Of a DNA stretch of 64,000 nt, positions 1-64,000 are shown one piece after another. The notes under the pieces are model-generated. The model was given only the letters and a program-made list of their open reading frames with translations. It had not been told where the DNA came from and made no database searches. This DNA is from Paenibacillus sp. UNC499MF (lineage in GTDB: Bacteria > Bacillota > Bacilli > Paenibacillales > NBRC-103111), in contig NZ_FNVF01000004.1 in assembly GCF_900107975.1 (NCBI RefSeq), forward strand, positions 310,001 through 374,000. The letters run 5' to 3'. Positions within the stretch are counted from its first letter, which is position 1, and the number at the start of each line of letters is the position of its first letter. The translations under genes were made by a program, and so were the position numbers.

Positions 1-792
1 ACCGAGCGCTTCGACGGCCTCCGAGCCTTTGCCGAGGAAGTCGCCCAGCTTGTTGGTGAAAGCTTCCCCGTCTTTGGCGAGCTGGGTCACGATCGGCAGG
101 TTGTCCTGCGCTTTTTTTACAATGTCATTCGACTTATGTACATCGTCCAGCGCGACACCGACGGCCTGATTGAGCTCGGGAAACACTGTTTCCAGTTTGA
201 AAACGAGTGTTTTCACTTTCTCGATTGTCGGCAGTTCGTTCTCAAGCTCGACGCCGACCTCGTTGAAGATCTGGAAGATCGTTCCGTTCGCCACCTTGAT
301 AAAATTGCGGCTGACTTCGTCAATGACGCCTGTGGCTCCCTTGGACGTGATTTTCGGCGAGACGGCGTTGATCTTCTCGTTCACGAAGTAGAGAATGTCC
401 GCTTTTTGCGGATCATCGGTCAGCACGGTGGCGATTTTGGCGGAGAAATCGGCGGGAATGACGATGCTGGCGTAATAATCCCCGTGGTTGACGCCTTTCA
501 TCGCTTCTTTCTCATCGACGAAGGTCCAGCCGATCTTTTCATTTTTTTTGAGGGAGGCTACAATCTCTTCCCCCAGGTTCAGCTGCTTGCCGCGCAGGGC
601 GGCTCCTTCGTCGTTGTTGGCGACCGCGATAGCGATGCCTCCGGTCTGGCCGTACGGATCCCAGGAAGCCTCGATATTAAACCACGCGTAAAGCGAGGGA
701 AGGAATACAAGGCCTAGAATAATGACAGCGGCCACCCAATTGGTCGCGATGTTCCGGATATCACGGGCGTAAATGGACCCAATTTTTCTCAT
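1..792 (-). CDS. YhgE/Pip domain membrane protein, 5' part (C-terminus beyond the window)
   Basis: The minus strand is open from the ATG at 792 to the window edge (264 codons). The protein begins MRKIGSIYARDIRNIATNW and has one membrane segment at about residues 19-37. The large extracytoplasmic region that follows (FNIEASWDPYGQTGGIAIAV, then a D-Y-Y-A-S-I-V-I-P stretch) is typical of the YhgE/Pip family. These are ABC-2-like membrane proteins of Gram-positives, related to phage-infection protein and to ESX/T7-associated proteins; their molecular role is poorly defined. An AGGAG about 14 bases before the ATG supports the start. The coiled middle and the C-terminal membrane domain lie outside the window, so completeness cannot be judged. 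Confidence 0.88.
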   Translation of the reverse strand, partial: MRKIGSIYARDIRNIATNWVAAVIILGLVFLPSLYAWFNIEASWDPYGQTGGIAIAVANNDEGAALRGKQLNLGEEIVASLKKNEKIGWTFVDEKEAMKGVNHGDYYASIVIPADFSAKIATVLTDDPQKADILYFVNEKINAVSPKITSKGATGVIDEVSRNFIKVANGTIFQIFNEVGVELENELPTIEKVKTLVFKLETVFPELNQAVGVALDDVHKSNDIVKKAQDNLPIVTQLAKDGEAFTNKLGDFLGKGSEAVEALG

Positions 793-969
793 AAGCGTTT
801 CTGTGTCTCCTGTCTCCATACAGAGTTGATGTTAGTATTGCTTAGCTGCCTCCCAGACATACCCATTATCGGTCGCAGGCTCCCTCATTTGTATATTTAA
901 ACAGGGAATCACGATGATAACAACACCGGGCGGTTTTGGCAAGCAGGGAATGGGAACAGAGGCCGGGAC

Positions 970-994
970 AAAAAAAGCGGCCGGATGCAGGCCG
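970..994 (-). terminator. possible second intrinsic terminator
   Basis: On the minus strand a CGGCC/GGCCG stem with a 7-base loop is followed by a run of seven T. It lies just beyond the stronger terminator at 1027-1052 and may back it up. Confidence 0.4.
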
Positions 995-1026
995 GTCCTC
1001 TCCCGGTTTCATGCGGTACGGGCAAA

Positions 1027-1052
1027 TAAAAAAAGAGCAGACCGGAGTCTGC
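1027..1052 (-). terminator. intrinsic terminator of the symporter gene
   Basis: On the minus strand GCAGAC-TCCG-GTCTGC forms a six-pair stem with a four-base loop and is followed directly by a T-rich tract. It lies 18 bases after the symporter stop codon. Confidence 0.8.
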
Positions 1053-1069
1053 CCTTATTAACGACCCGC

Positions 1070-2425
1070 TTAGGACGGGTTCAATTCCAATTCATCCTCT
1101 TCGTCGCGGTCAAAGGACGCGCGGTCGAATTCTCCTTCGGAGTTGGCCACGATCAGCGTGGACACCGTGGTGCCCGTAGCGTTGATGGCCGTACGGCCCA
1201 TATCGACGATCGCGTCGATCGCGAGGGTGAGGCCGAGACCTTCGAGCGGCAGGCCGAGAGCGGTCAGAACGACCGTCGTCGAGATGGCAGCCGGTCCGGG
1301 CACGCCGGCAACGCCGACGGAGGAAATCATGCTGACGAGCACGATCAGAATGTAATCGGACACGCTCAGCGGAATGTGATAGACGCCTGCGACGAAGATC
1401 GCAACGACAGCAGGCCATACGCCGCCGCAGCCGTTCATGTTGATCGTCGCGCCGAGCGGAGCCACGAAACTGGCGATACGCGGAGATACGCGCAGTCTTT
1501 TCGTCAGGACTTCCAGGTTAACCGGGAGTGTCGCGTAGCTGCTGCGGGTAGTGAAAGCAACGGCGATCGTCGGGTAAGCCTTGCGGAAGAACTTGAACGG
1601 GTTGACCTTGGCTACGAACGTAACCAGACCGCCGAACGTAATGATGAAGTGAAGCAGAAGCGCCGTGTACGTGGCCAGAATGAGCATGATCAGCGGCTTC
1701 AAGGTATCCACGCCGTACTTGGCGGACATAGCTGCGATCAATGCGTATACGCCGTATGGAGTCAGGCGGATAACGTACTTGATCACCTGATGAAGCACTT
1801 GAGCCAGAGAAGCGATAAGGTCCTTCACGGGCTTGACGGCGTCGGGCTTCTTGGAACCGATATGAACGATGGCAACCGCCACGAAGATCGCGAAGATCAG
1901 AACCGGAACGACTTTGCCGGTCGCCATTTCATTGAAAGGATTCGACGGGACGAGATCCAGGATAACCTGGGAGAACGTCGGGATTTCTTTCGGTTTGAAA
2001 TCTTTAAGCGTGCCTTGCGGAATACCGGAACCCGGATCGAACACGAGTGCGACAAGCAGCCCGATCAAAGCGGCGATACCGGTTGTCGCCAGGAACAGCC
2101 CGATCGTTTTCAGCCCGATTTTGCGGAGCTGTCCGAGGTTGGAAAGACCGGCGATGCTGTTGATGACGAGCACGACTACGAGCGGAATCACCATCATTTT
2201 GATGAGATTGACGTAGATCGTACCGATCGTGCTGACGCTTTTGGCGTCGATTTTGTAGGTGTTGAAAATAAATCCTACGATAAGACCGATACCGAGACCG
2301 ATCAGGACGCGGTAGCCGAAGCTGACGCGTTTTTTGGCCAGGAAATGAAGAAAGACGATAATAACCAGAGAAACAACCAGGGAAATCCAGTTGGTCTCGA
2401 AAGCTTTAATCAAGTTGTTATTCAT
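1070..2425 (-). CDS. dicarboxylate/amino acid:cation symporter (DAACS family), possibly L-cystine type
   Basis: A 451-residue polytopic protein of the sodium or proton-coupled DAACS family (GltP, DctA, TcyP). The serine-rich re-entrant loop is present (AFTTRSSYATLP, about residues 288-299), as is the TM7 signature in the form GATINMNGCGG (about 323-333), followed by the second hairpin region (SSVGVAGVPGPA). The NMNGCGG form, in place of the NMDGT of glutamate and dicarboxylate carriers, resembles my recollection of the TcyP/YdjN cystine branch, so L-cystine is the preferred but unproven substrate. An acidic tail (DRDEEDELELN) ends the protein. A GGGGG stretch precedes the ATG. The gene is monocistronic and ends at a clear terminator. 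Confidence 0.85.
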   Translation of the reverse strand: MNNNLIKAFETNWISLVVSLVIIVFLHFLAKKRVSFGYRVLIGLGIGLIVGFIFNTYKIDAKSVSTIGTIYVNLIKMMVIPLVVVLVINSIAGLSNLGQLRKIGLKTIGLFLATTGIAALIGLLVALVFDPGSGIPQGTLKDFKPKEIPTFSQVILDLVPSNPFNEMATGKVVPVLIFAIFVAVAIVHIGSKKPDAVKPVKDLIASLAQVLHQVIKYVIRLTPYGVYALIAAMSAKYGVDTLKPLIMLILATYTALLLHFIITFGGLVTFVAKVNPFKFFRKAYPTIAVAFTTRSSYATLPVNLEVLTKRLRVSPRIASFVAPLGATINMNGCGGVWPAVVAIFVAGVYHIPLSVSDYILIVLVSMISSVGVAGVPGPAAISTTVVLTALGLPLEGLGLTLAIDAIVDMGRTAINATGTTVSTLIVANSEGEFDRASFDRDEEDELELNPS

Positions 2426-2713
2426 GAAGCCTGTTCCCCCTTAATGCTCATAAGTTTAGTCGGGATTAATGATATGTATCGTACTACCGGAACTCTTAAA
2501 CGTCAAGCGCCAATTTTCAAGTTGTTTTTCAAATCTATGTAAAGGGCCGCCGGATTAGAAGAGGGGAAAGAACGGCGGTCGTGAGAAAATATTCAGCTTG
2601 GAGTTCAGGGTGTGGCGGAACGACTGTAAAAAGACTAGATTTCATTTCATCTTTTGTAAATAAATTCTAGCATCCATTATAATGAAGAAAAGAGTTCAAA
2701 GGAGTCGATAAAT

Positions 2714-3640
2714 ATGTCCTTTACAGAGACCGACAAATGGAGAAAAAGCGCACTGCTCGGCCTGCTTGTCCTGTCGCTGGGAGCGTCCGCGTGTGAGTCG
2801 GCCGGTTCCCCCGAAATGGCTGCAAAGAAGGCCGCCGAAGAGGCCGGCAAACAAGGTGCGGCAGCCGCAAGGAACGCCGCCATCGTTTTGCCCGAAGGCG
2901 CCACTTTACAGGAGCGGTTCAAAGTGCCGAAAGGGTACGAACGAACGGAGGCCAAGCCGGGAAGCTTTGCGGCCTTTTTACGGGGACTGGAGCTGAAGCC
3001 GGACGGTTCGGTCGTTCATCTGTTCGACGGACGCGAGAAAAACAAGCCGGGGGTCTACGAGGCGGTAGTCGATATTCCGATCGGCAGCCGCGATCTGCAT
3101 CAGTGCGCCGATGCGGTCATGCTGCTGCGGGCCCAGTATTTATTCGACCGGAAGCAGTACGGGGAGATTCATTTTAACTTTGTGAACGGGTTTAAGGCCG
3201 AATATTCAAAATGGATGAACGGATATCGGATTAAGATGAATGGAAATCAGGCATCGTGGGTAAAAAATGCTGGAGCCGATAACAGCCAGGAGGGATTCCG
3301 CAAGTTTATGGATGTGGTTTTCGCCTATGCGGGAACGTTATCGCTGGAAAAAGAGCTGATACCGGTCAAGAAAAGCGATGTGAAGCCGGGAGATGTGTTT
3401 ATTGTGGGGGGATCGCCGGGACATGCGGTCATTGTCGTGGATACGGCGGTGAATAAGGCGACGGGGGACACCGTATTTATGCTGGCGCAAAGCTATACGC
3501 CCGCCCAGGAGACACAAATATTGGCGAATCCGGCAGATCCCGCTCAAAGCCCTTGGTACACGCTTAAAGAAGGAGGCGGTCTGAAAACGCCGGAGTGGGA
3601 GTTCGGCGAAAACAGCTTAAGGAGATTTCAGGGGAATTAG
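2714..3640 (+). CDS. DUF4846 family lipoprotein
   Basis: A 308-residue exported protein. Residues 10-27 form a charged then hydrophobic signal ending in ASAC, a plausible lipobox with Cys27 as the lipidated residue. An Ala/Lys-rich linker follows, then the DUF4846 domain from about residue 60 to the end. Recognisable pieces are GSFAAFLRGLELKPDGS, DLHQCADAVMLLRAQYLF, FAYAGTLSLEKEL, KPGDVFIVGGSPGHAVIVVD and MLAQSYTPAQE. The PGDVFI...GHAVIVVD part looks like an NlpC/P60-type or transglutaminase-like core with the paired Cys (DLHQCAD) and His. Catalytic function is undemonstrated as far as I know. AAGGAG lies 10 bases before the ATG. Confidence 0.9.
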   Translation: MSFTETDKWRKSALLGLLVLSLGASACESAGSPEMAAKKAAEEAGKQGAAAARNAAIVLPEGATLQERFKVPKGYERTEAKPGSFAAFLRGLELKPDGSVVHLFDGREKNKPGVYEAVVDIPIGSRDLHQCADAVMLLRAQYLFDRKQYGEIHFNFVNGFKAEYSKWMNGYRIKMNGNQASWVKNAGADNSQEGFRKFMDVVFAYAGTLSLEKELIPVKKSDVKPGDVFIVGGSPGHAVIVVDTAVNKATGDTVFMLAQSYTPAQETQILANPADPAQSPWYTLKEGGGLKTPEWEFGENSLRRFQGN

Positions 3641-3772
3641 GAAGTAAAAACCGTTTTCAAACCTGAAATACTCAATAAAATGAAATTTTATCCTTAAAGG
3701 TTGTAAATTAGAACGTTTATTAAGTAAGATAGACGTAAATCCATCCATTATGTGACATAGGGAGCGCTTGTC

Positions 3773-4816
3773 ATGCAAAACTTTTGTTCGAAATGCTTCG
3801 TTGGGGAGCGCGGCTACACGGTCTATTTTGGCGGAAGTGAAACTTCCGCGTTTCTGGATGCCTATTTGCCGGAATACCCGGCGGATCAGTGGGATAAAAT
3901 CGATTCACGGCTATATTGGATGCACGAATCTCTGTTCAACGCCATGGTCGATTACGTGACCGCGCATCTGGAATATGCCAATATCCGGGCCGTACGGGCG
4001 GACAAGCATGACCCCTTGCAGGGGCTGGACAAGCTTAAACCGGTCCAATTTTTCAAGGAAGAACGAGATGCCCACTGGATTGACGATATCATTACTAACC
4101 GCTCCATCCGGACTTTTTATCAGCCTATCGTTTCTTTCGACGGGGTGGAAAGCTCCATTATCGGCTACGAGCTGCTCTCGCGGGGAACCGCGCGGGACGG
4201 CGGGCTGATTCCGCCGGTTCAGCTGTTTCAGGCCGCTAAAGCGAGAGACCGCCTGTTCGCGCTGGACCGTACGTGCCGACTCGAAGCGGTCCGGAACGCG
4301 GGCGGCCTGGATGACGGGCTGATTTTCATCAACTTCCTCCCGACGTCCATCTATAATCCCGTTCATTGTCTTCAATCGACGGTAGAGATGGTGGAGAGAA
4401 CGGGCGTAAATCCCGAATCGATCGTTTTCGAAGTGGTGGAGAGCGAAGAAATCAACAACATGAATCACCTGAGAAGCATCTTGGCTTTTTACAAAAAACA
4501 TGGCTTCCGCTATGCACTGGATGATGTCGGAACGGGTTTTAACAGCCTGCAGGTCCTTTCCGAGCTGGAACCGGACGTTGTGAAGCTGGCGCTTGAATTT
4601 TGCCGGGGCGTGAGTAAGGACAAAGGAAAACAGCGCGTCGCACGCGCTGTGGCAAGAATGACCCAGGAGCTTAATTCCCGCGCGCTCGCGGAAGGAATCG
4701 AAGACCGCGACGATCTGGAATGTCTCCGGGATCTGGGGTATGAATGGTTTCAGGGCTACTACTTCGGCAAGCCGGAGCCGCAGCCGCTGAGGGTTCTGCC
4801 GTCCAGGCCTGCATAA
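3773..4816 (+). CDS. EAL-domain protein, probable cyclic-di-GMP phosphodiesterase
   Basis: 347 residues with no GGDEF domain and no membrane segment. The N-terminal 100 residues, starting MQNFCSKCF with a C-x2-C pair, are not recognised. The EAL domain spans about 110-345. The signature is GYELLSRG (E-L-L, not E-A-L). The metal and catalytic positions are nonetheless present: INFLPTS (Asn), FEVVESE (Glu), LDDVGTGFNSL (Asp-Asp), VKLALE (Lys), LAEGIED (Glu) and WFQGYYFGKP (Gln). Hydrolysis of cyclic-di-GMP is therefore plausible. It may act as a stand-alone cytoplasmic enzyme or sensor. The gene converges on the dNTPase gene with 35 bases between stop codons. Confidence 0.88.
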   Translation: MQNFCSKCFVGERGYTVYFGGSETSAFLDAYLPEYPADQWDKIDSRLYWMHESLFNAMVDYVTAHLEYANIRAVRADKHDPLQGLDKLKPVQFFKEERDAHWIDDIITNRSIRTFYQPIVSFDGVESSIIGYELLSRGTARDGGLIPPVQLFQAAKARDRLFALDRTCRLEAVRNAGGLDDGLIFINFLPTSIYNPVHCLQSTVEMVERTGVNPESIVFEVVESEEINNMNHLRSILAFYKKHGFRYALDDVGTGFNSLQVLSELEPDVVKLALEFCRGVSKDKGKQRVARAVARMTQELNSRALAEGIEDRDDLECLRDLGYEWFQGYYFGKPEPQPLRVLPSRPA

Positions 4817-4851
4817 ATATACAGCCTATACCAGAAAAACGGCGGCCCGCC

Positions 4852-6168
4852 TCAATCCATTTCGTAGATCGAGCCGGATTTGCTCGCGTAGAGCTCGGCG
4901 GCGACTTTCTCCGCGTAGGCATCGGTCATGCCGGAAATATAGTCGGCGACCAGACGGGGCCAAGACCAGACGGAGCGGTGGCGCTCGTAGTTCTCGATCC
5001 AGTCCGGCGGAATAATAAGCTGCCCGTGATCGGGCACTTTAAAGCTGCCCCACAGCCGGCGGATGATGATTTCGCTGCGCTTCTGGAGCCGCTGGACACG
5101 GAAGTCCTTGACTAGCGTGACCCAGGCGAGCTTCTTGATGATCTCCATCGTACGGAGAAGATCAAGGTCCTGGCGGCCCTCGCGCACGAACGTGACACGC
5201 TTCCAGCCTTTATCCGGGTCGTCGATGATGCCGACTTTGCCGGCGAAGGAGCTGACCCAGCGGGCTTTCATCTCTCGGCGCGTGCGCGAGGCTTCCCGGT
5301 CGCACTGGGCGTAGATGAGCTCCCACTGCTGGAGGTAGGAGGCGAGCACCTGCTTGACCATCGCGGCAATGTCGACCTGCTCCCAGCCGACCTCCAGGTT
5401 GCCCTGGTCGTTCACGATTTCCTGAACGAGGTGCCCGATCAGCCGGTCGTCTTCGAAGAAGGAGCGGTTCATCTGGATTTTGCCGGCACGGATGCCGTCC
5501 TCGATATCATGCGTGGAATAGGCGATGTCGTCGCACAAATCCATCAGCTGGGCTTCCAGCGTCGGGCAGCCTTCCGGCATGTTCCACATGTCCCGGAGCT
5601 GCCGGATGCCCTCCCATTCCATCCCGTACACGCCCTTGAGCCGTCCCGGCTCTTCCAGGCTGTACGGGTATTTGTTGATGGCCAGAAGCACGGCGGCCGT
5701 CAAATCCAGGCCGCTGTCGCTGCCGGCCCGCTTCTCCAGAAACGTCAAAATCCTGAAGTTCTGCGCGTTTCCTTCGTAGGAAAGACCATGCTCCTCCCCG
5801 AGGAGATGATTGAGCACTTCCTCGCCTTTGTGGCCGAACGGAGGATGTCCCAAATCGTGCGCGAGCGACGCGCATTCCACGACGGCAGGATCGATCATCA
5901 ATCCGGGATGCTCCCCGCCGATGCAAAACGCGTATTGTTTTCTCATACGCCGGGCAACCTCGCGGGCAATCTGCGAAACCTCGATGGAATGGGTGAGCCG
6001 CGTTCGGTAATAGTCACCGGTCCCCGCACCGAATACCTGCGATTTGCCCTGCAGCCGGCGGAACACCGGAGACTGGATAAGACGGGCGTAATCGCGCTCG
6101 TATTCGTCCCGCTCTTCGCTGAATGTCCCCTGGGAGGGTTCATCCAAACGGTACTTGCGCATATCCAT
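4852..6168 (-). CDS. HD-domain deoxynucleoside triphosphate triphosphohydrolase (Dgt/YwfO-like)
   Basis: A 438-residue cytosolic enzyme of the dNTPase branch of HD proteins, which split dNTP to deoxynucleoside plus tripolyphosphate. Metal-binding motifs appear in order: RLTHSIEVS (about 56), SLAHDLGHPPFGHKG (about 99-113) and CDDIAYSTHDIEDG (about 209-220). The N-terminal YARLIQSPVFRRLQGKSQVF is also typical. The longer reading frame begins at 6246, but AAGGGGG nine bases before the ATG at 6168 decides the shorter start. Which dNTP is used, and whether it is activated by dNTP binding, cannot be read from the sequence. Confidence 0.9.
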   Translation of the reverse strand: MDMRKYRLDEPSQGTFSEERDEYERDYARLIQSPVFRRLQGKSQVFGAGTGDYYRTRLTHSIEVSQIAREVARRMRKQYAFCIGGEHPGLMIDPAVVECASLAHDLGHPPFGHKGEEVLNHLLGEEHGLSYEGNAQNFRILTFLEKRAGSDSGLDLTAAVLLAINKYPYSLEEPGRLKGVYGMEWEGIRQLRDMWNMPEGCPTLEAQLMDLCDDIAYSTHDIEDGIRAGKIQMNRSFFEDDRLIGHLVQEIVNDQGNLEVGWEQVDIAAMVKQVLASYLQQWELIYAQCDREASRTRREMKARWVSSFAGKVGIIDDPDKGWKRVTFVREGRQDLDLLRTMEIIKKLAWVTLVKDFRVQRLQKRSEIIIRRLWGSFKVPDHGQLIIPPDWIENYERHRSVWSWPRLVADYISGMTDAYAEKVAAELYASKSGSIYEMD

Positions 6169-6365
6169 CCACTGCTTCCCCCTTCCTGTTTTCTCTATAT
6201 GTGAATAATCCTGACACGTGAAGACGTTTTGCAAATTGTAGCACATCCGGTCCCTGCGGGAAAAGAGGACAAAGATTCAGACGACCATTCGACCATATCG
6301 CGGCGGCCGGGATAAAGGGAGCCGCAGACGGGAGTTCGGAGGGAAATGCCGGGCCCGCATCCGTT

Positions 6366-6721
6366 TTATTTGTAAAGGATATCGCTTTTCAGGGATCCCA
6401 CTTTATCCGTGATTTGACCGATATCTTCCTCCGTAACTCCGAAATGCCGCAATGAGGCCTGCAGGTGATGGACAATGCTGTCGAAATGCTCCCGCTGCAG
6501 ATTAAGTCCCGTATGGGCCGCGGCCATCGATCTGCCCGTGTAGGGAGCCCCGCCGAGCGCATAGCTGATGAAGGCCGTCTGATGAGCAGCTGTTTCGCCA
6601 TGTCCGTATCCCGGAAGAAATGATTGACCGATTCGTCCTCCATGACGCGCTTGTAAAAATCCTCCACGACCTTGCCGATTACGTCTTTTCCGCCAAGCTT
6701 GTCGTATAAGCTGGTTTCCAT
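6366..6721 (-). pseudogene. truncated haemoglobin (globin) with a single-base frameshift
   Basis: The ATG at 6721 (GGGAGG upstream) starts METSLYDKLGGKDVIGKVVE, continues DFYKRVMEDESVNHFFRDTD, then MAKQ, all typical of the small 2-on-2 globins. After codon CAG (6590-6592) this frame turns into nonsense and ends at 6389. The neighbouring frame then carries AHQTAFISYALGGAPYTGRS, MAAAHTGLNLQREHFDSIVH and HLQASLRHFGVTEEDIGQ, ending LKSDILYK with TAA at 6366. One missing base just after CAG would restore a normal globin of about 118 residues that includes the proximal His region. Either a true recent inactivation or a sequencing error; the otherwise perfect protein on both sides favours error or very recent loss. 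Confidence 0.85.
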
Positions 6722-6784
6722 TATTTATCGCCTCCCGGGTATGGTCTTGCTCTCTTATATTACCCTTCTGAACGCTAAAATCTC

Positions 6785-6814
6785 AAAAAATCCCTGTCCG
6801 TCAATCAAGGACAG
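6785..6814 (-). terminator. intrinsic terminator
   Basis: On the minus strand CTGTCC and GGACAG pair around a 9-base loop and are followed by GGATTTTTTG. It lies between the RsiV-like gene and the globin gene, downstream of another hairpin, so the two are separated transcriptionally. Confidence 0.6.
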
Positions 6815-6863
6815 AGATTAAAGCTGTGCACGCCTGGACTCTGTCTCCTTGTAACGGAACGCG

Positions 6864-6893
6864 AAAATAAACAGCCTCCGTTTTTGGAGGCTG
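6864..6893 (-). terminator. intrinsic terminator of the RsiV-like gene
   Basis: Minus strand: CAGCCTCC-AAAAA-GGAGGCTG, a perfect eight-pair stem, followed by TTTATTTT. It begins about 30 bases after the stop codon at 6924. Confidence 0.8.
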
Positions 6894-6923
6894 CCGACCG
6901 ACTCATTATCGTGCGGATTTTTA

Positions 6924-7553
6924 CTAGGTAACGTCTACCTCCAAGATATCCAGAGGGCCTCCTTCTGCCGCAATGGGCAGCAGATCATAGACCGAAACCG
7001 GAAACATGGGAAATCCGACGTAATACGGTGTGATTTCAAGAAGATCGAAATAGAGGACCAGCGCTTTGTCCGCCAAATAGAAGTTTTGATCGGGCCAGAC
7101 GGATTTGAACGGAGGATGGAGCAGGGGCAGTTTCCGCCGCTGAAGCTGGACCCTTACGTGCTGCGAAAGCAGCTCCACGTAGCCGCATCCGGGTTTGAAA
7201 AGCTGCGACAGAGTGAAAAAGCTCCCCGAATTCACATCGCATGTAAGAGATTCCGCAACGGTATATCCATGGGCCATGGGAGCCGAATAGGCATAATTGG
7301 TGGCGATTAGGCTGAGAAGCCCTCTCTCGTTCGTCTTCACCTCATAATGCCCCGTCATCTCCCGGAGGGTACCGGTCTGATATTTCTTCTGTTCGTAAAC
7401 GAGTGAAGACGTAAGATCGGAGAACGCCGCGTTCAATTTTTTCTGAGCGGCGGCGTTCGCGAGGCCCGAAAGTTTCGGCGTATAGATCGTCACATCCGGA
7501 GATGTGAGAGTTTCCGTTTCTACCTGCACGGGAAGCTGAAATAAGGAGGTCAT
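6924..7553 (-). CDS. DUF3298/DUF4163 (RsiV-like) domain protein
   Basis: 209 residues. The central and C-terminal parts match the DUF3298 type of protein, seen as the extracytoplasmic half of anti-sigma factor RsiV and in stand-alone Paenibacillus/Bacillus proteins: NERGLLSLIATNYAYSAPMA, HGYTVAESLTCDVNSGSFFT, LADKALVLYFDLLEITPYYV and GFPMFPVSVYDLLP. There is no signal peptide or membrane segment, so this copy appears cytosolic or non-classically located. A longer frame starts at 7583, but GAAAGGAAGAAG directly precedes the ATG at 7553. Function unknown; no sigma factor gene lies next to it. Confidence 0.78.
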   Translation of the reverse strand: MTSLFQLPVQVETETLTSPDVTIYTPKLSGLANAAAQKKLNAAFSDLTSSLVYEQKKYQTGTLREMTGHYEVKTNERGLLSLIATNYAYSAPMAHGYTVAESLTCDVNSGSFFTLSQLFKPGCGYVELLSQHVRVQLQRRKLPLLHPPFKSVWPDQNFYLADKALVLYFDLLEITPYYVGFPMFPVSVYDLLPIAAEGGPLDILEVDVT

Positions 7554-7626
7554 GCTCTTCTTCCTTTCCGGATGTCGTCTCATGCTTAACCTATTGCGGG
7601 AAAAAGGTTTTTAGACGTCCGGTCAG

Positions 7627-7648
7627 GCAAAACCGCCCTTGAAGGCGG
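7627..7648 (-). terminator. weak terminator after the MocR gene
   Basis: On the minus strand CCGCC-TTCAAG-GGCGG is followed by only TTTTG. It is placed correctly, just after the regulator gene, but the T tract is short. Confidence 0.45.
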
Positions 7649-7662
7649 CATTCGGGCTTCAT

Positions 7663-9114
7663 TCAGCGGGCAAGCCTGCGGATCAGAACGGAAAGTTTCA
7701 GCAGTCCCTTTTCCAGATCCTCGAAAGAAGCGTAAGAATACGAAATCCGGAGATAAGGGCCGGGGAGAGGATCGTACAGGCTTCCGGGATTCAGAAGGAT
7801 GCCTTCCTGAAGTCCCTTCTCAAACAACTCTCTCATGGAAAGGGAGGGGGTCAGTTTGAGCCAGATGTAAAAGCCTCCCGAAGGAACCTCCCAGGAAGCG
7901 ATATCCTTGAACCCGCTGTCCAGCAGCTCCAGGGTCCGGTTGCGGCGCTTCCGCATTTCCGTACGGACTGTCTCCAGATGCGGCGCATATAACCCGCCGG
8001 AGAGAAGCTCGGCGGCCGCCCACTGCGACAGTGAGCTGGAGCCGTAGTCTGTCTGCATCTTAAGGTCGGCCAGCCGATCGATGACGGCTTCGGGTCCGAC
8101 CACCCAGCCGATGCGCAGGCCGGGACTCCATGTCTTGGACAGGCTCCCGAGGTGGAGGACCAGTCCGCTTCTGTCCATCGCTTTCAGGGGCGGAGGCGGG
8201 GGCTCGTCGAGCCAGAGCTCGCGGTACACGTCATCTTCTATGACGGGAAGCTGCGCTTTCTCGCACGCGTCAAGCAGCTCTTTTCTCCGTTCCTCCGGCA
8301 TCAGGGTGCCGGTCGGATTATGAAAAGACGGGATCGTATAGAGCATGGCTCCCTTGGTACGTTTGGCCAGCTCCGGGATGCGGTCCGCCATTATTCCGCG
8401 CTCATCCATAGGAAGGCCGCATAGTCGGACCCCGGCCGATTGGAACATATGGAGCGAGAACAAGTAGGACGGCTTCTCCAGCAGCAGGGTGGAGCCCGGC
8501 GGCGATAGGCCCAGAGAAATGAGCTGGAGCGCCTGCAGAGCTCCCGAGACGATCAGAATGGACGAAGGCGAGGCTTGGATGCCGCTTGTGCCCAGATAAG
8601 CGCTGACCTTCTCCCGGAGGGGGAGAAGACCCTTCGGCTCCTCGTAGCCGAGCGAAGTCATGCGGCCCGGCAGCCTCTCCAGCACTTTTCTCGTCATTTC
8701 ATGGGGGTGAAGGTCGGGAGAAAGTTCTCCCGTTCCCAGCCTGATAATGCCCGGTGTAAATTCCGCCCGGTTGATCTCGCGGACCATCGCCCGGTTAGGC
8801 CGGTGGACGCCCGATTGCACGTAGGAGGGCCAGTCGGGAGCAGCGGCCGGCGCGAGCAGCGTCCAGGAATTGTTGACGACCCGCGTGCCGCTTCCGCTGC
8901 GTCCCTCCAGAATTCCGTCGGCGATCAGCTCGTCAATGGCCGCCACGACGGTGCTGCGGTTGACCTCGAAGACCGCGGCCATAGTCCGCTGAGGCGGGAT
9001 TTTCACGCCTACGGGCCACTCGCCGTTTTCGATTTTGCTTATAATGTACTGCTTGATTTGAAGAGATAAGGGGATGGAAGAAGCCCTGTCGGGTTTCCAG
9101 CTGCTGTCCTGCAT
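7663..9114 (-). CDS. MocR/PdxR-type regulator (GntR HTH fused to class I aminotransferase)
   Basis: 483 residues. The first 80 or so are a GntR winged helix (IPLSLQIKQYIISKIENGEW, then PPQRTMAAVFEVNRSTVVAA). A linker leads into a fold-type I aminotransferase domain covering the rest (GALQALQLISLGL, YTIPSFHNPTGTLMPEERR, IEDDVYRELW). The PLP-binding lysine is K327 in GSLSKTWSPGLRIGW. Such proteins sense PLP or an amino-acid adduct and often control the divergently transcribed neighbour, here a LysE exporter 193 bases away. The frame is open to 9225, but AGGAA seven bases before the ATG at 9114 and the position of the HTH support the shorter start. Confidence 0.9.
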   Translation of the reverse strand: MQDSSWKPDRASSIPLSLQIKQYIISKIENGEWPVGVKIPPQRTMAAVFEVNRSTVVAAIDELIADGILEGRSGSGTRVVNNSWTLLAPAAAPDWPSYVQSGVHRPNRAMVREINRAEFTPGIIRLGTGELSPDLHPHEMTRKVLERLPGRMTSLGYEEPKGLLPLREKVSAYLGTSGIQASPSSILIVSGALQALQLISLGLSPPGSTLLLEKPSYLFSLHMFQSAGVRLCGLPMDERGIMADRIPELAKRTKGAMLYTIPSFHNPTGTLMPEERRKELLDACEKAQLPVIEDDVYRELWLDEPPPPPLKAMDRSGLVLHLGSLSKTWSPGLRIGWVVGPEAVIDRLADLKMQTDYGSSSLSQWAAAELLSGGLYAPHLETVRTEMRKRRNRTLELLDSGFKDIASWEVPSGGFYIWLKLTPSLSMRELFEKGLQEGILLNPGSLYDPLPGPYLRISYSYASFEDLEKGLLKLSVLIRRLAR

Positions 9115-9217
9115 GACGGTTCCTGCTTTCATGGGAATAGCGGATTCTGAAACGCGCTTCCGTACTAAGCCGGTTGCGGTCCGATGGTTCCAGTATAACG
9201 CTTGGTTGGCTCCCGAT

Positions 9218-9233
9218 CCATCCAAATGGATGG
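9218..9233. promoter_or_regulatory. inverted repeat between the MocR and LysE genes, candidate operator
   Basis: CCATCC-AAAT-GGATGG is a perfect six-pair dyad in the 193-base divergent intergenic region. Related half-sites (GATGGTTCC, CCGATCCATCC) lie next to it at about 9183 and 9214. On the minus strand a TTATACT at about 9193-9199 could serve as the -10 of the regulator gene. Binding by the MocR protein is inferred from position only. Confidence 0.5.
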
Positions 9234-9307
9234 AGACAAAAGGCGATCTTTCTATATCATGAAGAGGGTAAACAAGAGACTAACCGTGGAGAAATGGAGG
9301 AATCGGC

Positions 9308-9937
9308 ATGATGCTGACGGCTGCGGCTGCCCTGCACGGCCTGATACTGGCTTTGGGGCTTATTTTGCCTCTCGGGGTGCAGAACGTATTTATTTTCAAC
9401 CAAGGGGCTTTGCACCAAAAATATACCCGCGCCCTTCCGGCCGTTCTGGCCGCTTCGGTCTGCGACACGGTTCTGATCGGTTTGGCGGTTTTCGGCGTTT
9501 CCGTGCTCGTTCTGAAAATCTGGTGGATCAAAACCTTGCTCATGAGTGCGGGCGTAATATTTCTTGCCTATATGGGCTGGACAACGTGGAAGAGCGCTTC
9601 GCGCGAGGAAGGGAACGAACCGGCGGCCGGTGATGAGGCACGTTACCCCGCACGCAAGCAGATCGCATTCGCCGCTTCGGTTTCCCTGCTGAATCCTCAT
9701 GCCATCCTGGATACGGTAGGTGTGATCGGGACGAGTTCCCTGCAGTATACCGGTACGCATAAGTGGGGGTTCACTCTGGCATGTATTCTTGTTTCCTGGG
9801 TCTGGTTCTTGGGACTGGCCGCGCTGGGCTGGCTGACGGGCCGTGCAAGCGGGTCCGCCCGGTTCACGGCGGTACTAGGCAAGGTGTCGGCCATTGTGAT
9901 GTGGCTGTCGGCCGGTTATATTGTATTTTCTTTTTAA
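9308..9937 (+). CDS. LysE/ArgO family amino-acid exporter
   Basis: A 209-residue membrane protein with about six hydrophobic segments. It has the family's N-terminal signature (LGLILPLGVQNVFIFNQGAL) and the conserved SLLNPHAILDTVGVIG near residues 122-137. Family members export basic amino acids such as lysine and arginine. A GGAGG lies upstream of the ATG (a second ATG follows immediately). Divergent transcription from a MocR regulator suggests induction by an amino acid or PLP-related signal. Substrate not determined. Confidence 0.9.
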   Translation: MMLTAAAALHGLILALGLILPLGVQNVFIFNQGALHQKYTRALPAVLAASVCDTVLIGLAVFGVSVLVLKIWWIKTLLMSAGVIFLAYMGWTTWKSASREEGNEPAAGDEARYPARKQIAFAASVSLLNPHAILDTVGVIGTSSLQYTGTHKWGFTLACILVSWVWFLGLAALGWLTGRASGSARFTAVLGKVSAIVMWLSAGYIVFSF

Positions 9938-10024
9938 TGTTCGTGTTTTGGTCGCTTTAGTGATTTTTTTCTTTGTGAAATCGTCATTTACAAAAAATAA
10001 ACCGAATATTTAATCGGATTTAGG

Positions 10025-10053
10025 TTGACTTTGAACATAAATTTCGTTAACCT
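10025..10053 (+). promoter_or_regulatory. promoter for the purine-riboswitch transcript
   Basis: TTGACT (10025-10030), a 17-base spacer, then TAACCT (10048-10053). A start near 10060 would place the small GGGGTAATTGCCCC hairpin and the purine aptamer at the 5' end of the message. Confidence 0.7.
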
Positions 10054-10098
10054 GTTTAAGGGGTAATTGCCCCGCCAACAACTTAATTTGCGTTTTAC

Positions 10099-10207
10099 CT
10101 ATTCGTATATCTTTGGCAATACGGGCCAGAGGTCTCTACAAGGAACCGAAAATTCCTGGCTACGAATGGACGGTTTTTCCGTACCATTCGAAGGCCGGGA
10201 TTTTTTT
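10099..10207 (+). promoter_or_regulatory. purine riboswitch, guanine-type aptamer, with overlapping terminator
   Basis: The aptamer spans 10101-10167. P1 is ATTCGTA/TACGAAT; P2 is CTTTGGC/GCCAGAG closing loop AATACGG; J2/3 is TCTCTAC; P3 is AAGGA/TTCCT with loop ACCGAAAA. Every spacing equals that of the xpt aptamer. The ligand-contacting bases are all present: U22 (10108), U47 (10133), U51 (10137) and C74 (10160). C74 predicts guanine or hypoxanthine rather than adenine. The expression platform is a hairpin in which 10155-10160 pairs with 10194-10199 and 10164-10169 with 10184-10189, followed by seven T. It consumes the 3' strands of P3 and P1, so terminator and aptamer exclude each other and ligand should switch the gene on, as in pbuE. 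Confidence 0.9.
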
Positions 10208-10260
10208 GCGCGCCCGGCTTAAAACCTGATACCTTTCATAACTGACTGGGGGATACGATC

Positions 10261-11700
10261 ATGAGCAACCGTTACGACGTCATTATTGTGGGGGCCGGAC
10301 CGGCCGGGATATTCGCTGCCTATGAATTTTCATTAAAAACACCGCACCTTAAAGTGCTGCTTGTAGATAAAGGGCATGACATCGACAGCCGCCGCTGTCC
10401 GATCCTGGAAGAAAAGATCAAGCTGTGTCCGCCTGCCGCGGGACGCAAGGAATTCGCGGGCTGTCTGCCCGCATGCTCGATTACCGCAGGTTTCGGCGGA
10501 GCGGGGGCTTACAGTGACGGCAAGTTCAACATTACGACGGAATTCGGAGGCTGGCTGACGGACTATCTGCCGCCATCCCGCGTTTTGGATCTCATCCGGT
10601 ATGTGGATGACATCAACCTGAAGCACGGGGCACAGCAGACGCTGACCGATCCGCTGACGGACGTCGTGTCTTCCATTGAGAACCGTGCCTATGCGGCGGG
10701 ACTCAAGCTCCTCCGGGCGCAGGTCCGCCATCTCGGGACGGAGCAGAATCTTGAAATCCTCCGTTCGATCAATACGTACCTGAAAACAAAAGTGGACATG
10801 CGTTTCAAAACGGAAGTGGCCGATCTGCTGACGAGCAAAACGGCCGAAGGCCATAAGATCCGGGGCATTGTGCTCAGCAGCGGGGAAGAGATCGAAGCCG
10901 ATTCCGTGGTCGTAGTGCCGGGCCGCGACGGGTCCGCATGGCTGACGAACGTTCTGCGCAAGCGCCGCCTGAAAATGTACAACAACCAGGTCGATGTCGG
11001 CGTCCGCGTGGAAACATCTGATGTCGTGATGCAGGAAATCAACAAGCATCTGTACGAAGGCAAATTCATTTTCAACACGTCGGTCGGCACCCGTGTCCGC
11101 ACCTTCTGCAGCAATCCTTCGGGACATGTTGTCGTGGAAAATCACAGCGGCGTCATGGCGGCCAACGGCCACGCATACAAAGATCCGGCGCTCGGTTCGC
11201 GGAACACGAACTTTGCCCTGCTGGTCTCGCATCAGTTTACGGAGCCGTTTGATAAACCGAACGAATACGCACGAGAGATTTGCAAACGTGCCAACGATCT
11301 CTCCAACGGAGGCGTCATCGTACAGAAATACGGCGACATTATCCGCGGCCGCCGCTCTACGGAAGGCCGGATCAAGGAAGGATTTCTGGAGCCGACATTG
11401 AAAGAAGCCGTTCCCGGCGATCTGGGACTCGTTCTTCCTTACAATACGATGAAGAGCCTGGTCGAAATGGTAGAGGCACTGGAAAAAGTAACGCCGGGCA
11501 TCGCGTCCGAGCATACGCTTTTTTACGGCGTGGAGGCGAAATTTTACTCTGCCCGTCCGAAGCTCACCGAGCAGCTCGAAACCGAAATCGCCGGTTTGTA
11601 CTGCGGCGGGGACGGAGCGGGCGTAACGCGGGGACTGGCCCAGGCGGGAGCGGCGGGCGTATGGATCGCCCGTGCGGTAGCGGAACGGGCTCAAGGTTGA
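10261..11700 (+). CDS. FAD-dependent oxidoreductase of the COG2509 type, under purine riboswitch control
   Basis: 479 residues, cytosolic. An N-terminal dinucleotide-binding motif VIIVGAGPAGIFAAYEF (residues 7-23) is followed by a cysteine-containing segment (RRCPILEEKIKLCPPAAGRK, then CLPACS) and GGAGAYSDGKFNI, characteristic of the uncharacterised FAD-dependent dehydrogenase family COG2509. The C-terminal FAD motif is LYCGGDGAGVTRGLAQAGAA. No substrate is established for this family to my knowledge. Its only recognisable control element is the purine riboswitch in its 5' leader, which hints at a role linked to purine (guanine, hypoxanthine or xanthine) metabolism. GGGGG precedes the ATG. 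Confidence 0.85.
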   Translation: MSNRYDVIIVGAGPAGIFAAYEFSLKTPHLKVLLVDKGHDIDSRRCPILEEKIKLCPPAAGRKEFAGCLPACSITAGFGGAGAYSDGKFNITTEFGGWLTDYLPPSRVLDLIRYVDDINLKHGAQQTLTDPLTDVVSSIENRAYAAGLKLLRAQVRHLGTEQNLEILRSINTYLKTKVDMRFKTEVADLLTSKTAEGHKIRGIVLSSGEEIEADSVVVVPGRDGSAWLTNVLRKRRLKMYNNQVDVGVRVETSDVVMQEINKHLYEGKFIFNTSVGTRVRTFCSNPSGHVVVENHSGVMAANGHAYKDPALGSRNTNFALLVSHQFTEPFDKPNEYAREICKRANDLSNGGVIVQKYGDIIRGRRSTEGRIKEGFLEPTLKEAVPGDLGLVLPYNTMKSLVEMVEALEKVTPGIASEHTLFYGVEAKFYSARPKLTEQLETEIAGLYCGGDGAGVTRGLAQAGAAGVWIARAVAERAQG

Positions 11701-12038
11701 GCCTGAGCGGGCTTTAGGGCGGATGAATCGCCGAGCTGACCTAGTTGTGTGTTAGCCGGGAAGCGTCATGGTCCGATAACCTGCTGCGTTAGACGCGTGC
11801 TGCGAATCGGACAAGCCGAACCGGACTCGGCGCGTGCGGTTTTAATGAAGCAAGCCCTGTAGACGGAATTCGTCTGCAGGGCTTTTTAGTGCACGCGAAG
11901 CCGGGCGGATGGAGTATGAGAGGGCTGTCATAAGCAAGCCGCTCATGCCGGGTACCCCCGCCGGAAACAACCAGAGAAAACAGCGTGCTAGGAATAACGG
12001 AGGGTGCTGCGAGAAGCGGCGCACTAAACGTTACCCGC
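11701..12038. other. intergenic region between convergent genes
   Basis: About 340 bases between the flavoprotein gene and a convergent methyltransferase gene. Apart from the terminator at 11852-11886, I see no convincing gene, promoter or RNA. Short open frames here lack ribosome sites and recognisable protein. Confidence 0.5.
11852..11886 (+). terminator. intrinsic terminator of the flavoprotein gene
   Basis: AAGCCCTG-T-AGACG-GAATT-CGTCT-GCAGGGCTT forms a long stem followed by TTTTTA. It is 150 bases after the flavoprotein stop. Confidence 0.75.
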
Positions 12039-12737
12039 TTACGTACCCGCCGGCATATGCAGCCACCAGATCCCGGCACACTCCGGGAGGGTGACCCAGC
12101 GGTTCCGTACGGTTTTCGCCGCCAGCTCATCTCCGAAGAAGAAGCGTGCCATTTCTTCGGCTTCCTTCAGGGAGGCAAAGGTGTAGTCCAGACGGAACGT
12201 CTCGTGGGCAAAGCCGTATTTTTGTGTCAGCAGCGCATAGTAAGGCTTCAGGAAAGCGGGAGGGTCCGGAACCTCAGTGCCGGTGCCCATCGTTTCCAGC
12301 AGAATGAGAGTTCCTCCGGGACGCAGTACCCTTCTCATCTCGGCAAGAGCTTGCGCCACGTTTGCTTCCCAGTCCGGGACGTCGGGGCCCGCGAGGTAGC
12401 AGAGGCTCCAGCCGCAGACGAGAAGATCGGCGGAGTCATCCGCCAGAGGGAGACTGCGGTGGTCGGCGGCCGTGCAGCGCCAGTTCGTCAGCCCTGCCTG
12501 CCGGAGCTTGGAGGCGGTGACCTCCAGCATGCCGGAAGAGGCGTCCAGGGCGGTGACCGATGCCGCCTTCGATGCCAAAACGGCCGTCAGGCGGCCCGTT
12601 CCCGCTCCGAGGTCCACGATATCCAGCCCTTCATACGGCCGGATACGTTTTATCCTTTCTTCCAAGCCGGGCTGTCTGGAGATCATCCGGTCATACAGAT
12701 GAGTCTGATTGCGGTAAATGTCGGTATGGTCGGGCAT
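12039..12737 (-). CDS. class I SAM-dependent methyltransferase
   Basis: 232 residues. Motif I is IVDLGAGTGRL (residues 40-50), the acidic end of strand 2 is VTALDASSGML, and motif IV-like DLLVCGWSLCYL and RRVLRPGGTLILLETMG complete the Rossmann fold of the Methyltransf_11/25 group. Substrate unknown. It lies downstream of, and on the same strand as, a MerR-methyltransferase fusion, with 168 bases between them. Confidence 0.85.
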   Translation of the reverse strand: MPDHTDIYRNQTHLYDRMISRQPGLEERIKRIRPYEGLDIVDLGAGTGRLTAVLASKAASVTALDASSGMLEVTASKLRQAGLTNWRCTAADHRSLPLADDSADLLVCGWSLCYLAGPDVPDWEANVAQALAEMRRVLRPGGTLILLETMGTGTEVPDPPAFLKPYYALLTQKYGFAHETFRLDYTFASLKEAEEMARFFFGDELAAKTVRNRWVTLPECAGIWWLHMPAGT

Positions 12738-12905
12738 GCGGTTCGTTCCTCCATTTGTGTAATAAGAATGAATGTGGAATGAGATTCCTTCTATACCCTA
12801 AGCGTTAACGCAGCGGCAAGGTCAAGGGGGAGTAGACAAAATGGAGCTTAACGGTACAAGACGGAAAGCCAGCCCGGACCCGGCATTTCTGGTGAAGCCC
12901 CTATA

Positions 12906-13913
12906 TTACACAAACCCGCGCCGGGCCGCCGCCAGATAAAGCTCGGGTGAAAGCTTGAGGCACTTGCTTTCAAACCCGTTTGGAGCAAACCAGTCCAAAA
13001 AATCCAACTCACAGGCCGCCGAACCCAAACGATCTTTGCCGGCTGGAACTTTTCCGCCGGGACTCCTGTTTATGAATCCCGTAATCGCTATGCGGCCCTG
13101 CGGCTTAAGAACCCTGGCCATTTCGCTCAGTGCCAATAGCTGCTGCCTGCCGGACAAATGGTGAAACGCAAAGCTGCTCACCACAAAATCGAACTGCCCT
13201 TCCGTGTAGGGAATAGCAAGAAAATTGCCGATCTTGGCCGTCATGGCCGGAAATTTGGAGCGGCAAATACGAAGCATTTCCTTGGATTGGTCGATTCCGT
13301 TCATGACGGCACCGCGTTCCATCAACAATCCGGCGAGATTGCCGGTCCCGGTGCCCAGATCAAGCCCCGTTTCTCCGGGTGCCGGATTGATTTCCTCCAC
13401 GGTCCGTTCCAGTGCCTCCCGGTAACCGGGATAGGCCGAATCCCCGCTCCATACCCGCTCGTCGTGAGAAGAAGCCAGCTCGTCGAAGTTCCAGCGGTCC
13501 TCCCAGTTGCGGAGCTCCCGGACTTCGCGGGAATCCTGGGCCAGCCGGTAAAACTCCTCCAAAGGAAGCCCCCGGCTCCGCTGCAAGAGTCCGATCATAT
13601 GATCGGTCGTTTGCAGGGTTTGCCTGGTCTCCAGCATGCGGGCGTAGAGGACCGAGCGCTGCAGCTCGAGATAATGGAGCAGTTCCTCGTGCCCGCCACG
13701 TTCCACCTGCACCAGAGCGGCTTGAATATCGCTTACGGACATGCCGGATTCGCGCAGGGCGACGATCGTCTGCAGCCTCCAGATTTCTTGTTCGGTAAAA
13801 GACCGGTAACCGCTGGAGAGTTCCTTGCCGGGTGCGACCAGCCCTTTTTCTTCGTAAAAGCGGATAGCCCGAGCCGATATTCCCAGCCGTTTGGCGGCTT
13901 CCTTGATATGCAT
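12906..13913 (-). CDS. MerR-family HTH fused to a SAM methyltransferase domain
   Basis: 335 residues. Residues 1-70 are a MerR winged helix (MHIKEAAKRLGISARAIRFY, then SSGYRSFTEQEIWRLQTI), and 71-112 form the dimerisation helix. From about 150 onward a class I methyltransferase domain replaces the usual effector-binding domain: TGLDLGTGTGNLAG (182-195), GIDQSKEML, VVSSFAFHHLS and RVLKPQGRIAITGF. The effector may thus be SAM or a methyl acceptor. The upstream promoter has the 19-base spacer and dyad of MerR-activated promoters, suggesting autoregulation. GGAGG lies just before the ATG. Confidence 0.87.
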   Translation of the reverse strand: MHIKEAAKRLGISARAIRFYEEKGLVAPGKELSSGYRSFTEQEIWRLQTIVALRESGMSVSDIQAALVQVERGGHEELLHYLELQRSVLYARMLETRQTLQTTDHMIGLLQRSRGLPLEEFYRLAQDSREVRELRNWEDRWNFDELASSHDERVWSGDSAYPGYREALERTVEEINPAPGETGLDLGTGTGNLAGLLMERGAVMNGIDQSKEMLRICRSKFPAMTAKIGNFLAIPYTEGQFDFVVSSFAFHHLSGRQQLLALSEMARVLKPQGRIAITGFINRSPGGKVPAGKDRLGSAACELDFLDWFAPNGFESKCLKLSPELYLAAARRGFV

Positions 13914-13973
13914 AGCGGTTTCCTCCCGTAGTTCAACCGGCCGAGCGCCGGAAATTGCCCTTTCTCTTCCTCC

Positions 13974-14004
13974 ATCGTAAACCTTTCCGTAACGTCAAGG
14001 TAAA
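13974..14004 (-). promoter_or_regulatory. MerR-type promoter with operator in a 19-base spacer
   Basis: On the minus strand a -35-like TTTACC (14004-13999) and a -10-like TACGAT (13979-13974) are separated by exactly 19 bases. The spacer and -35 edge contain the dyad CCTTgaCGTTACGGaAAGG (14000-13982). A long spacer with a central dyad is the hallmark of promoters that MerR proteins untwist. It drives the MerR-methyltransferase gene itself. Confidence 0.7.
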
Positions 14005-14153
14005 CCTTTTTTCCGGGGCAGTCCGTGGATCTGTCCGAAAGTTTAATTTTGTGATTCAGCCTCTTATACTGTTTAGTAGAGGATTAAATAGAATAAGAGA
14101 GTGAGACCGGATTTTTTCCGAACCGAACCCACCCGTTTAAGGAGGTCCAAACG

Positions 14154-15722
14154 ATGCGAATCGTATCAGGCGAAGAAATGTACGAAATCGACCGTCAAAC
14201 CGTGAACCTCATCGGATTAAGCGCCGACACGCTCATGGAAAGCGCAGGCCGGGCGGCCGCTTCCCTTCTGCTGGAGCGGATTCCGCCGGAGGCGAAGGTT
14301 GTCGTGCTTTCCGGGGCGGGAAGCAACGGCGGGGACGGAATCGTAATTGCCCGAGTTCTGAAGGCGCACGGCCGGCCCGTTTCTCTGTGGCTGATTCCGC
14401 CAAGGGACAAAATCAGAGGGGCCGCCGCGGCCGCTTTGTCCGTTTACGAAAAATCAGGCTATACCGCTTCCGATTACAGGGGCTCCGAAGCCGGGCTGGA
14501 ACGCGAGCTTGAGCGTGCGGACGCCATTGTCGACGCCCTGCTCGGCATCGGGGTGAACGGCCCTCTCCGCGAGCCGTACCGGAAGCTGATCGGGAAGATC
14601 AACGAGCAGCGCGCGGAGATCTACGCGATTGATCTCCCGAGCGGTGTTCCCGCGGACGGGGGACCCGTCGAAGCGGCCGTCCGGGCGGATGCCACCGTGA
14701 CCATCCAGTACCCGAAGCTCGGAACGTTCACGAATCCGTCGGCTTCTTACGTCGGCGAGCTGCTCGTCGCCGACATCGGCATCCCGCCGGCCGCCGCCGC
14801 AGACCTTGCCCGCCGTGCCCTGTGGACGCTGGCGGACGTGCGGCGGACTCTGCCGCGCCGGGAAGCGTCCTCGCACAAAGGGACGCACGGCAGGCTGCTG
14901 GTGGCCGGCGGGTCCCTGCCGATGCCCGGAGCCGTCGTGCTCGCATCCCGCGCGGCCCTCCGAAGCGGAGCCGGGCTCGTGACGGTGGCGGTGCCGGACT
15001 GCATCCACGCGATTGCGGCGGGGCATTACCCGGAGGCGATGTATCTGCCTTCACCGTCGGAGGACGGTTACTTCCGGGGCGAGCTGCCGCTGGACGGCGC
15101 CTCCTTCGGCTTCATCGCCGCAGGGCCCGGCCTCGGCCGCACAGCGGGCGGCCGGGCTGTCGTGGAACAGGTGCTGCGCCAGGACGTGCCGGTCCTGCTG
15201 GATGCGGACGCCCTGTTCCACGCCGCAGAGCTTCTGCCGCTGCTGCGGAAGCGCACCAAGCCTACGGTGCTGACGCCGCATCCGGGCGAAATGGCCTGGC
15301 TCGCAGGCAGCACCGCCGCGGCGGTGGAGGACGACAGGTTCGGCGTGTCCGCCCGCTTTGCGGCCGAGAACGGCGCCTATGTCGTCCTGAAGGGGCCGCA
15401 CACGATCGTTGCGGCCCCGGACGGCACGCAGCACGTCAACACGACGGGCAGCGCCGCACTGGCCAAGGGCGGCTCCGGCGATGTGCTGACCGGCATCGCG
15501 GCGGCGTTTCTTCTTCAGCACGAGGATGTTCTGGAGGCCGTCAGCAATGCCGTGTTCATCCACGGGCTCGCTGCCAGTCTGCTGACGGAGGAACGCCACT
15601 CCCTTGCGGATGTTCTGGCCAGCGACGTAATCGAAAGTATCCCGGCGGCATTCCGGTATATTTACGGAGATGAGGGAGGCGCGGAAAGGAAGCGGAAGAG
15701 ATCCGGTGTCCGCTTCTTGTAG
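14154..15722 (+). CDS. nnr: bifunctional NAD(P)HX epimerase / ADP-dependent NAD(P)HX dehydratase
   Basis: 522 residues, the usual fused length. The N-terminal YjeF-type epimerase domain (1 to about 215) has LMESAGRAAASLLLE, VLSGAGSNGGDGIVIARVL, DALLGIGVNGPLREPY and AIDLPSGVPAD. The C-terminal ribokinase-like dehydratase domain (about 235-505) has HKGTHGRLLVAGGS, AAGPGLGR, DADAL, TPHPGEMAWL and the nucleotide-site motif NTTGSAALAKGGSGDVLTGI. Together they repair hydrated NADH and NADPH. AAGGAGG precedes the ATG. The final 25 residues are basic (AERKRKRSG) and probably not conserved. Confidence 0.95.
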   Translation: MRIVSGEEMYEIDRQTVNLIGLSADTLMESAGRAAASLLLERIPPEAKVVVLSGAGSNGGDGIVIARVLKAHGRPVSLWLIPPRDKIRGAAAAALSVYEKSGYTASDYRGSEAGLERELERADAIVDALLGIGVNGPLREPYRKLIGKINEQRAEIYAIDLPSGVPADGGPVEAAVRADATVTIQYPKLGTFTNPSASYVGELLVADIGIPPAAAADLARRALWTLADVRRTLPRREASSHKGTHGRLLVAGGSLPMPGAVVLASRAALRSGAGLVTVAVPDCIHAIAAGHYPEAMYLPSPSEDGYFRGELPLDGASFGFIAAGPGLGRTAGGRAVVEQVLRQDVPVLLDADALFHAAELLPLLRKRTKPTVLTPHPGEMAWLAGSTAAAVEDDRFGVSARFAAENGAYVVLKGPHTIVAAPDGTQHVNTTGSAALAKGGSGDVLTGIAAAFLLQHEDVLEAVSNAVFIHGLAASLLTEERHSLADVLASDVIESIPAAFRYIYGDEGGAERKRKRSGVRFL

Positions 15723-16282
15723 GCGGTATTCGCAGCTTTTGAGAACTTCCCTGCTGCGGATACGTGCTTCCGATCCGGCTGGGCGGCTGAAATATGCCGA
15801 ACTGCCGGTTCGAAGTGCTGTTTGGTTGCCGGCATTCACCCGGGCAACCGCGCCACACGTTACACGCCGCGGTGCCGTATTGCTGCCGGCGCTGACCCGG
15901 ACGTCCGCTGCTTACGCGCGGCGGTACTGTGTTCCTGCGGCACCCGCGGGGGGTGAACGCCGTTATGCGAAGCCGCAACCGCTGGCCGAATCCGTACTCG
16001 GCGTGAAACGGCGGCGCGTAAGACGAAGACGGGCCGGTGCCGGCCGTTTATCCTGTGCATCGGAAGATGTGGAAGAACTTTTTATGCAGGATAGAACGTG
16101 TCGTCGGGAGAATAGCTCCATAATGAGGTTTTTACAACAATTTGCATGTTTTAGAGCGAGATGAAGGAAGGATTCCTTTTCATATATTCCGTTTATTTAC
16201 AAAAGTGGGGATGAGGCAGGAATTCAGGGACCGGAAGCGAATGCCTATTAAGGATCGCGATGTGAGGTTTGGAGGTTTTTGT
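15723..16282. other. 560-base intergenic region with a diverged internal repeat
   Basis: No convincing gene. An open frame at 15670-16164 (+) has no ribosome site, is Arg-rich and overlaps nnr. Two imperfect copies of a roughly 55-base unit lie in tandem at about 15829-15885 and 15888-15940; both begin TGCCGGC and contain ACCCGG and later CGGCGG/CGCGG. The last 120 bases are AT-rich and presumably contain the promoter of the protease gene. Confidence 0.4.
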
Positions 16283-19200
16283 ATGCGAAAAATAAGTCTG
16301 CTGGTGCTTGCCGTACTATTGGCCCTGAGTCTGTTTGTCCCGGCATTCGGAGCGGAGTCCCAAGCGGGCCTGAAAAAAAGCGGTTCGACTCCCCGTTACG
16401 AAAGACCGCAGGCTTTGAAGGAAGCGCTGCCCGGCCAGGTTATCGTCAAATACAAAGAAAAAGCGGATACGATGAATGTGCAAGGTTTGATGGGACCCGA
16501 AAAGAAAGCGGAGCTTCCCGATCCGCCTAGTCCGAAATACAAGCAGCGTGTAGGACCGAAAGGTTTGGTCACGATGGAATTTCCCAAATCGGAGCCGGTT
16601 TCGGACGTGCTTGAGGAACTGGAGAACGATCCCGAAGTTGATTTCGTCGAGCCCGTTTATCCCGTATGGGCCGCCGAGACGAAAACTTCCGTACCGAACG
16701 GAGGCGACGGGCGGAGCGCTGCGGCACGGACAACGACGGGTTCCGCAAGTGCGGCGGATTCGCCCGCTAAAGCGGCTTCCGTACCGAACGACCCTTACGT
16801 GGAGCAGCAGTGGTGGTACCGGGCGATTCAGTCGGATCTCGCGGATACCGGTGCGGCGGATGCCAAGCTCTCGGGTGTTGTGATCGCTGTTGTCGATACG
16901 GGCGTTGACCCGTACCATGACGATCTGAAAGGCAGTCTCGTGGAAGGGTACAACTTCGTCAACAACACGCCGAATACCCGGGACGATAACGGTCACGGTA
17001 CGAATGTGGCGGGGATTGCCGCCGCACCGAAGGACAACGGTGTCGGAATTGCCGGAGTGGCCGCCGGAGCCAAAATTATGCCGGTTAAGGTTCTCGACAG
17101 CGAAGGCTACGGAAGAACGGACGTCATTACCGAGGGCATTTATTGGGCCGTAGATCACGGAGCGGATATAGTTAATCTCAGCCTGACTTCGGGGAGCTCC
17201 TCCCGGGTTATGGAAGAGGCGGTACAATATGCCTTGCAGAGAGGTGTGATCGTCGTTTCCGCCGCAGGCAACGAAAGCAATCACTGGACGGGCAGCGACA
17301 CGGGAGAACTGGACCAGGTAAAAGGCAGCGAAGATCCGCTGGCCCACCGGTTCGTAAAGGATGTGGCCTTCCCGGCCAAGCTGCCGGGAGTCATCGCGGT
17401 AGGCGCCGTCGACTGGTATCCCCAAACGGAATTTATCGTCGCGGATTTCTCCAACTCCGGCAGCAGCCTGAGCGTGGTCGCACCGGGCGTGGACATCTAC
17501 AGCACGGACAAAGGCAACGGCTACACGGGGCGCAACGGCACTTCGATGGCGGCTCCGATGGTGTCCGGGCTTGCCGCTCTCATCCTCGCAGGGGACGCCG
17601 GTCTGGATGGTCTCTCCACTTCCGAAAGGGTGGAGCGTGTAGGCCGTATTATTTCCGAAACGGCCCGGGATCTGGGGCCCCCGGGCTTTGACGATGAATA
17701 TGGGTCCGGGCTGATCGACGTCAAAAAAGCCATGGAAACACCCCGTGTAAGCATCCAGGCGGTTAACGGCAGCACGAATCTGACCGACACGGACGAGCTC
17801 CGGGCCGACATCCGGCTTCTTAACAAAGACGGTTCTCTTGCCTCAGGCGCGGGCGGAGCCGGCAAGGCGGATTTGTTCGCTTACACGTCGAACGGCATGG
17901 AACCCCAGTTCGTCAAAACGTTAACGTTTCAAGCGAGTCAAGGAAAAGCTTCTCTTACATACAAGCCGGATAAAGCCGGCAAATATTTGCTTGTTGCCTA
18001 TAACGACGAGAAAAGTCCGCTCTGGGTGAGCGGCGAGCTTACGTTCCGTAAGAACCCCCAAGCTCCCCAGGCCAGTCTTCGGAGCGGGAGCTACACGGGT
18101 ACACAGAAAGTTACGCTGACCGCAGCCGATCCCGGCGCCAAAATCTATTACACCCTGACGGGAGCGGCCCCTACCGTGCAGTCAGCCGTTTATACCGGTC
18201 CGATCGAGATCTCCCGGACGCAAACCTTGAGAGTCATCTCGGCGGCAGGCGGAGCCGTAAGCGAAGTCCGGACCTACCGCTACGATATCGCGACAAGCGG
18301 GGGGAATACCGGCGGAGGGGACGGAACCGGACCGCCTTCGGAAGAAACTGCCACGGCCGTGAAGTCGGACTCAACCGTCATCCAGGAAAAAGGCTATGCC
18401 ATGCTGGATGTAAAGGTCGCCGACGAGAATTTGCAGCCGCTGCTTAAAAATCCCGATGTAACCCTGATCGGCGTGCAGGCCCTCTCTTCCGGAAAGGACA
18501 ATACCGCCGGTGCGAAGGTTCATCTTCCGGCATCCTTCTTCGGAAGCGGCCAGTCCAAAGGGCTGCTCATTACGACCAGCGAAGGAACGCTGAGGATGGA
18601 CCCGGGTTCTCTGCAAGCGGACGGCGGCGAGGAAGTGGTTATTTCACTCCGCCGGACACACGCGACCGAGAGCCTGACAGCGGCTTATCCCGAAGGCGCA
18701 TCGCCTATGTCTTCCATCCTGGAGATTAAAATAACGGCCGGGAACCGGTTGATCGAGAATCTCCAAAAGCCTGCGAAGGTCACGCTTGCTCACGCTGCGG
18801 CGTCCGATTCGGGGGCCGATCCGGAGAAGATGGGCGCCTTCGTTTACACGGACGACGATTCCGAGTGGAAGTATGTTAAAGGGGCCGACAACGAAAACAG
18901 CATAACGTTTGCGGTCGAAGGCCCTTCGTATGCGGCCGTTTTTGCGGTCAGCCGCACGTTCGCGGATATGAGCGCTCATTGGGCGAAAAGACCCGTGGAA
19001 GTCCTCGCTGCCCGGCAGATCGTGGACGGGATGGACGCGAGCCGCTTCGTTCCGCAGGCGGGCGTGACACGCGCCCAGTTCGCGGCGATGCTGGCCCGTC
19101 TGCTCCAGCTTCCGGCGGCCCCGGAAGGCAGGCAGCAGTTCCGTGACGTCGCGAAGGGCGCCTGGTACGCCGACGTTATCGCCCGCTCTTACAGCGCGGG

Positions 19201-19504
19201 GCTCGTCTCCGGCGTCACGGACGACCGCTTCATGCCGGACGAGCCTATCACGCGCGAGCAGATGGCCGCTATGCTGGTGCGCGCCTTCGCTTACGGCAGC
19301 GGCATAGCGCCGGACGAGCTTCCCGTGCCTAAGACGGCGTCCTTCACAGACGAAGGCACGGCGGGAACCTGGGCGGTGCCGTTTATGCGGAAGGCTGCCG
19401 GGCTCGGTCTGATCGACGGCTACGAGGACGGCACCTTCAAGCCGTTGAACGGCGCTACGCGCGCGGAATCGGCAAGCGTGATTTATAAGCTGAGCGCGCG
19501 GTAA
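16283..19504 (+). CDS. cell-surface subtilisin-like serine protease (S8) with three SLH domains
   Basis: 1073 residues from the ATG preceded by GGAGG. Signal peptide at 1-23 (MRKISLLVLAVLLALSLFVP...GAES). A propeptide of the I9 type follows (PGQVIVKYKEKAD to EPVYPVWA). The S8 catalytic triad is Asp205 (VVDTGVDPYHDD), His238 (NGHGTNVAGIAA) and Ser421 (NGTSMAAPMVSGLAAL). A chitobiase-like beta domain is at about 595-675 (GAKIYYTLTGAAPT), then a region of unknown fold. From about 890 come three SLH repeats (FADMSAHWAKRPVEVLAARQ, FRDVAKGAWYADVIA, FTDEGTAGTWAVPFM) that would hold it on secondary cell-wall polymer. A longer frame from 16142 lacks a ribosome site. Confidence 0.93.
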   Translation: MRKISLLVLAVLLALSLFVPAFGAESQAGLKKSGSTPRYERPQALKEALPGQVIVKYKEKADTMNVQGLMGPEKKAELPDPPSPKYKQRVGPKGLVTMEFPKSEPVSDVLEELENDPEVDFVEPVYPVWAAETKTSVPNGGDGRSAAARTTTGSASAADSPAKAASVPNDPYVEQQWWYRAIQSDLADTGAADAKLSGVVIAVVDTGVDPYHDDLKGSLVEGYNFVNNTPNTRDDNGHGTNVAGIAAAPKDNGVGIAGVAAGAKIMPVKVLDSEGYGRTDVITEGIYWAVDHGADIVNLSLTSGSSSRVMEEAVQYALQRGVIVVSAAGNESNHWTGSDTGELDQVKGSEDPLAHRFVKDVAFPAKLPGVIAVGAVDWYPQTEFIVADFSNSGSSLSVVAPGVDIYSTDKGNGYTGRNGTSMAAPMVSGLAALILAGDAGLDGLSTSERVERVGRIISETARDLGPPGFDDEYGSGLIDVKKAMETPRVSIQAVNGSTNLTDTDELRADIRLLNKDGSLASGAGGAGKADLFAYTSNGMEPQFVKTLTFQASQGKASLTYKPDKAGKYLLVAYNDEKSPLWVSGELTFRKNPQAPQASLRSGSYTGTQKVTLTAADPGAKIYYTLTGAAPTVQSAVYTGPIEISRTQTLRVISAAGGAVSEVRTYRYDIATSGGNTGGGDGTGPPSEETATAVKSDSTVIQEKGYAMLDVKVADENLQPLLKNPDVTLIGVQALSSGKDNTAGAKVHLPASFFGSGQSKGLLITTSEGTLRMDPGSLQADGGEEVVISLRRTHATESLTAAYPEGASPMSSILEIKITAGNRLIENLQKPAKVTLAHAAASDSGADPEKMGAFVYTDDDSEWKYVKGADNENSITFAVEGPSYAAVFAVSRTFADMSAHWAKRPVEVLAARQIVDGMDASRFVPQAGVTRAQFAAMLARLLQLPAAPEGRQQFRDVAKGAWYADVIARSYSAGLVSGVTDDRFMPDEPITREQMAAMLVRAFAYGSGIAPDELPVPKTASFTDEGTAGTWAVPFMRKAAGLGLIDGYEDGTFKPLNGATRAESASVIYKLSAR

Positions 19505-19573
19505 TACTGATTTTTCACAAACGCTGAGAGTTCATAAACGCTGAAAGTATTGCAGAGTTCCCCGTTCTACTAA

Positions 19574-19607
19574 AACCGTCCCGGGCTTCGGCCGGGGGCG
19601 GTTTTTT
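19574..19607 (+). terminator. intrinsic terminator of the protease gene
   Basis: AACCGTCCCGGGC-TTCG-GCCGGGGGCGGTT followed by TTTTTTGG; a very GC-rich stem closed by a TTCG loop. Confidence 0.85.
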
Positions 19608-19818
19608 GGTTTTTTAGCGCCCAATGGAAAACCGGTGCGGCCCCGGCGGCATTTTAAAAAGAAAAAGCGATATTTAAGCCGGAGGCAGGCGATACTGATG
19701 GGCATAGGAAAAACGGGGAATATGCGCGGGTACGGTCGTGTCAGGGAATGAGGAGGGGTAAAGAGCCGGCAGCGGATAAGATCGTGGACTCTCCGGGGCG
19801 CGGATCGTCTTTTGCAGG

Positions 19819-19847
19819 TTGAACTCTCCCTTTGTTATGGGTATGAT
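19819..19847 (+). promoter_or_regulatory. glnS promoter
   Basis: TTGAAC, a 17-base spacer, then TATGAT, placing the start of transcription near 19854, about 57 bases before the glnS ATG. No T-box leader is visible between them. Confidence 0.7.
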
Positions 19848-19910
19848 GGAATACAAATACCGAATTGGACTGCGGCAGCGATTTCCGATAAGAAAGAAAG
19901 GTTGATCCGG

Positions 19911-21593
19911 ATGGAGAACAAAAGCGGCACAACAAATACAACCAACACCAATTTCATTAAAAACATCGTGATCGAAGATCTTAACGAAGGCCGTGTGGAT
20001 ACGGTCGTCACGCGCTTTCCGCCCGAACCGAACGGGTATCTGCATATCGGGCACGCCAAGTCGATCTGCCTGAATTTCGAGCTCGCGGACGAATTCAAAG
20101 GTAAGACGAACCTGCGCTTCGACGATACGAATCCGGCCAAGGAAGACGACGAGTTCGTCCGGGCGATCAAGGAAGACGTGCAGTGGCTGGGCTTCGAGTG
20201 GGACGGCCTCTTTTTCGCTTCCGATTATTTCGATTATATGTATGAAAAGGCGCAGCTCCTGATCCGCAAAGGAAAAGCGTATGTGTGCCAGCTTAATGCG
20301 GAACAAATCCGCGAAGGCCGCGGAACGCTTACGGAGCCGGGCAAGGAAAGCCCGTACCGGGACCGTCCGGCGGAAGAAAGCCTGGATTTGTTCGAGCGCA
20401 TGCGCAAAGGTGAATTTAAGGACGGGGAAATGGTCCTACGGGCGAAAATCAACATGGCTTCGCCGAATATCAATCTGCGCGATCCGGTCATTTACCGCAT
20501 TTCGCATGCGCATCACCACCGTACGGGAGATGCCTGGTGCATCTATCCGATGTATGCTTTCGCGCATCCGCTGGAAGATGCCCGCGAAGCGGTTACCCAC
20601 TCCATCTGTACCTTGGAGTTCGAAGACCAGCGTCCGCTTTACGACTGGGTTATTCAGGAGTGTGAGACGGAACATGTGCCTCATCAATATGAATTCGCCA
20701 AGCTGAAGCTGACGGATACGATCATGGGCAAGCGCTACCTGAAGCAGATGGTGGACGAAGGGGTCGTGGACGGCTGGGACGATCCCCGCATGCCGACCGT
20801 TTCCGGACTGCGCCGCCGGGGCTTTACGCCGGAATCGATCCGTAATTTCTGCCGCGAAATCGGCGTGACGAAGAGCGACAGCACGGTCGACGTGAAATAC
20901 CTGGATCATTTTATCCGGGAAGATTTGAAGCTGAAGGCTCCGCGCACGATGGGCATTCTGAAACCGCTCAAGGTTGTGATCACGAACTATCCCGAAGGAA
21001 AAGTGGAAATGCTGGATGCCGAAATCAACTCGGAGAACCCGGAGATGGGCGTCCGTCAAATTCCGTTTTCGCGGGAGATTTATATCGAGCAGGACGATTT
21101 TATGGAAAATCCGCCGAGCAAATATTTCCGCTTATTTCCCGGCAACGAAGTGCGCCTGAAGCACGCCTACTTCATAAAATGCGAAGAAGCGGTTAAGGAT
21201 GAAGCGGGCAACGTGATCGAGCTCCGCTGCACTTACGATCCCGAAACGAAGAGCGGAAGCGGGTTTACCGGCCGCAAAGTGAAGGGAACGATCCACTGGG
21301 TGGAAGCGAGCCGCGCCGTGCCGGCCGAGTTCCGGCTCTACGAGCCGCTGGTCCTGCCGGAACAGGAAGAGAAGGAAGAAGGAAGCACGTTCCTCGACCG
21401 GATCAACCCGAATTCCCTGGAGGCTCTGAACGGCTTTGTGGAAGAGAACATGAAGGATGCCGGGGGCGGCGATAAATTCCAGTTCTTCCGTCACGGGTAC
21501 TTCAATGTTGATCCTAAAGCCTCCACGAAAGATCATTTGGTCTTCAATCTGACAGTATCGCTGAAAAGCTCTTTCGATATCAAGCAGGCCTAA
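19911..21593 (+). CDS. glnS: glutaminyl-tRNA synthetase
   Basis: 560 residues, the normal GlnRS length. The class I HIGH motif is [15 protein letters not shown] (HIGH at 45-48). [20 protein letters not shown] and [19 protein letters not shown] separate GlnRS from GluRS. The KMSKS-like loop reads IMGKR (271-275), with Gly where Escherichia coli has Ser. The C-terminal anticodon-binding beta barrels follow ([39 protein letters not shown]). The start at 19911 is preceded by AAAGG at nine bases; an upstream in-frame ATG at 19812 lies before the promoter. Many Bacillota lack GlnRS and use GatCAB transamidation, whereas Paenibacillus-type genomes commonly have it. Confidence 0.95.
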
Positions 21594-21683
21594 GCCCTGA
21601 CGAATGGAGAGGAAGCACGGCCCGCTTAAGGCCGCTTCGGGCTTATGTGCCGCATCGCGCCGTTTTCCGGTTTGCGGCCAAAT

Positions 21684-21726
21684 AAAAAAGCAGGTTCAGG
21701 AGAAATTTCCTGACCTGCTTTTTTTA
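21684..21726. terminator. bidirectional terminator between glnS and the cobalt importer operon
   Basis: AAAAAAGCAGG-T-TCAGGA-GAAATT-TCCTGA-CCTGCTTTTTTT works in both directions: A-rich upstream and T-rich downstream arms flank a strong stem. It serves glnS (+) and cbiO (-). Confidence 0.85.
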
Positions 21727-21744
21727 TGTGCCGGCTTCAAACGG

Positions 21745-22617
21745 CTAGCTCCTGGAGGCCGCCGCTTGAAGCCGGGCCGCGAGCAGCTCGCCGAAGGCGT
21801 CGGCGCTCCTCGGCGGGTCGGCGCCTTCCCGCAGCTCACGGGGAAGGGACTGCCACAGCCGGAGGAGCAGGGGCAGTTCCAGCCCGATGCGTCCGATGGT
21901 CTCCGTCTCCGCGAAAACCTGAGCGGGCGGCCCCTGCAGCAGACAGGCGCCCTTGTCCATGACCAGCACCTGGTCCGCCCATGTGTAGGCCAGGTCCATG
22001 TCGTGGGTCGCCATGACCACGGTGACGCCGCTCCGCCGGATGTCCGCCAGCTCATCCAGCAGTAGCCGTTCCGACGCGCGGTCGAGATACGCCGTCGGCT
22101 CGTCGAGCAGGAGAAGGCTCGGCTCCAGCACGAGAACGCCGGCCAGGGTGACGCGCTTCTTCTGCCCGAGGCTGAGGTGATGGATGGGGGTATGGGCAAG
22201 GTCTTCCAGGCCCATTCTTTCCAGCACCGCCCCGGTCCGCGCGCGGATTTCCGGCTCGGGAACGCCCGCGTTACGCAAGCCGTAGGAGACGTCCTCGTAC
22301 GGCGTACCGAGAATGAGCTGCTGCTCGGGGTCCTGGAACACGAGTCCCACCTGTCTGCGCAGCTCCAGCAATTCCTTGCGCTTGTAGGACACAGGGGCGC
22401 CTTTCCAGCGCACGGTCCCCGATTGCGGCCGGTGAATGCCAACGGCATGCAGGAAAAACGTCGATTTGCCGGAGCCGTTATGTCCGCAAAGCGCGATTTG
22501 GCGGCCGGCCGGAAGCGCCAGGCTTAGCCTGTCCAGGGCTTTATTATCGGTGCCGGGATAGCTGTAGACGACGTCCGCCAGTTCCAGAATCGGATTCGGA
22601 TTCTGATTCGGATTCAT
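21745..22617 (-). CDS. cbiO: cobalt ECF transporter ATPase subunit
   Basis: 290-residue ABC ATPase. Walker A is CGHNGSGKST (44-53), Q-loop VFQDPEQQLILGTPYEDVSYG, signature HLSLGQKKRVTLAG, Walker B LLLLDEPTAYLD, then ATHDMDLAY. The Q-loop sequence with EDVSYG is typical of EcfA/CbiO. GGAGGGG precedes the ATG at 22617, which overlaps the cbiQ stop as ATGA, indicating translational coupling. It is the last gene of the cbiMNQO operon and powers cobalt uptake through CbiMNQ. Confidence 0.94.
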   Translation of the reverse strand: MNPNQNPNPILELADVVYSYPGTDNKALDRLSLALPAGRQIALCGHNGSGKSTFFLHAVGIHRPQSGTVRWKGAPVSYKRKELLELRRQVGLVFQDPEQQLILGTPYEDVSYGLRNAGVPEPEIRARTGAVLERMGLEDLAHTPIHHLSLGQKKRVTLAGVLVLEPSLLLLDEPTAYLDRASERLLLDELADIRRSGVTVVMATHDMDLAYTWADQVLVMDKGACLLQGPPAQVFAETETIGRIGLELPLLLRLWQSLPRELREGADPPRSADAFGELLAARLQAAASRS

Positions 22618-23423
22618 GCGAATCCCCTCCATTTCAGCCAAATCTGTGCTGCCGTCAGCATGAGGATCCCCGTCACGCCTTCGGCTTTGTAGCGCCGCGG
22701 GACGGGAATCGCTTCATAGGGGGCGAGTTCGATCCGTTCCGTGAAGCCGCGGGAAGTGAGCCCGTAGGTCAGTCCCCGGTAGCGCTGCATGGTCCGGCCG
22801 AACAGATGAACGATCAGCAGCGCGGTATCGCGCAGGCCGCCCGTGAATCCGTTCTGCCCGCCCCGGCAGCGCTGGGCGGTCCGCATGGCGTGAGCCGTAT
22901 CGGCCAGCAAAAAAATAAAGCGGTACATAATCAGGGTCAGCTCGATCACGATCTGAGGAACGCGGATTTTTTTCATCACCTGAAGAATTTCCAGCAAGGG
23001 GGTCGTAAACAAAACAAATTGCAGACAAGCCAGGCAGGCGGAAACCCGCATAAACAGCTCTGCTGTGCGGGATAAAGATTCTCTCGTGACATATACGGTC
23101 CAAGGACCGGCCGTTCCGATGATCCACCCCGAAGCAAGGGGAACCCCGTTTTCCGCATGTGCCGCGAATTCGAGAAGGAGAGCCGGAAGGCTGGCCGCGA
23201 AGAACAGCAGAGAACCGCCGTAAACGAGCCAGTAAAGCTTGGCCGGGATACGCGCGTAAAGCAGTGACCAAAGTGTCATCCATCCGAACACGGCGGCTTG
23301 AACAGGCGGCGCCCCGGCATAGGAAAGCAAAAAGAGGCAGGTGGCAAATCCACACTTCCAGACGGGGGAGACTCCCCGCAAAGCGTTGGCATAAGAAATC
23401 GTGTCAATCCGCTTGAGCATCAT
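22614..23423 (-). CDS. cbiQ: cobalt ECF transporter transmembrane subunit
   Basis: 269-residue membrane protein of the EcfT/CbiQ family. Membrane segments occur at about 27-45, 60-85, 105-140 and 245-262. The cytoplasmic coupling region carries LRVP-like KKIRVPQIVIELTLIMYRFI and two Arg-Gly motifs of the Ala-Arg-Gly type (QRCRGG, TSRGFTERIE) that contact the ATPases. It overlaps cbiN and cbiO by four bases at each end, consistent with a single translationally coupled operon under the cobalamin riboswitch. Confidence 0.93.
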   Translation of the reverse strand: MMLKRIDTISYANALRGVSPVWKCGFATCLFLLSYAGAPPVQAAVFGWMTLWSLLYARIPAKLYWLVYGGSLLFFAASLPALLLEFAAHAENGVPLASGWIIGTAGPWTVYVTRESLSRTAELFMRVSACLACLQFVLFTTPLLEILQVMKKIRVPQIVIELTLIMYRFIFLLADTAHAMRTAQRCRGGQNGFTGGLRDTALLIVHLFGRTMQRYRGLTYGLTSRGFTERIELAPYEAIPVPRRYKAEGVTGILMLTAAQIWLKWRGFA

Positions 23424-23707
23424 GCTTTCGGTTTAGGTTTGGAGGCTCTCCCCTTATACAGGCCGATTACATACCCGATAAAACCGGCTCCGAGCGCGGC
23501 CTGCAGCGCGAAAAGCATGCTCTCGGTTTCAGCCGGAGGCTCCATCAGCGATGCGAACCATGGCTCGTAATCGGGGGCGATCTCTTGAATCGCTTCTTCC
23601 GCGGCTCCGTCGGCCCCTCCGAACTCTCCTTGAACGAAAACGAGCGGCAGCACGGCAAGGAGGACGACTGCGGCCAGAATCCACACGTTCTTTTTCCACG
23701 TTTTCAT
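23420..23707 (-). CDS. cbiN: cobalt ECF transporter accessory subunit
   Basis: 95-residue protein with two membrane segments (about 8-25 and 68-85) and the characteristic extracytoplasmic loop: [20 protein letters not shown], then [20 protein letters not shown]. CbiN is required with CbiM for Co2+ binding and loading. Starts with an ATG that overlaps the cbiM stop and ends overlapping the cbiQ start. Confidence 0.94.
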
Positions 23708-24471
23708 GAACGGTCAGCTCCCTTCAAATTGCGCTGCAGAGCGGAAATTTCATGCGGCGTATAGGCTTGCAACCAGCCCAGAACCAGTACGGTCAGCAGT
23801 CCTTCGCTAATCGCGAGCGGAATCTGAGTGACGGCGAAGATTCCCGCAAATTTGGCAAAGGACGCGAGCATGCCGCCCTCGGCCGCGGGAAATGCCACCG
23901 CAAGCTGTACGGAAGTGACCAGATAGGTGGTCAGGTCGGCAAGCGCGGCGCCCGTAAAGACGGAGAGCTTCTGCCTTCCCGTTGATTTGATCATGAGCTT
24001 GTACACGGCATAGCCGACGAAAGGACCCGCTACGGCCATCGAGAATGCGTTGGCGCCCAGTGTCGTAAGACCGCCGTGGGCCAGCAGGAGGGCTTGGAAG
24101 AGAAGGACGACGGAGCCGAGCACGCTCATGGGGAGCGGTCCGAACAGGATAGCTCCGAGACCGGTACCCGTCGGATGGGAGCTGCTTCCCGTGACGGACG
24201 GGATTTTCAGGGCCGACAAGACGAATGTAAAGGCGCCGGCCAAGCCGAGCATAAGCTTAAGCTCCGGCGTTTCTTTGGTGATCCGGACCAGAGCGCGGAC
24301 GCCCAGGATGAAGAAAGGCAGGAAGACGATCCACCAGAATAAGGCCCAGAAGGGCGGCAAAAAGCCCTCCATGATATGCATGGCGTAAGCCGATTGCGGC
24401 TCGTTTATCAGGAAAAAGCAGACGAATCCGGCTATGAGCAGGAAAGACGCCAGGGGTTTACGGATGTTCAT
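23704..24471 (-). CDS. cbiM: cobalt ECF transporter substrate-binding membrane subunit
   Basis: 255 residues. A signal peptide (1-30, ending SAYA) is predicted to be removed so that the mature protein starts [12 protein letters not shown]; the freed N-terminus with its second-position His is the Co2+ ligand in this family. [15 protein letters not shown] and [18 protein letters not shown] are other CbiM hallmarks. AAAGGAGG precedes the ATG. First gene of the operon, 180 bases after the riboswitch terminator. Confidence 0.95.
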
Positions 24472-24647
24472 CGGAAATCCTCCTTTATGATGGGGGCCGC
24501 CTTATTTGGCGGTGATGCGACAGTAGGGGTTCTTGCCCCTGCCGCGCTTTCGGCGCTGGTTGTTTCCGCCGGCGGTCAGGCCGACGGTTCCGCAAGCTCT
24601 TTCCGGTGATTCCGATCCGGCGGTTTCCGGTCCATTTTTTCGCACAC

Positions 24648-24687
24648 AAAAAAAGACATCTTTCCCTTCGTACGGGAACACGATGCC
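24648..24687 (-). terminator. riboswitch-controlled terminator upstream of cbiM
   Basis: Minus strand: GGCATC-GTG-TTCCC-GTACGAA-GGGAA-A-GATGTC followed by seven T. It lies between the cobalamin aptamer and cbiM, so it is the likely expression platform: B12 bound, transcription ends. A further small hairpin, GCAAAC-T7-GTTGC, sits between aptamer and terminator and may belong to the switching element. Confidence 0.8.
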
Positions 24688-24760
24688 TTATGCACGCAAC
24701 AAAAAAAGTTTGCGATCTCAAACACCTCCCTATTCCTCGTAGGTCGTATCAGTGCTGTCA

Positions 24761-24938
24761 AAACAGGCAGGTCTCCTGGCTCGGGGCGTCCATACCGGCG
24801 CCTTCCCGGAACGTTCTGGTTCCAGTGGCTTCTTGCCGGATGTGAATGAGAGTGTTTCCCCTTACAGTGGCGGGACCGCGACGGCATTTCACCGTTCTTC
24901 CCTTTTAAATTTTAGAGTGTCTCTAAAATACCTGTTTC
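24761..24938 (-). promoter_or_regulatory. cobalamin riboswitch
   Basis: On the minus strand the RNA has the defining pieces in order: P1 5' arm AAACAGG (24937-24931), GGTGAAATGCCG, the core GGTCCCGCCACTGTAA, a peripheral arm containing AAGCCACTGGAACC, the B12 box GAGCCAGGAGACCTGCC, and the P1 3' arm CCTGTTT. It precedes the cbiMNQO cobalt importer, the expected target of B12 feedback. Confidence 0.95.
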
Positions 24939-24963
24939 CACAAATATGCGGTTTTCCGTGATA

Positions 24964-24992
24964 ATACTACAGGATGTCCCAAACCTTGTCAA
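24964..24992 (-). promoter_or_regulatory. promoter of the cbiMNQO operon
   Basis: Minus strand: TTGACA, a 17-base spacer, then TAGTAT, about 25 bases before the start of the cobalamin aptamer. Confidence 0.75.
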
Positions 24993-25088
24993 TCGCGGAA
25001 AAAGGCGTGAATTTTATGACGGAACCGATGCGGGAAGCCGCTTCGCAGATTTTTTTCCACGGTATTTGAAATCGCTGTCTTTTAACGG

Positions 25089-25124
25089 GGCAAAAGAAAA
25101 CGAGAGGGGTGGCCCGCCCTCTCG
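25089..25124 (-). terminator. intrinsic terminator of the ArsP-type permease gene
   Basis: Minus strand: CGAGAGGG-CGGGCCAC-CCCTCTCG, a perfect eight-pair stem, followed by TTTTCTTTTG. It lies 56 bases after the permease stop. Confidence 0.75.
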
Positions 25125-25179
25125 CGTAACGCATTTCTATAGAGTTGGATCAAAGCCCCGATTGCCAAAACGGACGGGC

Positions 25180-26238
25180 TTATAGAACGAAAATGCCGAC
25201 CACGCCGGTTACGATGCCCGTCAGGGCGACCATACCGGCCGTGAACCAGAGCACCCGCACGGGAAAAGCCTTGCGCACCATAATCAGGGACGGCAGGCTG
25301 ACGGCGGGCAGCGTCATCATAAGCGCGGCGGCCGGTCCCGTGCCGAGGCCCAGGGCCATCATCGTTTTGGCGATCGGAATTTCCGCGGCGGTCGGGATGA
25401 CGAAGAGGGTACCGGCCAAAGCCAATCCGATCAAAGCGACGAGGCTGTTGCCGATCGCGGGGTCAAGGGCCGGGAACAGCCAGGCGCGCAGGGCACCGAG
25501 AATGAACACGGCGATGAAGTAGACGGGCACCACGGTCCAAAACATCGTCCAAAGCGCTTTGAGCCAGCGGACGGCCAAGGGACCGGACTGCGGCTGCACA
25601 GCCTGCGTTTGCGGAAGCTCACCTGTCGCTTCATCGCCCTGCTTAACGAGGCGTTCCGCCCAGTACGAGACACCGAACACGAGCACGATACCCGCGGCAA
25701 TTCTCAGGACGGCGAATTTCCAGCCGAGTACGAAGCCCATGAAGATGATCGTCGCGGGGTTCAGTACCGGATTGCCGATCCAGAAAGCGAGAGCCGACCC
25801 GATGGAGCCCGACTGCTTGCGCATGCCGACCGCTACCGGAGCGGCGCAGCAGGAGCACATCATGCCGGGCATGGCGCTAAGGCCGCCGGCTACCGTGCTG
25901 CCGAAGGTGCGTTTGCCGAACACCCGCTTCAGCCAGTCCTGCGGGATGAGCACCTGAAGGAGAGAGCCGAGGACGATGCCGAGAATAGCGGCTTTCCAGA
26001 CGGCTTTGAAATAGACCACGGAGTAGTCCCAAGCCGCGGCCAGCGAAGGCTCGGCGGTGCCGGCGAGTATCGACTTCCCGATATCATGCTTGGCGGCTGC
26101 GGTAAGCGCTTTGTGGAAGTACGGCTCCCACTTTACATAAAATAGTCCGCCTATGAGAATGGCGATAAATAAAAAAGGCTTCCAGTAAGCAGCGCGCGGT
26201 CTGCTTTTGGTGGAAGCCGGAATTGGAGATGTATTCAT
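25180..26238 (-). CDS. ArsP/YraQ-type permease (former DUF318)
   Basis: 352 residues with about eight membrane segments in two halves. The family signature GMMCSCCAAPVAVGMRKQSG and FWIGNPVLNPATIIFMGFVL lies near the middle, with GTLFVIPTAAEIPIAKTMMA in the second half. Relatives include ArsP, which exports trivalent organoarsenicals, and uncharacterised YraQ. The vicinal cysteines in C-S-C-C fit soft-metal or metalloid chemistry, but no ArsR-type regulator or other arsenic gene is adjacent. An in-frame GTG at 26250 lies within the AAGGTGG ribosome site, so ATG at 26238 is preferred. Confidence 0.83.
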   Translation of the reverse strand: MNTSPIPASTKSRPRAAYWKPFLFIAILIGGLFYVKWEPYFHKALTAAAKHDIGKSILAGTAEPSLAAAWDYSVVYFKAVWKAAILGIVLGSLLQVLIPQDWLKRVFGKRTFGSTVAGGLSAMPGMMCSCCAAPVAVGMRKQSGSIGSALAFWIGNPVLNPATIIFMGFVLGWKFAVLRIAAGIVLVFGVSYWAERLVKQGDEATGELPQTQAVQPQSGPLAVRWLKALWTMFWTVVPVYFIAVFILGALRAWLFPALDPAIGNSLVALIGLALAGTLFVIPTAAEIPIAKTMMALGLGTGPAAALMMTLPAVSLPSLIMVRKAFPVRVLWFTAGMVALTGIVTGVVGIFVL

Positions 26239-26345
26239 GTGAGGTTCCACCTTTCTAAATCCACTTGCAACTATATCATAGTCACCGGGGAAAAAGAATG
26301 GCTTTCTTCTGTCAAAAATCCCATTTCAAGCAGAGAAATAAGGTT

Positions 26346-27929
26346 TCAGTAAGTCGTAAATCCGAACATATCCTGCAAATGATAAACGACCCGCTTGAAG
26401 CCGACCAGCTTATCTTCATAGGCGGGATAGTCCAGGGAATATTCGGCATCCCGGTTATTCCACAGACGGTCCCAATAACGGTCGAGGTCCTTCGTAATCT
26501 TGCTGTCAGCCGGAGCTGTTATTTCCACGTTCGTTTCCAGGTTAAGATCGTCGAGATTACGCGGCGTGAAATTGGCGGAGCCCCCGTTAATGACGGCGTT
26601 GCCTTCCGGATCCCGGATATCTATCACCTTCGTATGAAACTGCTCCTGAGCTGTGTTATACCATTTAACGGCGATTTTGCCGCCGGATTTCTTCCTCAGC
26701 TCCGCGGCGACCGGACGGTTCGGAATTCCGGTCTTGCTGTGCCCGAACGCATTCTGGTTCGGATCGAGCAGCAATTGGACGGATACGCCCCGGGCCGAAG
26801 CGTCCAGCAGGGCGTCGATAACCTTGCGGTCGGCGAGATAGAACATGCCCATACGAATCTCGCTGCCCTTGGGCGCGGCCGAAATAGCGGCAAGCAGGCG
26901 GGAGTAGATTTTGCCTTCCGTAAGCAGCCGTACGGTTACGGCGTCCTTGGACGAAGCTGCCGTTTCTTGCGTGCCGTTTCCGGACGCCTCCTCCGAACCG
27001 GCTGATTCTCCCGGTTTATCGCCGGCCTTCGGCTGAAGAAGCCCGGGCCCGCCGGACATCAGGGAGGCGGCCTGCTCCGTGCCGACGACTTCGGAGATGA
27101 AGTCTTGGCTTCCCGTTATTTGAAACCCGATATTCGAGTTATTGAAGCTGGCGTCATGCGGGTTGGCGGATAGCACGAGAGCCGTATTTTCGGTGGCGAC
27201 GACTTTACGGTGATTGGCTTTGACATTGAAAAGCTTCAAATAAGAGCGCAGTGTCACCTTGGGAGCGGAATCCGCCAGAGGATTGGGCAGCCAGCCCTTG
27301 CCCGACTGTCCGAACCACTGGAGCCCCATGCGCCAGACGGCGGAGTACAGCGGGACGGAGTCTCTGAGCGGGTCCGTGTCCGTAAGTACTACCCCGATAC
27401 CGGCCGCCTTAAGCCGTTCAAGCTCCGGAGACGGGTGCGAGCCGTAGGTCGTGTTCACTTCATCGGAAACGACCGTGATCGGCATGGCCGGGTGTCTCCG
27501 CTTGGCCTCCAGCAGGCTTTCCGTCAGCTGCCCGCTCAGAGGAGGGAAGGATTGGTCGTTGTCGTAGTACCCGCTGTACAGGAACATGTCGATCACGATA
27601 AATTCCTTCGCTTCCGCGATAGCATGTTTGACCCGGTCGAAAATCATCTGTTCCTGATGATAGCCGCCGTCTTTTTTATAAGAAAGATCATAGAGAAAAT
27701 CGACGCTCTCCGCCCGGTAGGCTTTTCCTTCGAATGACAGGCCGGCAGGCAAAGCTTTATGTGTATGAATGGCGGCCACGATGCCCGCCCAGAGAAAGAA
27801 GACGAGAAGCAGGATACCGCCTTTCAGCCAATTCGAAGAGAGCCAGCTTTTTTCGGTTTGCTTCCTTGTATCTCCCGAAGAGCGGCCCGGGGGCCAAGTG
27901 TTCCGTTCGGTTCGTTTTAAAGGCTTCAT
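26346..27929 (-). CDS. membrane-anchored phospholipase-D-like protein
   Basis: 527 residues. A basic N-terminus is followed by a membrane anchor (GGILLLVFFLWAGIVAAI, about 36-53), so the catalytic part is probably outside the membrane. Two PLD modules follow: FIVIDMFLYSGYYDND with ANHRKVVATE, and RMGMFYLADRKVIDALLDAS with EQFHTKVIDIRD, then VINGGSANFTPRNLDDLNLE. Both H-x-K pairs are present, but the Asp expected five residues later is replaced (Glu in the first) or shifted (second), so activity on phospholipid or nucleic acid is uncertain. A Gly/Ser/Glu-rich linker separates the modules. GGGAG before the ATG at 27929 sets the start. Confidence 0.82.
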   Translation of the reverse strand: MKPLKRTERNTWPPGRSSGDTRKQTEKSWLSSNWLKGGILLLVFFLWAGIVAAIHTHKALPAGLSFEGKAYRAESVDFLYDLSYKKDGGYHQEQMIFDRVKHAIAEAKEFIVIDMFLYSGYYDNDQSFPPLSGQLTESLLEAKRRHPAMPITVVSDEVNTTYGSHPSPELERLKAAGIGVVLTDTDPLRDSVPLYSAVWRMGLQWFGQSGKGWLPNPLADSAPKVTLRSYLKLFNVKANHRKVVATENTALVLSANPHDASFNNSNIGFQITGSQDFISEVVGTEQAASLMSGGPGLLQPKAGDKPGESAGSEEASGNGTQETAASSKDAVTVRLLTEGKIYSRLLAAISAAPKGSEIRMGMFYLADRKVIDALLDASARGVSVQLLLDPNQNAFGHSKTGIPNRPVAAELRKKSGGKIAVKWYNTAQEQFHTKVIDIRDPEGNAVINGGSANFTPRNLDDLNLETNVEITAPADSKITKDLDRYWDRLWNNRDAEYSLDYPAYEDKLVGFKRVVYHLQDMFGFTTY

Positions 27930-28208
27930 GGGCATTCTCCCGTACTTGTAGTGGACGTAACGGAGTTTCTCTATGCCGCGGATGCCGGGAATCAATCTAT
28001 AGACTCCCGCAGGGCAGGGCAGGCCGTTACAGGCTACCGAATATTTAACGCCGGGAAGGGCCATGTGAAGCAGGGGAGTTTTTGGCATACAAAAACGAGA
28101 AGGGGACCGCGGCGGCAGACAGGCTGTCCCGGGGAACACACGACGTGAAGTTCCCGGCGCCCGGTGCTCGGCGTTACGTGACGGCGGTCAACCACGGACA
28201 GGCTCCGG

Positions 28209-29120
28209 TCAGGACCCGGAGGAACCGGGGAGCTGCATCGACTCGTGGGCGTCCCGGACTTTCTGGACGAAGATTTCAAGCGCCTTCGAGTTCTCGCCGG
28301 CGGCTCTGCGCACCATCGTCAGCGTCCGGGTCAAGCGGCGTCCGTCCGCCCCCAGATGGACGATTTCCCCCGATTCGAGCTCCTTGCGTACGATCCATCT
28401 CGATAAGATGGCGATTCCGAGCCCGGCGGACACCGCTTCCTTCACGCTCTGGGAGCTGCTGAACATAAAGGAGCGCTTCACGCCGAGCTGCCATTCCGCG
28501 ATCAGCCTGTCGCTGTAATCGCGCGTTCCCGAACCAGGTTCCCGCCAAACCCAGGTCTGATTTTGAAGGGCATGGAGCTTGAATGGTTCCCGGGTCAGAG
28601 GATGATCGCGCGGAGCGATGAGAATCATTTCATCCTCCATAAAAGGCTCGATCTCTACGTCCGGAGCGTCCGCGGCACCCTCGATCAGCCCGATATGAAA
28701 ATGATCGCGGCGCACGCCTTGGACGACTTCGACGGTGTTCGCGATGGTGGAATGGATGTCGACCTTCGGGTAATGCTTGGCGTAATCGGCCAGCAGGCGG
28801 GGAAGGATATATTCGCCGATCGTAAAGCTGGCGCCGATTTTGAGCGATCCCGTCACCACATGCTGCAAAGCGTCGATTTCTTGCCGGGCCTCTTCATACA
28901 AGCGCAAAATTTTTTTGGCTCTCGCATAAAGAAGTTCCCCGGCTTCCGTCAGTTTAACCTGCTTGGGCGAGCGGATCATAAGCTTGGCGCCGAACTCCTG
29001 CTCCAGATTGCGGATATGCTGGCTGACGCCGGGCTGGGAAATATTTAGGGCCTCCGCTGCCCGGGAAAAATGGCGCTGTTCCGCTACGGCGGCAAACACG
29101 CGCAAATGATCGACGATCAT
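28209..29120 (-). CDS. LysR-family regulator (CysL/YeiE-like)
   Basis: 303 residues. The N-terminal winged helix is clear (VFAAVAEQRHFSRAAEALNI, then SQPGVSQHIRNLEQEFGAKL), followed by the two-lobed effector domain (GSLKIGASFTIGEYILPRLL, HIGLIEGAADAP, VWREPGSGTRDY, SVKEAVSAGLGIAILSRW). It is divergent from a YeiH-type exporter gene; this LysR/YeiH pairing recurs in many bacteria, so control of that gene is likely. GGAGG precedes the ATG. Confidence 0.9.
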   Translation of the reverse strand: MIVDHLRVFAAVAEQRHFSRAAEALNISQPGVSQHIRNLEQEFGAKLMIRSPKQVKLTEAGELLYARAKKILRLYEEARQEIDALQHVVTGSLKIGASFTIGEYILPRLLADYAKHYPKVDIHSTIANTVEVVQGVRRDHFHIGLIEGAADAPDVEIEPFMEDEMILIAPRDHPLTREPFKLHALQNQTWVWREPGSGTRDYSDRLIAEWQLGVKRSFMFSSSQSVKEAVSAGLGIAILSRWIVRKELESGEIVHLGADGRRLTRTLTMVRRAAGENSKALEIFVQKVRDAHESMQLPGSSGS

Positions 29121-29370
29121 CGTAACTTCCTCCGTAATCGAGTGGTATACAAACTATAGTGTTTGAGTGCGGCTAAAATGCGGTGTACAAAAGCCCTTTT
29201 AGAAAACATATAAAGAGCGCAATGCCTTTGGCACCATTGTATCATAAGTATTTGTAATGATTGGCATCGCGTATTCGTATTTCCGTTCCTCTGCACGTCC
29301 TTTTATAGTGAAAATAAAGAACGTTCGAAAGCCTATAAATACGAGCAGAAGAAACTGGAGGGGTCGACAG

Positions 29371-30852
29371 ATGAAAACTTTCACACAACGGTTAGGAACC
29401 CCGGCTGTACAAGAAAAGGGACCAGCAAAGACGGATTCGAATATGAAACGCTCCCGGATGAACGAAGAATTAAGCGCCGTTTCTATAGATCGGACAGATT
29501 CTACTGTTATAAAAGAAGAAACACGGCCGAAGGGGACGCAAACAGAGGGAACGGGCAAGAATGCCGCCGATACGATTGCCGCCTACGGTTTCACGGCTGA
29601 GTCCGCGGAGCGTACTCCCGGTTCCGGCGGAGCGGAAAGCGCGCCGGCCATCCCGGCAGCGGCCGATTTCTCCGGCAGCACAGCCGCAGGAGCCCCGGCC
29701 GGCGGAGCCGCTCAAGCGGCTTCCGCAGCGGAAACCCCCGCGGCCGCGGCAGAAGCTCGGGGTCCTTCCGCCGCCTCGGCAGCGGCGAAGCCCGCGTCCG
29801 GGCTCGGGAGAGGCCCCGCCGGGCTCGCCACAGGCCTCGGAATGACGCTTGCGCTGGCCCTGGCGGCCAAAGCGCTCGCCCTCATTCCGGGCCTGAACGT
29901 CGTCGGGCAGCTCGTGCTCGCTCTGCTGCTCGGCATCGCCTGGCGGGCGGGCGCCCCCGTTCCGTCATCCGCTCCCGCGGGGCTGGCCTTCGCCAGCAAA
30001 AAGCTGCTCCGCGGAGGCATCATCCTGCTCGGCATGCGCCTCAGCCTGATGGATGTGGTGCACGCCGGTCCGGCGGTGTTCGCCGCGGCGGCCGGCAACA
30101 TCCTCTTCGCGACCGTCGTCGTGTACGCCATCGCCCGGCGGATGAACGTAGGCCCGCGCCTCGCGATGCTGAGCGCCTGCGGCACCGGGATTTGCGGGGC
30201 GGCGGCTATCGCCGGCATCTCTCCGCAAATCAAGGCGGACGACGACGAAACGGCCGTCGGCGTCACGGTTATCGCGCTGCTCGGCACACTGTTTACCGTG
30301 GCCTACACGCTGATCTACCCGCTGCTCGGCTTCTCGTCCGCCGAGTACGGCTTCTTCTCGGGCGCGACGCTGCACGAGATCGCCCACGTCATCGCGGCCG
30401 CCGCTCCCGGCGGCAGTGCCGCGGTAGACAGCGCGCTCGTCGCGAAGCTGACGCGCGTGGCCCTTCTCGCGCCGGTCGCCCTGGCGCTCGGCGTCTGGGC
30501 GGCGCGGCGGGAACGCCGGAGCGCAGGCGAAGGAGCCCCCGGCTCGGCGGCTTCGAACGCAGCCGCGGGTGCGGCCCGCAGGGCGGGCGTGCCGGTCCCG
30601 TGGTTCATCGTGGGCTTCCTGGCGGCAGCCGCTTTGAACACGATGGGGATCGTCCCGCAGCCCGCCGCGGCGGCCGCCGTTCAAGGCGCCTACCTACTGA
30701 TCGCGATGGCGATGGCAGGGCTCGGCTTGAACGTGAACCTGGCCGTGTTCCGGCGCCACGGCCTGCGGGCCTCCGCGGCCGTTCTGCTCGGCTCGGTGCT
30801 GCTCTCGCTGCTTGGCATCGGAGAAGTCTATGTGCTGCGCCTGCTGGGCTGA
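29371..30852 (+). CDS. YeiH/UPF0324 family putative sulfate exporter with long Ala-rich N-terminal extension
   Basis: 493 residues. From about residue 150 it is a typical ten-segment YeiH protein: GLATGLGMTLALALAAKALA, SKKLLRGGIILLGMRLSLMD, MLSACGTGICGAAAIAGISP, GATLHEIAHVIAAA and AMAGLGLNVNLAVFRRHGLR. The first 145 or so residues are hydrophilic then Ala/Gly/Pro-rich low complexity and are not part of the family, whose members are usually about 340 residues. GGAGGGG before the ATG at 29371 supports the long form. A cytoplasmic loop after segment eight (RRERRSAGEGAPG...) is also low complexity. Substrate inferred only from family naming. Confidence 0.85.
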   Translation: MKTFTQRLGTPAVQEKGPAKTDSNMKRSRMNEELSAVSIDRTDSTVIKEETRPKGTQTEGTGKNAADTIAAYGFTAESAERTPGSGGAESAPAIPAAADFSGSTAAGAPAGGAAQAASAAETPAAAAEARGPSAASAAAKPASGLGRGPAGLATGLGMTLALALAAKALALIPGLNVVGQLVLALLLGIAWRAGAPVPSSAPAGLAFASKKLLRGGIILLGMRLSLMDVVHAGPAVFAAAAGNILFATVVVYAIARRMNVGPRLAMLSACGTGICGAAAIAGISPQIKADDDETAVGVTVIALLGTLFTVAYTLIYPLLGFSSAEYGFFSGATLHEIAHVIAAAAPGGSAAVDSALVAKLTRVALLAPVALALGVWAARRERRSAGEGAPGSAASNAAAGAARRAGVPVPWFIVGFLAAAALNTMGIVPQPAAAAAVQGAYLLIAMAMAGLGLNVNLAVFRRHGLRASAAVLLGSVLLSLLGIGEVYVLRLLG

Positions 30853-31190
30853 GTGCCAACATAGACGACTGAAACGGCCGTTCGGAGCAGCTTTTTGAAG
30901 CTCTATAAAGCCCCTTGCAGCGGCAGGACACTTGGCGATTTCGGCCGTACTGCCCGCGCAAGCGGGCTTTTTTGCTTATCCGAAAAGTTGTATCCGCCCT
31001 CTCGTTTGAGGTTTAATAGAGACAGGGAACGGAAAACCCCTGTTTGAACCGGCGTTCCGCTGGGCACACTTCCATTGGAAGGTCTGCTCGCAGGCCGGCA
31101 TTTTATACATACACCTACCGGTTAAAACGGATGTTTCGAAAGCCCGCGAGACGGGTAATGAACAAGTTGAAACTTAAAGGAGGCGCTCAT
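30853..31190. other. intergenic region
   Basis: Contains the terminator at 30952-30974 and, presumably, the promoter of the UPF0173 gene. An upstream in-frame extension of that gene from 31044 has no ribosome site or conserved character. Nothing else recognised. Confidence 0.5.
30952..30974 (+). terminator. intrinsic terminator of the YeiH gene
   Basis: GCCCGC-GCAA-GCGGGC followed by TTTTTTG. Confidence 0.85.
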
Positions 31191-31877
31191 ATGCAAATTA
31201 CTTACCACGGGCATTCGTGTTTTTTGGTAGAAAACGAAGGATACCGGGTACTATTGGACCCTTTTCTAAGCGGAAATGCACTGGCTGTTGCCGATCCGGG
31301 AGAAATTCAAGTGGACGCCATCCTGCTTACACACGGCCACAGTGACCACATCGTGGATGCCGAGGAAATCGCCCGCAAAAACGACTGCGTCATTATCGCG
31401 AATTATGAAATCGCTTCTTATTACGCATCCAAGGGACTTAAAACTTTTGCCATGAACATCGGCGGCAGCGCCAAGTTCGAATGGGGCACCGTTAAATATA
31501 CGTTAGCTTTCCATTCCTCCAGTATTGAAGTGGAGCCGGGCAAATTCGTGGACGGAGGACAACCCGCGGGCATTCTTCTGACCATGGGAGGAAAAACGTT
31601 CTATCATGCGGGCGACACGGCCCTTTTCGGAGATATGAAGCTGTACGGAGAAATGTACAACATCGATGTGGCCGCGCTGCCGATCGGAGACGTTTTTACG
31701 ATGGGACCGGATGAGGCGGTGCTTGCGGCGACGTGGCTGCGCGCCAAAAAATACATTCCGACCCATTACAATACGTTCGACGCGATCAAGCAGGACGCGA
31801 GCGAATGGATTCAAAAGCTGAAGCAGGCGTATCAGGATGGCGTCCGGCTCGCTCCGGGCGAGACCCTGGAAGTATAG
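31191..31877 (+). CDS. UPF0173 metal-dependent hydrolase (metallo-beta-lactamase fold)
   Basis: 228 residues, full family length. The zinc motif is LLTHGHSDHI (T47 to I54), preceded by ITYHGHSCFLVE and LLDPFLSGN. AGDTALFGDMKL and the C-terminal PTHYNTF supply the remaining metal-ligand positions. Members of UPF0173 (YtkL-like) are cytosolic hydrolases without an agreed substrate. AAAGGAGG six bases before the ATG makes 31191 the start rather than the longer frame at 31044. Confidence 0.93.
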   Translation: MQITYHGHSCFLVENEGYRVLLDPFLSGNALAVADPGEIQVDAILLTHGHSDHIVDAEEIARKNDCVIIANYEIASYYASKGLKTFAMNIGGSAKFEWGTVKYTLAFHSSSIEVEPGKFVDGGQPAGILLTMGGKTFYHAGDTALFGDMKLYGEMYNIDVAALPIGDVFTMGPDEAVLAATWLRAKKYIPTHYNTFDAIKQDASEWIQKLKQAYQDGVRLAPGETLEV

Positions 31878-32107
31878 TGCAGGACTTGTGAGGGGATTGC
31901 CGGAGCAAAGATAGGGAAACCGAAATGGAGGGGGCTGTCCGCGTACATACGTACAAAGGCAGCCCCGCTTCGGTATCCGGGAGCGCGGATTACGCATCCT
32001 CTGGAGTTCATGGGAAAAATCGGCGATAATGCTGTTAACGATAAAAACCAGGAAACCGGTAGCATCCGTTTGCCCATCCGGTTATGCCCTGTCGGAGGGA
32101 TTCATCT

Positions 32108-33397
32108 ATGCAGGAACTTCAGGAACTTCAATCGAGAGAGAAAAAACCAAAACAGACCAAACATATCGCGACGGTTTCGCTAGGTGTGATGGGAGCGGGC
32201 TTCCTGGCCACGCTTCCTTTCGCTCCGCATACCGCGGGTGCCTTTCTGCAAAGCGGCTTTGAAGCGGGCCTCGTCGGGGGACTTGCCGACTGGTTTGCGG
32301 TCACGGCCCTGTTCCGGCATCCGCTGGGAATCAAGATCCCGCACACGGCGCTGCTTCCGAACAACCGCGCCCAGTTGACCAAAGCGGTCGTTTCCGCGGT
32401 GGAGGACAACCTGCTGGGCAAGGAAAGCATCGCGCTGCGGATCGGCCAGATGCGCCTTGTCGAGACCATGCTCGCCAAAGCCGAAGAGGCGCTTGGCTCG
32501 GAAGGCGCGCGCGAGGCGGTGCGCAGCGCCTGCCGCTACGCGCTGGAGCGTCTGCCGGCCGAGCAGATCGCCGCATTCGCCTCACAGCAGATCCGGCAGG
32601 CGGCGGGCAGAATGGACCCGGCCGCGGCCGTCGGGCTGATGGTCTATCAGGTGCTGACGCACGGCTACGAGGAGCCGGCCGTTGATTTCCTGATCGACCG
32701 TGCCGAGCGCTGGGCCGTGCGGGCCGAGACGCGCCGCCTCCTCGGGGAGATTGCCGAGGGGGTTATCCAGGGGATCGAGATGAACGGGCTGATGGGATTC
32801 GCCAAGAACGCTTTCCTCGGATTCATGTCCGGGGACAAGCTCGGCGGCATGCTTCAGCATGCGCTTCTCGATAACCTGGCCGCCCTGCGGCTCCCCGGCC
32901 ACCGCAGCCGTGCCGGGCTGCTCGACCTCGTCCGGCGGGAGCTGGCCGGCCTCAAAGACAACGAGCGGCTGCACGAAGCCGTCGGTAGCCTGGCGCAGCA
33001 GCTGCCGGACCGGCTCCGGCTGGAGGAGCGGCTTGCCGCTCTGATCGAAAGCTGGCGAGACCGGCTCCTCGAGCAGCTGCAGGAAGGTCCTCTCCTGGAT
33101 GAGACCGTCATGCCTCTGCTCCAGGAAGGCGTCCGGCGCCTGCGCAGCGACGAAGATACTGTGCGCAAGCTTGAGGAATGGCTGAAGACGCAGATTACGG
33201 AATTCGTCGAGCGCAACCATTCCAAGATCGGCGCTCTTGTCCGGGAGAATATCGACAAGATGGACAATGCCGCCTTGATCGATTTCATCGAGAACAAGGT
33301 CGGCAAAGACCTTCAGTGGATCCGGGTCAACGGCGCCGTCTGTGGATTTATTATCGGGATTGCTCTCGAAGGGGTGCGTATGCTCTTCGGACAATAA
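32108..33397 (+). CDS. DUF445 family membrane protein
   Basis: 429 residues. The N-terminal pair of membrane-like segments holds the signature GFEAGLVGGLADWFAVTALF and RHPLGIKIPHTALLPNN, followed by a long amphipathic helical region and a C-terminal hydrophobic segment (GAVCGFIIGIALEGVRMLF), as in YjiN/YheB-type DUF445 proteins. Function unknown in the family. GGAGGG eight bases upstream of the ATG chooses 32108 over the in-frame ATG at 32084. Confidence 0.9.
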   Translation: MQELQELQSREKKPKQTKHIATVSLGVMGAGFLATLPFAPHTAGAFLQSGFEAGLVGGLADWFAVTALFRHPLGIKIPHTALLPNNRAQLTKAVVSAVEDNLLGKESIALRIGQMRLVETMLAKAEEALGSEGAREAVRSACRYALERLPAEQIAAFASQQIRQAAGRMDPAAAVGLMVYQVLTHGYEEPAVDFLIDRAERWAVRAETRRLLGEIAEGVIQGIEMNGLMGFAKNAFLGFMSGDKLGGMLQHALLDNLAALRLPGHRSRAGLLDLVRRELAGLKDNERLHEAVGSLAQQLPDRLRLEERLAALIESWRDRLLEQLQEGPLLDETVMPLLQEGVRRLRSDEDTVRKLEEWLKTQITEFVERNHSKIGALVRENIDKMDNAALIDFIENKVGKDLQWIRVNGAVCGFIIGIALEGVRMLFGQ

Positions 33398-33633
33398 CTC
33401 GGGCCGCTTCGGATGACGGCATCCCGGAGATGCCGCCGGATAAATACGGGCGCGTGCTTGCTGTCCGTTAAGGGGCCATCGTTTCATCTGTCCTATAAGG
33501 ACCGCGTCCGGATGCGGATAAGCCCCTGAGGCAGGAGCGGAAAAAAGTATCCGCCCGATAGGCAAGTGAACAGGCATAAATGTCTCTCCTTTCGTATGCT
33601 GAATTAGAAATAACCGAAAGGAGAGGTTCAAAT

Positions 33634-33852
33634 ATGAGTCATCATCATCACCATCATCATAAACATTGTCTTTGCCCGGAGAAGCAGGTATTTGATCCGC
33701 CGACACGCGTTTACAGAGATTTTTACCATCCGCAAATCGTGGAAGTCGTTCATCCGATCGAGATCGTCAACCGTCATCACTGTGTTCCCGTGCCTAAGCA
33801 CGTTTACTGTTACACGGTGAAAGACGAATTCTGTCCTTCTCCCGTCCGTTAA
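33634..33852 (+). CDS. CotD-like spore coat protein
   Basis: 72 residues, His/Cys/Pro-rich. It begins MSHHHHHHHKHCLCPEK (seven consecutive His) and continues DPPTRVYRDFYHPQIVEVVH, then PIEIVNRHHCVPVPKHVYCY. The spacing of HP and HxxC groups recalls inner coat protein CotD of Bacillus. AAAGGAGAGG seven bases before the ATG excludes the longer frame from 33580. Expected to be made in the mother cell, but I do not see a convincing SigK or SigE promoter. Metal binding by the His tract is likely in vitro. Confidence 0.75.
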   Translation: MSHHHHHHHKHCLCPEKQVFDPPTRVYRDFYHPQIVEVVHPIEIVNRHHCVPVPKHVYCYTVKDEFCPSPVR

Positions 33853-33878
33853 TTGTTCCAGCCAGCTGCTGCGCGAAG

Positions 33879-33909
33879 GTGCCGGAGAATCGTTCTCCGG
33901 CGCTTTTTG
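33879..33909 (+). terminator. intrinsic terminator of the CotD-like gene
   Basis: GCCGGAGAA-TCG-TTCTCCGGC, a perfect nine-pair stem, followed by GCTTTTTG. Confidence 0.85.
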
Positions 33910-34119
33910 TGCTGCTTCGTTGTTTTCTGCCGGGCTTTCTCGCGCGGCTTTGTTTTGTTTTTTTTGCGTATGTTCTTGTTGCCATAAGGGCCTTCAAACG
34001 GGAAATCTCACGGGCTGGGACAAACGGACAGAATTCGGGTAATCGTACCTATGTGTTAAAATGGAAAAAAGCGGCTGGCTGCAGCCGCATAAAAAGACGC
34101 TGCCGGAGGAGGGATTGGC

Positions 34120-34971
34120 ATGATACGGATCGGATTGGCAGGCTGGGGGGATCATGACGATCTTTACACGACTCCTGCGGACAAAAAAGAAAAACTGAAA
34201 GTATATTCCTCACACTTTCCGGTTGTGGAGCTGGACAGCTCCTTCTACGCCGTCCAGCCTTTGCGCAATACCCAGAAGTGGGTGAGGGAGACGCCGCCCG
34301 GTTTCGGATTTGTCGTCAAAGCGTACCAGGGCATGACGGGACACCTGCGCGGGAAAAATCCTTTTGACAGCACGGAGGAGATGTTCCGGGCTTTCGCCGA
34401 ATCCATCGAACCGATGCGCGAGGCGGGTAAACTGACGGCGGTGCTGCTCCAGTATCCGCCCTGGTTTGACTGCGTCCGCGAAAATGTGGACACGCTCCGT
34501 GAAGCGAGGAGCCTCCTGGACGGGCTGCCGCTTGCGGTGGAGTTCCGGCACCGCAGCTGGTACGCGCCGGAAGTGCGGGAGCGCACGCTGGGCTTTCTGG
34601 AGCAGGAGGGCTGGATCCACACGGTCTGTGACGAACCCCAGGTCGGCAGCGGCTCCGTGCCGATCGTGCTGCGCGCCGCGAATCCGGACCTGACGCTGGT
34701 CCGGTTCCACGGGCGCAACGACGGCGGCTGGGTCGGTGCGCCTCCGGGCAAGAGCTGGCGCGACGTGCGGTACCTGTACCGCTACAGCCGGGCCGAGCTC
34801 CTGGAGTGGAAGGAGCGACTGAAGGTGCTGGAGCGAAGCAGCCGTGAAGTCGCGGTTATTTTCAACAACAACTCCGGCGGGGACGCGGCCGCCAACGCCA
34901 AGGAGATGATGGAGCTGCTCGGAATCGGGGACGACCAGGGACTCGCCCCGAGACAGCTGGACTTATTCTGA
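34120..34971 (+). CDS. DUF72 family protein (YecE-like)
   Basis: 283 residues with a TIM-barrel-like DUF72 signature: IRIGLAGWGDHDDLYTTPAD, FPVVELDSSFYAVQP, GFGFVVKAYQGMTGH, LLQYPPWFD, LAVEFRHRSWY, LVRFHGRNDGGW, YLYRYSRAELLEW and VIFNNNSGGDAAANAKEM. The fold resembles endonuclease IV-type barrels but biochemical activity is not established. GGAGGAGGG precedes the ATG. Alone between two terminators. Confidence 0.92.
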   Translation: MIRIGLAGWGDHDDLYTTPADKKEKLKVYSSHFPVVELDSSFYAVQPLRNTQKWVRETPPGFGFVVKAYQGMTGHLRGKNPFDSTEEMFRAFAESIEPMREAGKLTAVLLQYPPWFDCVRENVDTLREARSLLDGLPLAVEFRHRSWYAPEVRERTLGFLEQEGWIHTVCDEPQVGSGSVPIVLRAANPDLTLVRFHGRNDGGWVGAPPGKSWRDVRYLYRYSRAELLEWKERLKVLERSSREVAVIFNNNSGGDAAANAKEMMELLGIGDDQGLAPRQLDLF

Positions 34972-34987
34972 TTTTTTGTTCCTTACG

Positions 34988-35024
34988 AAAGCCATGATGC
35001 CTTTTGCGGCAAATGGCTTTTTTT
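34988..35024 (+). terminator. intrinsic terminator of the DUF72 gene
   Basis: AAAGCCAT-GA-TGCC-TTTTGC-GGCA-A-ATGGCTTT followed by TTTTTG. Confidence 0.85.
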
Positions 35025-35217
35025 GTCGTTTTAAAGAGGAATCCGAAAACGCGGGAAAGAATGTGACTCGTAATATTGGGAAGGATCGGTCAAGCTCCCG
35101 TAAGGGCGTATATCTCCGTAACTTTATCGCCTTGAAACGCCGATAAATTTAAGGCAAAAGTCCAAATCTGAGCCGGATCATTCAACTAAGAAAATTCAAC
35201 CAAAGCGGAGATGAAAG

Positions 35218-38200
35218 ATGAGAAAGATACGAAAAATTCCACAAGTATTATCTGTTGTGATGGCAGGCGCTCTGGCAGCTTTCGCCGGAACGGCGGGAGG
35301 TTCGCCCGTAAGCGCGGCCTCCGCGGCCCAGAAAGCGGGCTTTACCGATCTTTCGGGCATAACGGGAAATCCGCTGCAAAGTATTCAGCGGGCGGTCGAG
35401 CTGGGGCTTTTCGACGGAGCCGCGGAAGCTTTCCGGCCTAAAGATTCGCTGACCCGGGCGGAGATGGCGGTTCTCCTTACACATGCATTGGAGCTCCCGC
35501 TGGACGCTTCGTCCTCGTCTTTCAAGGATGTTTCCGCAAGCAGCTGGGGAAGCCCGTATATTGAGGCGATCCGCAGGGCCGATATCGTCCAAGGCGACGG
35601 AGAAGGCAACTATCGCCCTCAGGCTCCCGTAACCCGCCAGGAAATGGCGGCCATGCTGATGCGTGCCGCCAAGCTATCTCCCGAAGGGGCCGGCTTGTCC
35701 GGTATGCCCTTAGATTGGGACCGGACCGCTCCGTGGGCGCAATCTTATGTCCGGACCAGTCTGGAACAAGGTTCCATGAAGCTTGCCGGAGGTTCTTTTC
35801 TCCCGGCAGGCACCGTCTCCCGCGGCGAAGCGGCTGAAATGCTGCTGGCCACCTTTTTTTCCGTCGAACATGACATGATCCTTCAGGAAATCAGGGATTC
35901 CCAACACATCCGGCTGAACGGTGTCGTATATGAGCTGTCCGATGAGACGGCGGCCCTTTTTACGGAGAAGAACAAGGAAGTTCTTTCGAAAGCGAAGCTG
36001 AAGATTCATGCGAACGGCCGCAAGATCGACGCGATCCGTTCACTCGAACTGCGCGCATCCGGAAGTCCGGCCGGGGAAGGGGAAGAGGAATTTTCACGCA
36101 ACCTGGTACTGGACGGAAACGGGGCTGTTCTCCCCGGGGACCTGATCGTATCGAATAATTATTTGTCTGTGACGGGCCTGCAAATCAACGGCGATTTGAC
36201 CGTTGCGGAGGGGCTGGAAAACGATTTTTACGCAAACGGTATCAAGGTGAAAGGGCATACGAGAGTAGCCGGAGGAGACGACAATACGGTCGTTTTTGAA
36301 AATTCCGAGCTGAACGGCGTGACGGTTCTTAAAGAAAACGTGCGGATCGTGGCCTCGGGCAACACCGTTGTCCGGCAAATGGACATCCGGTCTTCGGCCC
36401 AGTTGGAAGTCGGCGTGGAAGCCCGGGTGCCGGAGCTTACCCTTTCGGACGGTTCCGCGAAGGTGGATCTGCACGGATCGCTCGGACAGGTTACGGTACA
36501 GAGCTCGCAGTCCGCTCAGATAACAGGGAGCGCATCGATCAGGCAGCTCAACGTAACGGGTTCCGCATCCGTAAGCATCGACGGCACGGGGACGATTGAT
36601 CAGCTGCAGGTCGCGAATGCGGGCTCCCAAGTGGTGGTCGGAGTGTCGGCCCAAGTGACGACGGTTTCGCTGGGTCAGGGCGTGCCTGACTCGGCCGTTA
36701 CGAGAAGCCAGGCTCCTTCCGGCGGCACAGGGGGCTCCTCCTCTTCGGGTTCGTCCAACGGCGCGCCGGTCCAGGTGACTCCGTTCGCCGACTATATCTT
36801 CATGGAGAGGGGAACGGGGACCTCGATCGACCTGTCGGCATTTTTTACGGATCCCGATGGAGACATCCTGAAAATTTCGGCTATCTCCAGCAGCAACAGG
36901 GTCGTTACGGTATCAACGAGCGGCAGTACGGCAACTTTGACGCCAGCGGCAAACGGGACCGCAACGATTCGGATTTCCGTCGACGACCAGCACGGCAATA
37001 AAATCAGCGGGTCCGTCAAGGTTACCGTTTATGCGCTGCCGGTCGCCCGGACCATTCCGGATCAGCTTATCCAGTTGAACGGAACCGCCGGCGCTGTGCG
37101 GCTGAGCGATTATTTCAGCGACAAGGCGCTGCGGAATCTGACATACTCCGTTTCCTCGTCAGATCCGGCAATCGCGGATGTGTCGGTAAACGGGGACGGA
37201 CTGACTATGTCCCCTCTCCGCTCAGGGCACACGTCTGTCACCGTGACGGCCCAGAACGATATCGTGGCGAATGACGGAACGCGAGGCGAAGCGTCGGTTA
37301 CGTTCGGGCTCACGGTAAATACCCCTCCGGCGGCATCGCAAAATCCGGCTGACGTGTATTTGGCTCCGGGAGCTGTCCATTCGTCTCTCGATCTTTCGCG
37401 GCTGTTCACGGATGGAGATGGAGACGCGCTCACTTACGAAGCGGAGCCGGGCGATCCGGCCGTTGCCGCCGCAAGTGTCCAGGCCGGCATGTTGACGATC
37501 CAGGCCAGCCAGCCCGGCACCACGGTGATCAAGCTGCGGGCGAAGGACGGCAAAGGCGGAGAAGGCACTGCCGATCTGACCGTTCACGTCAGCCCCTTCA
37601 ACCAGTCTCCCGTGGTGAGCCTGCAGCCTGCGGACAGATTGCTTGCCGTAGGCCAGACGGATACCGCTTTGGACCTGGCGCAAGTGTTTGCCGATCCGGA
37701 TCAAGATGCGCTTGTTTACGAATATACCGTATCGGAGCCTTCCGTCGTCGGGGTGGTCCGTGAGGGCGATTCCCTGCTGCTGACGGCGCTCCAGGGCGGT
37801 CAGGCGGTGATTAAGCTGACGGCCAAAGACGGCAAGGGCGGAGAGGTGAGCGTTTCATTCACCGTATCCGTTAACCGTGCGCCGGCGGCTGTCCGGAATC
37901 CCAACGATGTGTACCTCGTTGCGGGCAGAGCGGACGGCGAACTGGATCTTTCGCAGCTGTTTACGGATGGAGATCAGGACCCTCTGGTCTATGAAATCCA
38001 GTCATCGGTTCCGGGTACGGCGTCCTGGGAGGTAACCGGGCAGAAGCTGAAGCTGCACGCCCTTCAGGCCGGCACCTCCGCTTTCCGGGTTACCGCCAAA
38101 GACGGACGGGGCGGCGAAGCTTCAGTGACCTTTGCCGTCAACGTGCGTATGCCGAATACGCTGGGCACGATCCCCGATCAGACGGTGGAGCTCGGAACGC

Positions 38201-39471
38201 CTAAGCTGCTGGATCTGACCGCCCTTCTGGCGGGCTTCGATTCCGCTGCTACGGTAACCGCCAGCACGTACGATACTTCTGTTGCGACGGTCCTGTTGTC
38301 GGACAGAAAACTGACCATGACGCCGGTTAGCGAAGGGACGGCTACGGTTACCCTAAGCGTCTATCACCCGGTTGAAGGCGATCAGAGCACGCAATTCGCC
38401 ATCCGCGTCGTCCAGCGTCTGAACAGCGCGCCGACGGTGGCGAAAATCATCCCGGATCAGCTCCTTACACCGGGCGTTACGAATGTGCGGACGTTCGATC
38501 TCGCTTCGTACTTCACGGACGCGGACGGAGATGCTCTGTCGTACACGGTGTCGGGCTTTTCTCCTGCGGTCGTTTCGGCCGCCGTGTCGGGCAATATCTT
38601 GACGCTGAACCCGGGCATGGGAAGCGCGGACGGACAGGTGACGGTTACGGCGGACGACGGTAAGGGCGGGACCGCCGAGTTCCGGATCAACGTGCGCACG
38701 GCTCAGCTCGTAAACAGCGGGATCGTTACCGTACGGACCAAACAGGGTGTAAAGGACCCGCTCACTTACAATTTGACCGAGCTTTTCCCGGGCGAGAACT
38801 CGTTCCGCGTGTATAAAGGCACGGCAGATATGATTGTCGGCGGTCCGACTACTTTTAACGGGACCCAGATTATGTTGGGCAACGAAACCCCTTATATGTG
38901 GGTAATCGGCGCTCAAGGCAAAGCGGCCGTATTCCAAGTCGTTACCGAGGCGCAGGGCACCCCGCAAATTTTCTTCTCGGAATATTTGGATGCGGGGAAC
39001 GGAGAGGTCGCGATCGAGCTTTTCTATAGCGGAGATATGGATCCGAGCAAGAAACCGACCGGGTATACGCTTGAAGTGCATCAATATATGAAGAAAACCG
39101 GGAAAATGAACGTGATAAGCAAGCCGCTTCTTGATCAGGGGCCGGGCAAGCCGCTTATTACTCCTTACATTTTTATTGATTCTATTTTTTACTCTTTCTT
39201 TGATAAAACGACAGCTACCTACTATAACGACGACGAAATGAGATTTTACAATCCTGCCGAATTGAATACGGTGGCTCTGGTATTGAAAAAAGACGGCCAG
39301 GTTGTCGATGTGGTCGGAGATCCGGCTTCGATGGTGCAGTTCCTGCCTGACGGAGGAACGCTTGTAAGGAAATCCGGCATTTCTACCGGATCGAAGCAGT
39401 TTTCCAAGTACGGGGAATGGAACATGTTCCCGAAGGGGTCGTACCAGTTCATGGGTCGGCACACTCCGTAA
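35218..39471 (+). CDS. giant SLH-anchored surface protein with Ig/cadherin-like repeats and a C-terminal lamin-tail-like domain
   Basis: 1417 residues. Signal peptide 1-35 (MRKIRKIPQVLSVVMAGALA...VSAAS). Three SLH repeats at about 40-215 (FTDLSGITGNPLQSIQRAVE, FKDVSASSWGSPYIEAIRRA, WDRTAPWAQSYVRTSLEQG). About 290-500 is a repetitive beta-helix-like stretch (N-L-V-L-D-G-N-G, then VTVQSSQSAQITGSASIRQ). After a Gly/Ser linker, about seven Ig/cadherin-like repeats (about 520-1160) recur with L-F-T-D-G-D-G-D and K-D-G-K-G-G-E motifs, which could bind calcium. The C-terminal domain (IFFSEYLDAGNGEVAIELFY to the final WNMFPKGSYQFMGRHTP) resembles a secreted lamin-tail domain. Probably adhesive or structural. 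Confidence 0.88.
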   Translation: MRKIRKIPQVLSVVMAGALAAFAGTAGGSPVSAASAAQKAGFTDLSGITGNPLQSIQRAVELGLFDGAAEAFRPKDSLTRAEMAVLLTHALELPLDASSSSFKDVSASSWGSPYIEAIRRADIVQGDGEGNYRPQAPVTRQEMAAMLMRAAKLSPEGAGLSGMPLDWDRTAPWAQSYVRTSLEQGSMKLAGGSFLPAGTVSRGEAAEMLLATFFSVEHDMILQEIRDSQHIRLNGVVYELSDETAALFTEKNKEVLSKAKLKIHANGRKIDAIRSLELRASGSPAGEGEEEFSRNLVLDGNGAVLPGDLIVSNNYLSVTGLQINGDLTVAEGLENDFYANGIKVKGHTRVAGGDDNTVVFENSELNGVTVLKENVRIVASGNTVVRQMDIRSSAQLEVGVEARVPELTLSDGSAKVDLHGSLGQVTVQSSQSAQITGSASIRQLNVTGSASVSIDGTGTIDQLQVANAGSQVVVGVSAQVTTVSLGQGVPDSAVTRSQAPSGGTGGSSSSGSSNGAPVQVTPFADYIFMERGTGTSIDLSAFFTDPDGDILKISAISSSNRVVTVSTSGSTATLTPAANGTATIRISVDDQHGNKISGSVKVTVYALPVARTIPDQLIQLNGTAGAVRLSDYFSDKALRNLTYSVSSSDPAIADVSVNGDGLTMSPLRSGHTSVTVTAQNDIVANDGTRGEASVTFGLTVNTPPAASQNPADVYLAPGAVHSSLDLSRLFTDGDGDALTYEAEPGDPAVAAASVQAGMLTIQASQPGTTVIKLRAKDGKGGEGTADLTVHVSPFNQSPVVSLQPADRLLAVGQTDTALDLAQVFADPDQDALVYEYTVSEPSVVGVVREGDSLLLTALQGGQAVIKLTAKDGKGGEVSVSFTVSVNRAPAAVRNPNDVYLVAGRADGELDLSQLFTDGDQDPLVYEIQSSVPGTASWEVTGQKLKLHALQAGTSAFRVTAKDGRGGEASVTFAVNVRMPNTLGTIPDQTVELGTPKLLDLTALLAGFDSAATVTASTYDTSVATVLLSDRKLTMTPVSEGTATVTLSVYHPVEGDQSTQFAIRVVQRLNSAPTVAKIIPDQLLTPGVTNVRTFDLASYFTDADGDALSYTVSGFSPAVVSAAVSGNILTLNPGMGSADGQVTVTADDGKGGTAEFRINVRTAQLVNSGIVTVRTKQGVKDPLTYNLTELFPGENSFRVYKGTADMIVGGPTTFNGTQIMLGNETPYMWVIGAQGKAAVFQVVTEAQGTPQIFFSEYLDAGNGEVAIELFYSGDMDPSKKPTGYTLEVHQYMKKTGKMNVISKPLLDQGPGKPLITPYIFIDSIFYSFFDKTTATYYNDDEMRFYNPAELNTVALVLKKDGQVVDVVGDPASMVQFLPDGGTLVRKSGISTGSKQFSKYGEWNMFPKGSYQFMGRHTP

Positions 39472-39475
39472 AACG

Positions 39476-39517
39476 AAAAGGACTTTGGAGGCGAATACGC
39501 TCCAAAGTCCTTTTTTT
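39476..39517. terminator. bidirectional terminator
   Basis: AAAAGGACTTTGGAG-GCGAATACG-CTCCAAAGTCCTTTTTTT; 11 base pairs or more, with A and T tracts on the two sides. It serves the SLH giant (+) and the convergent LysM gene (-). Confidence 0.88.
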
Positions 39518-39538
39518 GCCGCTTCCGGCACAGCTTTT

Positions 39539-39919
39539 TTACCGTTCCAGCTTGGTAACCCGCTGCTCCAGACGATCCAGCCGCTGATCGAGCCGGTTGA
39601 CTTCCCGCGTGAGTCTGCCCAGCTCCCGGTTAAGCTGGTTGAATTCGCGTTCCAGCCGGTTTACGCGCTGCTCCAGGTTTCCGAAGCCGGGACCCCCCGG
39701 ACCGGGTCCAGGTCCGGGTCCCGGTCCCGGTGTAGGTCCAGGCCCAGGCCAAGGTCCCGGACCAGGCACCGGTCCGGGAGCGGGAATATAGAGCGTCTGC
39801 CCCACATAGACATAAGGGGTGGACAAGTTGTTGGCACGGAGCAGAGCCTCCACCGTTGTGTTGTAGCGGTTAGCGATCAGATACAGCGTGTCGCCGGGCT
39901 GCACGACGTAAGTAATCAT
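39539..39919 (-). CDS. small LysM protein with Gly-Pro linker and C-terminal coiled coil
   Basis: 126 residues. LysM domain at 1-46 (ITYVVQPGDTLYLIANRYNT, NNLSTPYVYVGQTLYIP), which binds N-acetylglucosamine polymers. A run of about 34 residues almost wholly Pro and Gly (PGPGPWPGPGPTPGPGPGPG) is encoded at 39688-39787. The last 50 residues are a charged heptad helix (LEREFNQLNRELGRLTREVN) suited to trimer or dimer formation. No signal peptide, as in spore-coat LysM proteins such as SafA-like ones, so a coat location is possible. GGGAGG precedes the ATG at 39919. Confidence 0.82.
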   Translation of the reverse strand: MITYVVQPGDTLYLIANRYNTTVEALLRANNLSTPYVYVGQTLYIPAPGPVPGPGPWPGPGPTPGPGPGPGPGPGGPGFGNLEQRVNRLEREFNQLNRELGRLTREVNRLDQRLDRLEQRVTKLER

Positions 39920-40116
39920 ATACGTTCCTCCCATGGTCGGAGTCAGGATAGTAACTGACGTATTGTATGTGCGGGCTGGGCATTCGGTGCGGGACGTGAG
40001 CCTGGAGCGAGATGTTTTGACATAAAAAAATTCCATTGCCGACCCCGGAGGAATGTGCTAGATTTGAAGCGGAATATAGATATTACCAAAATTTTCATGG
40101 GGAATGGGGTCAAGCA

Positions 40117-42609
40117 ATGCTAAAACGCAATACCTTCCGGCTGTGCGGAATTGTGCTGGCGATCATGCTGGCGGCCGCTTCCGGATTCGGATTCGGCACG
40201 CCTGTGCGGGCTGCGGCCGATTCGGACGAGCTGCCGCAAATTATCGCGCGCACATCGCCGTCCGTAGTGGCCATCATCGGCAAGCCGACCGGCGGCAAAA
40301 CCGATAAAGGCACAGATAAAGACCGCTACGATCTGGCGCACGGCACGGGAGTGATCATTAAATCGAACGGAGTCATCGTGACGAACGCGCATGTCGTGAA
40401 AAGCATGAGCAACCTCGTCATCGTGACATCGGACGGCAAGTCTCATACCGGCAAAGTGACCAATCTGGACGAGCAGAGCGATCTGGCTCTCGTCAAAATC
40501 GAAGCGTCCGGCTTGCAGACAGCCTCGTTCGCCGATCCGAAGAGCCTTCGCGTCGGTGAGACTGTCGTCGCGATCGGTACGCCGGTTTCATTCGCGCTGC
40601 GCAACTCCGTAACCGTGGGGATCGTGAGCGGCATCGACCGCTCGGTGAACGATCAATACCGGCTTATCCAGACGGATGCGGCGATCAACCCGGGCAACAG
40701 CGGGGGCGCTCTCGTGAACATGAAGGGCGAAGTGGTCGGCATCAATACGCTCAAATATTCGGAGTACGGAGTCGACAATCTCGGGTTTGCCATTCCCATG
40801 GATACCGTAGACTACGTGCTCAAACATTTCGAAGCTTACGGCAAAGTGAAGCGCCCGTTTCTGGGGCTGAAGCTGGAAGAAAGCTGGGAAGCGGCCGTGG
40901 GCCTTCCTTCCGATGACGGCCTGACGGTGTCGCGTGTCGAACCGGGCTCACCGGCCGAAAAGGCGGGTATCGAAGAGGGAGACACCCTGGTATCTATCGG
41001 TGACAAGGCGGTAGACACGACCGTTCAATACAACGAAGTTCTGAAGCAGTACTTGCCCGGTCAGAGCGTAAAGCTGACCATGCAGGCGGGAGGCAAGACG
41101 GTAACCCGTGAGGTCGTGCTGGGTGAAGAGAAGTCCGAGGATACCCGTCAGACCGATAATACCGATAACACGGGACTGAATACGGACCGGGGCAAGACGA
41201 AAATCGGAGACAGCAGCATGGGCTGGTCGATGAAATATCCGAGCGGGCTGATCAAGCAGTTCCAGAGCGCGGACGGTACGGAGGTTCGGTTTGCCGACGC
41301 CAAAGGCGACTTCACGCTCTCCGTCTCCGTCGAAGATCAGGATGACGAGCTTTCGCCCGCCATGCTGCTTAAAACCGCTGCAGAGCTGAAAATGGGCACG
41401 ATTCTGGAGAAGCAGTACGTCAAGAGCGGCCCGCAGCCGTACGCCAAAGTATCCGGGAAGCTGGGAGGCATGGTTTACCAGATCCGGCTTTATCAGGACC
41501 ATGACAAGCTGTACGGGCTGGCTTTGACCTACAGCGAGGACAAAGAGAACGGCACGAAAGCGGGGCCGAACAGCTACGGCGATCTGCTCGACAGCTTCCG
41601 GACCGCTTTCGACCGTCAGGACGCCAAGCTCAAGGACATTGCCAAGACGAAAAGCGGCGGCGGAGACGAAGTATCGAACGAGTACGGGCTTACCTTTGCT
41701 CTGCCCGATAAATGGAACGAATCTCCTTACCGGCCCGATATCCAGTATTCGAACGACACCATGACCCAGGGTATCTCCATCGAAGTGACTTCCCAGACAA
41801 AGGGAGATACGCTCGATGCCTGGGTGAAACGGGACAAAACGGCTTTCGAAGAAACCTTCGTGCCTTCTTACAGGGAAACTTCGGAAATAAAACAGGGAAC
41901 ACTGGACGGCACGGAGTCGCGGGAGGTCACGTTTTCCTCGACGATGGGCGACAAATGGGAAAGTATCCACCATGTTTACCTGGTGAAAGAAGGATACAAA
42001 TACAAGTTTTCGATTCATTACCCGAAAGAACTGAAGGCCGGCGAAGCAGACAAGCTGCTCGGAACCGTAATCTCTTCCATTCGTCTGGATGTGAAAAAAA
42101 TGGACGCCGGCGTAGGCTTCATTCAGGACGAGAAGGAAATCCTGGACAAGAACCGTACGATCCGCTACGCCGACGAGGACTACGGATATTCCGTGAAAAT
42201 ACCGGAAACGTGGACCCGCGAATACGGGGAAGACTACGGGTACCCGGAGTTTGAGAAAGGCGGCGCTTCTCTATTTACCTTCACCGGCGGTTACTTTGCC
42301 GTAGGCGTGGAGGAAGGGGAAGATTGGCAGGAGAAGGCCGCGGAAATAAACGCCGGCCACGAGGAAAGCGCCGAGGCCGATGCGGATTACAAGGTCAAAG
42401 CGGAGGATGTCAGCCTGCTGGGAACGACAGCCCGCAAATTTACCGTTCATTACTCGGTAAAGAAAGTCGGTTACGAGGAAACCGAGTATGTGCTTTCGAG
42501 AAACGGGAAGGTCTACGTAATCACGGCGTACCTGAACGACGCGGTGCATACCGAAGCGAATGCGGAGCGTTTGAACAAGGCGGTCCGGTCGATAGTTTTC
42601 GGAAAATAG
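40117..42609 (+). CDS. HtrA/DegP-like trypsin-fold protease with PDZ and three C-terminal PsbP-like repeats
   Basis: 830 residues. A signal or anchor occupies 5-33. The trypsin-like domain has the triad His92 (TNAHVV), Asp122 (SDLALVKI) and Ser195 (NPGNSGGALV). A PDZ domain follows at about 270-355 (FLGLKLEESWEAAVGLP, VEPGSPAEKAGIEEGDTLVS). Ordinary HtrA proteins stop near residue 400. Here about 460 more residues contain three modules of roughly 140 residues, each with a Y-G-h-x-h-x-h-P-x-x-W type opening (WSMKYPSG; EYGLTFALPDKWNES; DYGYSVKIPETWTRE) and a Phe/Val-rich end, like PsbP/DUF1795 folds. They may bind wall or substrate. A weak GGGG site precedes the ATG; the frame extends upstream to 40036. 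Confidence 0.88.
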   Translation: MLKRNTFRLCGIVLAIMLAAASGFGFGTPVRAAADSDELPQIIARTSPSVVAIIGKPTGGKTDKGTDKDRYDLAHGTGVIIKSNGVIVTNAHVVKSMSNLVIVTSDGKSHTGKVTNLDEQSDLALVKIEASGLQTASFADPKSLRVGETVVAIGTPVSFALRNSVTVGIVSGIDRSVNDQYRLIQTDAAINPGNSGGALVNMKGEVVGINTLKYSEYGVDNLGFAIPMDTVDYVLKHFEAYGKVKRPFLGLKLEESWEAAVGLPSDDGLTVSRVEPGSPAEKAGIEEGDTLVSIGDKAVDTTVQYNEVLKQYLPGQSVKLTMQAGGKTVTREVVLGEEKSEDTRQTDNTDNTGLNTDRGKTKIGDSSMGWSMKYPSGLIKQFQSADGTEVRFADAKGDFTLSVSVEDQDDELSPAMLLKTAAELKMGTILEKQYVKSGPQPYAKVSGKLGGMVYQIRLYQDHDKLYGLALTYSEDKENGTKAGPNSYGDLLDSFRTAFDRQDAKLKDIAKTKSGGGDEVSNEYGLTFALPDKWNESPYRPDIQYSNDTMTQGISIEVTSQTKGDTLDAWVKRDKTAFEETFVPSYRETSEIKQGTLDGTESREVTFSSTMGDKWESIHHVYLVKEGYKYKFSIHYPKELKAGEADKLLGTVISSIRLDVKKMDAGVGFIQDEKEILDKNRTIRYADEDYGYSVKIPETWTREYGEDYGYPEFEKGGASLFTFTGGYFAVGVEEGEDWQEKAAEINAGHEESAEADADYKVKAEDVSLLGTTARKFTVHYSVKKVGYEETEYVLSRNGKVYVITAYLNDAVHTEANAERLNKAVRSIVFGK

Positions 42610-42674
42610 TCGGATTTGTGTGACGGGAACGATTGCATGTCCATCCGGCATCTCTTACAATGGGCATAACAGGA

Positions 42675-42714
42675 ACAGACGGCCGGGAGACGCGTTCTCC
42701 TGACCGTCTGTTTT
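42675..42714 (+). terminator. intrinsic terminator of the HtrA-like gene
   Basis: ACAGACGG-CC-GGGAGA-CGCGT-TCTCCT-GA-CCGTCTGT followed by TTTCG; strong stem, short T tract. Confidence 0.7.
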
Positions 42715-42743
42715 CGTAACCGGAAGAGGAGAGGACACAGCAG

Positions 42744-43631
42744 ATGCGTACATTAGGAGCAATTGAAGCAGGCGGAACCAAGTTTGTCTGTGCGATAGGC
42801 AATGAGGACGGAACGGTACTGGAGCGGGCAAGCTTCCCGACGACCACGCCGGAAGAGACGATGGGCAGCGTCCGTGCGTTCTTCGAGGGCAAAGGAATCG
42901 AGGCGCTCGGCGTAGGCTCGTTCGGGCCGGTAGATCCGAATAAGAAGAGCCCGACTTACGGCTATATTACAACGACCCCCAAGCCGCATTGGGGCAACTA
43001 TAACATTTTGGGCGAATTGAAAAAGCATTTCGACGTACCGATGGAATTCGATACGGACGTGAACGGCGCGGCGCTCGGGGAAGCGACCTGGGGAGCGGCC
43101 AAGGGGCTGGAGAGCTGCCTCTATATTACGGTGGGAACCGGCGTCGGGGCTGGAGCGGTCGTTGGCGGCAAGCTCGTGCACGGGCTTACGCATCCGGAGA
43201 TGGGTCACATCTTCGTACGCCGCAATGCGGAAGACACTTATGAAGGAAAATGCCCTTACCATAAAGACTGCCTGGAAGGACTGGCGGCAGGCCCGGCCAT
43301 CGAGGCGCGCTGGGGAGTGAAGGGAACCGGGCTGGGCACGGACCACAAAGCGTGGGAACTCGAAGCCGACTACCTGGCCCAGGCGCTCATGAACTACATT
43401 CTGATCCTGTCGCCGGAGAAGATTATCATGGGCGGAGGCGTGATGAAACAGCAGCAGCTATTTCCGCTGATCCACGCCCGCCTGCAGGAACTTCTGAACG
43501 GTTACGTTCAGAAAGAAGAAGTTATGGCGGGGATCGCCGACTACGTCGTGTACCCGCAGCTCGGCGACAACGCCGGAATTTGCGGCGCGCTCGCGCTGGC
43601 CGCCCGCGCGCTCGGATCGGAAATCCGATAG
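42744..43631 (+). CDS. scrK: ROK-family fructokinase
   Basis: 295 residues. ATP-site motif GAIEAGGTKFVCAIG at the start; sugar-site and catalytic segment FDTDVNGAALGEATWGAAKG with the catalytic Asp; YITVGTGVGAGAVVGGKLVH; a zinc site HPEMGHIFVRR...GKCPYHKDCLEGLAAG with His, Cys, His and Cys ligands. This pattern matches Bacillus ScrK/GmuE (YdhR) fructokinases, which convert fructose to fructose 6-phosphate. No sugar transporter is adjacent, so the source of fructose is not evident. GGAGAGG precedes the ATG; a terminator follows. Confidence 0.9.
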   Translation: MRTLGAIEAGGTKFVCAIGNEDGTVLERASFPTTTPEETMGSVRAFFEGKGIEALGVGSFGPVDPNKKSPTYGYITTTPKPHWGNYNILGELKKHFDVPMEFDTDVNGAALGEATWGAAKGLESCLYITVGTGVGAGAVVGGKLVHGLTHPEMGHIFVRRNAEDTYEGKCPYHKDCLEGLAAGPAIEARWGVKGTGLGTDHKAWELEADYLAQALMNYILILSPEKIIMGGGVMKQQQLFPLIHARLQELLNGYVQKEEVMAGIADYVVYPQLGDNAGICGALALAARALGSEIR

Positions 43632-43648
43632 CGGATCCGTAAAGACCG

Positions 43649-43686
43649 TACCCATTCTCCCGAAACCGGGCGGATGGGTATTTTTT
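43649..43686 (+). terminator. intrinsic terminator of the fructokinase gene
   Basis: TACCCAT...ATGGGTA stem with an inner CCC/GGG pairing, followed by TTTTTTC. Confidence 0.8.
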
Positions 43687-43735
43687 CTTAGATAAGAATA
43701 AGTATAATCGTCCCGGAAATCGTCACGTTTAGGTG

Positions 43736-43750
43736 TGATAATGATTATCA
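43736..43750 (+). promoter_or_regulatory. Fur box, perfect 7-1-7
   Basis: TGATAAT-G-ATTATCA is an exact 7-1-7 inverted repeat identical to the Bacillus Fur core. It lies 75 bases before the ATG of the siderophore permease gene and overlaps a possible extended -10 (TGTGATAAT). It predicts iron repression of the three-gene transporter locus. Confidence 0.92.
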
Positions 43751-43824
43751 ACTTCATTGACATTGAGCCGGGCGTATCTTACACTAAAGGGAGAATAGGG
43801 ATAGGGCGTAAAGGGTTTGGACGT

Positions 43825-44865
43825 ATGCCCGGTACTCGCAAAAGGGGTTTGCCGATTTTGCCTCTAAGAACGAACACATTCAAAACCATAGGACTTCTGG
43901 CCGGTGCCGCTTTGCTTATACTCGCTATGGGATGCAGCATCGTTTACGGATATACGGGCACGAGCTGGCATACCGCCTGGGATGCCTACCGTGCTTTCAA
44001 CGGCTCCAACGAGCATCTGATCATCCGCGAAGCGCGGATGCCCAGGGCGCTGATCGCGGCCGCCGTCGGTTCGAGCCTCGCTATCGCGGGTGTGCTCATG
44101 CAGGCGCTTACGAAAAACCCGCTCGCTTCGCCGGGGCTTCTCGGCATTAATGCGGGCGCGGGCCTGCTTATCGTGATCGCGATGTCGCTGCTGTCGGTCA
44201 GCTCGCTGTCCACGCTGGCGTGGATCGCTTTTCTGGGTGCTGCAGTCGCGTCGGCGGTCGTGTACATGCTCGGCTCCGTCGGCCGCGAAGGGCTTACGCC
44301 CATGAAGCTGACGCTTGCGGGAGCGGCGGTCGCCGCCTTGGCGAACTCGCTGACGCAGGGCGTGCTGCTCTCCAACGAGACGCGCATCCAGGACGTCCTG
44401 TACTGGCTGGCCGGGTCGGTCGAGGGGCGCAAGCTGGACATTTTGCTCCCGGTGCTGCCTTATCTGGGAGCGGCCTGGATCGCCGCCCTGCTGCTGTCCA
44501 GCCAGATCAACGTCCTGATGATGGGCGATGACGTGGCCGTCGGGCTGGGCCAGCGCACGGTTTACATCAAGCTGATCGCGGCCGTCGTCGTCGTCTTCCT
44601 GGCGGGAGGCTCCGTCGCCGTGGCGGGTCCGATCGGATTCGTCGGCATTATCGTGCCGCACCTCGTCCGGTCACTCGTCGGCTTCGATCACCGCTGGGTC
44701 ATCCCGTACGCGGGAATCTGCGGTGCGCTGCTGCTGGTGGCGGCCGATACGCTGTCGCGTTTCATCATCATGCCGCAGGAAGTGCCTGTCGGTGTGATGA
44801 CGGCTTTTATCGGAACGCCGTTTTTCGTCTATATCGCGCGGAGGGGGTTTAAGACTTCCTCATGA
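43825..44865 (+). CDS. FecCD-family iron-siderophore ABC permease, first subunit
   Basis: 346 residues with eight to ten membrane segments. FecCD hallmarks: REARMPRALIAAAVGSSLAI, GVLMQALTKNPLASPGLLGI, GAGLLIVIA, LGSVGREGLTPMKLTLAGAA, VYIKLIAAVVVVFLAG and AVAGPIGFVGIIVPHLVRSL. The reading frame is open from a GTG at 43735, but that lies inside the Fur box; AAAGGG before the ATG at 43825 gives the real start. Order and type resemble the Bacillus YfiZ-YfhA pair (schizokinen). The stop overlaps the next gene's ATG. Siderophore identity unknown. Confidence 0.93.
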   Translation: MPGTRKRGLPILPLRTNTFKTIGLLAGAALLILAMGCSIVYGYTGTSWHTAWDAYRAFNGSNEHLIIREARMPRALIAAAVGSSLAIAGVLMQALTKNPLASPGLLGINAGAGLLIVIAMSLLSVSSLSTLAWIAFLGAAVASAVVYMLGSVGREGLTPMKLTLAGAAVAALANSLTQGVLLSNETRIQDVLYWLAGSVEGRKLDILLPVLPYLGAAWIAALLLSSQINVLMMGDDVAVGLGQRTVYIKLIAAVVVVFLAGGSVAVAGPIGFVGIIVPHLVRSLVGFDHRWVIPYAGICGALLLVAADTLSRFIIMPQEVPVGVMTAFIGTPFFVYIARRGFKTSS

Positions 44866-45917
44866 GCCGCTACAAACATATTCGTCTAAAATGGCCGTCT
44901 GTTTCATTCGTGCTGGATAAACGGGCCCTGCTCGTCACCGCGGTTCTCGCGGTGCTGCTCTTCCTTCTCATGCTCGTCTCGACGGGCACGGGAGAGATCA
45001 AAATCAGCCCGCTGCAGGTGCTCCGCACGCTGTTCGGGATGGGAACGCCGCAGGATGCGCTCGTCATTCACACGTTCCGGCTGCCGCGTGTTCTCGTGGC
45101 GGTCATGGTAGGGGCGGCTCTGTCTATGGCCGGAGCGATCCTGCAGGGAGTCAGCCGCAATCCGCTGGCGTCCCCGGATATTATCGGCATTACCGACGGT
45201 GCCGGCGTGTTCGTCGTCGCGTTCATCGTGATGACGACCGGCACGAGCAGCACGTTCCTTTCCCAGGCCCAGTGGCTGCCGCTTGCGGCCTTCGCCGGGG
45301 CCTCGCTGACGGCGCTGGTTATCATGGCTCTGGCCTGGAAGAACGGGCTGCCGCCGGTAAGGCTCGTGCTGATCGGCATCGGGATCGCGGCTTCCTTGTC
45401 CGCGGTGAACACGATGCTGATCCTGCTCGCCCCGCCGGTGCTGACCACCCAGGCCGTCACCTGGAAGGTGGGAAGCGTGTACGGCTCGAACTGGAGCCAT
45501 GTCGGAGCGCTGGCCTTATGGCTGGCCGTGCTGATTCCGATTCTCGCTTACATGGCGCGCAGCCTCAATGTGCAGGCCCTGGGCGATTCGGTCGCCACCA
45601 GCGTGGGCAGCCGGGTGAACCGCCAGCGCGTCGTGCTGATTCTGCTCAGCACCGCTCTTGCCGGTTCGGCCGTAGCCTTCGGCGGAGGCATCACCTTCGT
45701 CGGGCTGATTGCGCCGCATATGGCGCGTCGGCTTGTCGGAAGCGCGTACGGCGCTTTGCTGCCCGCATCGGGGCTGTTCGGCGCTCTGGTCGTGCTGGTG
45801 TCCGATTATATCGGCCGCACGGCGTTTCCGCCGCACGATTATCCGGCGGGGATATTTACGGCCTGCGTCGGTGCCCCGTACTTTATTTACCTGCTGTATA
45901 AATCCCGGAACACGTGA
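44862..45917 (+). CDS. FecCD-family iron-siderophore ABC permease, second subunit
   Basis: 351 residues, paralogous to the preceding permease: HTFRLPRVLVAVMVGAALSM, AGAILQGVSRNPLASPDIIG, ITDGAGVFVV, VTWKVGSVYGSNW and GGGITFVGLIAPHMARRLVG. Four-base ATGA overlap with the upstream gene indicates translational coupling and a heterodimeric membrane channel under the same Fur box. The ATPase gene begins 178 bases downstream with its own good ribosome site and no evident terminator between. Confidence 0.93.
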   Translation: MSRYKHIRLKWPSVSFVLDKRALLVTAVLAVLLFLLMLVSTGTGEIKISPLQVLRTLFGMGTPQDALVIHTFRLPRVLVAVMVGAALSMAGAILQGVSRNPLASPDIIGITDGAGVFVVAFIVMTTGTSSTFLSQAQWLPLAAFAGASLTALVIMALAWKNGLPPVRLVLIGIGIAASLSAVNTMLILLAPPVLTTQAVTWKVGSVYGSNWSHVGALALWLAVLIPILAYMARSLNVQALGDSVATSVGSRVNRQRVVLILLSTALAGSAVAFGGGITFVGLIAPHMARRLVGSAYGALLPASGLFGALVVLVSDYIGRTAFPPHDYPAGIFTACVGAPYFIYLLYKSRNT

Positions 45918-46095
45918 AAAAGCGATCCGGTATATAGATAGTAAGACGCTGCGCCTGGAGACGGCTGCAGCCCGCATGTGCGGCTGACAGCCCTGCGGGG
46001 TGGAAGTTAACAGCGCCTGCCGCCGCACAAAAAGATTAGACGCCTCTCGTCATCTGGATGAACACCACTTTTTCTTGGCAAAGGAGATTGAGCGT

Positions 46096-46977
46096 ATGTA
46101 TGGGATCGAAACCAAGTCGCTGACGCTTTCTTACAATCAAACGGATATTATCGAGGATCTCGATCTGGAGATTCCGAAAGGTCAGATTACCGTCTTGATC
46201 GGCTGCAACGGCTGCGGTAAATCGACGCTGCTGCGCTCCATGGCCCGGCTGATGAAGCCCAAAAACGGAGCCGTGCTGCTGAACGGCCAGGAAATCGCGA
46301 AGCAGTCCACCAAGGAAGTGGCCCGTCAGATGGCGATTCTGCCGCAGGGTCCTACCGCTCCGGAAGGAATGACTGTCTTCGAACTCGTGAAGCAGGGGCG
46401 CTATCCGCACCAGAACTGGCTCAAACAGTGGACCCGGGAAGACGAGGCTGCGGTAACGAAGGCGCTGGAAGCGACGGGGATGGCTCCGCTGGCCGAGCGC
46501 CAGGTGGATTCGCTGTCGGGCGGGCAGAGACAGCGGGCCTGGATCGCCATGACGCTCGCGCAGGGAACCAATACGATCCTGCTTGACGAGCCGACGACGT
46601 ATCTCGACATGACGCATCAGATCGAAATTCTCGATCTTCTGTGGGAGCTCAACGAGAAGGAGAACACGACGATTGTCATGGTTCTTCACGATCTCAACCT
46701 GGCCTGCCGCTATGCGCACCATATCGTCGCTATTTGCGACAAGAAGGTCTATGCCGCGGGCAAGCCTGAGGAAGTCGTGACGGAGGAACTGGTCCGCCAT
46801 GTGTTCGGCCTGAACTGCCGTCTGGTCCGTGATCCTATTTTCGGAACGCCTACGTGTGTGCCTTTCGGCAAAGGGCGCAGACTTCCGGGCTGCGAGGAGA
46901 TGGTGAATTACGTGAACGCCAAAACCGCGACGTCCCCGGATTCGCCTTTGTCTGACCCGGCGCCTTTGCCGGTTTAA
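46096..46977 (+). CDS. iron-siderophore ABC transporter ATPase (YusV/FecE-like)
   Basis: 293 residues. Walker [10 protein letters not shown] (36-44), Q-loop [30 protein letters not shown], signature [20 protein letters not shown], Walker [21 protein letters not shown], switch [14 protein letters not shown]. These are typical of FecE/FhuC-class ATPases. It completes the permease pair upstream; the locus lacks a binding-protein gene. AAAGGAG nine bases before the ATG sets the start; the frame extends to 46000 without a ribosome site. The last 25 residues, rich in Pro/Ser/Asp, are an unconserved tail. Confidence 0.92.
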
Positions 46978-46994
46978 TCGAATAGATCGTGACG

Positions 46995-47023
46995 CGGCGG
47001 CCCTTGCGGGCGGCCGTTTTTTG
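46995..47023 (+). terminator. intrinsic terminator of the siderophore transporter operon
   Basis: CGGCGGCCC-TTGC-GGGCGGCCG, one mismatch in an eight to nine pair stem, followed by TTTTTTG. Confidence 0.78.
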
Positions 47024-47052
47024 TTTCGCCCGGTAGTCCTCAAGAACTTATA

Positions 47053-47081
47053 TTGATTTATTGAACATAGGTCAATAATAA
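47053..47081 (+). promoter_or_regulatory. promoter of the SNF transporter gene with an inverted repeat in the spacer
   Basis: TTGATT (47053-47058), 17 bases, TAATAA (47076-47081). The spacer contains TTATTGA-ACATAGG-TCAATAA (47058-47078), a perfect 7-7-7 dyad overlapping both elements and well placed as a repressor site. The cognate regulator is not in the window. Confidence 0.55.
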
Positions 47082-47182
47082 CTGGACACACCCTCTCCTT
47101 TCCGATAGAATAAACCTCTGTTTATATACAGACTTATATACAGACCGTTAAAATCCTAGACTAATACAAGCAGGTGACAGCA

Positions 47183-48550
47183 TTGAGCAAACAAGATTTA
47201 AACGGGGGAGCTTCAGGCCCGGCAGCAGGTGAAAAGAGCGGGGAGCGTTTCTCTTCTCTCGGTTTTATCATGTCGGCGATCGGGAGTGCGATCGGTCTCG
47301 GCAACCTTTGGAAATTTCCGTATATAACGGGGATATATGGCGGAGCGGCTTTTGTGCTCCTGTTCATCATCTGTCTTATCATCGTCGGTATGCCGGTCCT
47401 ACTGGCCGAGATGGCGATAGGACGGGCGGGACGGGGCAACGCCTCTACCTCTTTTCTTAATTTGTCGGGTTCCAAACGCTGGAGCTTCTTCGGTTTTCTC
47501 GGAGTGTTCGGTTCCTTTATGATCACCTCCTTTTATTCCGTTATTGCGGGCTGGACGCTGCATTACGCGCTTAGTTCCTTTACGGGTGCCTTGTACAAAG
47601 GAACGGATTATGCCGTTCAGTTTCAAACCTTCACTTCCGGCTACAGCCCGATTGCCTGGCAGTTCCTCATCCTGGGGCTGTCCGGCTGGGTCATTGCGCG
47701 CGGTGTATCCGGCGGTATCGAAAAATTCAACAAGGTGCTCATACCCGCGCTTGCGGTTGTGCTGCTCATTCTGATGGCACGCGCCTTGACGCTTCCGGGA
47801 GCCGGAGCGGGCATTGAATTTTTCCTGAAGCCGGATTTCAGCAAGCTGACGGGCGAATCCGCGCTCGTTGCCCTCGGACAGGCCTTCTTCTCGATGTCGA
47901 TCGGGATGGGCGTCATGATCACGTACGGCTCTTACGTGCGGAAAGAACAGTCCCTCGGCAAGGCGACCGTAGCGGTTACGGGCGGCAATCTGCTGTACGC
48001 CCTTATCGCGGGTCTCATCGTCTTCCCGACGACGTTCTCCTTCGGACTGGAGCCGGCTCAAGGCCCCGGACTCGTGTTCGTCGTGCTGCCCGCGGCATTC
48101 TCTTCGATGCCACTGGGCGCGGCCTTTGGTGGACTGTTTTTCATCCTGCTGGCTATCGCCGCCTTCACCTCGATCCTGTCGCTGCTGGAAGTGCCGGTGG
48201 CCTTCGCGATGGACCGCTGGAAATGGTCCCGGCTTAAGGCGACGTCCTGGACGACCGCGGTTTGTTTTATCGTCGGGGTACCGTCCGCCTTGTCGGTCGG
48301 CGGTGTTCTGAGCGGCTTCAAAATCGGCGGCAAGACGGTGTTCGATTCCTTGGACTTCGTCACCTCCAACGTTCTCCTTCCTGTCGGCGGCCTGGTCGTT
48401 ACGCTCTTTATCGCGTACGCCTCGAAACGCGCCATGGAGGAAGCCGGTCTCAAAGGCACGCTGCTGCGTGTGTGGGCGTTTCTGCTTCGCATCGTGATTC
48501 CGCCGCTGATCGTCCTTATTTTCCTGTATTCGGTCGGAATCATTTCTTAG
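47183..48550 (+). CDS. sodium-dependent transporter of the SNF/NSS family
   Basis: 455 residues, about 11-12 membrane segments. NSS signatures: SSLGFIMSAIGSAIGLGNLW, KFPYITGIYGGAAFVLLFII, GMPVLLAEMAIGRAGR, FFSMSIGMGVMITYGSYV and LLAIAAFTSILSLLEVPVAF. Family members take up amino acids or related compounds with Na+; 11-segment bacterial members such as MhsT carry tryptophan and other hydrophobic amino acids. Start choice: TTG at 47183, six bases after AGGTG; the in-frame GTG at 47174 lies within that site. Substrate unassigned. Confidence 0.9.
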   Translation: MSKQDLNGGASGPAAGEKSGERFSSLGFIMSAIGSAIGLGNLWKFPYITGIYGGAAFVLLFIICLIIVGMPVLLAEMAIGRAGRGNASTSFLNLSGSKRWSFFGFLGVFGSFMITSFYSVIAGWTLHYALSSFTGALYKGTDYAVQFQTFTSGYSPIAWQFLILGLSGWVIARGVSGGIEKFNKVLIPALAVVLLILMARALTLPGAGAGIEFFLKPDFSKLTGESALVALGQAFFSMSIGMGVMITYGSYVRKEQSLGKATVAVTGGNLLYALIAGLIVFPTTFSFGLEPAQGPGLVFVVLPAAFSSMPLGAAFGGLFFILLAIAAFTSILSLLEVPVAFAMDRWKWSRLKATSWTTAVCFIVGVPSALSVGGVLSGFKIGGKTVFDSLDFVTSNVLLPVGGLVVTLFIAYASKRAMEEAGLKGTLLRVWAFLLRIVIPPLIVLIFLYSVGIIS

Positions 48551-48640
48551 TCGGTCAAACAGCTTGTTAGCATAAACCCTGCAAGGTTGCCTCATCCTAT
48601 AGGAGTCTGAATTCCTATCGAGACGAAGGAGGCTTCAACC

Positions 48641-48901
48641 ATGACCGAACGCGATTCCAGTCTGCAGTCGCAAAACCCGATTTCCCAGGCGCAAAATTCC
48701 CTGGAAAAGGTCCACAACGCCGTCTCCCAGGCGCTGTCCCACCCGACGGCCAAGCTTGAAGAGCAGGCGGATCAGGCCATCCGGCATGCCAAACGCGCCG
48801 TTGAGGACGCTTCGCTGAGCCATAATCAGCCTGCGTTCGAGGAAGTCGAGACCGGCCTGCGGCAGGAGATAGAAGACCTGCATAACGGCACGCGTTCCTG
48901 A
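48641..48901 (+). CDS. small helical hydrophilic protein, possibly DUF2524 (YtzC-like)
   Basis: 86 residues, no membrane segment, mostly charged helix (AKLEEQADQAIRHAKRAVED, FEEVETGLRQEIEDLHN). The layout, with a conserved-looking ASLSHNQPAFEEVETGLR region, is faintly like DUF2524/YtzC, small cytosolic proteins of unknown role, but I could not verify this. GGAGG lies eight bases before the ATG and a strong terminator follows, so it is a real expressed gene. Between the SNF transporter and aldo/keto reductase genes with no obvious link to either. Confidence 0.65.
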   Translation: MTERDSSLQSQNPISQAQNSLEKVHNAVSQALSHPTAKLEEQADQAIRHAKRAVEDASLSHNQPAFEEVETGLRQEIEDLHNGTRS

Positions 48902-48929
48902 AGCTTCCCTGCCCCGGCAGGTTCAGGCG

Positions 48930-48973
48930 GCTCCGTTCCCTTCAGCCAGGCTGTGGGGAACGGGGCTTTTTTT
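48930..48973 (+). terminator. intrinsic terminator of the small helical protein gene
   Basis: GCTCCGTTCCC and GGGAACGGGGC pair around a 15-base loop and are followed by TTTTTTTG. Confidence 0.85.
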
Positions 48974-49115
48974 GTGCAGTAACCGGGCTTGCAGACCTTC
49001 GGCGGCCGCTCTTACGTGCATGATTTAGTTCGTCCCTTCGTTTTGTGCTATCATAAAAAAGAAACAAGCAGACGTCATATGCCTTGTAAACCCAGAAAAA
49101 TGGAGGCTGGTCAAA

Positions 49116-49946
49116 ATGCCGAAACAGTTAAACGATACAACCGTTCTGAACAACGATGTCCGAATGCCTTGGTTCGGGCTTGGGGTGTGGAAAGCCGCGG
49201 AAGGCGGAGATGTCGAGCGCGCTGTGCGCACCGCCATCGAAGTGGGTTACCGCAGCATCGACACGGCGGCAGTTTACGGGAACGAAGCGGGCGTGGGCCA
49301 GGCGATCAGAGACAGCGGCGCCAAACGCGAGGACCTTTTTATCACCACAAAGGTGTGGAACGCCAATCAAGGCTACGAAACGACGCTGCAGGCTTTCGAA
49401 GAAAGCCGCGGCAAGCTTGGTCTGGATTACATAGATCTGTATCTCATTCACTGGCCGGTTAAGGGCAAATACAAGGAAACGTGGAGAGCGCTGGAGAAGC
49501 TGTACCGTGACGGAAGCGTGCGCGCAATCGGCGTGAGCAACTTCCATGTTCATCATCTGGAAGATCTCCTGAAAGATAGCGAGATCGTTCCGGCCGTGAA
49601 CCAGGTGGAATTTCACCCGCGCTTGACGCAGCAGCCCCTCCGGGATTTCTGCCGCAAGAACGGTATCCAGCTGGAGGCATGGAGCCCGCTTATGCAGGGC
49701 CAGCTGCTGGATAACCCGGTGCTGATCGAGATCGGCGAGAAGTACGGCAAAAGCCCGGCTCAGACCGTGCTGCGCTGGGATGTCCAAAGCGGAGTCGTCA
49801 CCATTCCGAAGTCCATCACGCCCGAGCGTATCGCGCAAAACGCCGATATTTTCGACTTCGAGCTTACCGCGGAGGAGATAGGGCGTATCGACGCTTTGAA
49901 TCTGGATCAGCGTGTGGGTCCGGACCCGGACAATTTCGACTTTTAA
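49116..49946 (+). CDS. aldo/keto reductase (YvgN/YtbE-like)
   Basis: 276 residues, complete AKR barrel. The catalytic tetrad is visible as Asp in [11 protein letters not shown], Tyr in AAVYGNE, Lys in FITTKVWN and His in [35 protein letters not shown] and the NADPH-binding [13 protein letters not shown] follow. Closest in layout to Bacillus YvgN glyoxal/methylglyoxal reductase. GGAGG precedes the ATG; a terminator follows. Cytosolic, monocistronic. Confidence 0.92.
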
Positions 49947-49961
49947 AATAGGAGTAAGTTT

Positions 49962-49997
49962 AAGCTGCCCTGGCTATCCGGCCGGGGCGGCTTTTTT
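49962..49997 (+). terminator. intrinsic terminator of the aldo/keto reductase gene
   Basis: AAGCTGCCCTGGC-TATCC-GGCCGGGGCGGCTT followed by TTTTG. It marks the left limit of the AT-rich block. Confidence 0.75.
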
Positions 49998-50217
49998 GGT
50001 GTGCAGCTGGAAGCATGCAACAAATCTTAAGTTTTAATGATGAAGCTTTTAAAGACCCATATGAATGTGTGAGTAGTATTTATATACGTCCTATGGAACC
50101 TCCGGTTTGAACTTATGAAAAGAATATAATTTTATGTACTCTTTGTGTGATTCGACTTACAAATATGTAAAAAAATTGTATGGTTGTTTCGAGATAATTT
50201 GTAATCAGTGAACCGGG

Positions 50218-50235
50218 AAGGAGGCTGCGTCTATT
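50218..50235 (+). promoter_or_regulatory. ribosome site followed by an ATT start codon (first binding protein)
   Basis: AAGGAGG (50218-50224), eight bases, then ATT (50233). No ATG, GTG or TTG lies at a usable distance. Starting here gives QLKNKPCWRFIVNLAVLSSI leading to VLASGC, a complete lipoprotein signal with a basic N-region; the first conventional start (TTG 50275) would remove all positive charge and has no ribosome site. Confidence 0.7.
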
Positions 50236-51255
50236 CAACTTAAAAATAAACCGTGTTGGCGCTTTATAGTAAATTTGGCTGTGCTGTCAAGTATAGTTTT
50301 AGCTTCCGGCTGTTCTTCCGAACAGTCCCAGAATAAACAGCTTGTTAACGACCCTGACTCTCCTGCCTTGAAGCTAAAAGCTGCCAAGCAAACAGAGTAC
50401 CCTCTAGTCTTAAAGGATGCTTGCAGGGAAGAGGTTACCATCCCGAGTGAGCCACAACGAGTTGCGGTAGACAATGATGAACTTAAAGACTTTATGAAAG
50501 TTATTGGCGCAAGCGACAAAATCGTCGAAGTAACGGAAGATTCGGCAAGTAGTTTATGGGGAGCGCGGGAAACAATTTTAGCTAAATCCAAACCGGATTT
50601 TTTCATCTACCCAGCTCCTTCCGTTCTGGTTTATCCAGGTTCGGAGATGTGCATGAATATACAAAGCTTTCGAACAATGGGGTTTCCTATCTGGGTAACA
50701 GGGCATTCCGAGATTGCCCGGATTGCTTCGGATATGCTTACCGTCGGGATCATTCTAAACAGGCGGGAGCTTGCGGAACAGGCCTCGGACAAGTTGGGGA
50801 AGGTAATCGCGCAGGTGAAGGAAGCCCGAAAGGGAATGCCGGTGAAAAAAATTTACTGGGAGCTCGGGTACAATCGTTCTTTTTCCAAGAATAATCAAGT
50901 GTCCAGCGTAGGCGTAGGAAAAAATACGTTGGAAGATGATTTGCTTTCAACGGCCGGAGGAGAGAATATTTTGCCGTGGTTAGACAACCAAAGCCCGGAT
51001 AGCTTCCCCACCACGCTGGAACAACTGCGCAAGGCTGATCCGGATCTGATTTTATATCAAAATTACTTCCGTTCACCCGAGTATGTTCCTCCTGAGGAAC
51101 GCGAGGAGTGGCAGAGCCTGCGTGCCATACGGACCTCACAACTGTATGTTTATCCTTTTGATGAAATGCGCTATAGCGGCCTACCAGACAATCTAATGGC
51201 GCTCCTTAAGGCTATTCATCCAGAAGCTTACAGCCGAATTACTGTAAATAATTGA
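50233..51255 (+). CDS. substrate-binding lipoprotein, class III (FepB/TroA-like fold), first of a paralogous pair
   Basis: 340 residues from the ATT start. Lipoprotein signal ends LASGC (about Cys27). The mature part begins with a Ser/Asp/Lys linker, then YPLVLKDACREEVTIPSEPQ, the entry strand of siderophore/B12-type binding proteins, FMKVIGASDKIVEV, the helical backbone (ARIASDMLTVGIILNRRELA), KKIYWELGYN and LRKADPDLILYQNYF. Two cysteines (DAC and SEMC) align with two in the next protein. The gene lies in an AT-rich block (a counted line gives 38% GC). Ligand unknown; it could serve the Fur-controlled permease 43.8-47 kb, which lacks a binding protein, but that is inference. No Fur box seen upstream. 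Confidence 0.82.
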   Translation: MQLKNKPCWRFIVNLAVLSSIVLASGCSSEQSQNKQLVNDPDSPALKLKAAKQTEYPLVLKDACREEVTIPSEPQRVAVDNDELKDFMKVIGASDKIVEVTEDSASSLWGARETILAKSKPDFFIYPAPSVLVYPGSEMCMNIQSFRTMGFPIWVTGHSEIARIASDMLTVGIILNRRELAEQASDKLGKVIAQVKEARKGMPVKKIYWELGYNRSFSKNNQVSSVGVGKNTLEDDLLSTAGGENILPWLDNQSPDSFPTTLEQLRKADPDLILYQNYFRSPEYVPPEEREEWQSLRAIRTSQLYVYPFDEMRYSGLPDNLMALLKAIHPEAYSRITVNN

Positions 51256-51330
51256 AGCAAGCATACTGGATTAAGGAGGGAAGTTTTATTCATAATCCTG
51301 GAAAGGTTATCCAAAGCGGAGGATCATGCA

Positions 51331-51348
51331 AGAGGGGGATTGACCATT
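51331..51348 (+). promoter_or_regulatory. ribosome site followed by an ATT start codon (second binding protein)
   Basis: AGAGGGGG (51331-51338), seven bases, then ATT (51346). An in-frame TTG at 51340 is only one base from the G run. The ATT start gives KHERWLGMLVLASALTLVFGCS, a standard lipoprotein signal. A second AAGGAGG-N8-ATT lies at 51273-51290 and would encode a 20-codon peptide whose TAA (51348-51350) overlaps this ATT. Confidence 0.6.
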
Positions 51349-52278
51349 AAACATGAACGCTGGTTAGGTATGCTTGTACTCGCATCGGCTTTGACACTGG
51401 TTTTCGGTTGTTCATTTTCATCCCCAATGCCGGACGTAACAACATCCAAGGCCTCTTATCCATTAAAGCTTACGGATAGCTGTGGGCGTGATGTTTTTAT
51501 TCCGCAAGAACCTAAAACGGTGACTGTACTTGATTCTTGGGAAAACGATTTTATGGAGACCATCGGGGCAGGTCATAAAAGTAAACCTTTTATGGGGGGG
51601 GCGGGACCATCAATCGAAGCCATGTTACACGAAATAAAAGATGAAAAGACGGATTTGGTTTTAATCGATTGGAGAAGAGAATTCGAAGCGGAAATATCAT
51701 GCACCATCGCGGATAAATTGTCACGTAATGGAGTGACTGTATACGCTGCCGATCAAACCACAATTCCTAAAATTGCTCAAGAAATGAAACAAATCGGCAA
51801 GATGCTGAATCAAAGTCAAACAGCAGACAATGCCTCGGAGCGGCTTGCCCAAGCCTTACAAAAAGCGCAAGAAACTTTAAACGCCGACGGTCCTAAAAAA
51901 GTATTTTGGGAGATCCAAGTTAATGAAGGAGACGACGGGAATCCACAGTATTCGACAATCGTTCCTCAAAGTCTGGAACAGAACATACTGACCGAAGCGG
52001 GAGGGAGTAATATCGCGGCGAATGAGAAACCGTTTGTGCCTGGTCAGGTCCGAATCCAGGACGGTTTTATTCGATCGGCCGATCCTCAATATATTCTCAT
52101 TAACGAGTATGAAGCGCTTAATAACAGGAACTACACGCCGGTTCTTGAAAGGATCGCCTGGAAAAATATTAAGGCCGTCAGAGATAATCGAATTTTATCG
52201 CTGCCTACTTCATTCGGCTTTCCCGGTACGCTCCACCAAGATATCCTTTTACTGGCTAACTTTTTAAACCAAGAATAA
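51346..52278 (+). CDS. substrate-binding lipoprotein, class III, second of the pair
   Basis: 310 residues. Lipoprotein signal ends LVFGC (about Cys21). YPLKLTDSCGRDVFIPQEPK parallels YPLVLKDACREEVTIPSEPQ of the preceding protein, as do FMETIGAG, the long helix (IAQEMKQIGKMLNQSQTADN), KKVFWEIQVN and ADPQYILINEYEA. Sequence similarity to its neighbour is low but continuous, so the pair is an old duplication or two separate arrivals of one family. Cysteines in DSC and EISC match the two in the first protein, suggesting a disulphide or ligand-binding pair. Ligand unknown. Confidence 0.8.
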   Translation: MKHERWLGMLVLASALTLVFGCSFSSPMPDVTTSKASYPLKLTDSCGRDVFIPQEPKTVTVLDSWENDFMETIGAGHKSKPFMGGAGPSIEAMLHEIKDEKTDLVLIDWRREFEAEISCTIADKLSRNGVTVYAADQTTIPKIAQEMKQIGKMLNQSQTADNASERLAQALQKAQETLNADGPKKVFWEIQVNEGDDGNPQYSTIVPQSLEQNILTEAGGSNIAANEKPFVPGQVRIQDGFIRSADPQYILINEYEALNNRNYTPVLERIAWKNIKAVRDNRILSLPTSFGFPGTLHQDILLLANFLNQE

Positions 52279-52302
52279 AATAGTGATTTATGGAGGGATC
52301 CA

Positions 52303-52809
52303 ATGAACCCGAATAACCGAAAAAAAATAAAAAATGGTATGATATCCGTATTTTCGGCTGCATCTGTTTTTTTTGCGGTAACAGCTTATGCTGAACAAGG
52401 AGGCTATGCTAAACCGATAGAATTTTATCAGTCTTATGTTAGAAGCAATGTCAGTTATGAGATTAACAGGAATACTTACACAAGCAAATACAATTGTCTA
52501 GCTTATGTGTTGGGGGTCAGGGACTATACAATCTGGCCATGGGGTCAGAATAATCCAACATCCGGTGAAATGACTAATGTATTAAAACAATTCGGCTACA
52601 GTCCAATAAATAATGGATCACCTAACAATCCACCTAAATTGGTTACTTATGGTACGTTAAATAATGTTGGACATATAGGGAAAGTAGTAGAGGGAACTAA
52701 CAACGTAACAGATTCTAAATGGGGAGCATACGAACTGGTTAAGACATATTCACTGAGCCCCTATACTAGTTCTCCGGGATACGGACCCGCAGTCCAATAT
52801 TATTATTAG
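52303..52809 (+). CDS. small secreted protein with conserved-looking Cys and His, possible cysteine hydrolase
   Basis: 168 residues. Signal peptide 1-30 (KKIKNGMISVFSAASVFFAV...AYA). The mature part has KYNCLAYVLGVRDYTIWPWG, LKQFGYSP, NNVGHIGKVVEG, SKWGAYELVKTY. An Asn-Cys-aliphatic-Ala-Tyr start of a helix with a later Gly-His-Ile on a strand is the arrangement of NlpC/P60-like or related papain-fold enzymes and of some DUF families; I cannot assign it more exactly. GGAGGG precedes the ATG, 24 bases after the second binding protein, so co-transcription is likely. Very AT-rich (one line counted at 32% GC). Confidence 0.7.
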   Translation: MNPNNRKKIKNGMISVFSAASVFFAVTAYAEQGGYAKPIEFYQSYVRSNVSYEINRNTYTSKYNCLAYVLGVRDYTIWPWGQNNPTSGEMTNVLKQFGYSPINNGSPNNPPKLVTYGTLNNVGHIGKVVEGTNNVTDSKWGAYELVKTYSLSPYTSSPGYGPAVQYYY

Positions 52810-52820
52810 GAGGGATACGT

Positions 52821-53543
52821 GTGAAAAAAATAATTACATTTAGTGCGCTTGCGGGACTATTTTTGGGTCTTAGTTATACGTACCTGTTCAGCCCACCTAC
52901 CTCTGCCTCACTATCAACTAAAACCTATATAAATTTAACCGATATGCGGAAAGAAATAGACCGATTAACAAGAGAAGATCCTAGTTTAGGCCTTAGCTCC
53001 AATCCTTATGCTTTTATTAAAAACAATAAAGAATATGAGCGAATCGTTAAAATGGGTTACCCGGCGCTGCCTGTTATTGAAGAGCGGATTACGGAAGGAA
53101 ACAGTTTTGGATTGGATAAATATATTTTGGCAGCTGCGGCTGAAGAAATAGCCAAAGTTGATTTGAAAAAAAGTGAATTTAGATGGTCGGACCCCGAAGA
53201 ATTTACACGATCATGGAACCTCCATTTGAAAACTGTTCCGGATAAAGTAGACAAAATCGTGAGTTCCACGGAGTCTGCGGAATGGAAAAATGAAAAATTG
53301 GTTGAACTGGGTGCTCCTGCAATACCTTTTATTTTGGATATAGTAGAAAAAGGAGCAAAGGAACTGGAACCTTCGCTGCAAAAAATAGTCCATTCAAGCA
53401 CGGTCTCCTCTGTCTCACCCTCCCAGTTTAATGCGCAGCTGTGGAAAACCGACCATAAAGAAGATACACGAATTCTGAAAACAATGGTTGATAAAGCGGT
53501 AGAAAAGGAAGTTTCTACACATTTTCGAATGAACAAAAATTAA
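52821..53543 (+). CDS. secreted protein with two HEAT-like helical motifs, function unknown
   Basis: 240 residues starting at GTG (GGAGGG eight bases upstream), 11 bases after the previous stop. Signal peptide 1-30 (KKIITFSALAGLFLGLSYTY...SASLS), no lipobox Cys. The body is helical and charged; MGYPALPVIEERITEGNSFG and LGAPAIPFILDIVEKGAKEL are two copies of a HEAT-type unit (G-x-PAxPxI). KYILAAAAEEIAKVD lies between them. Such proteins often act as scaffolds. Last gene of the four-gene AT-rich unit, followed by a terminator. Confidence 0.7.
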   Translation: MKKIITFSALAGLFLGLSYTYLFSPPTSASLSTKTYINLTDMRKEIDRLTREDPSLGLSSNPYAFIKNNKEYERIVKMGYPALPVIEERITEGNSFGLDKYILAAAAEEIAKVDLKKSEFRWSDPEEFTRSWNLHLKTVPDKVDKIVSSTESAEWKNEKLVELGAPAIPFILDIVEKGAKELEPSLQKIVHSSTVSSVSPSQFNAQLWKTDHKEDTRILKTMVDKAVEKEVSTHFRMNKN

Positions 53544-53560
53544 GTAGGGTCTGTATGAAG

Positions 53561-53609
53561 GAGCTGTCTAAAGGTAGGTTACCTACTTTCGGACGGCTCT
53601 TGTCCTTTT
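53561..53609 (+). terminator. intrinsic terminator ending the AT-rich unit
   Basis: GAGC-T-GTC and GAC-G-GCTC enclose an inner AAAGGTAGGT/ACCTACTTT pairing; TTGTCCTTTT follows. It separates the secreted-protein genes from cydA. Confidence 0.7.
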
Positions 53610-53736
53610 AACGGAGACAATCAATAGTTGAATCAGGTACTATCTCTCCTCACTGACCAAACGCATAATTTCTTCCTTTTCGATCCATATTACAGGAAGG
53701 AATTGGGCCGGGTGGCTACAAAAGGAGTGTGGATCT

Positions 53737-55107
53737 ATGGATACCGTCGTGATGGCGCGGGCGCTGTTCGGCACGTCAATGGCGTTTCATATTATTTTTG
53801 CGACTCTCGGGGTCGGGGTTCCGATGATGATCGTGTTTGCGGAAATTATGTATCATGTCAAAAAAGACCGGGACTACGTGGTGCTCGCCAGAAGGTGGAC
53901 GAAAGCTTCGGGTATTCTGCTCGGCGTAGGCATCCCGTCGGGAACGATCGTCGGCGTGATGCTCTCTCTGCTCTGGCCGGGCTTCATGCGGATCGTCGGG
54001 CAGGTGATCGCCCTGCCGTTTCAGATCGAAATGTGGGCCTTTTTCTTCGAGGCCCTCTTTATGTCGATCTACTTGTACGCGGCCGACCGGCTGCCTCCGA
54101 TCGCCCGGATCGTCAGCGTCATCTTCGTGGCGATCGGGGCAAGCGCTTCGGCGGTGATGATCACGGACGCGCATGCCTTTATGAACACGCCGCGGGGGTT
54201 TACCATCAACGCGAACGGAGACTTCGTCGACATCCGTCCGTGGGAGGCCGTGTTCAACCCGAGCTTTTGGTCGACGGCCCTGCACGTGCTGTCTACCGCT
54301 TATATGACAGGCGCCTTCGCCGTGGCGTCGGTAGCGGCCTATAAGCTGTTGAAGGCGCGCAAAGCTCCCCGCGAAGCGGATTACCACCGCAAGGGACTGT
54401 TCCTCGCGCTCATCTTCGGCGGCATCATGACGGCCTTCACGGCGGTCAACGGACATGCGACGGCCCAGATGCTGCACCATCACATCCCCGAAAAGCTCGC
54501 CGCCGCCGAAGGGCTGTTCGAGACGCAGTCTCACGCCCCGCTTGCGATTTTCGGCAAAGTCGACGAAGAGACGCAGTCCATCAAGGGCGCGATCGAGCTG
54601 CCGGGCTTTCTCAGTCTGCTAGCAGGCAACCGTTTCGACACCGTGGTCCGGGGCCTCAACGAATTCCCGCGGGAGAACTGGCCGCCGCTGTACATTCACA
54701 CCCTCTTTAACCTGATGGTGTTCATCGGCATGTTCCTGCTTGCACTGGCCTTCCTGGGCCTGCTCATCCGCATCTGGTTCAAAAAGCCCTACCCGCGCTG
54801 GCTGTTGACCGTCCTTGTCGCTTCGGGGCCGCTCTCCATGCTGGGCATCGAAATTGGCTGGATTTTCAGCTGTACCGGCCGGCAGCCCTGGACGGTTTAC
54901 CACGTGCAGCGGACCAGCGAAGCCGCCCTGCAGTCCAAGGGCATCGGCACCCTGTTCGTCATGTTCATATCCGTCTACGCGTTCCTGCTTGTCGTGACGT
55001 CGATCGTCATGCACGTCTACTTCAAGCGGCATCCCGTCTCGGAAGCACTCGGACTTGCCGCCGCTAACGGAGAACAGCCTCAGGCTGCCAAGGGGGCGAT
55101 TACATGA
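53737..55107 (+). CDS. cydA: cytochrome bd-type quinol oxidase subunit I (YthA-like)
   Basis: 456 residues with nine or so membrane segments. Haem ligands visible: His18 (SMAFHIIFATLGVGVP) and His183 (STALHVLSTAYMTGAF), plus the Met in GPLSMLGIEIGW. The acidic pair of the proton path is in IEMWAFFFEALFMSIYLYA, and the GRQPW motif is FSCTGRQPWTVYHV. The Q-loop is short, as in the YthA/CIO branch of Gram-positives. It reduces O2 with quinol, conserving energy at low oxygen or under inhibitors. The ATG overlaps a strong AAAGGAG context; cydB overlaps its stop. Confidence 0.94.
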   Translation: MDTVVMARALFGTSMAFHIIFATLGVGVPMMIVFAEIMYHVKKDRDYVVLARRWTKASGILLGVGIPSGTIVGVMLSLLWPGFMRIVGQVIALPFQIEMWAFFFEALFMSIYLYAADRLPPIARIVSVIFVAIGASASAVMITDAHAFMNTPRGFTINANGDFVDIRPWEAVFNPSFWSTALHVLSTAYMTGAFAVASVAAYKLLKARKAPREADYHRKGLFLALIFGGIMTAFTAVNGHATAQMLHHHIPEKLAAAEGLFETQSHAPLAIFGKVDEETQSIKGAIELPGFLSLLAGNRFDTVVRGLNEFPRENWPPLYIHTLFNLMVFIGMFLLALAFLGLLIRIWFKKPYPRWLLTVLVASGPLSMLGIEIGWIFSCTGRQPWTVYHVQRTSEAALQSKGIGTLFVMFISVYAFLLVVTSIVMHVYFKRHPVSEALGLAAANGEQPQAAKGAIT

Positions 55108-56129
55108 GCGACGTAACCTTGGCGGTAAGCGTACTGTGGGTATTCCTGTTCACGTATTCGATTCTCGGCTCCATCGACTTCGGCGCGGGGTTCTGGGCGA
55201 TGTACTTCAGCGGTCAGCATCATACGAAGGCGGGAGCCCTCGCGAACCGGTATTTGTCGCCGACGTGGGAAGTGACGAACGTGTTTCTCGTCCTGTTCGT
55301 CGTGGCGCTTGCGGGTTTCTTCCCGAAGGCGACCCACATGCTGGGCGCGGCCCTGCTCGTGCCGGTCTCGCTCGTTCTCCTGCTGCTGCTCATACGCAGC
55401 ACGTTCATGGTCTACGCCTATTCCGTGGCCAAGCACGGCCGCCTGCTGCGGGTCGTTTCCGGGATAACGGGCCTCCTTATTCCGGGGCTTCTGGTCAGCG
55501 TGCTGCCGATCACGCTGGGGGGATTCGTCACCGTCGAAAACGGTGTGCCGGCCCTTCACCTCGGCGAACTGTTCACCAGTTTGACGGAGTACGCGCATCT
55601 GGGCTTCGGGCTGTCGACCGAGCTGTTCATGTCCGCGCTCTTCCTGGCGGACTACTCCCGCGAGGCGGGGGACGAGGAGACGTACCGCGATTACCGCAGG
55701 CTGGCGATTATCTGGGGGCCGATTAACCTTCTGATGGCCCTGCTCACCGTGAGCACCTTTTCCGAGCATGCGCCCTGGATGGTAGAGGGTTTCAAGCGCT
55801 ACGCCCCCTGGTTTGGCCTTTCCGTGGCCGCCTTTATCACTGCCTATATTTTGCTGCTAAAAAGAAGGCCGGACGGACGCAGCGGTTACCCGCGGGCTTC
55901 GATCATCACGGTCATCATCCAGTACGGACTGGCGAGCTATGCGTATTTTTCCGCTCACATGCCTTACCTGGTGTATCCTCATTTAACGTTCGACGAAGGG
56001 ATTACGAACCCGACGATGTTCCGTTCGCTTTTTATCGGATATATCGTCAGCTCGGCTATTCTGGTCCCGGTTTTCTACCTGTTCTGGAGGCTTTTTCTCA
56101 AAGACAAACGTTATCTGCAAAAGGAATAG
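55104..56129 (+). CDS. cydB: cytochrome bd-type quinol oxidase subunit II (YthB-like)
   Basis: 341 residues, eight to nine membrane segments. Typical CydB start: VLWVFLFTYSILGSIDFGAG FW (signature F-x-x-x-Y-x-x-L-x-G-x-D-F-G-x-G), then LSPTWEVTNVFLVLFVVALA. Its ATG overlaps the cydA stop by four bases, so the two are translated together. No cydCD-type genes follow immediately; the next ABC genes are of the multidrug heterodimer type with their own promoter. Confidence 0.93.
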   Translation: MSDVTLAVSVLWVFLFTYSILGSIDFGAGFWAMYFSGQHHTKAGALANRYLSPTWEVTNVFLVLFVVALAGFFPKATHMLGAALLVPVSLVLLLLLIRSTFMVYAYSVAKHGRLLRVVSGITGLLIPGLLVSVLPITLGGFVTVENGVPALHLGELFTSLTEYAHLGFGLSTELFMSALFLADYSREAGDEETYRDYRRLAIIWGPINLLMALLTVSTFSEHAPWMVEGFKRYAPWFGLSVAAFITAYILLLKRRPDGRSGYPRASIITVIIQYGLASYAYFSAHMPYLVYPHLTFDEGITNPTMFRSLFIGYIVSSAILVPVFYLFWRLFLKDKRYLQKE

Positions 56130-56201
56130 ATCGGAGCAAACGGGGCCCTTCCGGGGCCCTGTTCCAGTTTGGTTATAACGATTTTCTCCGGCTTGTTCGG
56201 G

Positions 56202-56231
56202 TTGACATTCCTTTCCAACGGGTGATACAAT
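56202..56231 (+). promoter_or_regulatory. promoter for the leader peptide and ABC exporter
   Basis: TTGACA, an 18-base spacer, TACAAT. Both hexamers are near consensus. Start of transcription about 56238. Confidence 0.85.
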
Positions 56232-56288
56232 CACACCTAGTTGACGCGAAAGCGCAGAAAAATGACCGGAGAAGAAAGGGTGGTATCG

Positions 56289-56387
56289 ATGTTTAGAATG
56301 TTGCCTGTGCATGGACTGCATCCGTATGCAGTGAACAAGGGAACAGCTCAATATTCGGTACACCCGTTAAACCGCACGTCGGGATAG
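56289..56387 (+). CDS. 32-residue leader peptide, probable attenuator of the ABC exporter
   Basis: ATG preceded by AAAGGGTGG at five bases. The peptide reads MFRMLPVHGLHPYAVNKG, then TAQYSVHPLNRTSG and stops. It is hydrophilic, with no signal or membrane segment. It lies between a strong promoter and an intrinsic terminator (56471-56509) in front of a BmrCD-like heterodimeric exporter. In Bacillus subtilis the same layout (bmrB leader, terminator, bmrCD) gives antibiotic induction by ribosome stalling. A small AGCGC/GCGCT hairpin at about 56445-56465 may be part of the competing structure. Translation of this frame is inferred, not proven. Confidence 0.7.
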   Translation: MFRMLPVHGLHPYAVNKGTAQYSVHPLNRTSG

Positions 56388-56470
56388 CGGCGTTCAGACG
56401 CCCGCATTTTCCTGAATAAGGGCTGCCAGCAGCCGGTTTAATGAAGCGCAGACTTTGCCGCGCTTTTTGA

Positions 56471-56509
56471 GGACGTACCGTTTGTTTGTTGAACGGTGCG
56501 TCCTTTTTT
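56471..56509 (+). terminator. attenuator terminator in the exporter leader
   Basis: GGACG-T-ACCGTT-TGTTTGTTG-AACGGT-G-CGTCC followed by TTTTTTCG. It lies 84 bases after the leader-peptide stop and 103 before the exporter start, so readthrough is required for exporter expression. Confidence 0.85.
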
Positions 56510-56611
56510 CGTGGCCCCGCAAGGAGGCCGCCCTCATTTTTCTACATAGAAACGAACGCGGAAACGGAGAAAAAGAGCGTTTTTCGTGGATTAAGAAAGA
56601 AGGTGACCTGT

Positions 56612-58363
56612 TTGTTCAGTATTTTGCAGAAGCTGAGCTGGTTTTTCAAAAGGCATTGGATCCGCTACACCGTAGCGATTACGCTGCTGATCGTGGCCGG
56701 TATCGCGGAAATTATTCCTCCGAAGATTCTCGGTTACGCGGTCGACGAGATTCATATGGGCTCGATTACGGCGGACCGGCTGTTCGCCATGATCGCGTGG
56801 ACGCTGGGAATTACGGTCATTATTTATTTGATGACCTATGTTTGGATGTACCAGTTGTTCGGAGGCGCTTTTCTGGTGGAACGCGTGCTGCGTTCCAGAT
56901 TTATGCGGCATCTGCTGAAGATGACGCCGACCTTTTTCGAAAAGTACCGGACGGGCGATCTGATGGCCCGCGCCACCAATGATCTCCGGTCCGTCTCCGC
57001 TACGGCGGGCTTCGGTATTTTGACGCTGGTCGATTCCAGCGCGTTTATGCTCGTAATTCTTTTTACGATGGGCGTCACGATCTCCTGGAAGCTTACGTTC
57101 GCGGCCCTGCTGCCGCTTCCGTTCATTGCGCTGGCCATGAAGTTTTACGGCAAAACGATTCACGAGCGGTACATGATCGCGCAGGATGCGTTCGGCCAGA
57201 TGAACGACCAGGTGCTGGAAGCGACGGCGGGCGTCCGGGTTCTGCGGGCGTACGTTCAGGAAGCCAACGAGCAGGAACGCTTCCGCGAGCTGACGGAGGA
57301 TGTGTACGACAAGAATATTGCGGTCGCCAAGATCGACGCTTTGTTCGATCCGACCATTAAGCTGCTCGTCGGGGCGAGTTACCTGATCGGCCTTGGCTAC
57401 GGCGCGTATCTCGTGTTTCAGACGGAGCTTACGCTGGGGCAGCTCCTATCCTTCAACATTTACCTCGGGATGCTGATCTGGCCGATGTTCGCGATAGGCG
57501 AGCTTATCAACATCATGCAGCGGGGCAATGCTTCTCTGGACCGGGTCAACGAAACGCTGGGATACCGGCCCGATGTGCAGGACGTCCCGCAGCCGGCTGC
57601 GGATGCGAAGCCGGGGACGATCGGCTTCCGGGAAGCCGCGTTCAAATACCCGTCCTCCGTTATTCCCAATCTGGAGGACATTACCTTCACGCTGCGCCAA
57701 GGGGAGACCCTCGGCGTGGTCGGCCGGACCGGCAGCGGGAAATCCACGCTGCTGAAGCAGCTGCTGCGGCAGTACCCGGCCGGCGGCGGCTCGATCACCA
57801 TCGACGGCGTGCCTATCCAGCAGATTCCGCTGGAGAAGCTGCAGTCGTGGATCGGCTACGTGCCGCAGGAGCAGATTCTGTTCTCCAAGACCGTGCGGGA
57901 GAACATCAAGTTCGGCAAGTCCGACGCCAGCGAGGACGAAGTGCTGCAGGCAATCGAGCGGGCGGCTTTCACGCAGGACATCGGGACGCTGGCGAACGGG
58001 CTCGACACGCTTGTCGGCGAGAAGGGCGTAGCCCTGTCCGGCGGCCAGAAGCAGCGTGTCTCGCTGGCGAGAGCCTTGATCGCCGACCCGGAAATTCTGC
58101 TGCTCGATGATGCGATGTCGGCCGTGGATGCACGGACCGAAGCGAGAATCATCGAGAACATCCGGCGGGAGCGTGCCGGCAAAACGACGCTCATCTCCAC
58201 GCATCGGCTGTCCGCCATCGAGCACGCGGACCGGATTCTCGTCCTCGACGAGGGCCGGATTGTCGAAGCGGGAACCCACGAAGAGCTGCTGGCGCTGGGC
58301 GGCTGGTATAAGGAACAGTACGAGCGTCAGCAGGTCGAATCCAATTTGACGGAAGCGGGGTGA
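56612..58363 (+). CDS. heterodimeric ABC multidrug exporter, BmrC-like subunit with degenerate ATP site
   Basis: 584 residues from TTG, six bases after AAGGTG. Six membrane segments in the first 310 residues (RYTVAITLLIVAGIAEIIPP at the start), then the nucleotide-binding domain: Walker A GRTGSGKSTLLK, Q-loop GYVPQEQILFS, signature ALSGGQKQRVSLARAL, Walker B LLLDDAMSAVD, H-loop STHRLSA. The catalytic Glu after Walker B is Asp, the mark of the non-canonical site in BmrCD-type heterodimers. With the next gene it should form a drug or lipid exporter. The frame extends upstream to 56486 across the terminator and is not translated there. Confidence 0.92.
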   Translation: MFSILQKLSWFFKRHWIRYTVAITLLIVAGIAEIIPPKILGYAVDEIHMGSITADRLFAMIAWTLGITVIIYLMTYVWMYQLFGGAFLVERVLRSRFMRHLLKMTPTFFEKYRTGDLMARATNDLRSVSATAGFGILTLVDSSAFMLVILFTMGVTISWKLTFAALLPLPFIALAMKFYGKTIHERYMIAQDAFGQMNDQVLEATAGVRVLRAYVQEANEQERFRELTEDVYDKNIAVAKIDALFDPTIKLLVGASYLIGLGYGAYLVFQTELTLGQLLSFNIYLGMLIWPMFAIGELINIMQRGNASLDRVNETLGYRPDVQDVPQPAADAKPGTIGFREAAFKYPSSVIPNLEDITFTLRQGETLGVVGRTGSGKSTLLKQLLRQYPAGGGSITIDGVPIQQIPLEKLQSWIGYVPQEQILFSKTVRENIKFGKSDASEDEVLQAIERAAFTQDIGTLANGLDTLVGEKGVALSGGQKQRVSLARALIADPEILLLDDAMSAVDARTEARIIENIRRERAGKTTLISTHRLSAIEHADRILVLDEGRIVEAGTHEELLALGGWYKEQYERQQVESNLTEAG

Positions 58364-58369
58364 TCGGCC

Positions 58370-60448
58370 TTGCACACAGGCAAACGTTTGGTGCAGTACG
58401 CACTTCATCATAAAAAATTGTTTATTCTTGCCCTTCTTATGCTTACGGTCGCGGTGGCGGCGGAGCTGTCGGGTCCTTTTATCGCCAAGCGGATGATCGA
58501 CACGCATATCCTCGGAATCGAGCAGCCCTGGTACAAAATCCGGCAGGAAGCCGGCAGTGCCGGAATTGCCGCTGAAAACGGGGACACCGTAACCTACGGA
58601 GGTGACGTCTACAAACGCGGAGACCGTTTCGCGGAAGGCGAAGCGCGCGGTGACGAAGCCAGGCTGCTTCAGGTCGGCACGCGGTTCGTTTTCGTTAACG
58701 GGCCAATCGCCTTCGACGGCCAGCGGTCCTGGCAGGACGGCAAGCTGACGGTCACGAGAGGCGGAGAGAACGCCGTATACGAGGCGAAGTCGCTGACCCA
58801 AGGCGAGCTGTATGTGTTCTACCGGCCGGAACTGGCCAAATTAATCCGGCTTGCCCTGCTTTATCTAGGGCTGCTGGCCGTAGCGGCTGTTTTCACTTTC
58901 GGAGAACGATATATGCTCCAGGTTTCCGCGAACCGGGTTATCCAGAAGCTGCGGCTGGATGTGTACAGGCAGATTCAGCGCCTGCCCATCCATTATTTCG
59001 ATAATCTACCGGCCGGAAAAGTCGTATCCAGAGTGACCAACGATACCGAGGCCGTCCGCGATTTGTTCGTGACGGTTCTGGCGAACTTTTTCACCGGCTT
59101 CGTTTATATCACCGGTATCTTTATCGCCTTGTTCCTACTGGACGTGAAGCTGGGCGCGATTTGTCTTCTGATCGTTCCGCTGCTGGTGGTCTGGATCATC
59201 GTTTACCGTAAATACGCTTCGCGGTACAACAAAATCATCCGTTCGCGCTTAAGCGACATTAACGGGATGATCAATGAAGCGATCCAGGGGATGACGATCA
59301 TCCGTGCGTTCCGCCGCCAGAAAGAGACGATGGAGGAGTTTGAAACGCTCAACGAGGACTACCTCAAACACCAGCAGAAGCTGCAAAGCTTGAACGCCTT
59401 CACCTCCCATAACCTGGTCGGGGTGCTGCGGAACATATCTTTCGCGCTGCTGCTCTGGCATTTCGGGGGCGCCGCGATGGGGACGGGAGCCGAATCCGTA
59501 ATCTCCTTCGGGGTGCTGTATGCTTTCATCGACTACTTGAACCGGCTCTTCCAGCCGATCACGGGAATCGTGAATCAGCTTGCGACGCTCGACCAATCCA
59601 TCATTTCGGCCGGACGCGTATTCGAGCTGATGGATGAGCCCGGCGAAGACGTGGCCGAAGGCCGTCTGCCCCGCTACAAAGGCAACGTCAGCTTCGAGCA
59701 GGTTTCCTTTGCTTACAAGGAAGATTATGTGCTCAAGAACATCTCCTTCGAGGCGAAGCAAGGTCAGACAGTGGCACTGGTGGGTCATACCGGCTCCGGC
59801 AAAAGCTCCATCATGAATCTGCTGTTCCGGTTCTATGATCCGCAGAAAGGAACGATCCGGGTGGACGGCCAGGATATTACGGCCATGCCCAAGCAGCTCC
59901 TGCGTCAGCACATGGGAATCGTACTGCAGGATCCGTTCCTCTTCACGGGCACGATTGCGAGCAATGTCAGCCTCGGAGACGGCACGATTTCGCGGGAGAA
60001 GGCGGATGCGGCGCTGCGCGATGTCGGCGGCGAGCGCATATTCGCCAACCTGCCGGGTGGCTTTGACGAGCCTGTGCTTGAAAAAGGGAGCACCCTCTCC
60101 GCGGGCCAGCGGCAGCTGATCTCGTTTGCGCGTGCGCTTGCTTTCGATCCGGCGATTCTGATCCTGGACGAAGCGACCGCCAACATCGATACGGAGACGG
60201 AAGCCGTGATTCAGGCCGCGCTCGATGTCGTCAAGAAAGGCCGGACCACTTTCATCATCGCGCACCGGCTGTCTACGATCCGCAGCGCGGATCTGATTCT
60301 GGTCCTGCACCGCGGAGAGATTGTGGAACGGGGGAATCACGAAGAACTGCTGGAGCTTGGCGGCCGATACTCCCAGATGTACCGCCTGCAGCAGGGAGGC
60401 GGCGCTGCCCCGGACGGTGTCACAACCGGTATAGCCTCTTCTACTTAG
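58370..60448 (+). CDS. heterodimeric ABC multidrug exporter, BmrD-like subunit with consensus ATP site
   Basis: 692 residues, TTG start after GGGGTGA, six bases from the previous stop. Between membrane segments 1 and 2 lies an extra domain of roughly 110 residues outside the membrane (about 45-155, Gly/Asp/Arg-rich), as in BmrD. Nucleotide-binding domain: Walker A GHTGSGKSSIMNL, Q-loop GIVLQDPFLF, signature TLSAGQRQLISFARAL, Walker B LILDEATANID with intact Glu, H-loop IAHRLSTIR. Its signature has Ala in place of the middle Gly (LSAGQ), which composes the degenerate site across the dimer. Confidence 0.92.
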   Translation: MHTGKRLVQYALHHKKLFILALLMLTVAVAAELSGPFIAKRMIDTHILGIEQPWYKIRQEAGSAGIAAENGDTVTYGGDVYKRGDRFAEGEARGDEARLLQVGTRFVFVNGPIAFDGQRSWQDGKLTVTRGGENAVYEAKSLTQGELYVFYRPELAKLIRLALLYLGLLAVAAVFTFGERYMLQVSANRVIQKLRLDVYRQIQRLPIHYFDNLPAGKVVSRVTNDTEAVRDLFVTVLANFFTGFVYITGIFIALFLLDVKLGAICLLIVPLLVVWIIVYRKYASRYNKIIRSRLSDINGMINEAIQGMTIIRAFRRQKETMEEFETLNEDYLKHQQKLQSLNAFTSHNLVGVLRNISFALLLWHFGGAAMGTGAESVISFGVLYAFIDYLNRLFQPITGIVNQLATLDQSIISAGRVFELMDEPGEDVAEGRLPRYKGNVSFEQVSFAYKEDYVLKNISFEAKQGQTVALVGHTGSGKSSIMNLLFRFYDPQKGTIRVDGQDITAMPKQLLRQHMGIVLQDPFLFTGTIASNVSLGDGTISREKADAALRDVGGERIFANLPGGFDEPVLEKGSTLSAGQRQLISFARALAFDPAILILDEATANIDTETEAVIQAALDVVKKGRTTFIIAHRLSTIRSADLILVLHRGEIVERGNHEELLELGGRYSQMYRLQQGGGAAPDGVTTGIASST

Positions 60449-60593
60449 AAGCCGCCTGGGGAGGCTCCGGCCCGCCGCTGCCCGTCGTCCGGTTCACGCG
60501 GCAGAACATGCCGGTGGACGATTCGTGACTGTGCCAAGCTTGCAGCAGATTTTCGGGAGAGGGCCTCCTTTCCTTTCCTTCACTATTTATGCC

Positions 60594-60622
60594 GGGCCCG
60601 GATAAGTCCGGGTCCTTTTTTT
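60594..60622 (+). terminator. intrinsic terminator of the ABC exporter operon
   Basis: GGGCCCGGA-TAAG-TCCGGGTCC (one G-T pair) followed by seven T. Confidence 0.85.
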
Positions 60623-60663
60623 ATAAAATTTAAGGTATAATTAGGAAGAAAGAAGGCGGACGA

Positions 60664-60723
60664 ATGAAACGCGAAGACGTCCTCGTACGTAAATTAAACG
60701 AAGGGTCACAAAATTCCGGGTGA
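60664..60723 (+). CDS. possible 19-residue peptide or gene remnant
   Basis: ATG preceded by AGAAGGCGG at six bases and by TATAAT about 25 bases upstream; reads MKREDVLVRKLNEGSQNSG then TGA. It may be a small peptide, a leader for the membrane protein gene at 60865, or the remains of a longer gene. No homology recognised. Confidence 0.25.
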   Translation: MKREDVLVRKLNEGSQNSG

Positions 60724-60864
60724 AACGGCTTGCATGATTCGCGGACTGCTCCCGCGTTTATGTAGGGTTGTCCGGCCCGAGAGCTATTCCCATCCGGGTG
60801 GAAAATCAAATAGGACGGGGCGTTTCATTCATACGCCGCCATCCTGCGAAAAGAGGGATTTATC

Positions 60865-61170
60865 GTGAGTTCGGAAACGAAACGCGTTTTGAATGTGGTT
60901 CAGCTTATTGTGGAAATCGGAATCATTATCGGCTACGTTGTCGGCCTTATCCCGTTCGGATTCTTATGGTCCGGCGGCTGGGTGGTGCCTCTCGTATTCG
61001 TGAGCGCCGTGATCGGCCTGATCAACGGCAACCGGACACTGCTTCCGGCGGTCGTCAACATCGTGCTGGCGTTCCTCAGCTTCATCCCGCTCGTCGGCTA
61101 TGTCACGAGAATCGTCGGTCTGCTGGTGTCCGCGTACAACATTTCCCTGATCAGACGCGACCAATACTAA
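60865..61170 (+). CDS. small integral membrane protein, function unknown
   Basis: 101 residues, GTG start nine bases after GAGGG. Three hydrophobic segments at about 10-30, 35-52 and 58-90 (VVQLIVEIGIIIGYVVGLIP, GGWVVPLVFVSAVIGLI, LPAVVNIVLAFLSFIPLVGY). The C-terminus is short and charged (LIRRDQY), predicted inside. It resembles many small uncharacterised Bacillota membrane proteins. Flanked by terminators on both sides, so transcribed alone. Confidence 0.72.
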   Translation: MSSETKRVLNVVQLIVEIGIIIGYVVGLIPFGFLWSGGWVVPLVFVSAVIGLINGNRTLLPAVVNIVLAFLSFIPLVGYVTRIVGLLVSAYNISLIRRDQY

Positions 61171-61212
61171 GCTCAGCTCCTTCCCGGGAAGCTGCGGCGC
61201 TTTGAACGAAAG

Positions 61213-61246
61213 AAAACCCGTAAATCCAATGATTTACGGGTTTTTT
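61213..61246. terminator. bidirectional terminator
   Basis: AAAACCCGTAAATC-CAAT-GATTTACGGGTTTTTT, a perfect 12-pair stem, between the convergent membrane-protein and azoreductase genes. Confidence 0.9.
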
Positions 61247-61313
61247 CTGTCTGAGGGAAGGGGCCTTTGGGGAGCTTATCTCCGCCGCCCCTTCCATTTT
61301 CGAATCTTCCGGA

Positions 61314-61949
61314 CTAGAAGGTCCGGGCTTTTTCCTGTGCGTTTTTGATGGCGTCTTGTTTAATCTGCTCGGCGCGGTCGGGGAACTGAGCCATGCCTTC
61401 CACATAAAGCGTTTCGAAAGACGGTATGCCGAAGAAAGACATGATCGTTTTCAGATACGGGCTTCCGAAGTCCGATCCGGCTGTAGGGCCTTCCGAATAG
61501 ATGCCGCCGCATGCATAGATGTGCAGCGCTTTTTTGTCGGTAAGCAGGCCGACGGATCCGTTCTCCGTATATTTGAACGTTTTGCCCGCCGTGCAGATCG
61601 TATCGATATAAGCTTTCATAAGGGGAGGAAAGGAGAAGTTCCACATCGGCGTAACGAAAACATATTTGTCTCCCGCCACAAACTGATCCGTCAGTTCGCC
61701 GAAACGCGTCACTTTTTTCTTTTCTTCTTCGGAAAGCTGATCAAAAGAGCTGCCCGAGCGAAGCTTGCCCCAGCCGCTGAAGACGTCGGTATCGATTTGC
61801 GGAATGTACGCTTTGTACAGGTCCAGGGTTACGATGTCGTCTCCGGGGTGATTTTCACGGTAAGCATCGAGAAAAGCTTTGCCGACGGCCATGCTGTAGG
61901 AAGTCCGGTCGTCATGCGGGTGTGCCGTAATATAGAGAAGCGTAGACAT
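61314..61949 (-). CDS. azoR: FMN-dependent NADH-azoreductase
   Basis: 211 residues, flavodoxin-like fold. [20 protein letters not shown] is the FMN-phosphate loop region; [20 protein letters not shown] is the family's most conserved stretch, then [15 protein letters not shown] and [14 protein letters not shown]. AzoR-type enzymes reduce quinones and azo compounds by two electrons. GGAGGG seven bases before the ATG at 61949 sets the start against an open frame reaching 62075. Cytosolic; role in quinone or thiol stress is known for relatives. Confidence 0.92.
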
Positions 61950-62158
61950 GAAGGAACCCTCCTGCGGATGCGGTAGATTTGTCGGTTTGAGGCGCCCGAT
62001 TTCGAACGCTTCTGCTGACCACCATACGGGGATAATATCTGCCGTCCGCTTAAGGGGTATGCCTGCCAAATTCACTCAGCTTTTCATTCGGAGATACAAC
62101 CCGGAAGCGCCGGGGTAAAAAGCTTAGGCACGGGAACCCTGAAAAAGAGGTGAGAAGC

Positions 62159-63109
62159 TTGGAAGTTCGCATCGGCTATGTATCGCAAGCGTTGGCTATT
62201 TATCACAATACACCGAGCTCCACGTTTACGTATAAAAGGTTCAAAGAAGGGCCTTACGAAGAATCGCTGGAAAAAGCGATCGAGGTGGGCCGCCGCAATC
62301 TGGAAGCTACGCGCAGAATCCTTTATTATAATGCGGCGCACGGGATCCGCCTGTACCGGCTCAGTTCTTCGCTGATCCCTCTCGCGACCCATCCCGATGT
62401 TCATATCGGGATCAAAGAGGTGTACAGGGAGCAGCTTGCCGAGCTGGGGGCTTTTGCCCGCCGCCATGATATCCGGTTGTCCATGCATCCCAACCAGTTT
62501 ACACTGCTGAATGGTTCGGACGCGGTGGTGGATGCCGCGCTGCGCGATCTGGAGTATCACGCGGACATTCTCGACGGCATGGGAATGGGCAGCGACTGCT
62601 GCATCATTAATATCCATGTGGGCGGAGCCTACGGGGACAAGACGGCGTCGGCCGAACGTCTGGTCTCGAATCTGCCGCGGGTTCCGGAGCATATTTTGCA
62701 GAGGCTGACTTTAGAAAATGACGATAAAACCTACACGGCCGAAGAAACGCTGTCCGTGTGCCGGCGGAGCGGGGTTCCGATGATGTTCGATCTTCATCAC
62801 GACTGGTGCAATCCGTCAGCCCGGCCGGGCATCGACTTGCTTCCGCAAATAGCGGAGACATGGAAGGGCCGCCCGATGAAAGTTCATGTTTCCTCGCCGA
62901 AGAACGACAAAGACTTCCGCTCTCATGCCGATTATGTGGAAGCGGGACCGCTGCTTGTTTTTCTGAAAGCGTGCAAGGAGGAGGGACTGGAGCGGCTGGA
63001 TGTGATGGTGGAGGCCAAACGTAAAGATTACGCCTGCCTGAAGCTTGCCGGGGATCTTTCTTCAGTGAGGGGGATCAAGAGGCTGGACGGCGGTATTTTA
63101 TCGATGTGA
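62159..63109 (+). CDS. uvsE: UV DNA damage endonuclease
   Basis: 316 residues from TTG, six bases after AGAGGTG (the GTG at 62150 is part of that site). UvsE/UVDE TIM-barrel motifs: IGYVSQALAIYHNTPSSTFT, YRLSSSLIPLATHPDV, LSMHPNQFTLLNGSD, INIHVGGAYGDK, LTLENDDKTYTAEE, MMFDLHHDWCNP, KVHVSSPKND with DFRSHADYV, and DVMVEAKRKD. Metal ligands (His, Glu, Asp) are all in place. It nicks 5' to UV photoproducts and starts an excision route separate from UvrABC; relatives contribute to spore UV resistance. Confidence 0.94.
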   Translation: MEVRIGYVSQALAIYHNTPSSTFTYKRFKEGPYEESLEKAIEVGRRNLEATRRILYYNAAHGIRLYRLSSSLIPLATHPDVHIGIKEVYREQLAELGAFARRHDIRLSMHPNQFTLLNGSDAVVDAALRDLEYHADILDGMGMGSDCCIINIHVGGAYGDKTASAERLVSNLPRVPEHILQRLTLENDDKTYTAEETLSVCRRSGVPMMFDLHHDWCNPSARPGIDLLPQIAETWKGRPMKVHVSSPKNDKDFRSHADYVEAGPLLVFLKACKEEGLERLDVMVEAKRKDYACLKLAGDLSSVRGIKRLDGGILSM

Positions 63110-63170
63110 CGAGGGGAGAAGAAGGCCCGTAGCTCTGCCGTAAACCGTAGAGAAATGACAAAAAAGTAAC

Positions 63171-63202
63171 AGGTTGCGGAATGGGAGATTCTTCCGCAAC
63201 CT
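63171..63202. terminator. stem-loop after uvsE, probable terminator
   Basis: AGGTTGCGGAA-TGGGAGATTC-TTCCGCAACCT is a perfect 11-pair stem, but only TTG follows on the plus strand; on the minus strand TTTTTT comes six bases later. Likely ends uvsE transcription. Confidence 0.55.
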
Positions 63203-63284
63203 TTGCGCGGATTTGTCCGTCTCAGATGGTGAGAACTGGAATCCAGTATGTTCCATTCCACCTATTCGAAGGAGGCAGGTCCGT

Positions 63285-64000
63285 TTGAAAATTATTCTGA
63301 AAGCAGGTACGGCAGTGGTTACTTCCGCACTGCTGTTCGGCACGGTTACGCCGGTTATGGCGAGCAAGGCGATTACAGGGGCGTCCGCGACTGTTGCGAA
63401 TCCGGTTTCGGATCAAGGGAAAGAGCAGATCGACATTTCCCAGGAAGAGGTAAAAATAACTAAAGAGCAGGCTGTCGAGCTGGCTAAAAAATACGTTGCC
63501 CTTCCGGAAGGCTTCTCTTTGCAGGGGGCTAATTTAACCGTGTCCAGGGGATTCGGCGGCAAACCTGCCAAAGCCTGGAATTTGAATTTCAGTCATAAAG
63601 AGAAGAAAGATTATTCTTCTTATTTGTCCTATAGTCTGGATGCGGATTCCGGCGAGTTGCTCGGGTATAATTTCAACAGCAAAAATCCCGACAGCAAACC
63701 TGTTTATCCGCCGAAAACCAGCTTGGATCAAGCTAAAACTATCGCATCCGATTACATAGCGAAATTAAGTCCCGAGCTTCAAAAGCAGGTGAAATACAAC
63801 GACCTGCGGGAATCTTCACGCAAAACTCCGCTGACCGTGTACGAAGATTACCGGTTTAGTTTCGAAAGAGTGGTGGACGGGGTTCCGTTCCCGCAAAACA
63901 ATATCACGGTGGCCGTGGACAGCGAAGGCCGTCTTTCCGATTACCGCGTGTATTGGGATAAGGATGCCGCTTTCGATAAAAAGGAAGGCGTCGTTAACCC
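63285..64000 (+). CDS. secreted YcdB/YcdC-domain protein, N-terminal part (continues beyond the window)
   Basis: Open from TTG at 63285 (AAGGAGG nine bases upstream) to the window end, 238 codons. Signal peptide 1-27 (KIILKAGTAVVTSALLFGTV...MASKA). From about residue 50: ISQEEVKITKEQAVELAKKY, AWNLNFSHKEKKDYSSYLSY, SLDADSGELLGYNFN, then YRFSFERVVDGVPFPQNNIT and VAVDSEGRLSDYRVYWDKD. This PepSY-like repeat is that of YcdB/YcdC (DUF4901) proteins, which in Paenibacillus are long and often end in SLH domains. The C-terminus is not visible. Function unknown. Confidence 0.82.
   Translation, partial: MKIILKAGTAVVTSALLFGTVTPVMASKAITGASATVANPVSDQGKEQIDISQEEVKITKEQAVELAKKYVALPEGFSLQGANLTVSRGFGGKPAKAWNLNFSHKEKKDYSSYLSYSLDADSGELLGYNFNSKNPDSKPVYPPKTSLDQAKTIASDYIAKLSPELQKQVKYNDLRESSRKTPLTVYEDYRFSFERVVDGVPFPQNNITVAVDSEGRLSDYRVYWDKDAAFDKKEGVVN

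Follow-up and report, generated by a model that had tools for sequence, protein, structure and literature searches.

A predicted guanine-responsive ON riboswitch upstream of a conserved four-cysteine flavoprotein gene in Paenibacillus

A canonical guanine riboswitch aptamer, of a type usually described as an OFF switch, is present ahead of a flavoprotein gene in Paenibacillus sp. UNC499MF, in a conserved leader predicted to act as an ON device. The leader is very probably a transcriptional guanine ON riboswitch; the flavoprotein would therefore be produced when guanine is in surplus, and most likely functions in purine metabolism. Two unrelated regulatory elements, i.e. the riboswitch and, at many homologues, a PurR-type operator, in this way point to a place in purine metabolism for an uncharacterised flavoprotein that is widespread in the Bacilli, an assignment that can be tested.

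Results

The Rfam covariance model for purine riboswitches (RF00167) matches positions 10083-10182 on the + strand of the window, i.e. the whole 64,000-nucleotide stretch of DNA analysed, with 70.5 bits (gathering threshold 37, E 2e-10), the match ending 78 nt 5′ of the flavoprotein ATG. The sequence, Rfam alignment, folding and covariation define a guanine-I type aptamer at 10099-10169 (+ strand), in which P1 (10099-10107/10161-10169), J1/2 (UAU, 10108-10110), P2 (10111-10117/10125-10131), an 8-nt J2/3 (GUCUCUAC, 10132-10139), P3 (10140-10145/10153-10158), a J3/1 of 2 nt and C74 (10160) can be read from the sequence. The GG/CC bases of the L2-L3 loops are present, as are the ligand-contact bases U22, U47, U51 and C74, so the core is canonical, as the original prediction of a guanine-type purine riboswitch with all four contact bases had it. 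The same prediction held the spacing to be identical to that of xpt; this is true of the 8-nt J2/3, but not of the interval from J2/3 to C74: the window shares a value of 28 nt with 73 of 80 related loci, compared with 30 nt in 49 of 55 purE/xpt/pbuG switches. Because C74 takes the place of the U74 of pbuE, guanine specificity is to be expected. Assignment of the aptamer to the adenine class was ruled out from C74 (10160) in place of U74, to guanine-II or xanthine-II from the 8-nt J2/3, the 2-nt J3/1 and the absence of the defining insertions and of U51G, and to a reported 8-oxoguanine class (see Discussion) from the canonical core and the different gene downstream. A candidate promoter (TTGACT - 17 nt - TAACCT, 10025-10053, + strand) and a probable Shine-Dalgarno sequence (GGGGGAT, 10248-10254, + strand) were located by eye.

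An intrinsic terminator, identified by folding, script call and covariation, lies at 10154-10207 on the + strand, with its hairpin at approximately 10154-10200 and a U7 tract at 10201-10207. Its 5′ arm consists of the P3 3′ strand of the aptamer, C74 and the P1 3′ strand, in agreement with the earlier proposal that a terminator at 10155-10207 uses the 3′ strands of both P3 and P1; the window hence has the pbuE-like arrangement. With these elements of the aptamer taken into the terminator, the two structures are mutually exclusive. Folding of the 67 nt from 10150 to 10216 gives -29.9 kcal/mol (z -4.5), a value equalled by none of 200 shuffles. In a series of increasing RNA lengths, the fold with P1 forced equals the best fold up to 10188, the terminator is ahead from 10192, and, once the U tract has been made (RNA ending at 10208), a forced P1 carries a penalty of 15.6 kcal/mol. 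Folded at full length with no ligand, the RNA strongly favours the terminator; switching would therefore have to be kinetic. We propose that, as RNA polymerase moves past the aptamer, guanine or hypoxanthine would lock the three-way junction together with P1, such that the terminator could not form and the flavoprotein gene would be read, and that, with no ligand, the strand 10179-10200 would invade and capture the P1 and P3 3′ strands, including C74, to give the terminator.

Covariation was assessed over 32 sequences, comprising the window, which replaces L005, and a non-redundant set (33) from the 74 loci with a called hairpin, with L084 omitted owing to a long insertion. The aptamer helices are 96.3% paired and the terminator outer helix is 97.8% paired, the latter percentage being favoured by the choice of loci at which the hairpin had already been called. 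Two-sided changes occur in nine of 18 aptamer pairs (P2 6/7, P3 3/5, P1 0/6) and in three of the seven pairs of the terminator outer helix; position 73 and its partner, for example, are A-U in 17 sequences, G-C in 11, G-U in three and unpaired in one. The number of two-sided pairs and the number of pair types in the outer helix are weak taken alone, since they were reached by 37 and 40 of 500 shuffles, respectively; no shuffle among the 500 matched its paired percentage, its number of cells altered on both sides or its covariation score. Native terminator arms give a mean of -27.8 kcal/mol, compared with -23.0 kcal/mol when arms are exchanged among species; at most eight of 31 foreign arms are as good as the native arm in 24 of 32 cases, and none is as good in five of 32.

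The aptamer and its terminator are conserved at homologous genes. A purine-aptamer motif is present upstream in all of the best 80 of 339 related stretches in the genome collection (L005-L084, from Paenibacillus, Cohnella, Brevibacillus and one record titled Bacillus sp.), and the Rfam gathering score was reached by each of the 19 leaders from this subset that were submitted. C74, U47 and an 8-nt J2/3 of the form GTNTCTAC are found in 80/80, the search pattern itself having demanded TA at 22-23, TCTAC in J2/3 and C or U at 74. An invading terminator, defined as a hairpin of at most -15 kcal/mol starting at least 2 nt before C74 and followed by TTTT and six T in eight, was called by script at 74 of the 80 loci; the six that the script missed (L016, L022, L023, L041, L070 and L079) have the same hairpin by eye, with weak U tracts at L016 and L022. 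Among 69 further loci, chosen from orthologues and from 250 genomes of the class, 18 (L150-L167) have the aptamer, and the invading terminator was called at 17 of these, the exception, L160, having the hairpin with a weak U tract.

Orthologues of at least 75% identity are present in 51 of 79 family genomes (split in G035, with one internal stop in G078). R1, a covariance model built on the ON design, matches just upstream of 49 of these 51, with at least 67 bits in 46. The other three (L262-L264, in G011, G029 and G039) score 59-63 bits and have the aptamer, with no terminator called; they are orthologues of one genus in which the aptamer is directly ahead of the Shine-Dalgarno sequence, and their control may be translational. 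No R1 match was found upstream of the orthologues in G007 and G008, both of which have a PurR-type operator pair; the G008 leader (L265), in which a purine aptamer was looked for and none found, shows by eye, ahead of the flavoprotein gene, an independent hairpin resembling a terminator, with a U tract.

Three further purine riboswitches are present in the window's own genome, ahead of genes named from their translations as purE, xpt-pbuX and pbuG, and in all three the terminator is distal to the aptamer, weak overlapping hairpins of approximately -10 kcal/mol being present in two. For a broader comparison, 60 riboswitches were chosen for diversity among the matches listed for the 79 family genomes and labelled by tblastn with the purE/xpt/pbuG genes of the window's genome; eight (L124, L125, L126, L129, L131, L132, L133 and L139) were set aside as other genes or types, leaving, with the three from the window's genome, 55 controls. 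By script, 44 of the controls have a distal terminator, nine have none called, one is partial (L122) and one is invading (L118, pbuG). J1/2 is UAA in 51 of the 55, as against UAU in 74 of the 80 flavoprotein loci. The originally predicted ON architecture is thus strongly supported by the anatomy of the leader, covariation, cross-species conservation and OFF-type controls of the same riboswitch family.

The ON design extends to other genes. R1 scores at least 66.8 bits at the eight set-aside loci, all ON-type and outside its training set, and at most 57.7 bits at all 55 controls (highest at L118). L132 and L133 are of the adenine type, with an MFS transporter and an adenine deaminase profile. 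All 31 other R1 matches of at least 59.7 bits in the 79 family genomes were then taken (L231-L261); blastp clusters assign their genes to 21 amidohydrolases, six EamA-type and two NCS2-type proteins, L233 being NCS2-like by its start and L239 having no assignment by script. Of the 31, 21 have a called invading terminator; the rest comprise eight with an altered or diverged core missed by the aptamer pattern, L232 (distal) and L244 (none). R1-type leaders precede amidohydrolases at L125, L129, L231 (with a diverged core), L234-L238, L240-L242, L245-L247, L251, L253 and L257, EamA-type transporters at L139, L244, L255 and L258-L261, and NCS2-type permeases at L124, L126, L232, L233 and L252; all of the EamA-type and NCS2-type leaders except L232 and L244 have a called invading terminator. 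In Pfam, L260 is assigned as EamA and L124 and L252 as Xan_ur_permease. The NCBIfam cut-off for the model named '5'-deoxyadenosine deaminase' is passed by the four of these genes that were tested (L125, L129, L231 and L235); the guanine ON switch at these amidohydrolases suggests a guanine-related deaminase role.

PurR responds to PRPP and recognises the PurBox at promoters, in which CGAAC and GTTCG are inverted and 24-25 nt apart. Within the set of 69 loci, 51 are without the aptamer (among them one fragment, distant paralogues and four loci with weak hits to the pattern), and CGAA[CT]-N22-27-[AG]TTCG occurs at most 250 nt from the start in 28 of these 51 Bacilli leaders, compared with 0.2 expected from mononucleotide shuffles. 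The consensus of 54 operator halves, AAA.ACGAAC.TT, agrees with the PurBox, and the same operator pair precedes purA in eight of 12 genomes tested. The window's genome encodes PurR (TIGR01743, 375 bits; cut-off 258.7), and its matrix pair scores are 27.6 for purE, 31.2 for xpt, 30.6 for pbuG and 23.2 for the region before purR. By contrast, the median pair score of the 80 riboswitch loci, 9.3, is well below these values, 72 of the 80 being above the 95% level and 47 above the 99% level of block shuffles. The window has a single operator half (ATAAACCGAATATTTA, 9997-10012, + strand; half score 12.3 with a weight matrix from other Bacilli); a second half is not recognisable in its leader, the pair score of 0.4 being below the 95% shuffle level of 3.7. 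From these low scores and the half-site, it may be that PurR control persists in part of the riboswitch group, and it seems degraded in the lineage of the window. Many relatives with the switch have a PurR-type operator, degenerate to varying degrees, at the promoter, and many Bacilli without it have the operator alone; repression by PurR and an ON switch are expected to act in opposite directions.

The flavoprotein ORF (479 aa, 10261-11700, + strand) was characterised from the ORF list, Pfam, a PDB match and alignment. It has an FAD-binding N-terminus, a C-terminal PF21688 domain (residues 246-427, 33.8 bits against a gathering threshold of 27, E 5e-8) and homology over residues 149-475 to VP0956 (PDB 3nlc, E 2.6e-22); these tool-based matches define its identity here, COG2509 being the label of the original prediction. 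A match to it is present in 97 of 250 genomes of the class (Bacilli). Cys46, Cys68 and Cys72 are kept in 80/80 near and 61/61 farther homologues of at least 40% identity, and Cys56 in 80/80 and 59/61. Four of six homologues below 40% identity align Cys46, Cys56 and Cys72, and none of the six has a cysteine at Cys68, the four having a cysteine cluster nearby in the displayed translations. Judged by this pattern, the four cysteines may be ligands of zinc or of an iron-sulphur cluster. The AlphaFold2 model is poor (mean pLDDT 55, 38 close sequences).

Elsewhere in the window, a cobalamin riboswitch (RF00174, 120 bits) is present at 24749-24950 on the - strand. On the same strand, the ORF at 4852-6246 resembles by eye an HD-domain dGTP triphosphohydrolase, and a MocR-type regulator gene (7663-9225) is divergent from a LysE-family exporter gene on the + strand (9308-9937).

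Discussion

The conserved pairing of a guanine aptamer with this gene in many Paenibacillus-like bacteria points to a probable role of the enzyme in purine metabolism. The link is strengthened by the PurR-type operators on homologues lacking the switch, and by the amidohydrolases and transporters that share its design. Operon context was dropped as a clue to function, because conserved neighbours were not found: the largest non-self cluster is present at 20 of 80 loci, and at seven loci or fewer in a second set of 69. It is thus regulation that connects the flavoprotein with purines. This lack of conserved neighbours would also be in keeping with an enzyme outside purine metabolism, e.g. one of redox balance, iron-sulphur or tRNA chemistry, that is needed at high guanine, and it is relevant in this regard that the top Pfam score is for GIDA (PF01134, 40.5 bits against 22.1), with an NCBIfam MnmG match far under its cut-off. 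Such a role, which is compatible with the ON switch, is a real if minority possibility; the presence of two unrelated purine-linked regulatory elements at the gene argues against it.

A different question is whether another purine, such as xanthine, 2′-deoxyguanosine or 8-oxoguanine, is sensed, as in rare Paenibacillaceae variants, with the gene answering that compound. An 8-oxoguanine ON riboswitch on the guanine-riboswitch scaffold was reportedly described in the Paenibacillaceae, in PNAS in 2023. Seven of the ON-type leaders found here (L239, L243, L248, L249, L250, L254 and L256) have an altered J2/3, with CTCTAC not preceded by GT, and are probably members of this class. According to PMC9295807, Paenibacillus guanine-I riboswitches are predicted to be OFF and guanine-II to be ON, ON platforms are also predicted for xanthine-II and a nucleoside-sensing variant, guanine-II and xanthine-II are defined by insertions in J2/3 and J3/1, and xanthine-II in addition by U51G. 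Together with the subtle differences of the flavoprotein leaders from the OFF controls (in J1/2 and in the interval from J2/3 to C74), these precedents lend the proposal some substance. It is nevertheless improbable, in that the window keeps U22, U47, U51, C74 and the 8-nt J2/3, with neither the insertions nor U51G, and that the core without the GU of J2/3 is found at other genes, of which the one tested (L249) passes the NCBIfam cut-off of the model named for 8-oxoguanine deaminase.

That PurR is the main regulator, with the riboswitch minor or relict, is very unlikely. The operator pairs on homologues, and more degenerate ones at riboswitch loci, would be accounted for; against this, the window is without a full operator pair, and the aptamer and terminator have been kept with covariation. 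An OFF switch with an unrecognised antiterminator, which the four guanine switches of Clostridioides difficile and yxjA of Bacillus subtilis might lead one to expect (all OFF; PMC11477304 and PMC9756952), is scarcely tenable and was rejected, as the single terminator called before the ATG consumes the 3′ strands of P1 and P3, whereas the other three switches of the genome have distal terminators.

A guanine ON switch is thus the preferred reading. The predicted sign is opposite to that of the other three guanine switches of this genome, a ready-made contrast with which to ask how an expression platform by itself determines the direction of control. More tentatively, and with considerable doubt, there might be a guanine-surplus regulon in the Paenibacillales, in which canonical guanine aptamers in ON platforms would govern amidohydrolases/deaminases, NCS2 and EamA transporters and the four-cysteine flavoprotein, the last of which would catalyse a redox step that is linked to purines and undescribed; where a PurR operator and the ON switch stand in series, as at the flavoprotein in many species, the two might form an AND gate that requires PRPP and guanine both to be high.

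Compared with the guanine-I riboswitch of xpt-pbuX (RF00167), the three-way junction, U22/U47/U51/C74, the 8-nt J2/3 and the L2-L3 GG/CC bases are the same. By contrast, the flavoprotein loci have an ON rather than an OFF platform and an unusual gene, the distance from J2/3 to C74 is 2 nt shorter in 73/80, and J1/2 is UAU rather than UAA in 74/80. The reported 8-oxoguanine riboswitch is similarly said to be an ON switch of the Paenibacillaceae on a guanine-riboswitch scaffold; however, its likely members in the present set have an altered J2/3, which the window does not. Guanine-II (PMC9295807) shares predicted guanine ON control in Paenibacillus, but differs in the J2/3 and J3/1 insertions and in the gene controlled. 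The closest likeness in design is to the pbuE adenine switch, which is an ON switch with a platform overlapping the aptamer through P3 (PMC9756952), the terminator likewise being formed from the 3′ strands of P3 and P1; the window differs in having C74 in place of U74, and an oxidoreductase-like flavoprotein in place of an efflux pump. The resemblance of the protein to VP0956, itself uncharacterised and with no function stated, is confined to residues 149-475. Among the titles listed in a literature search, with most subscription papers outside its scope, none connects this family of flavoprotein genes with riboswitch or PurR control, and a guanine-I aptamer in an ON platform was not found among them. 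The aptamer class and the pbuE-like design are thus each known, and it is the combination of a guanine-I aptamer with an ON platform, this gene and a link to PurR that is new in the literature searched.
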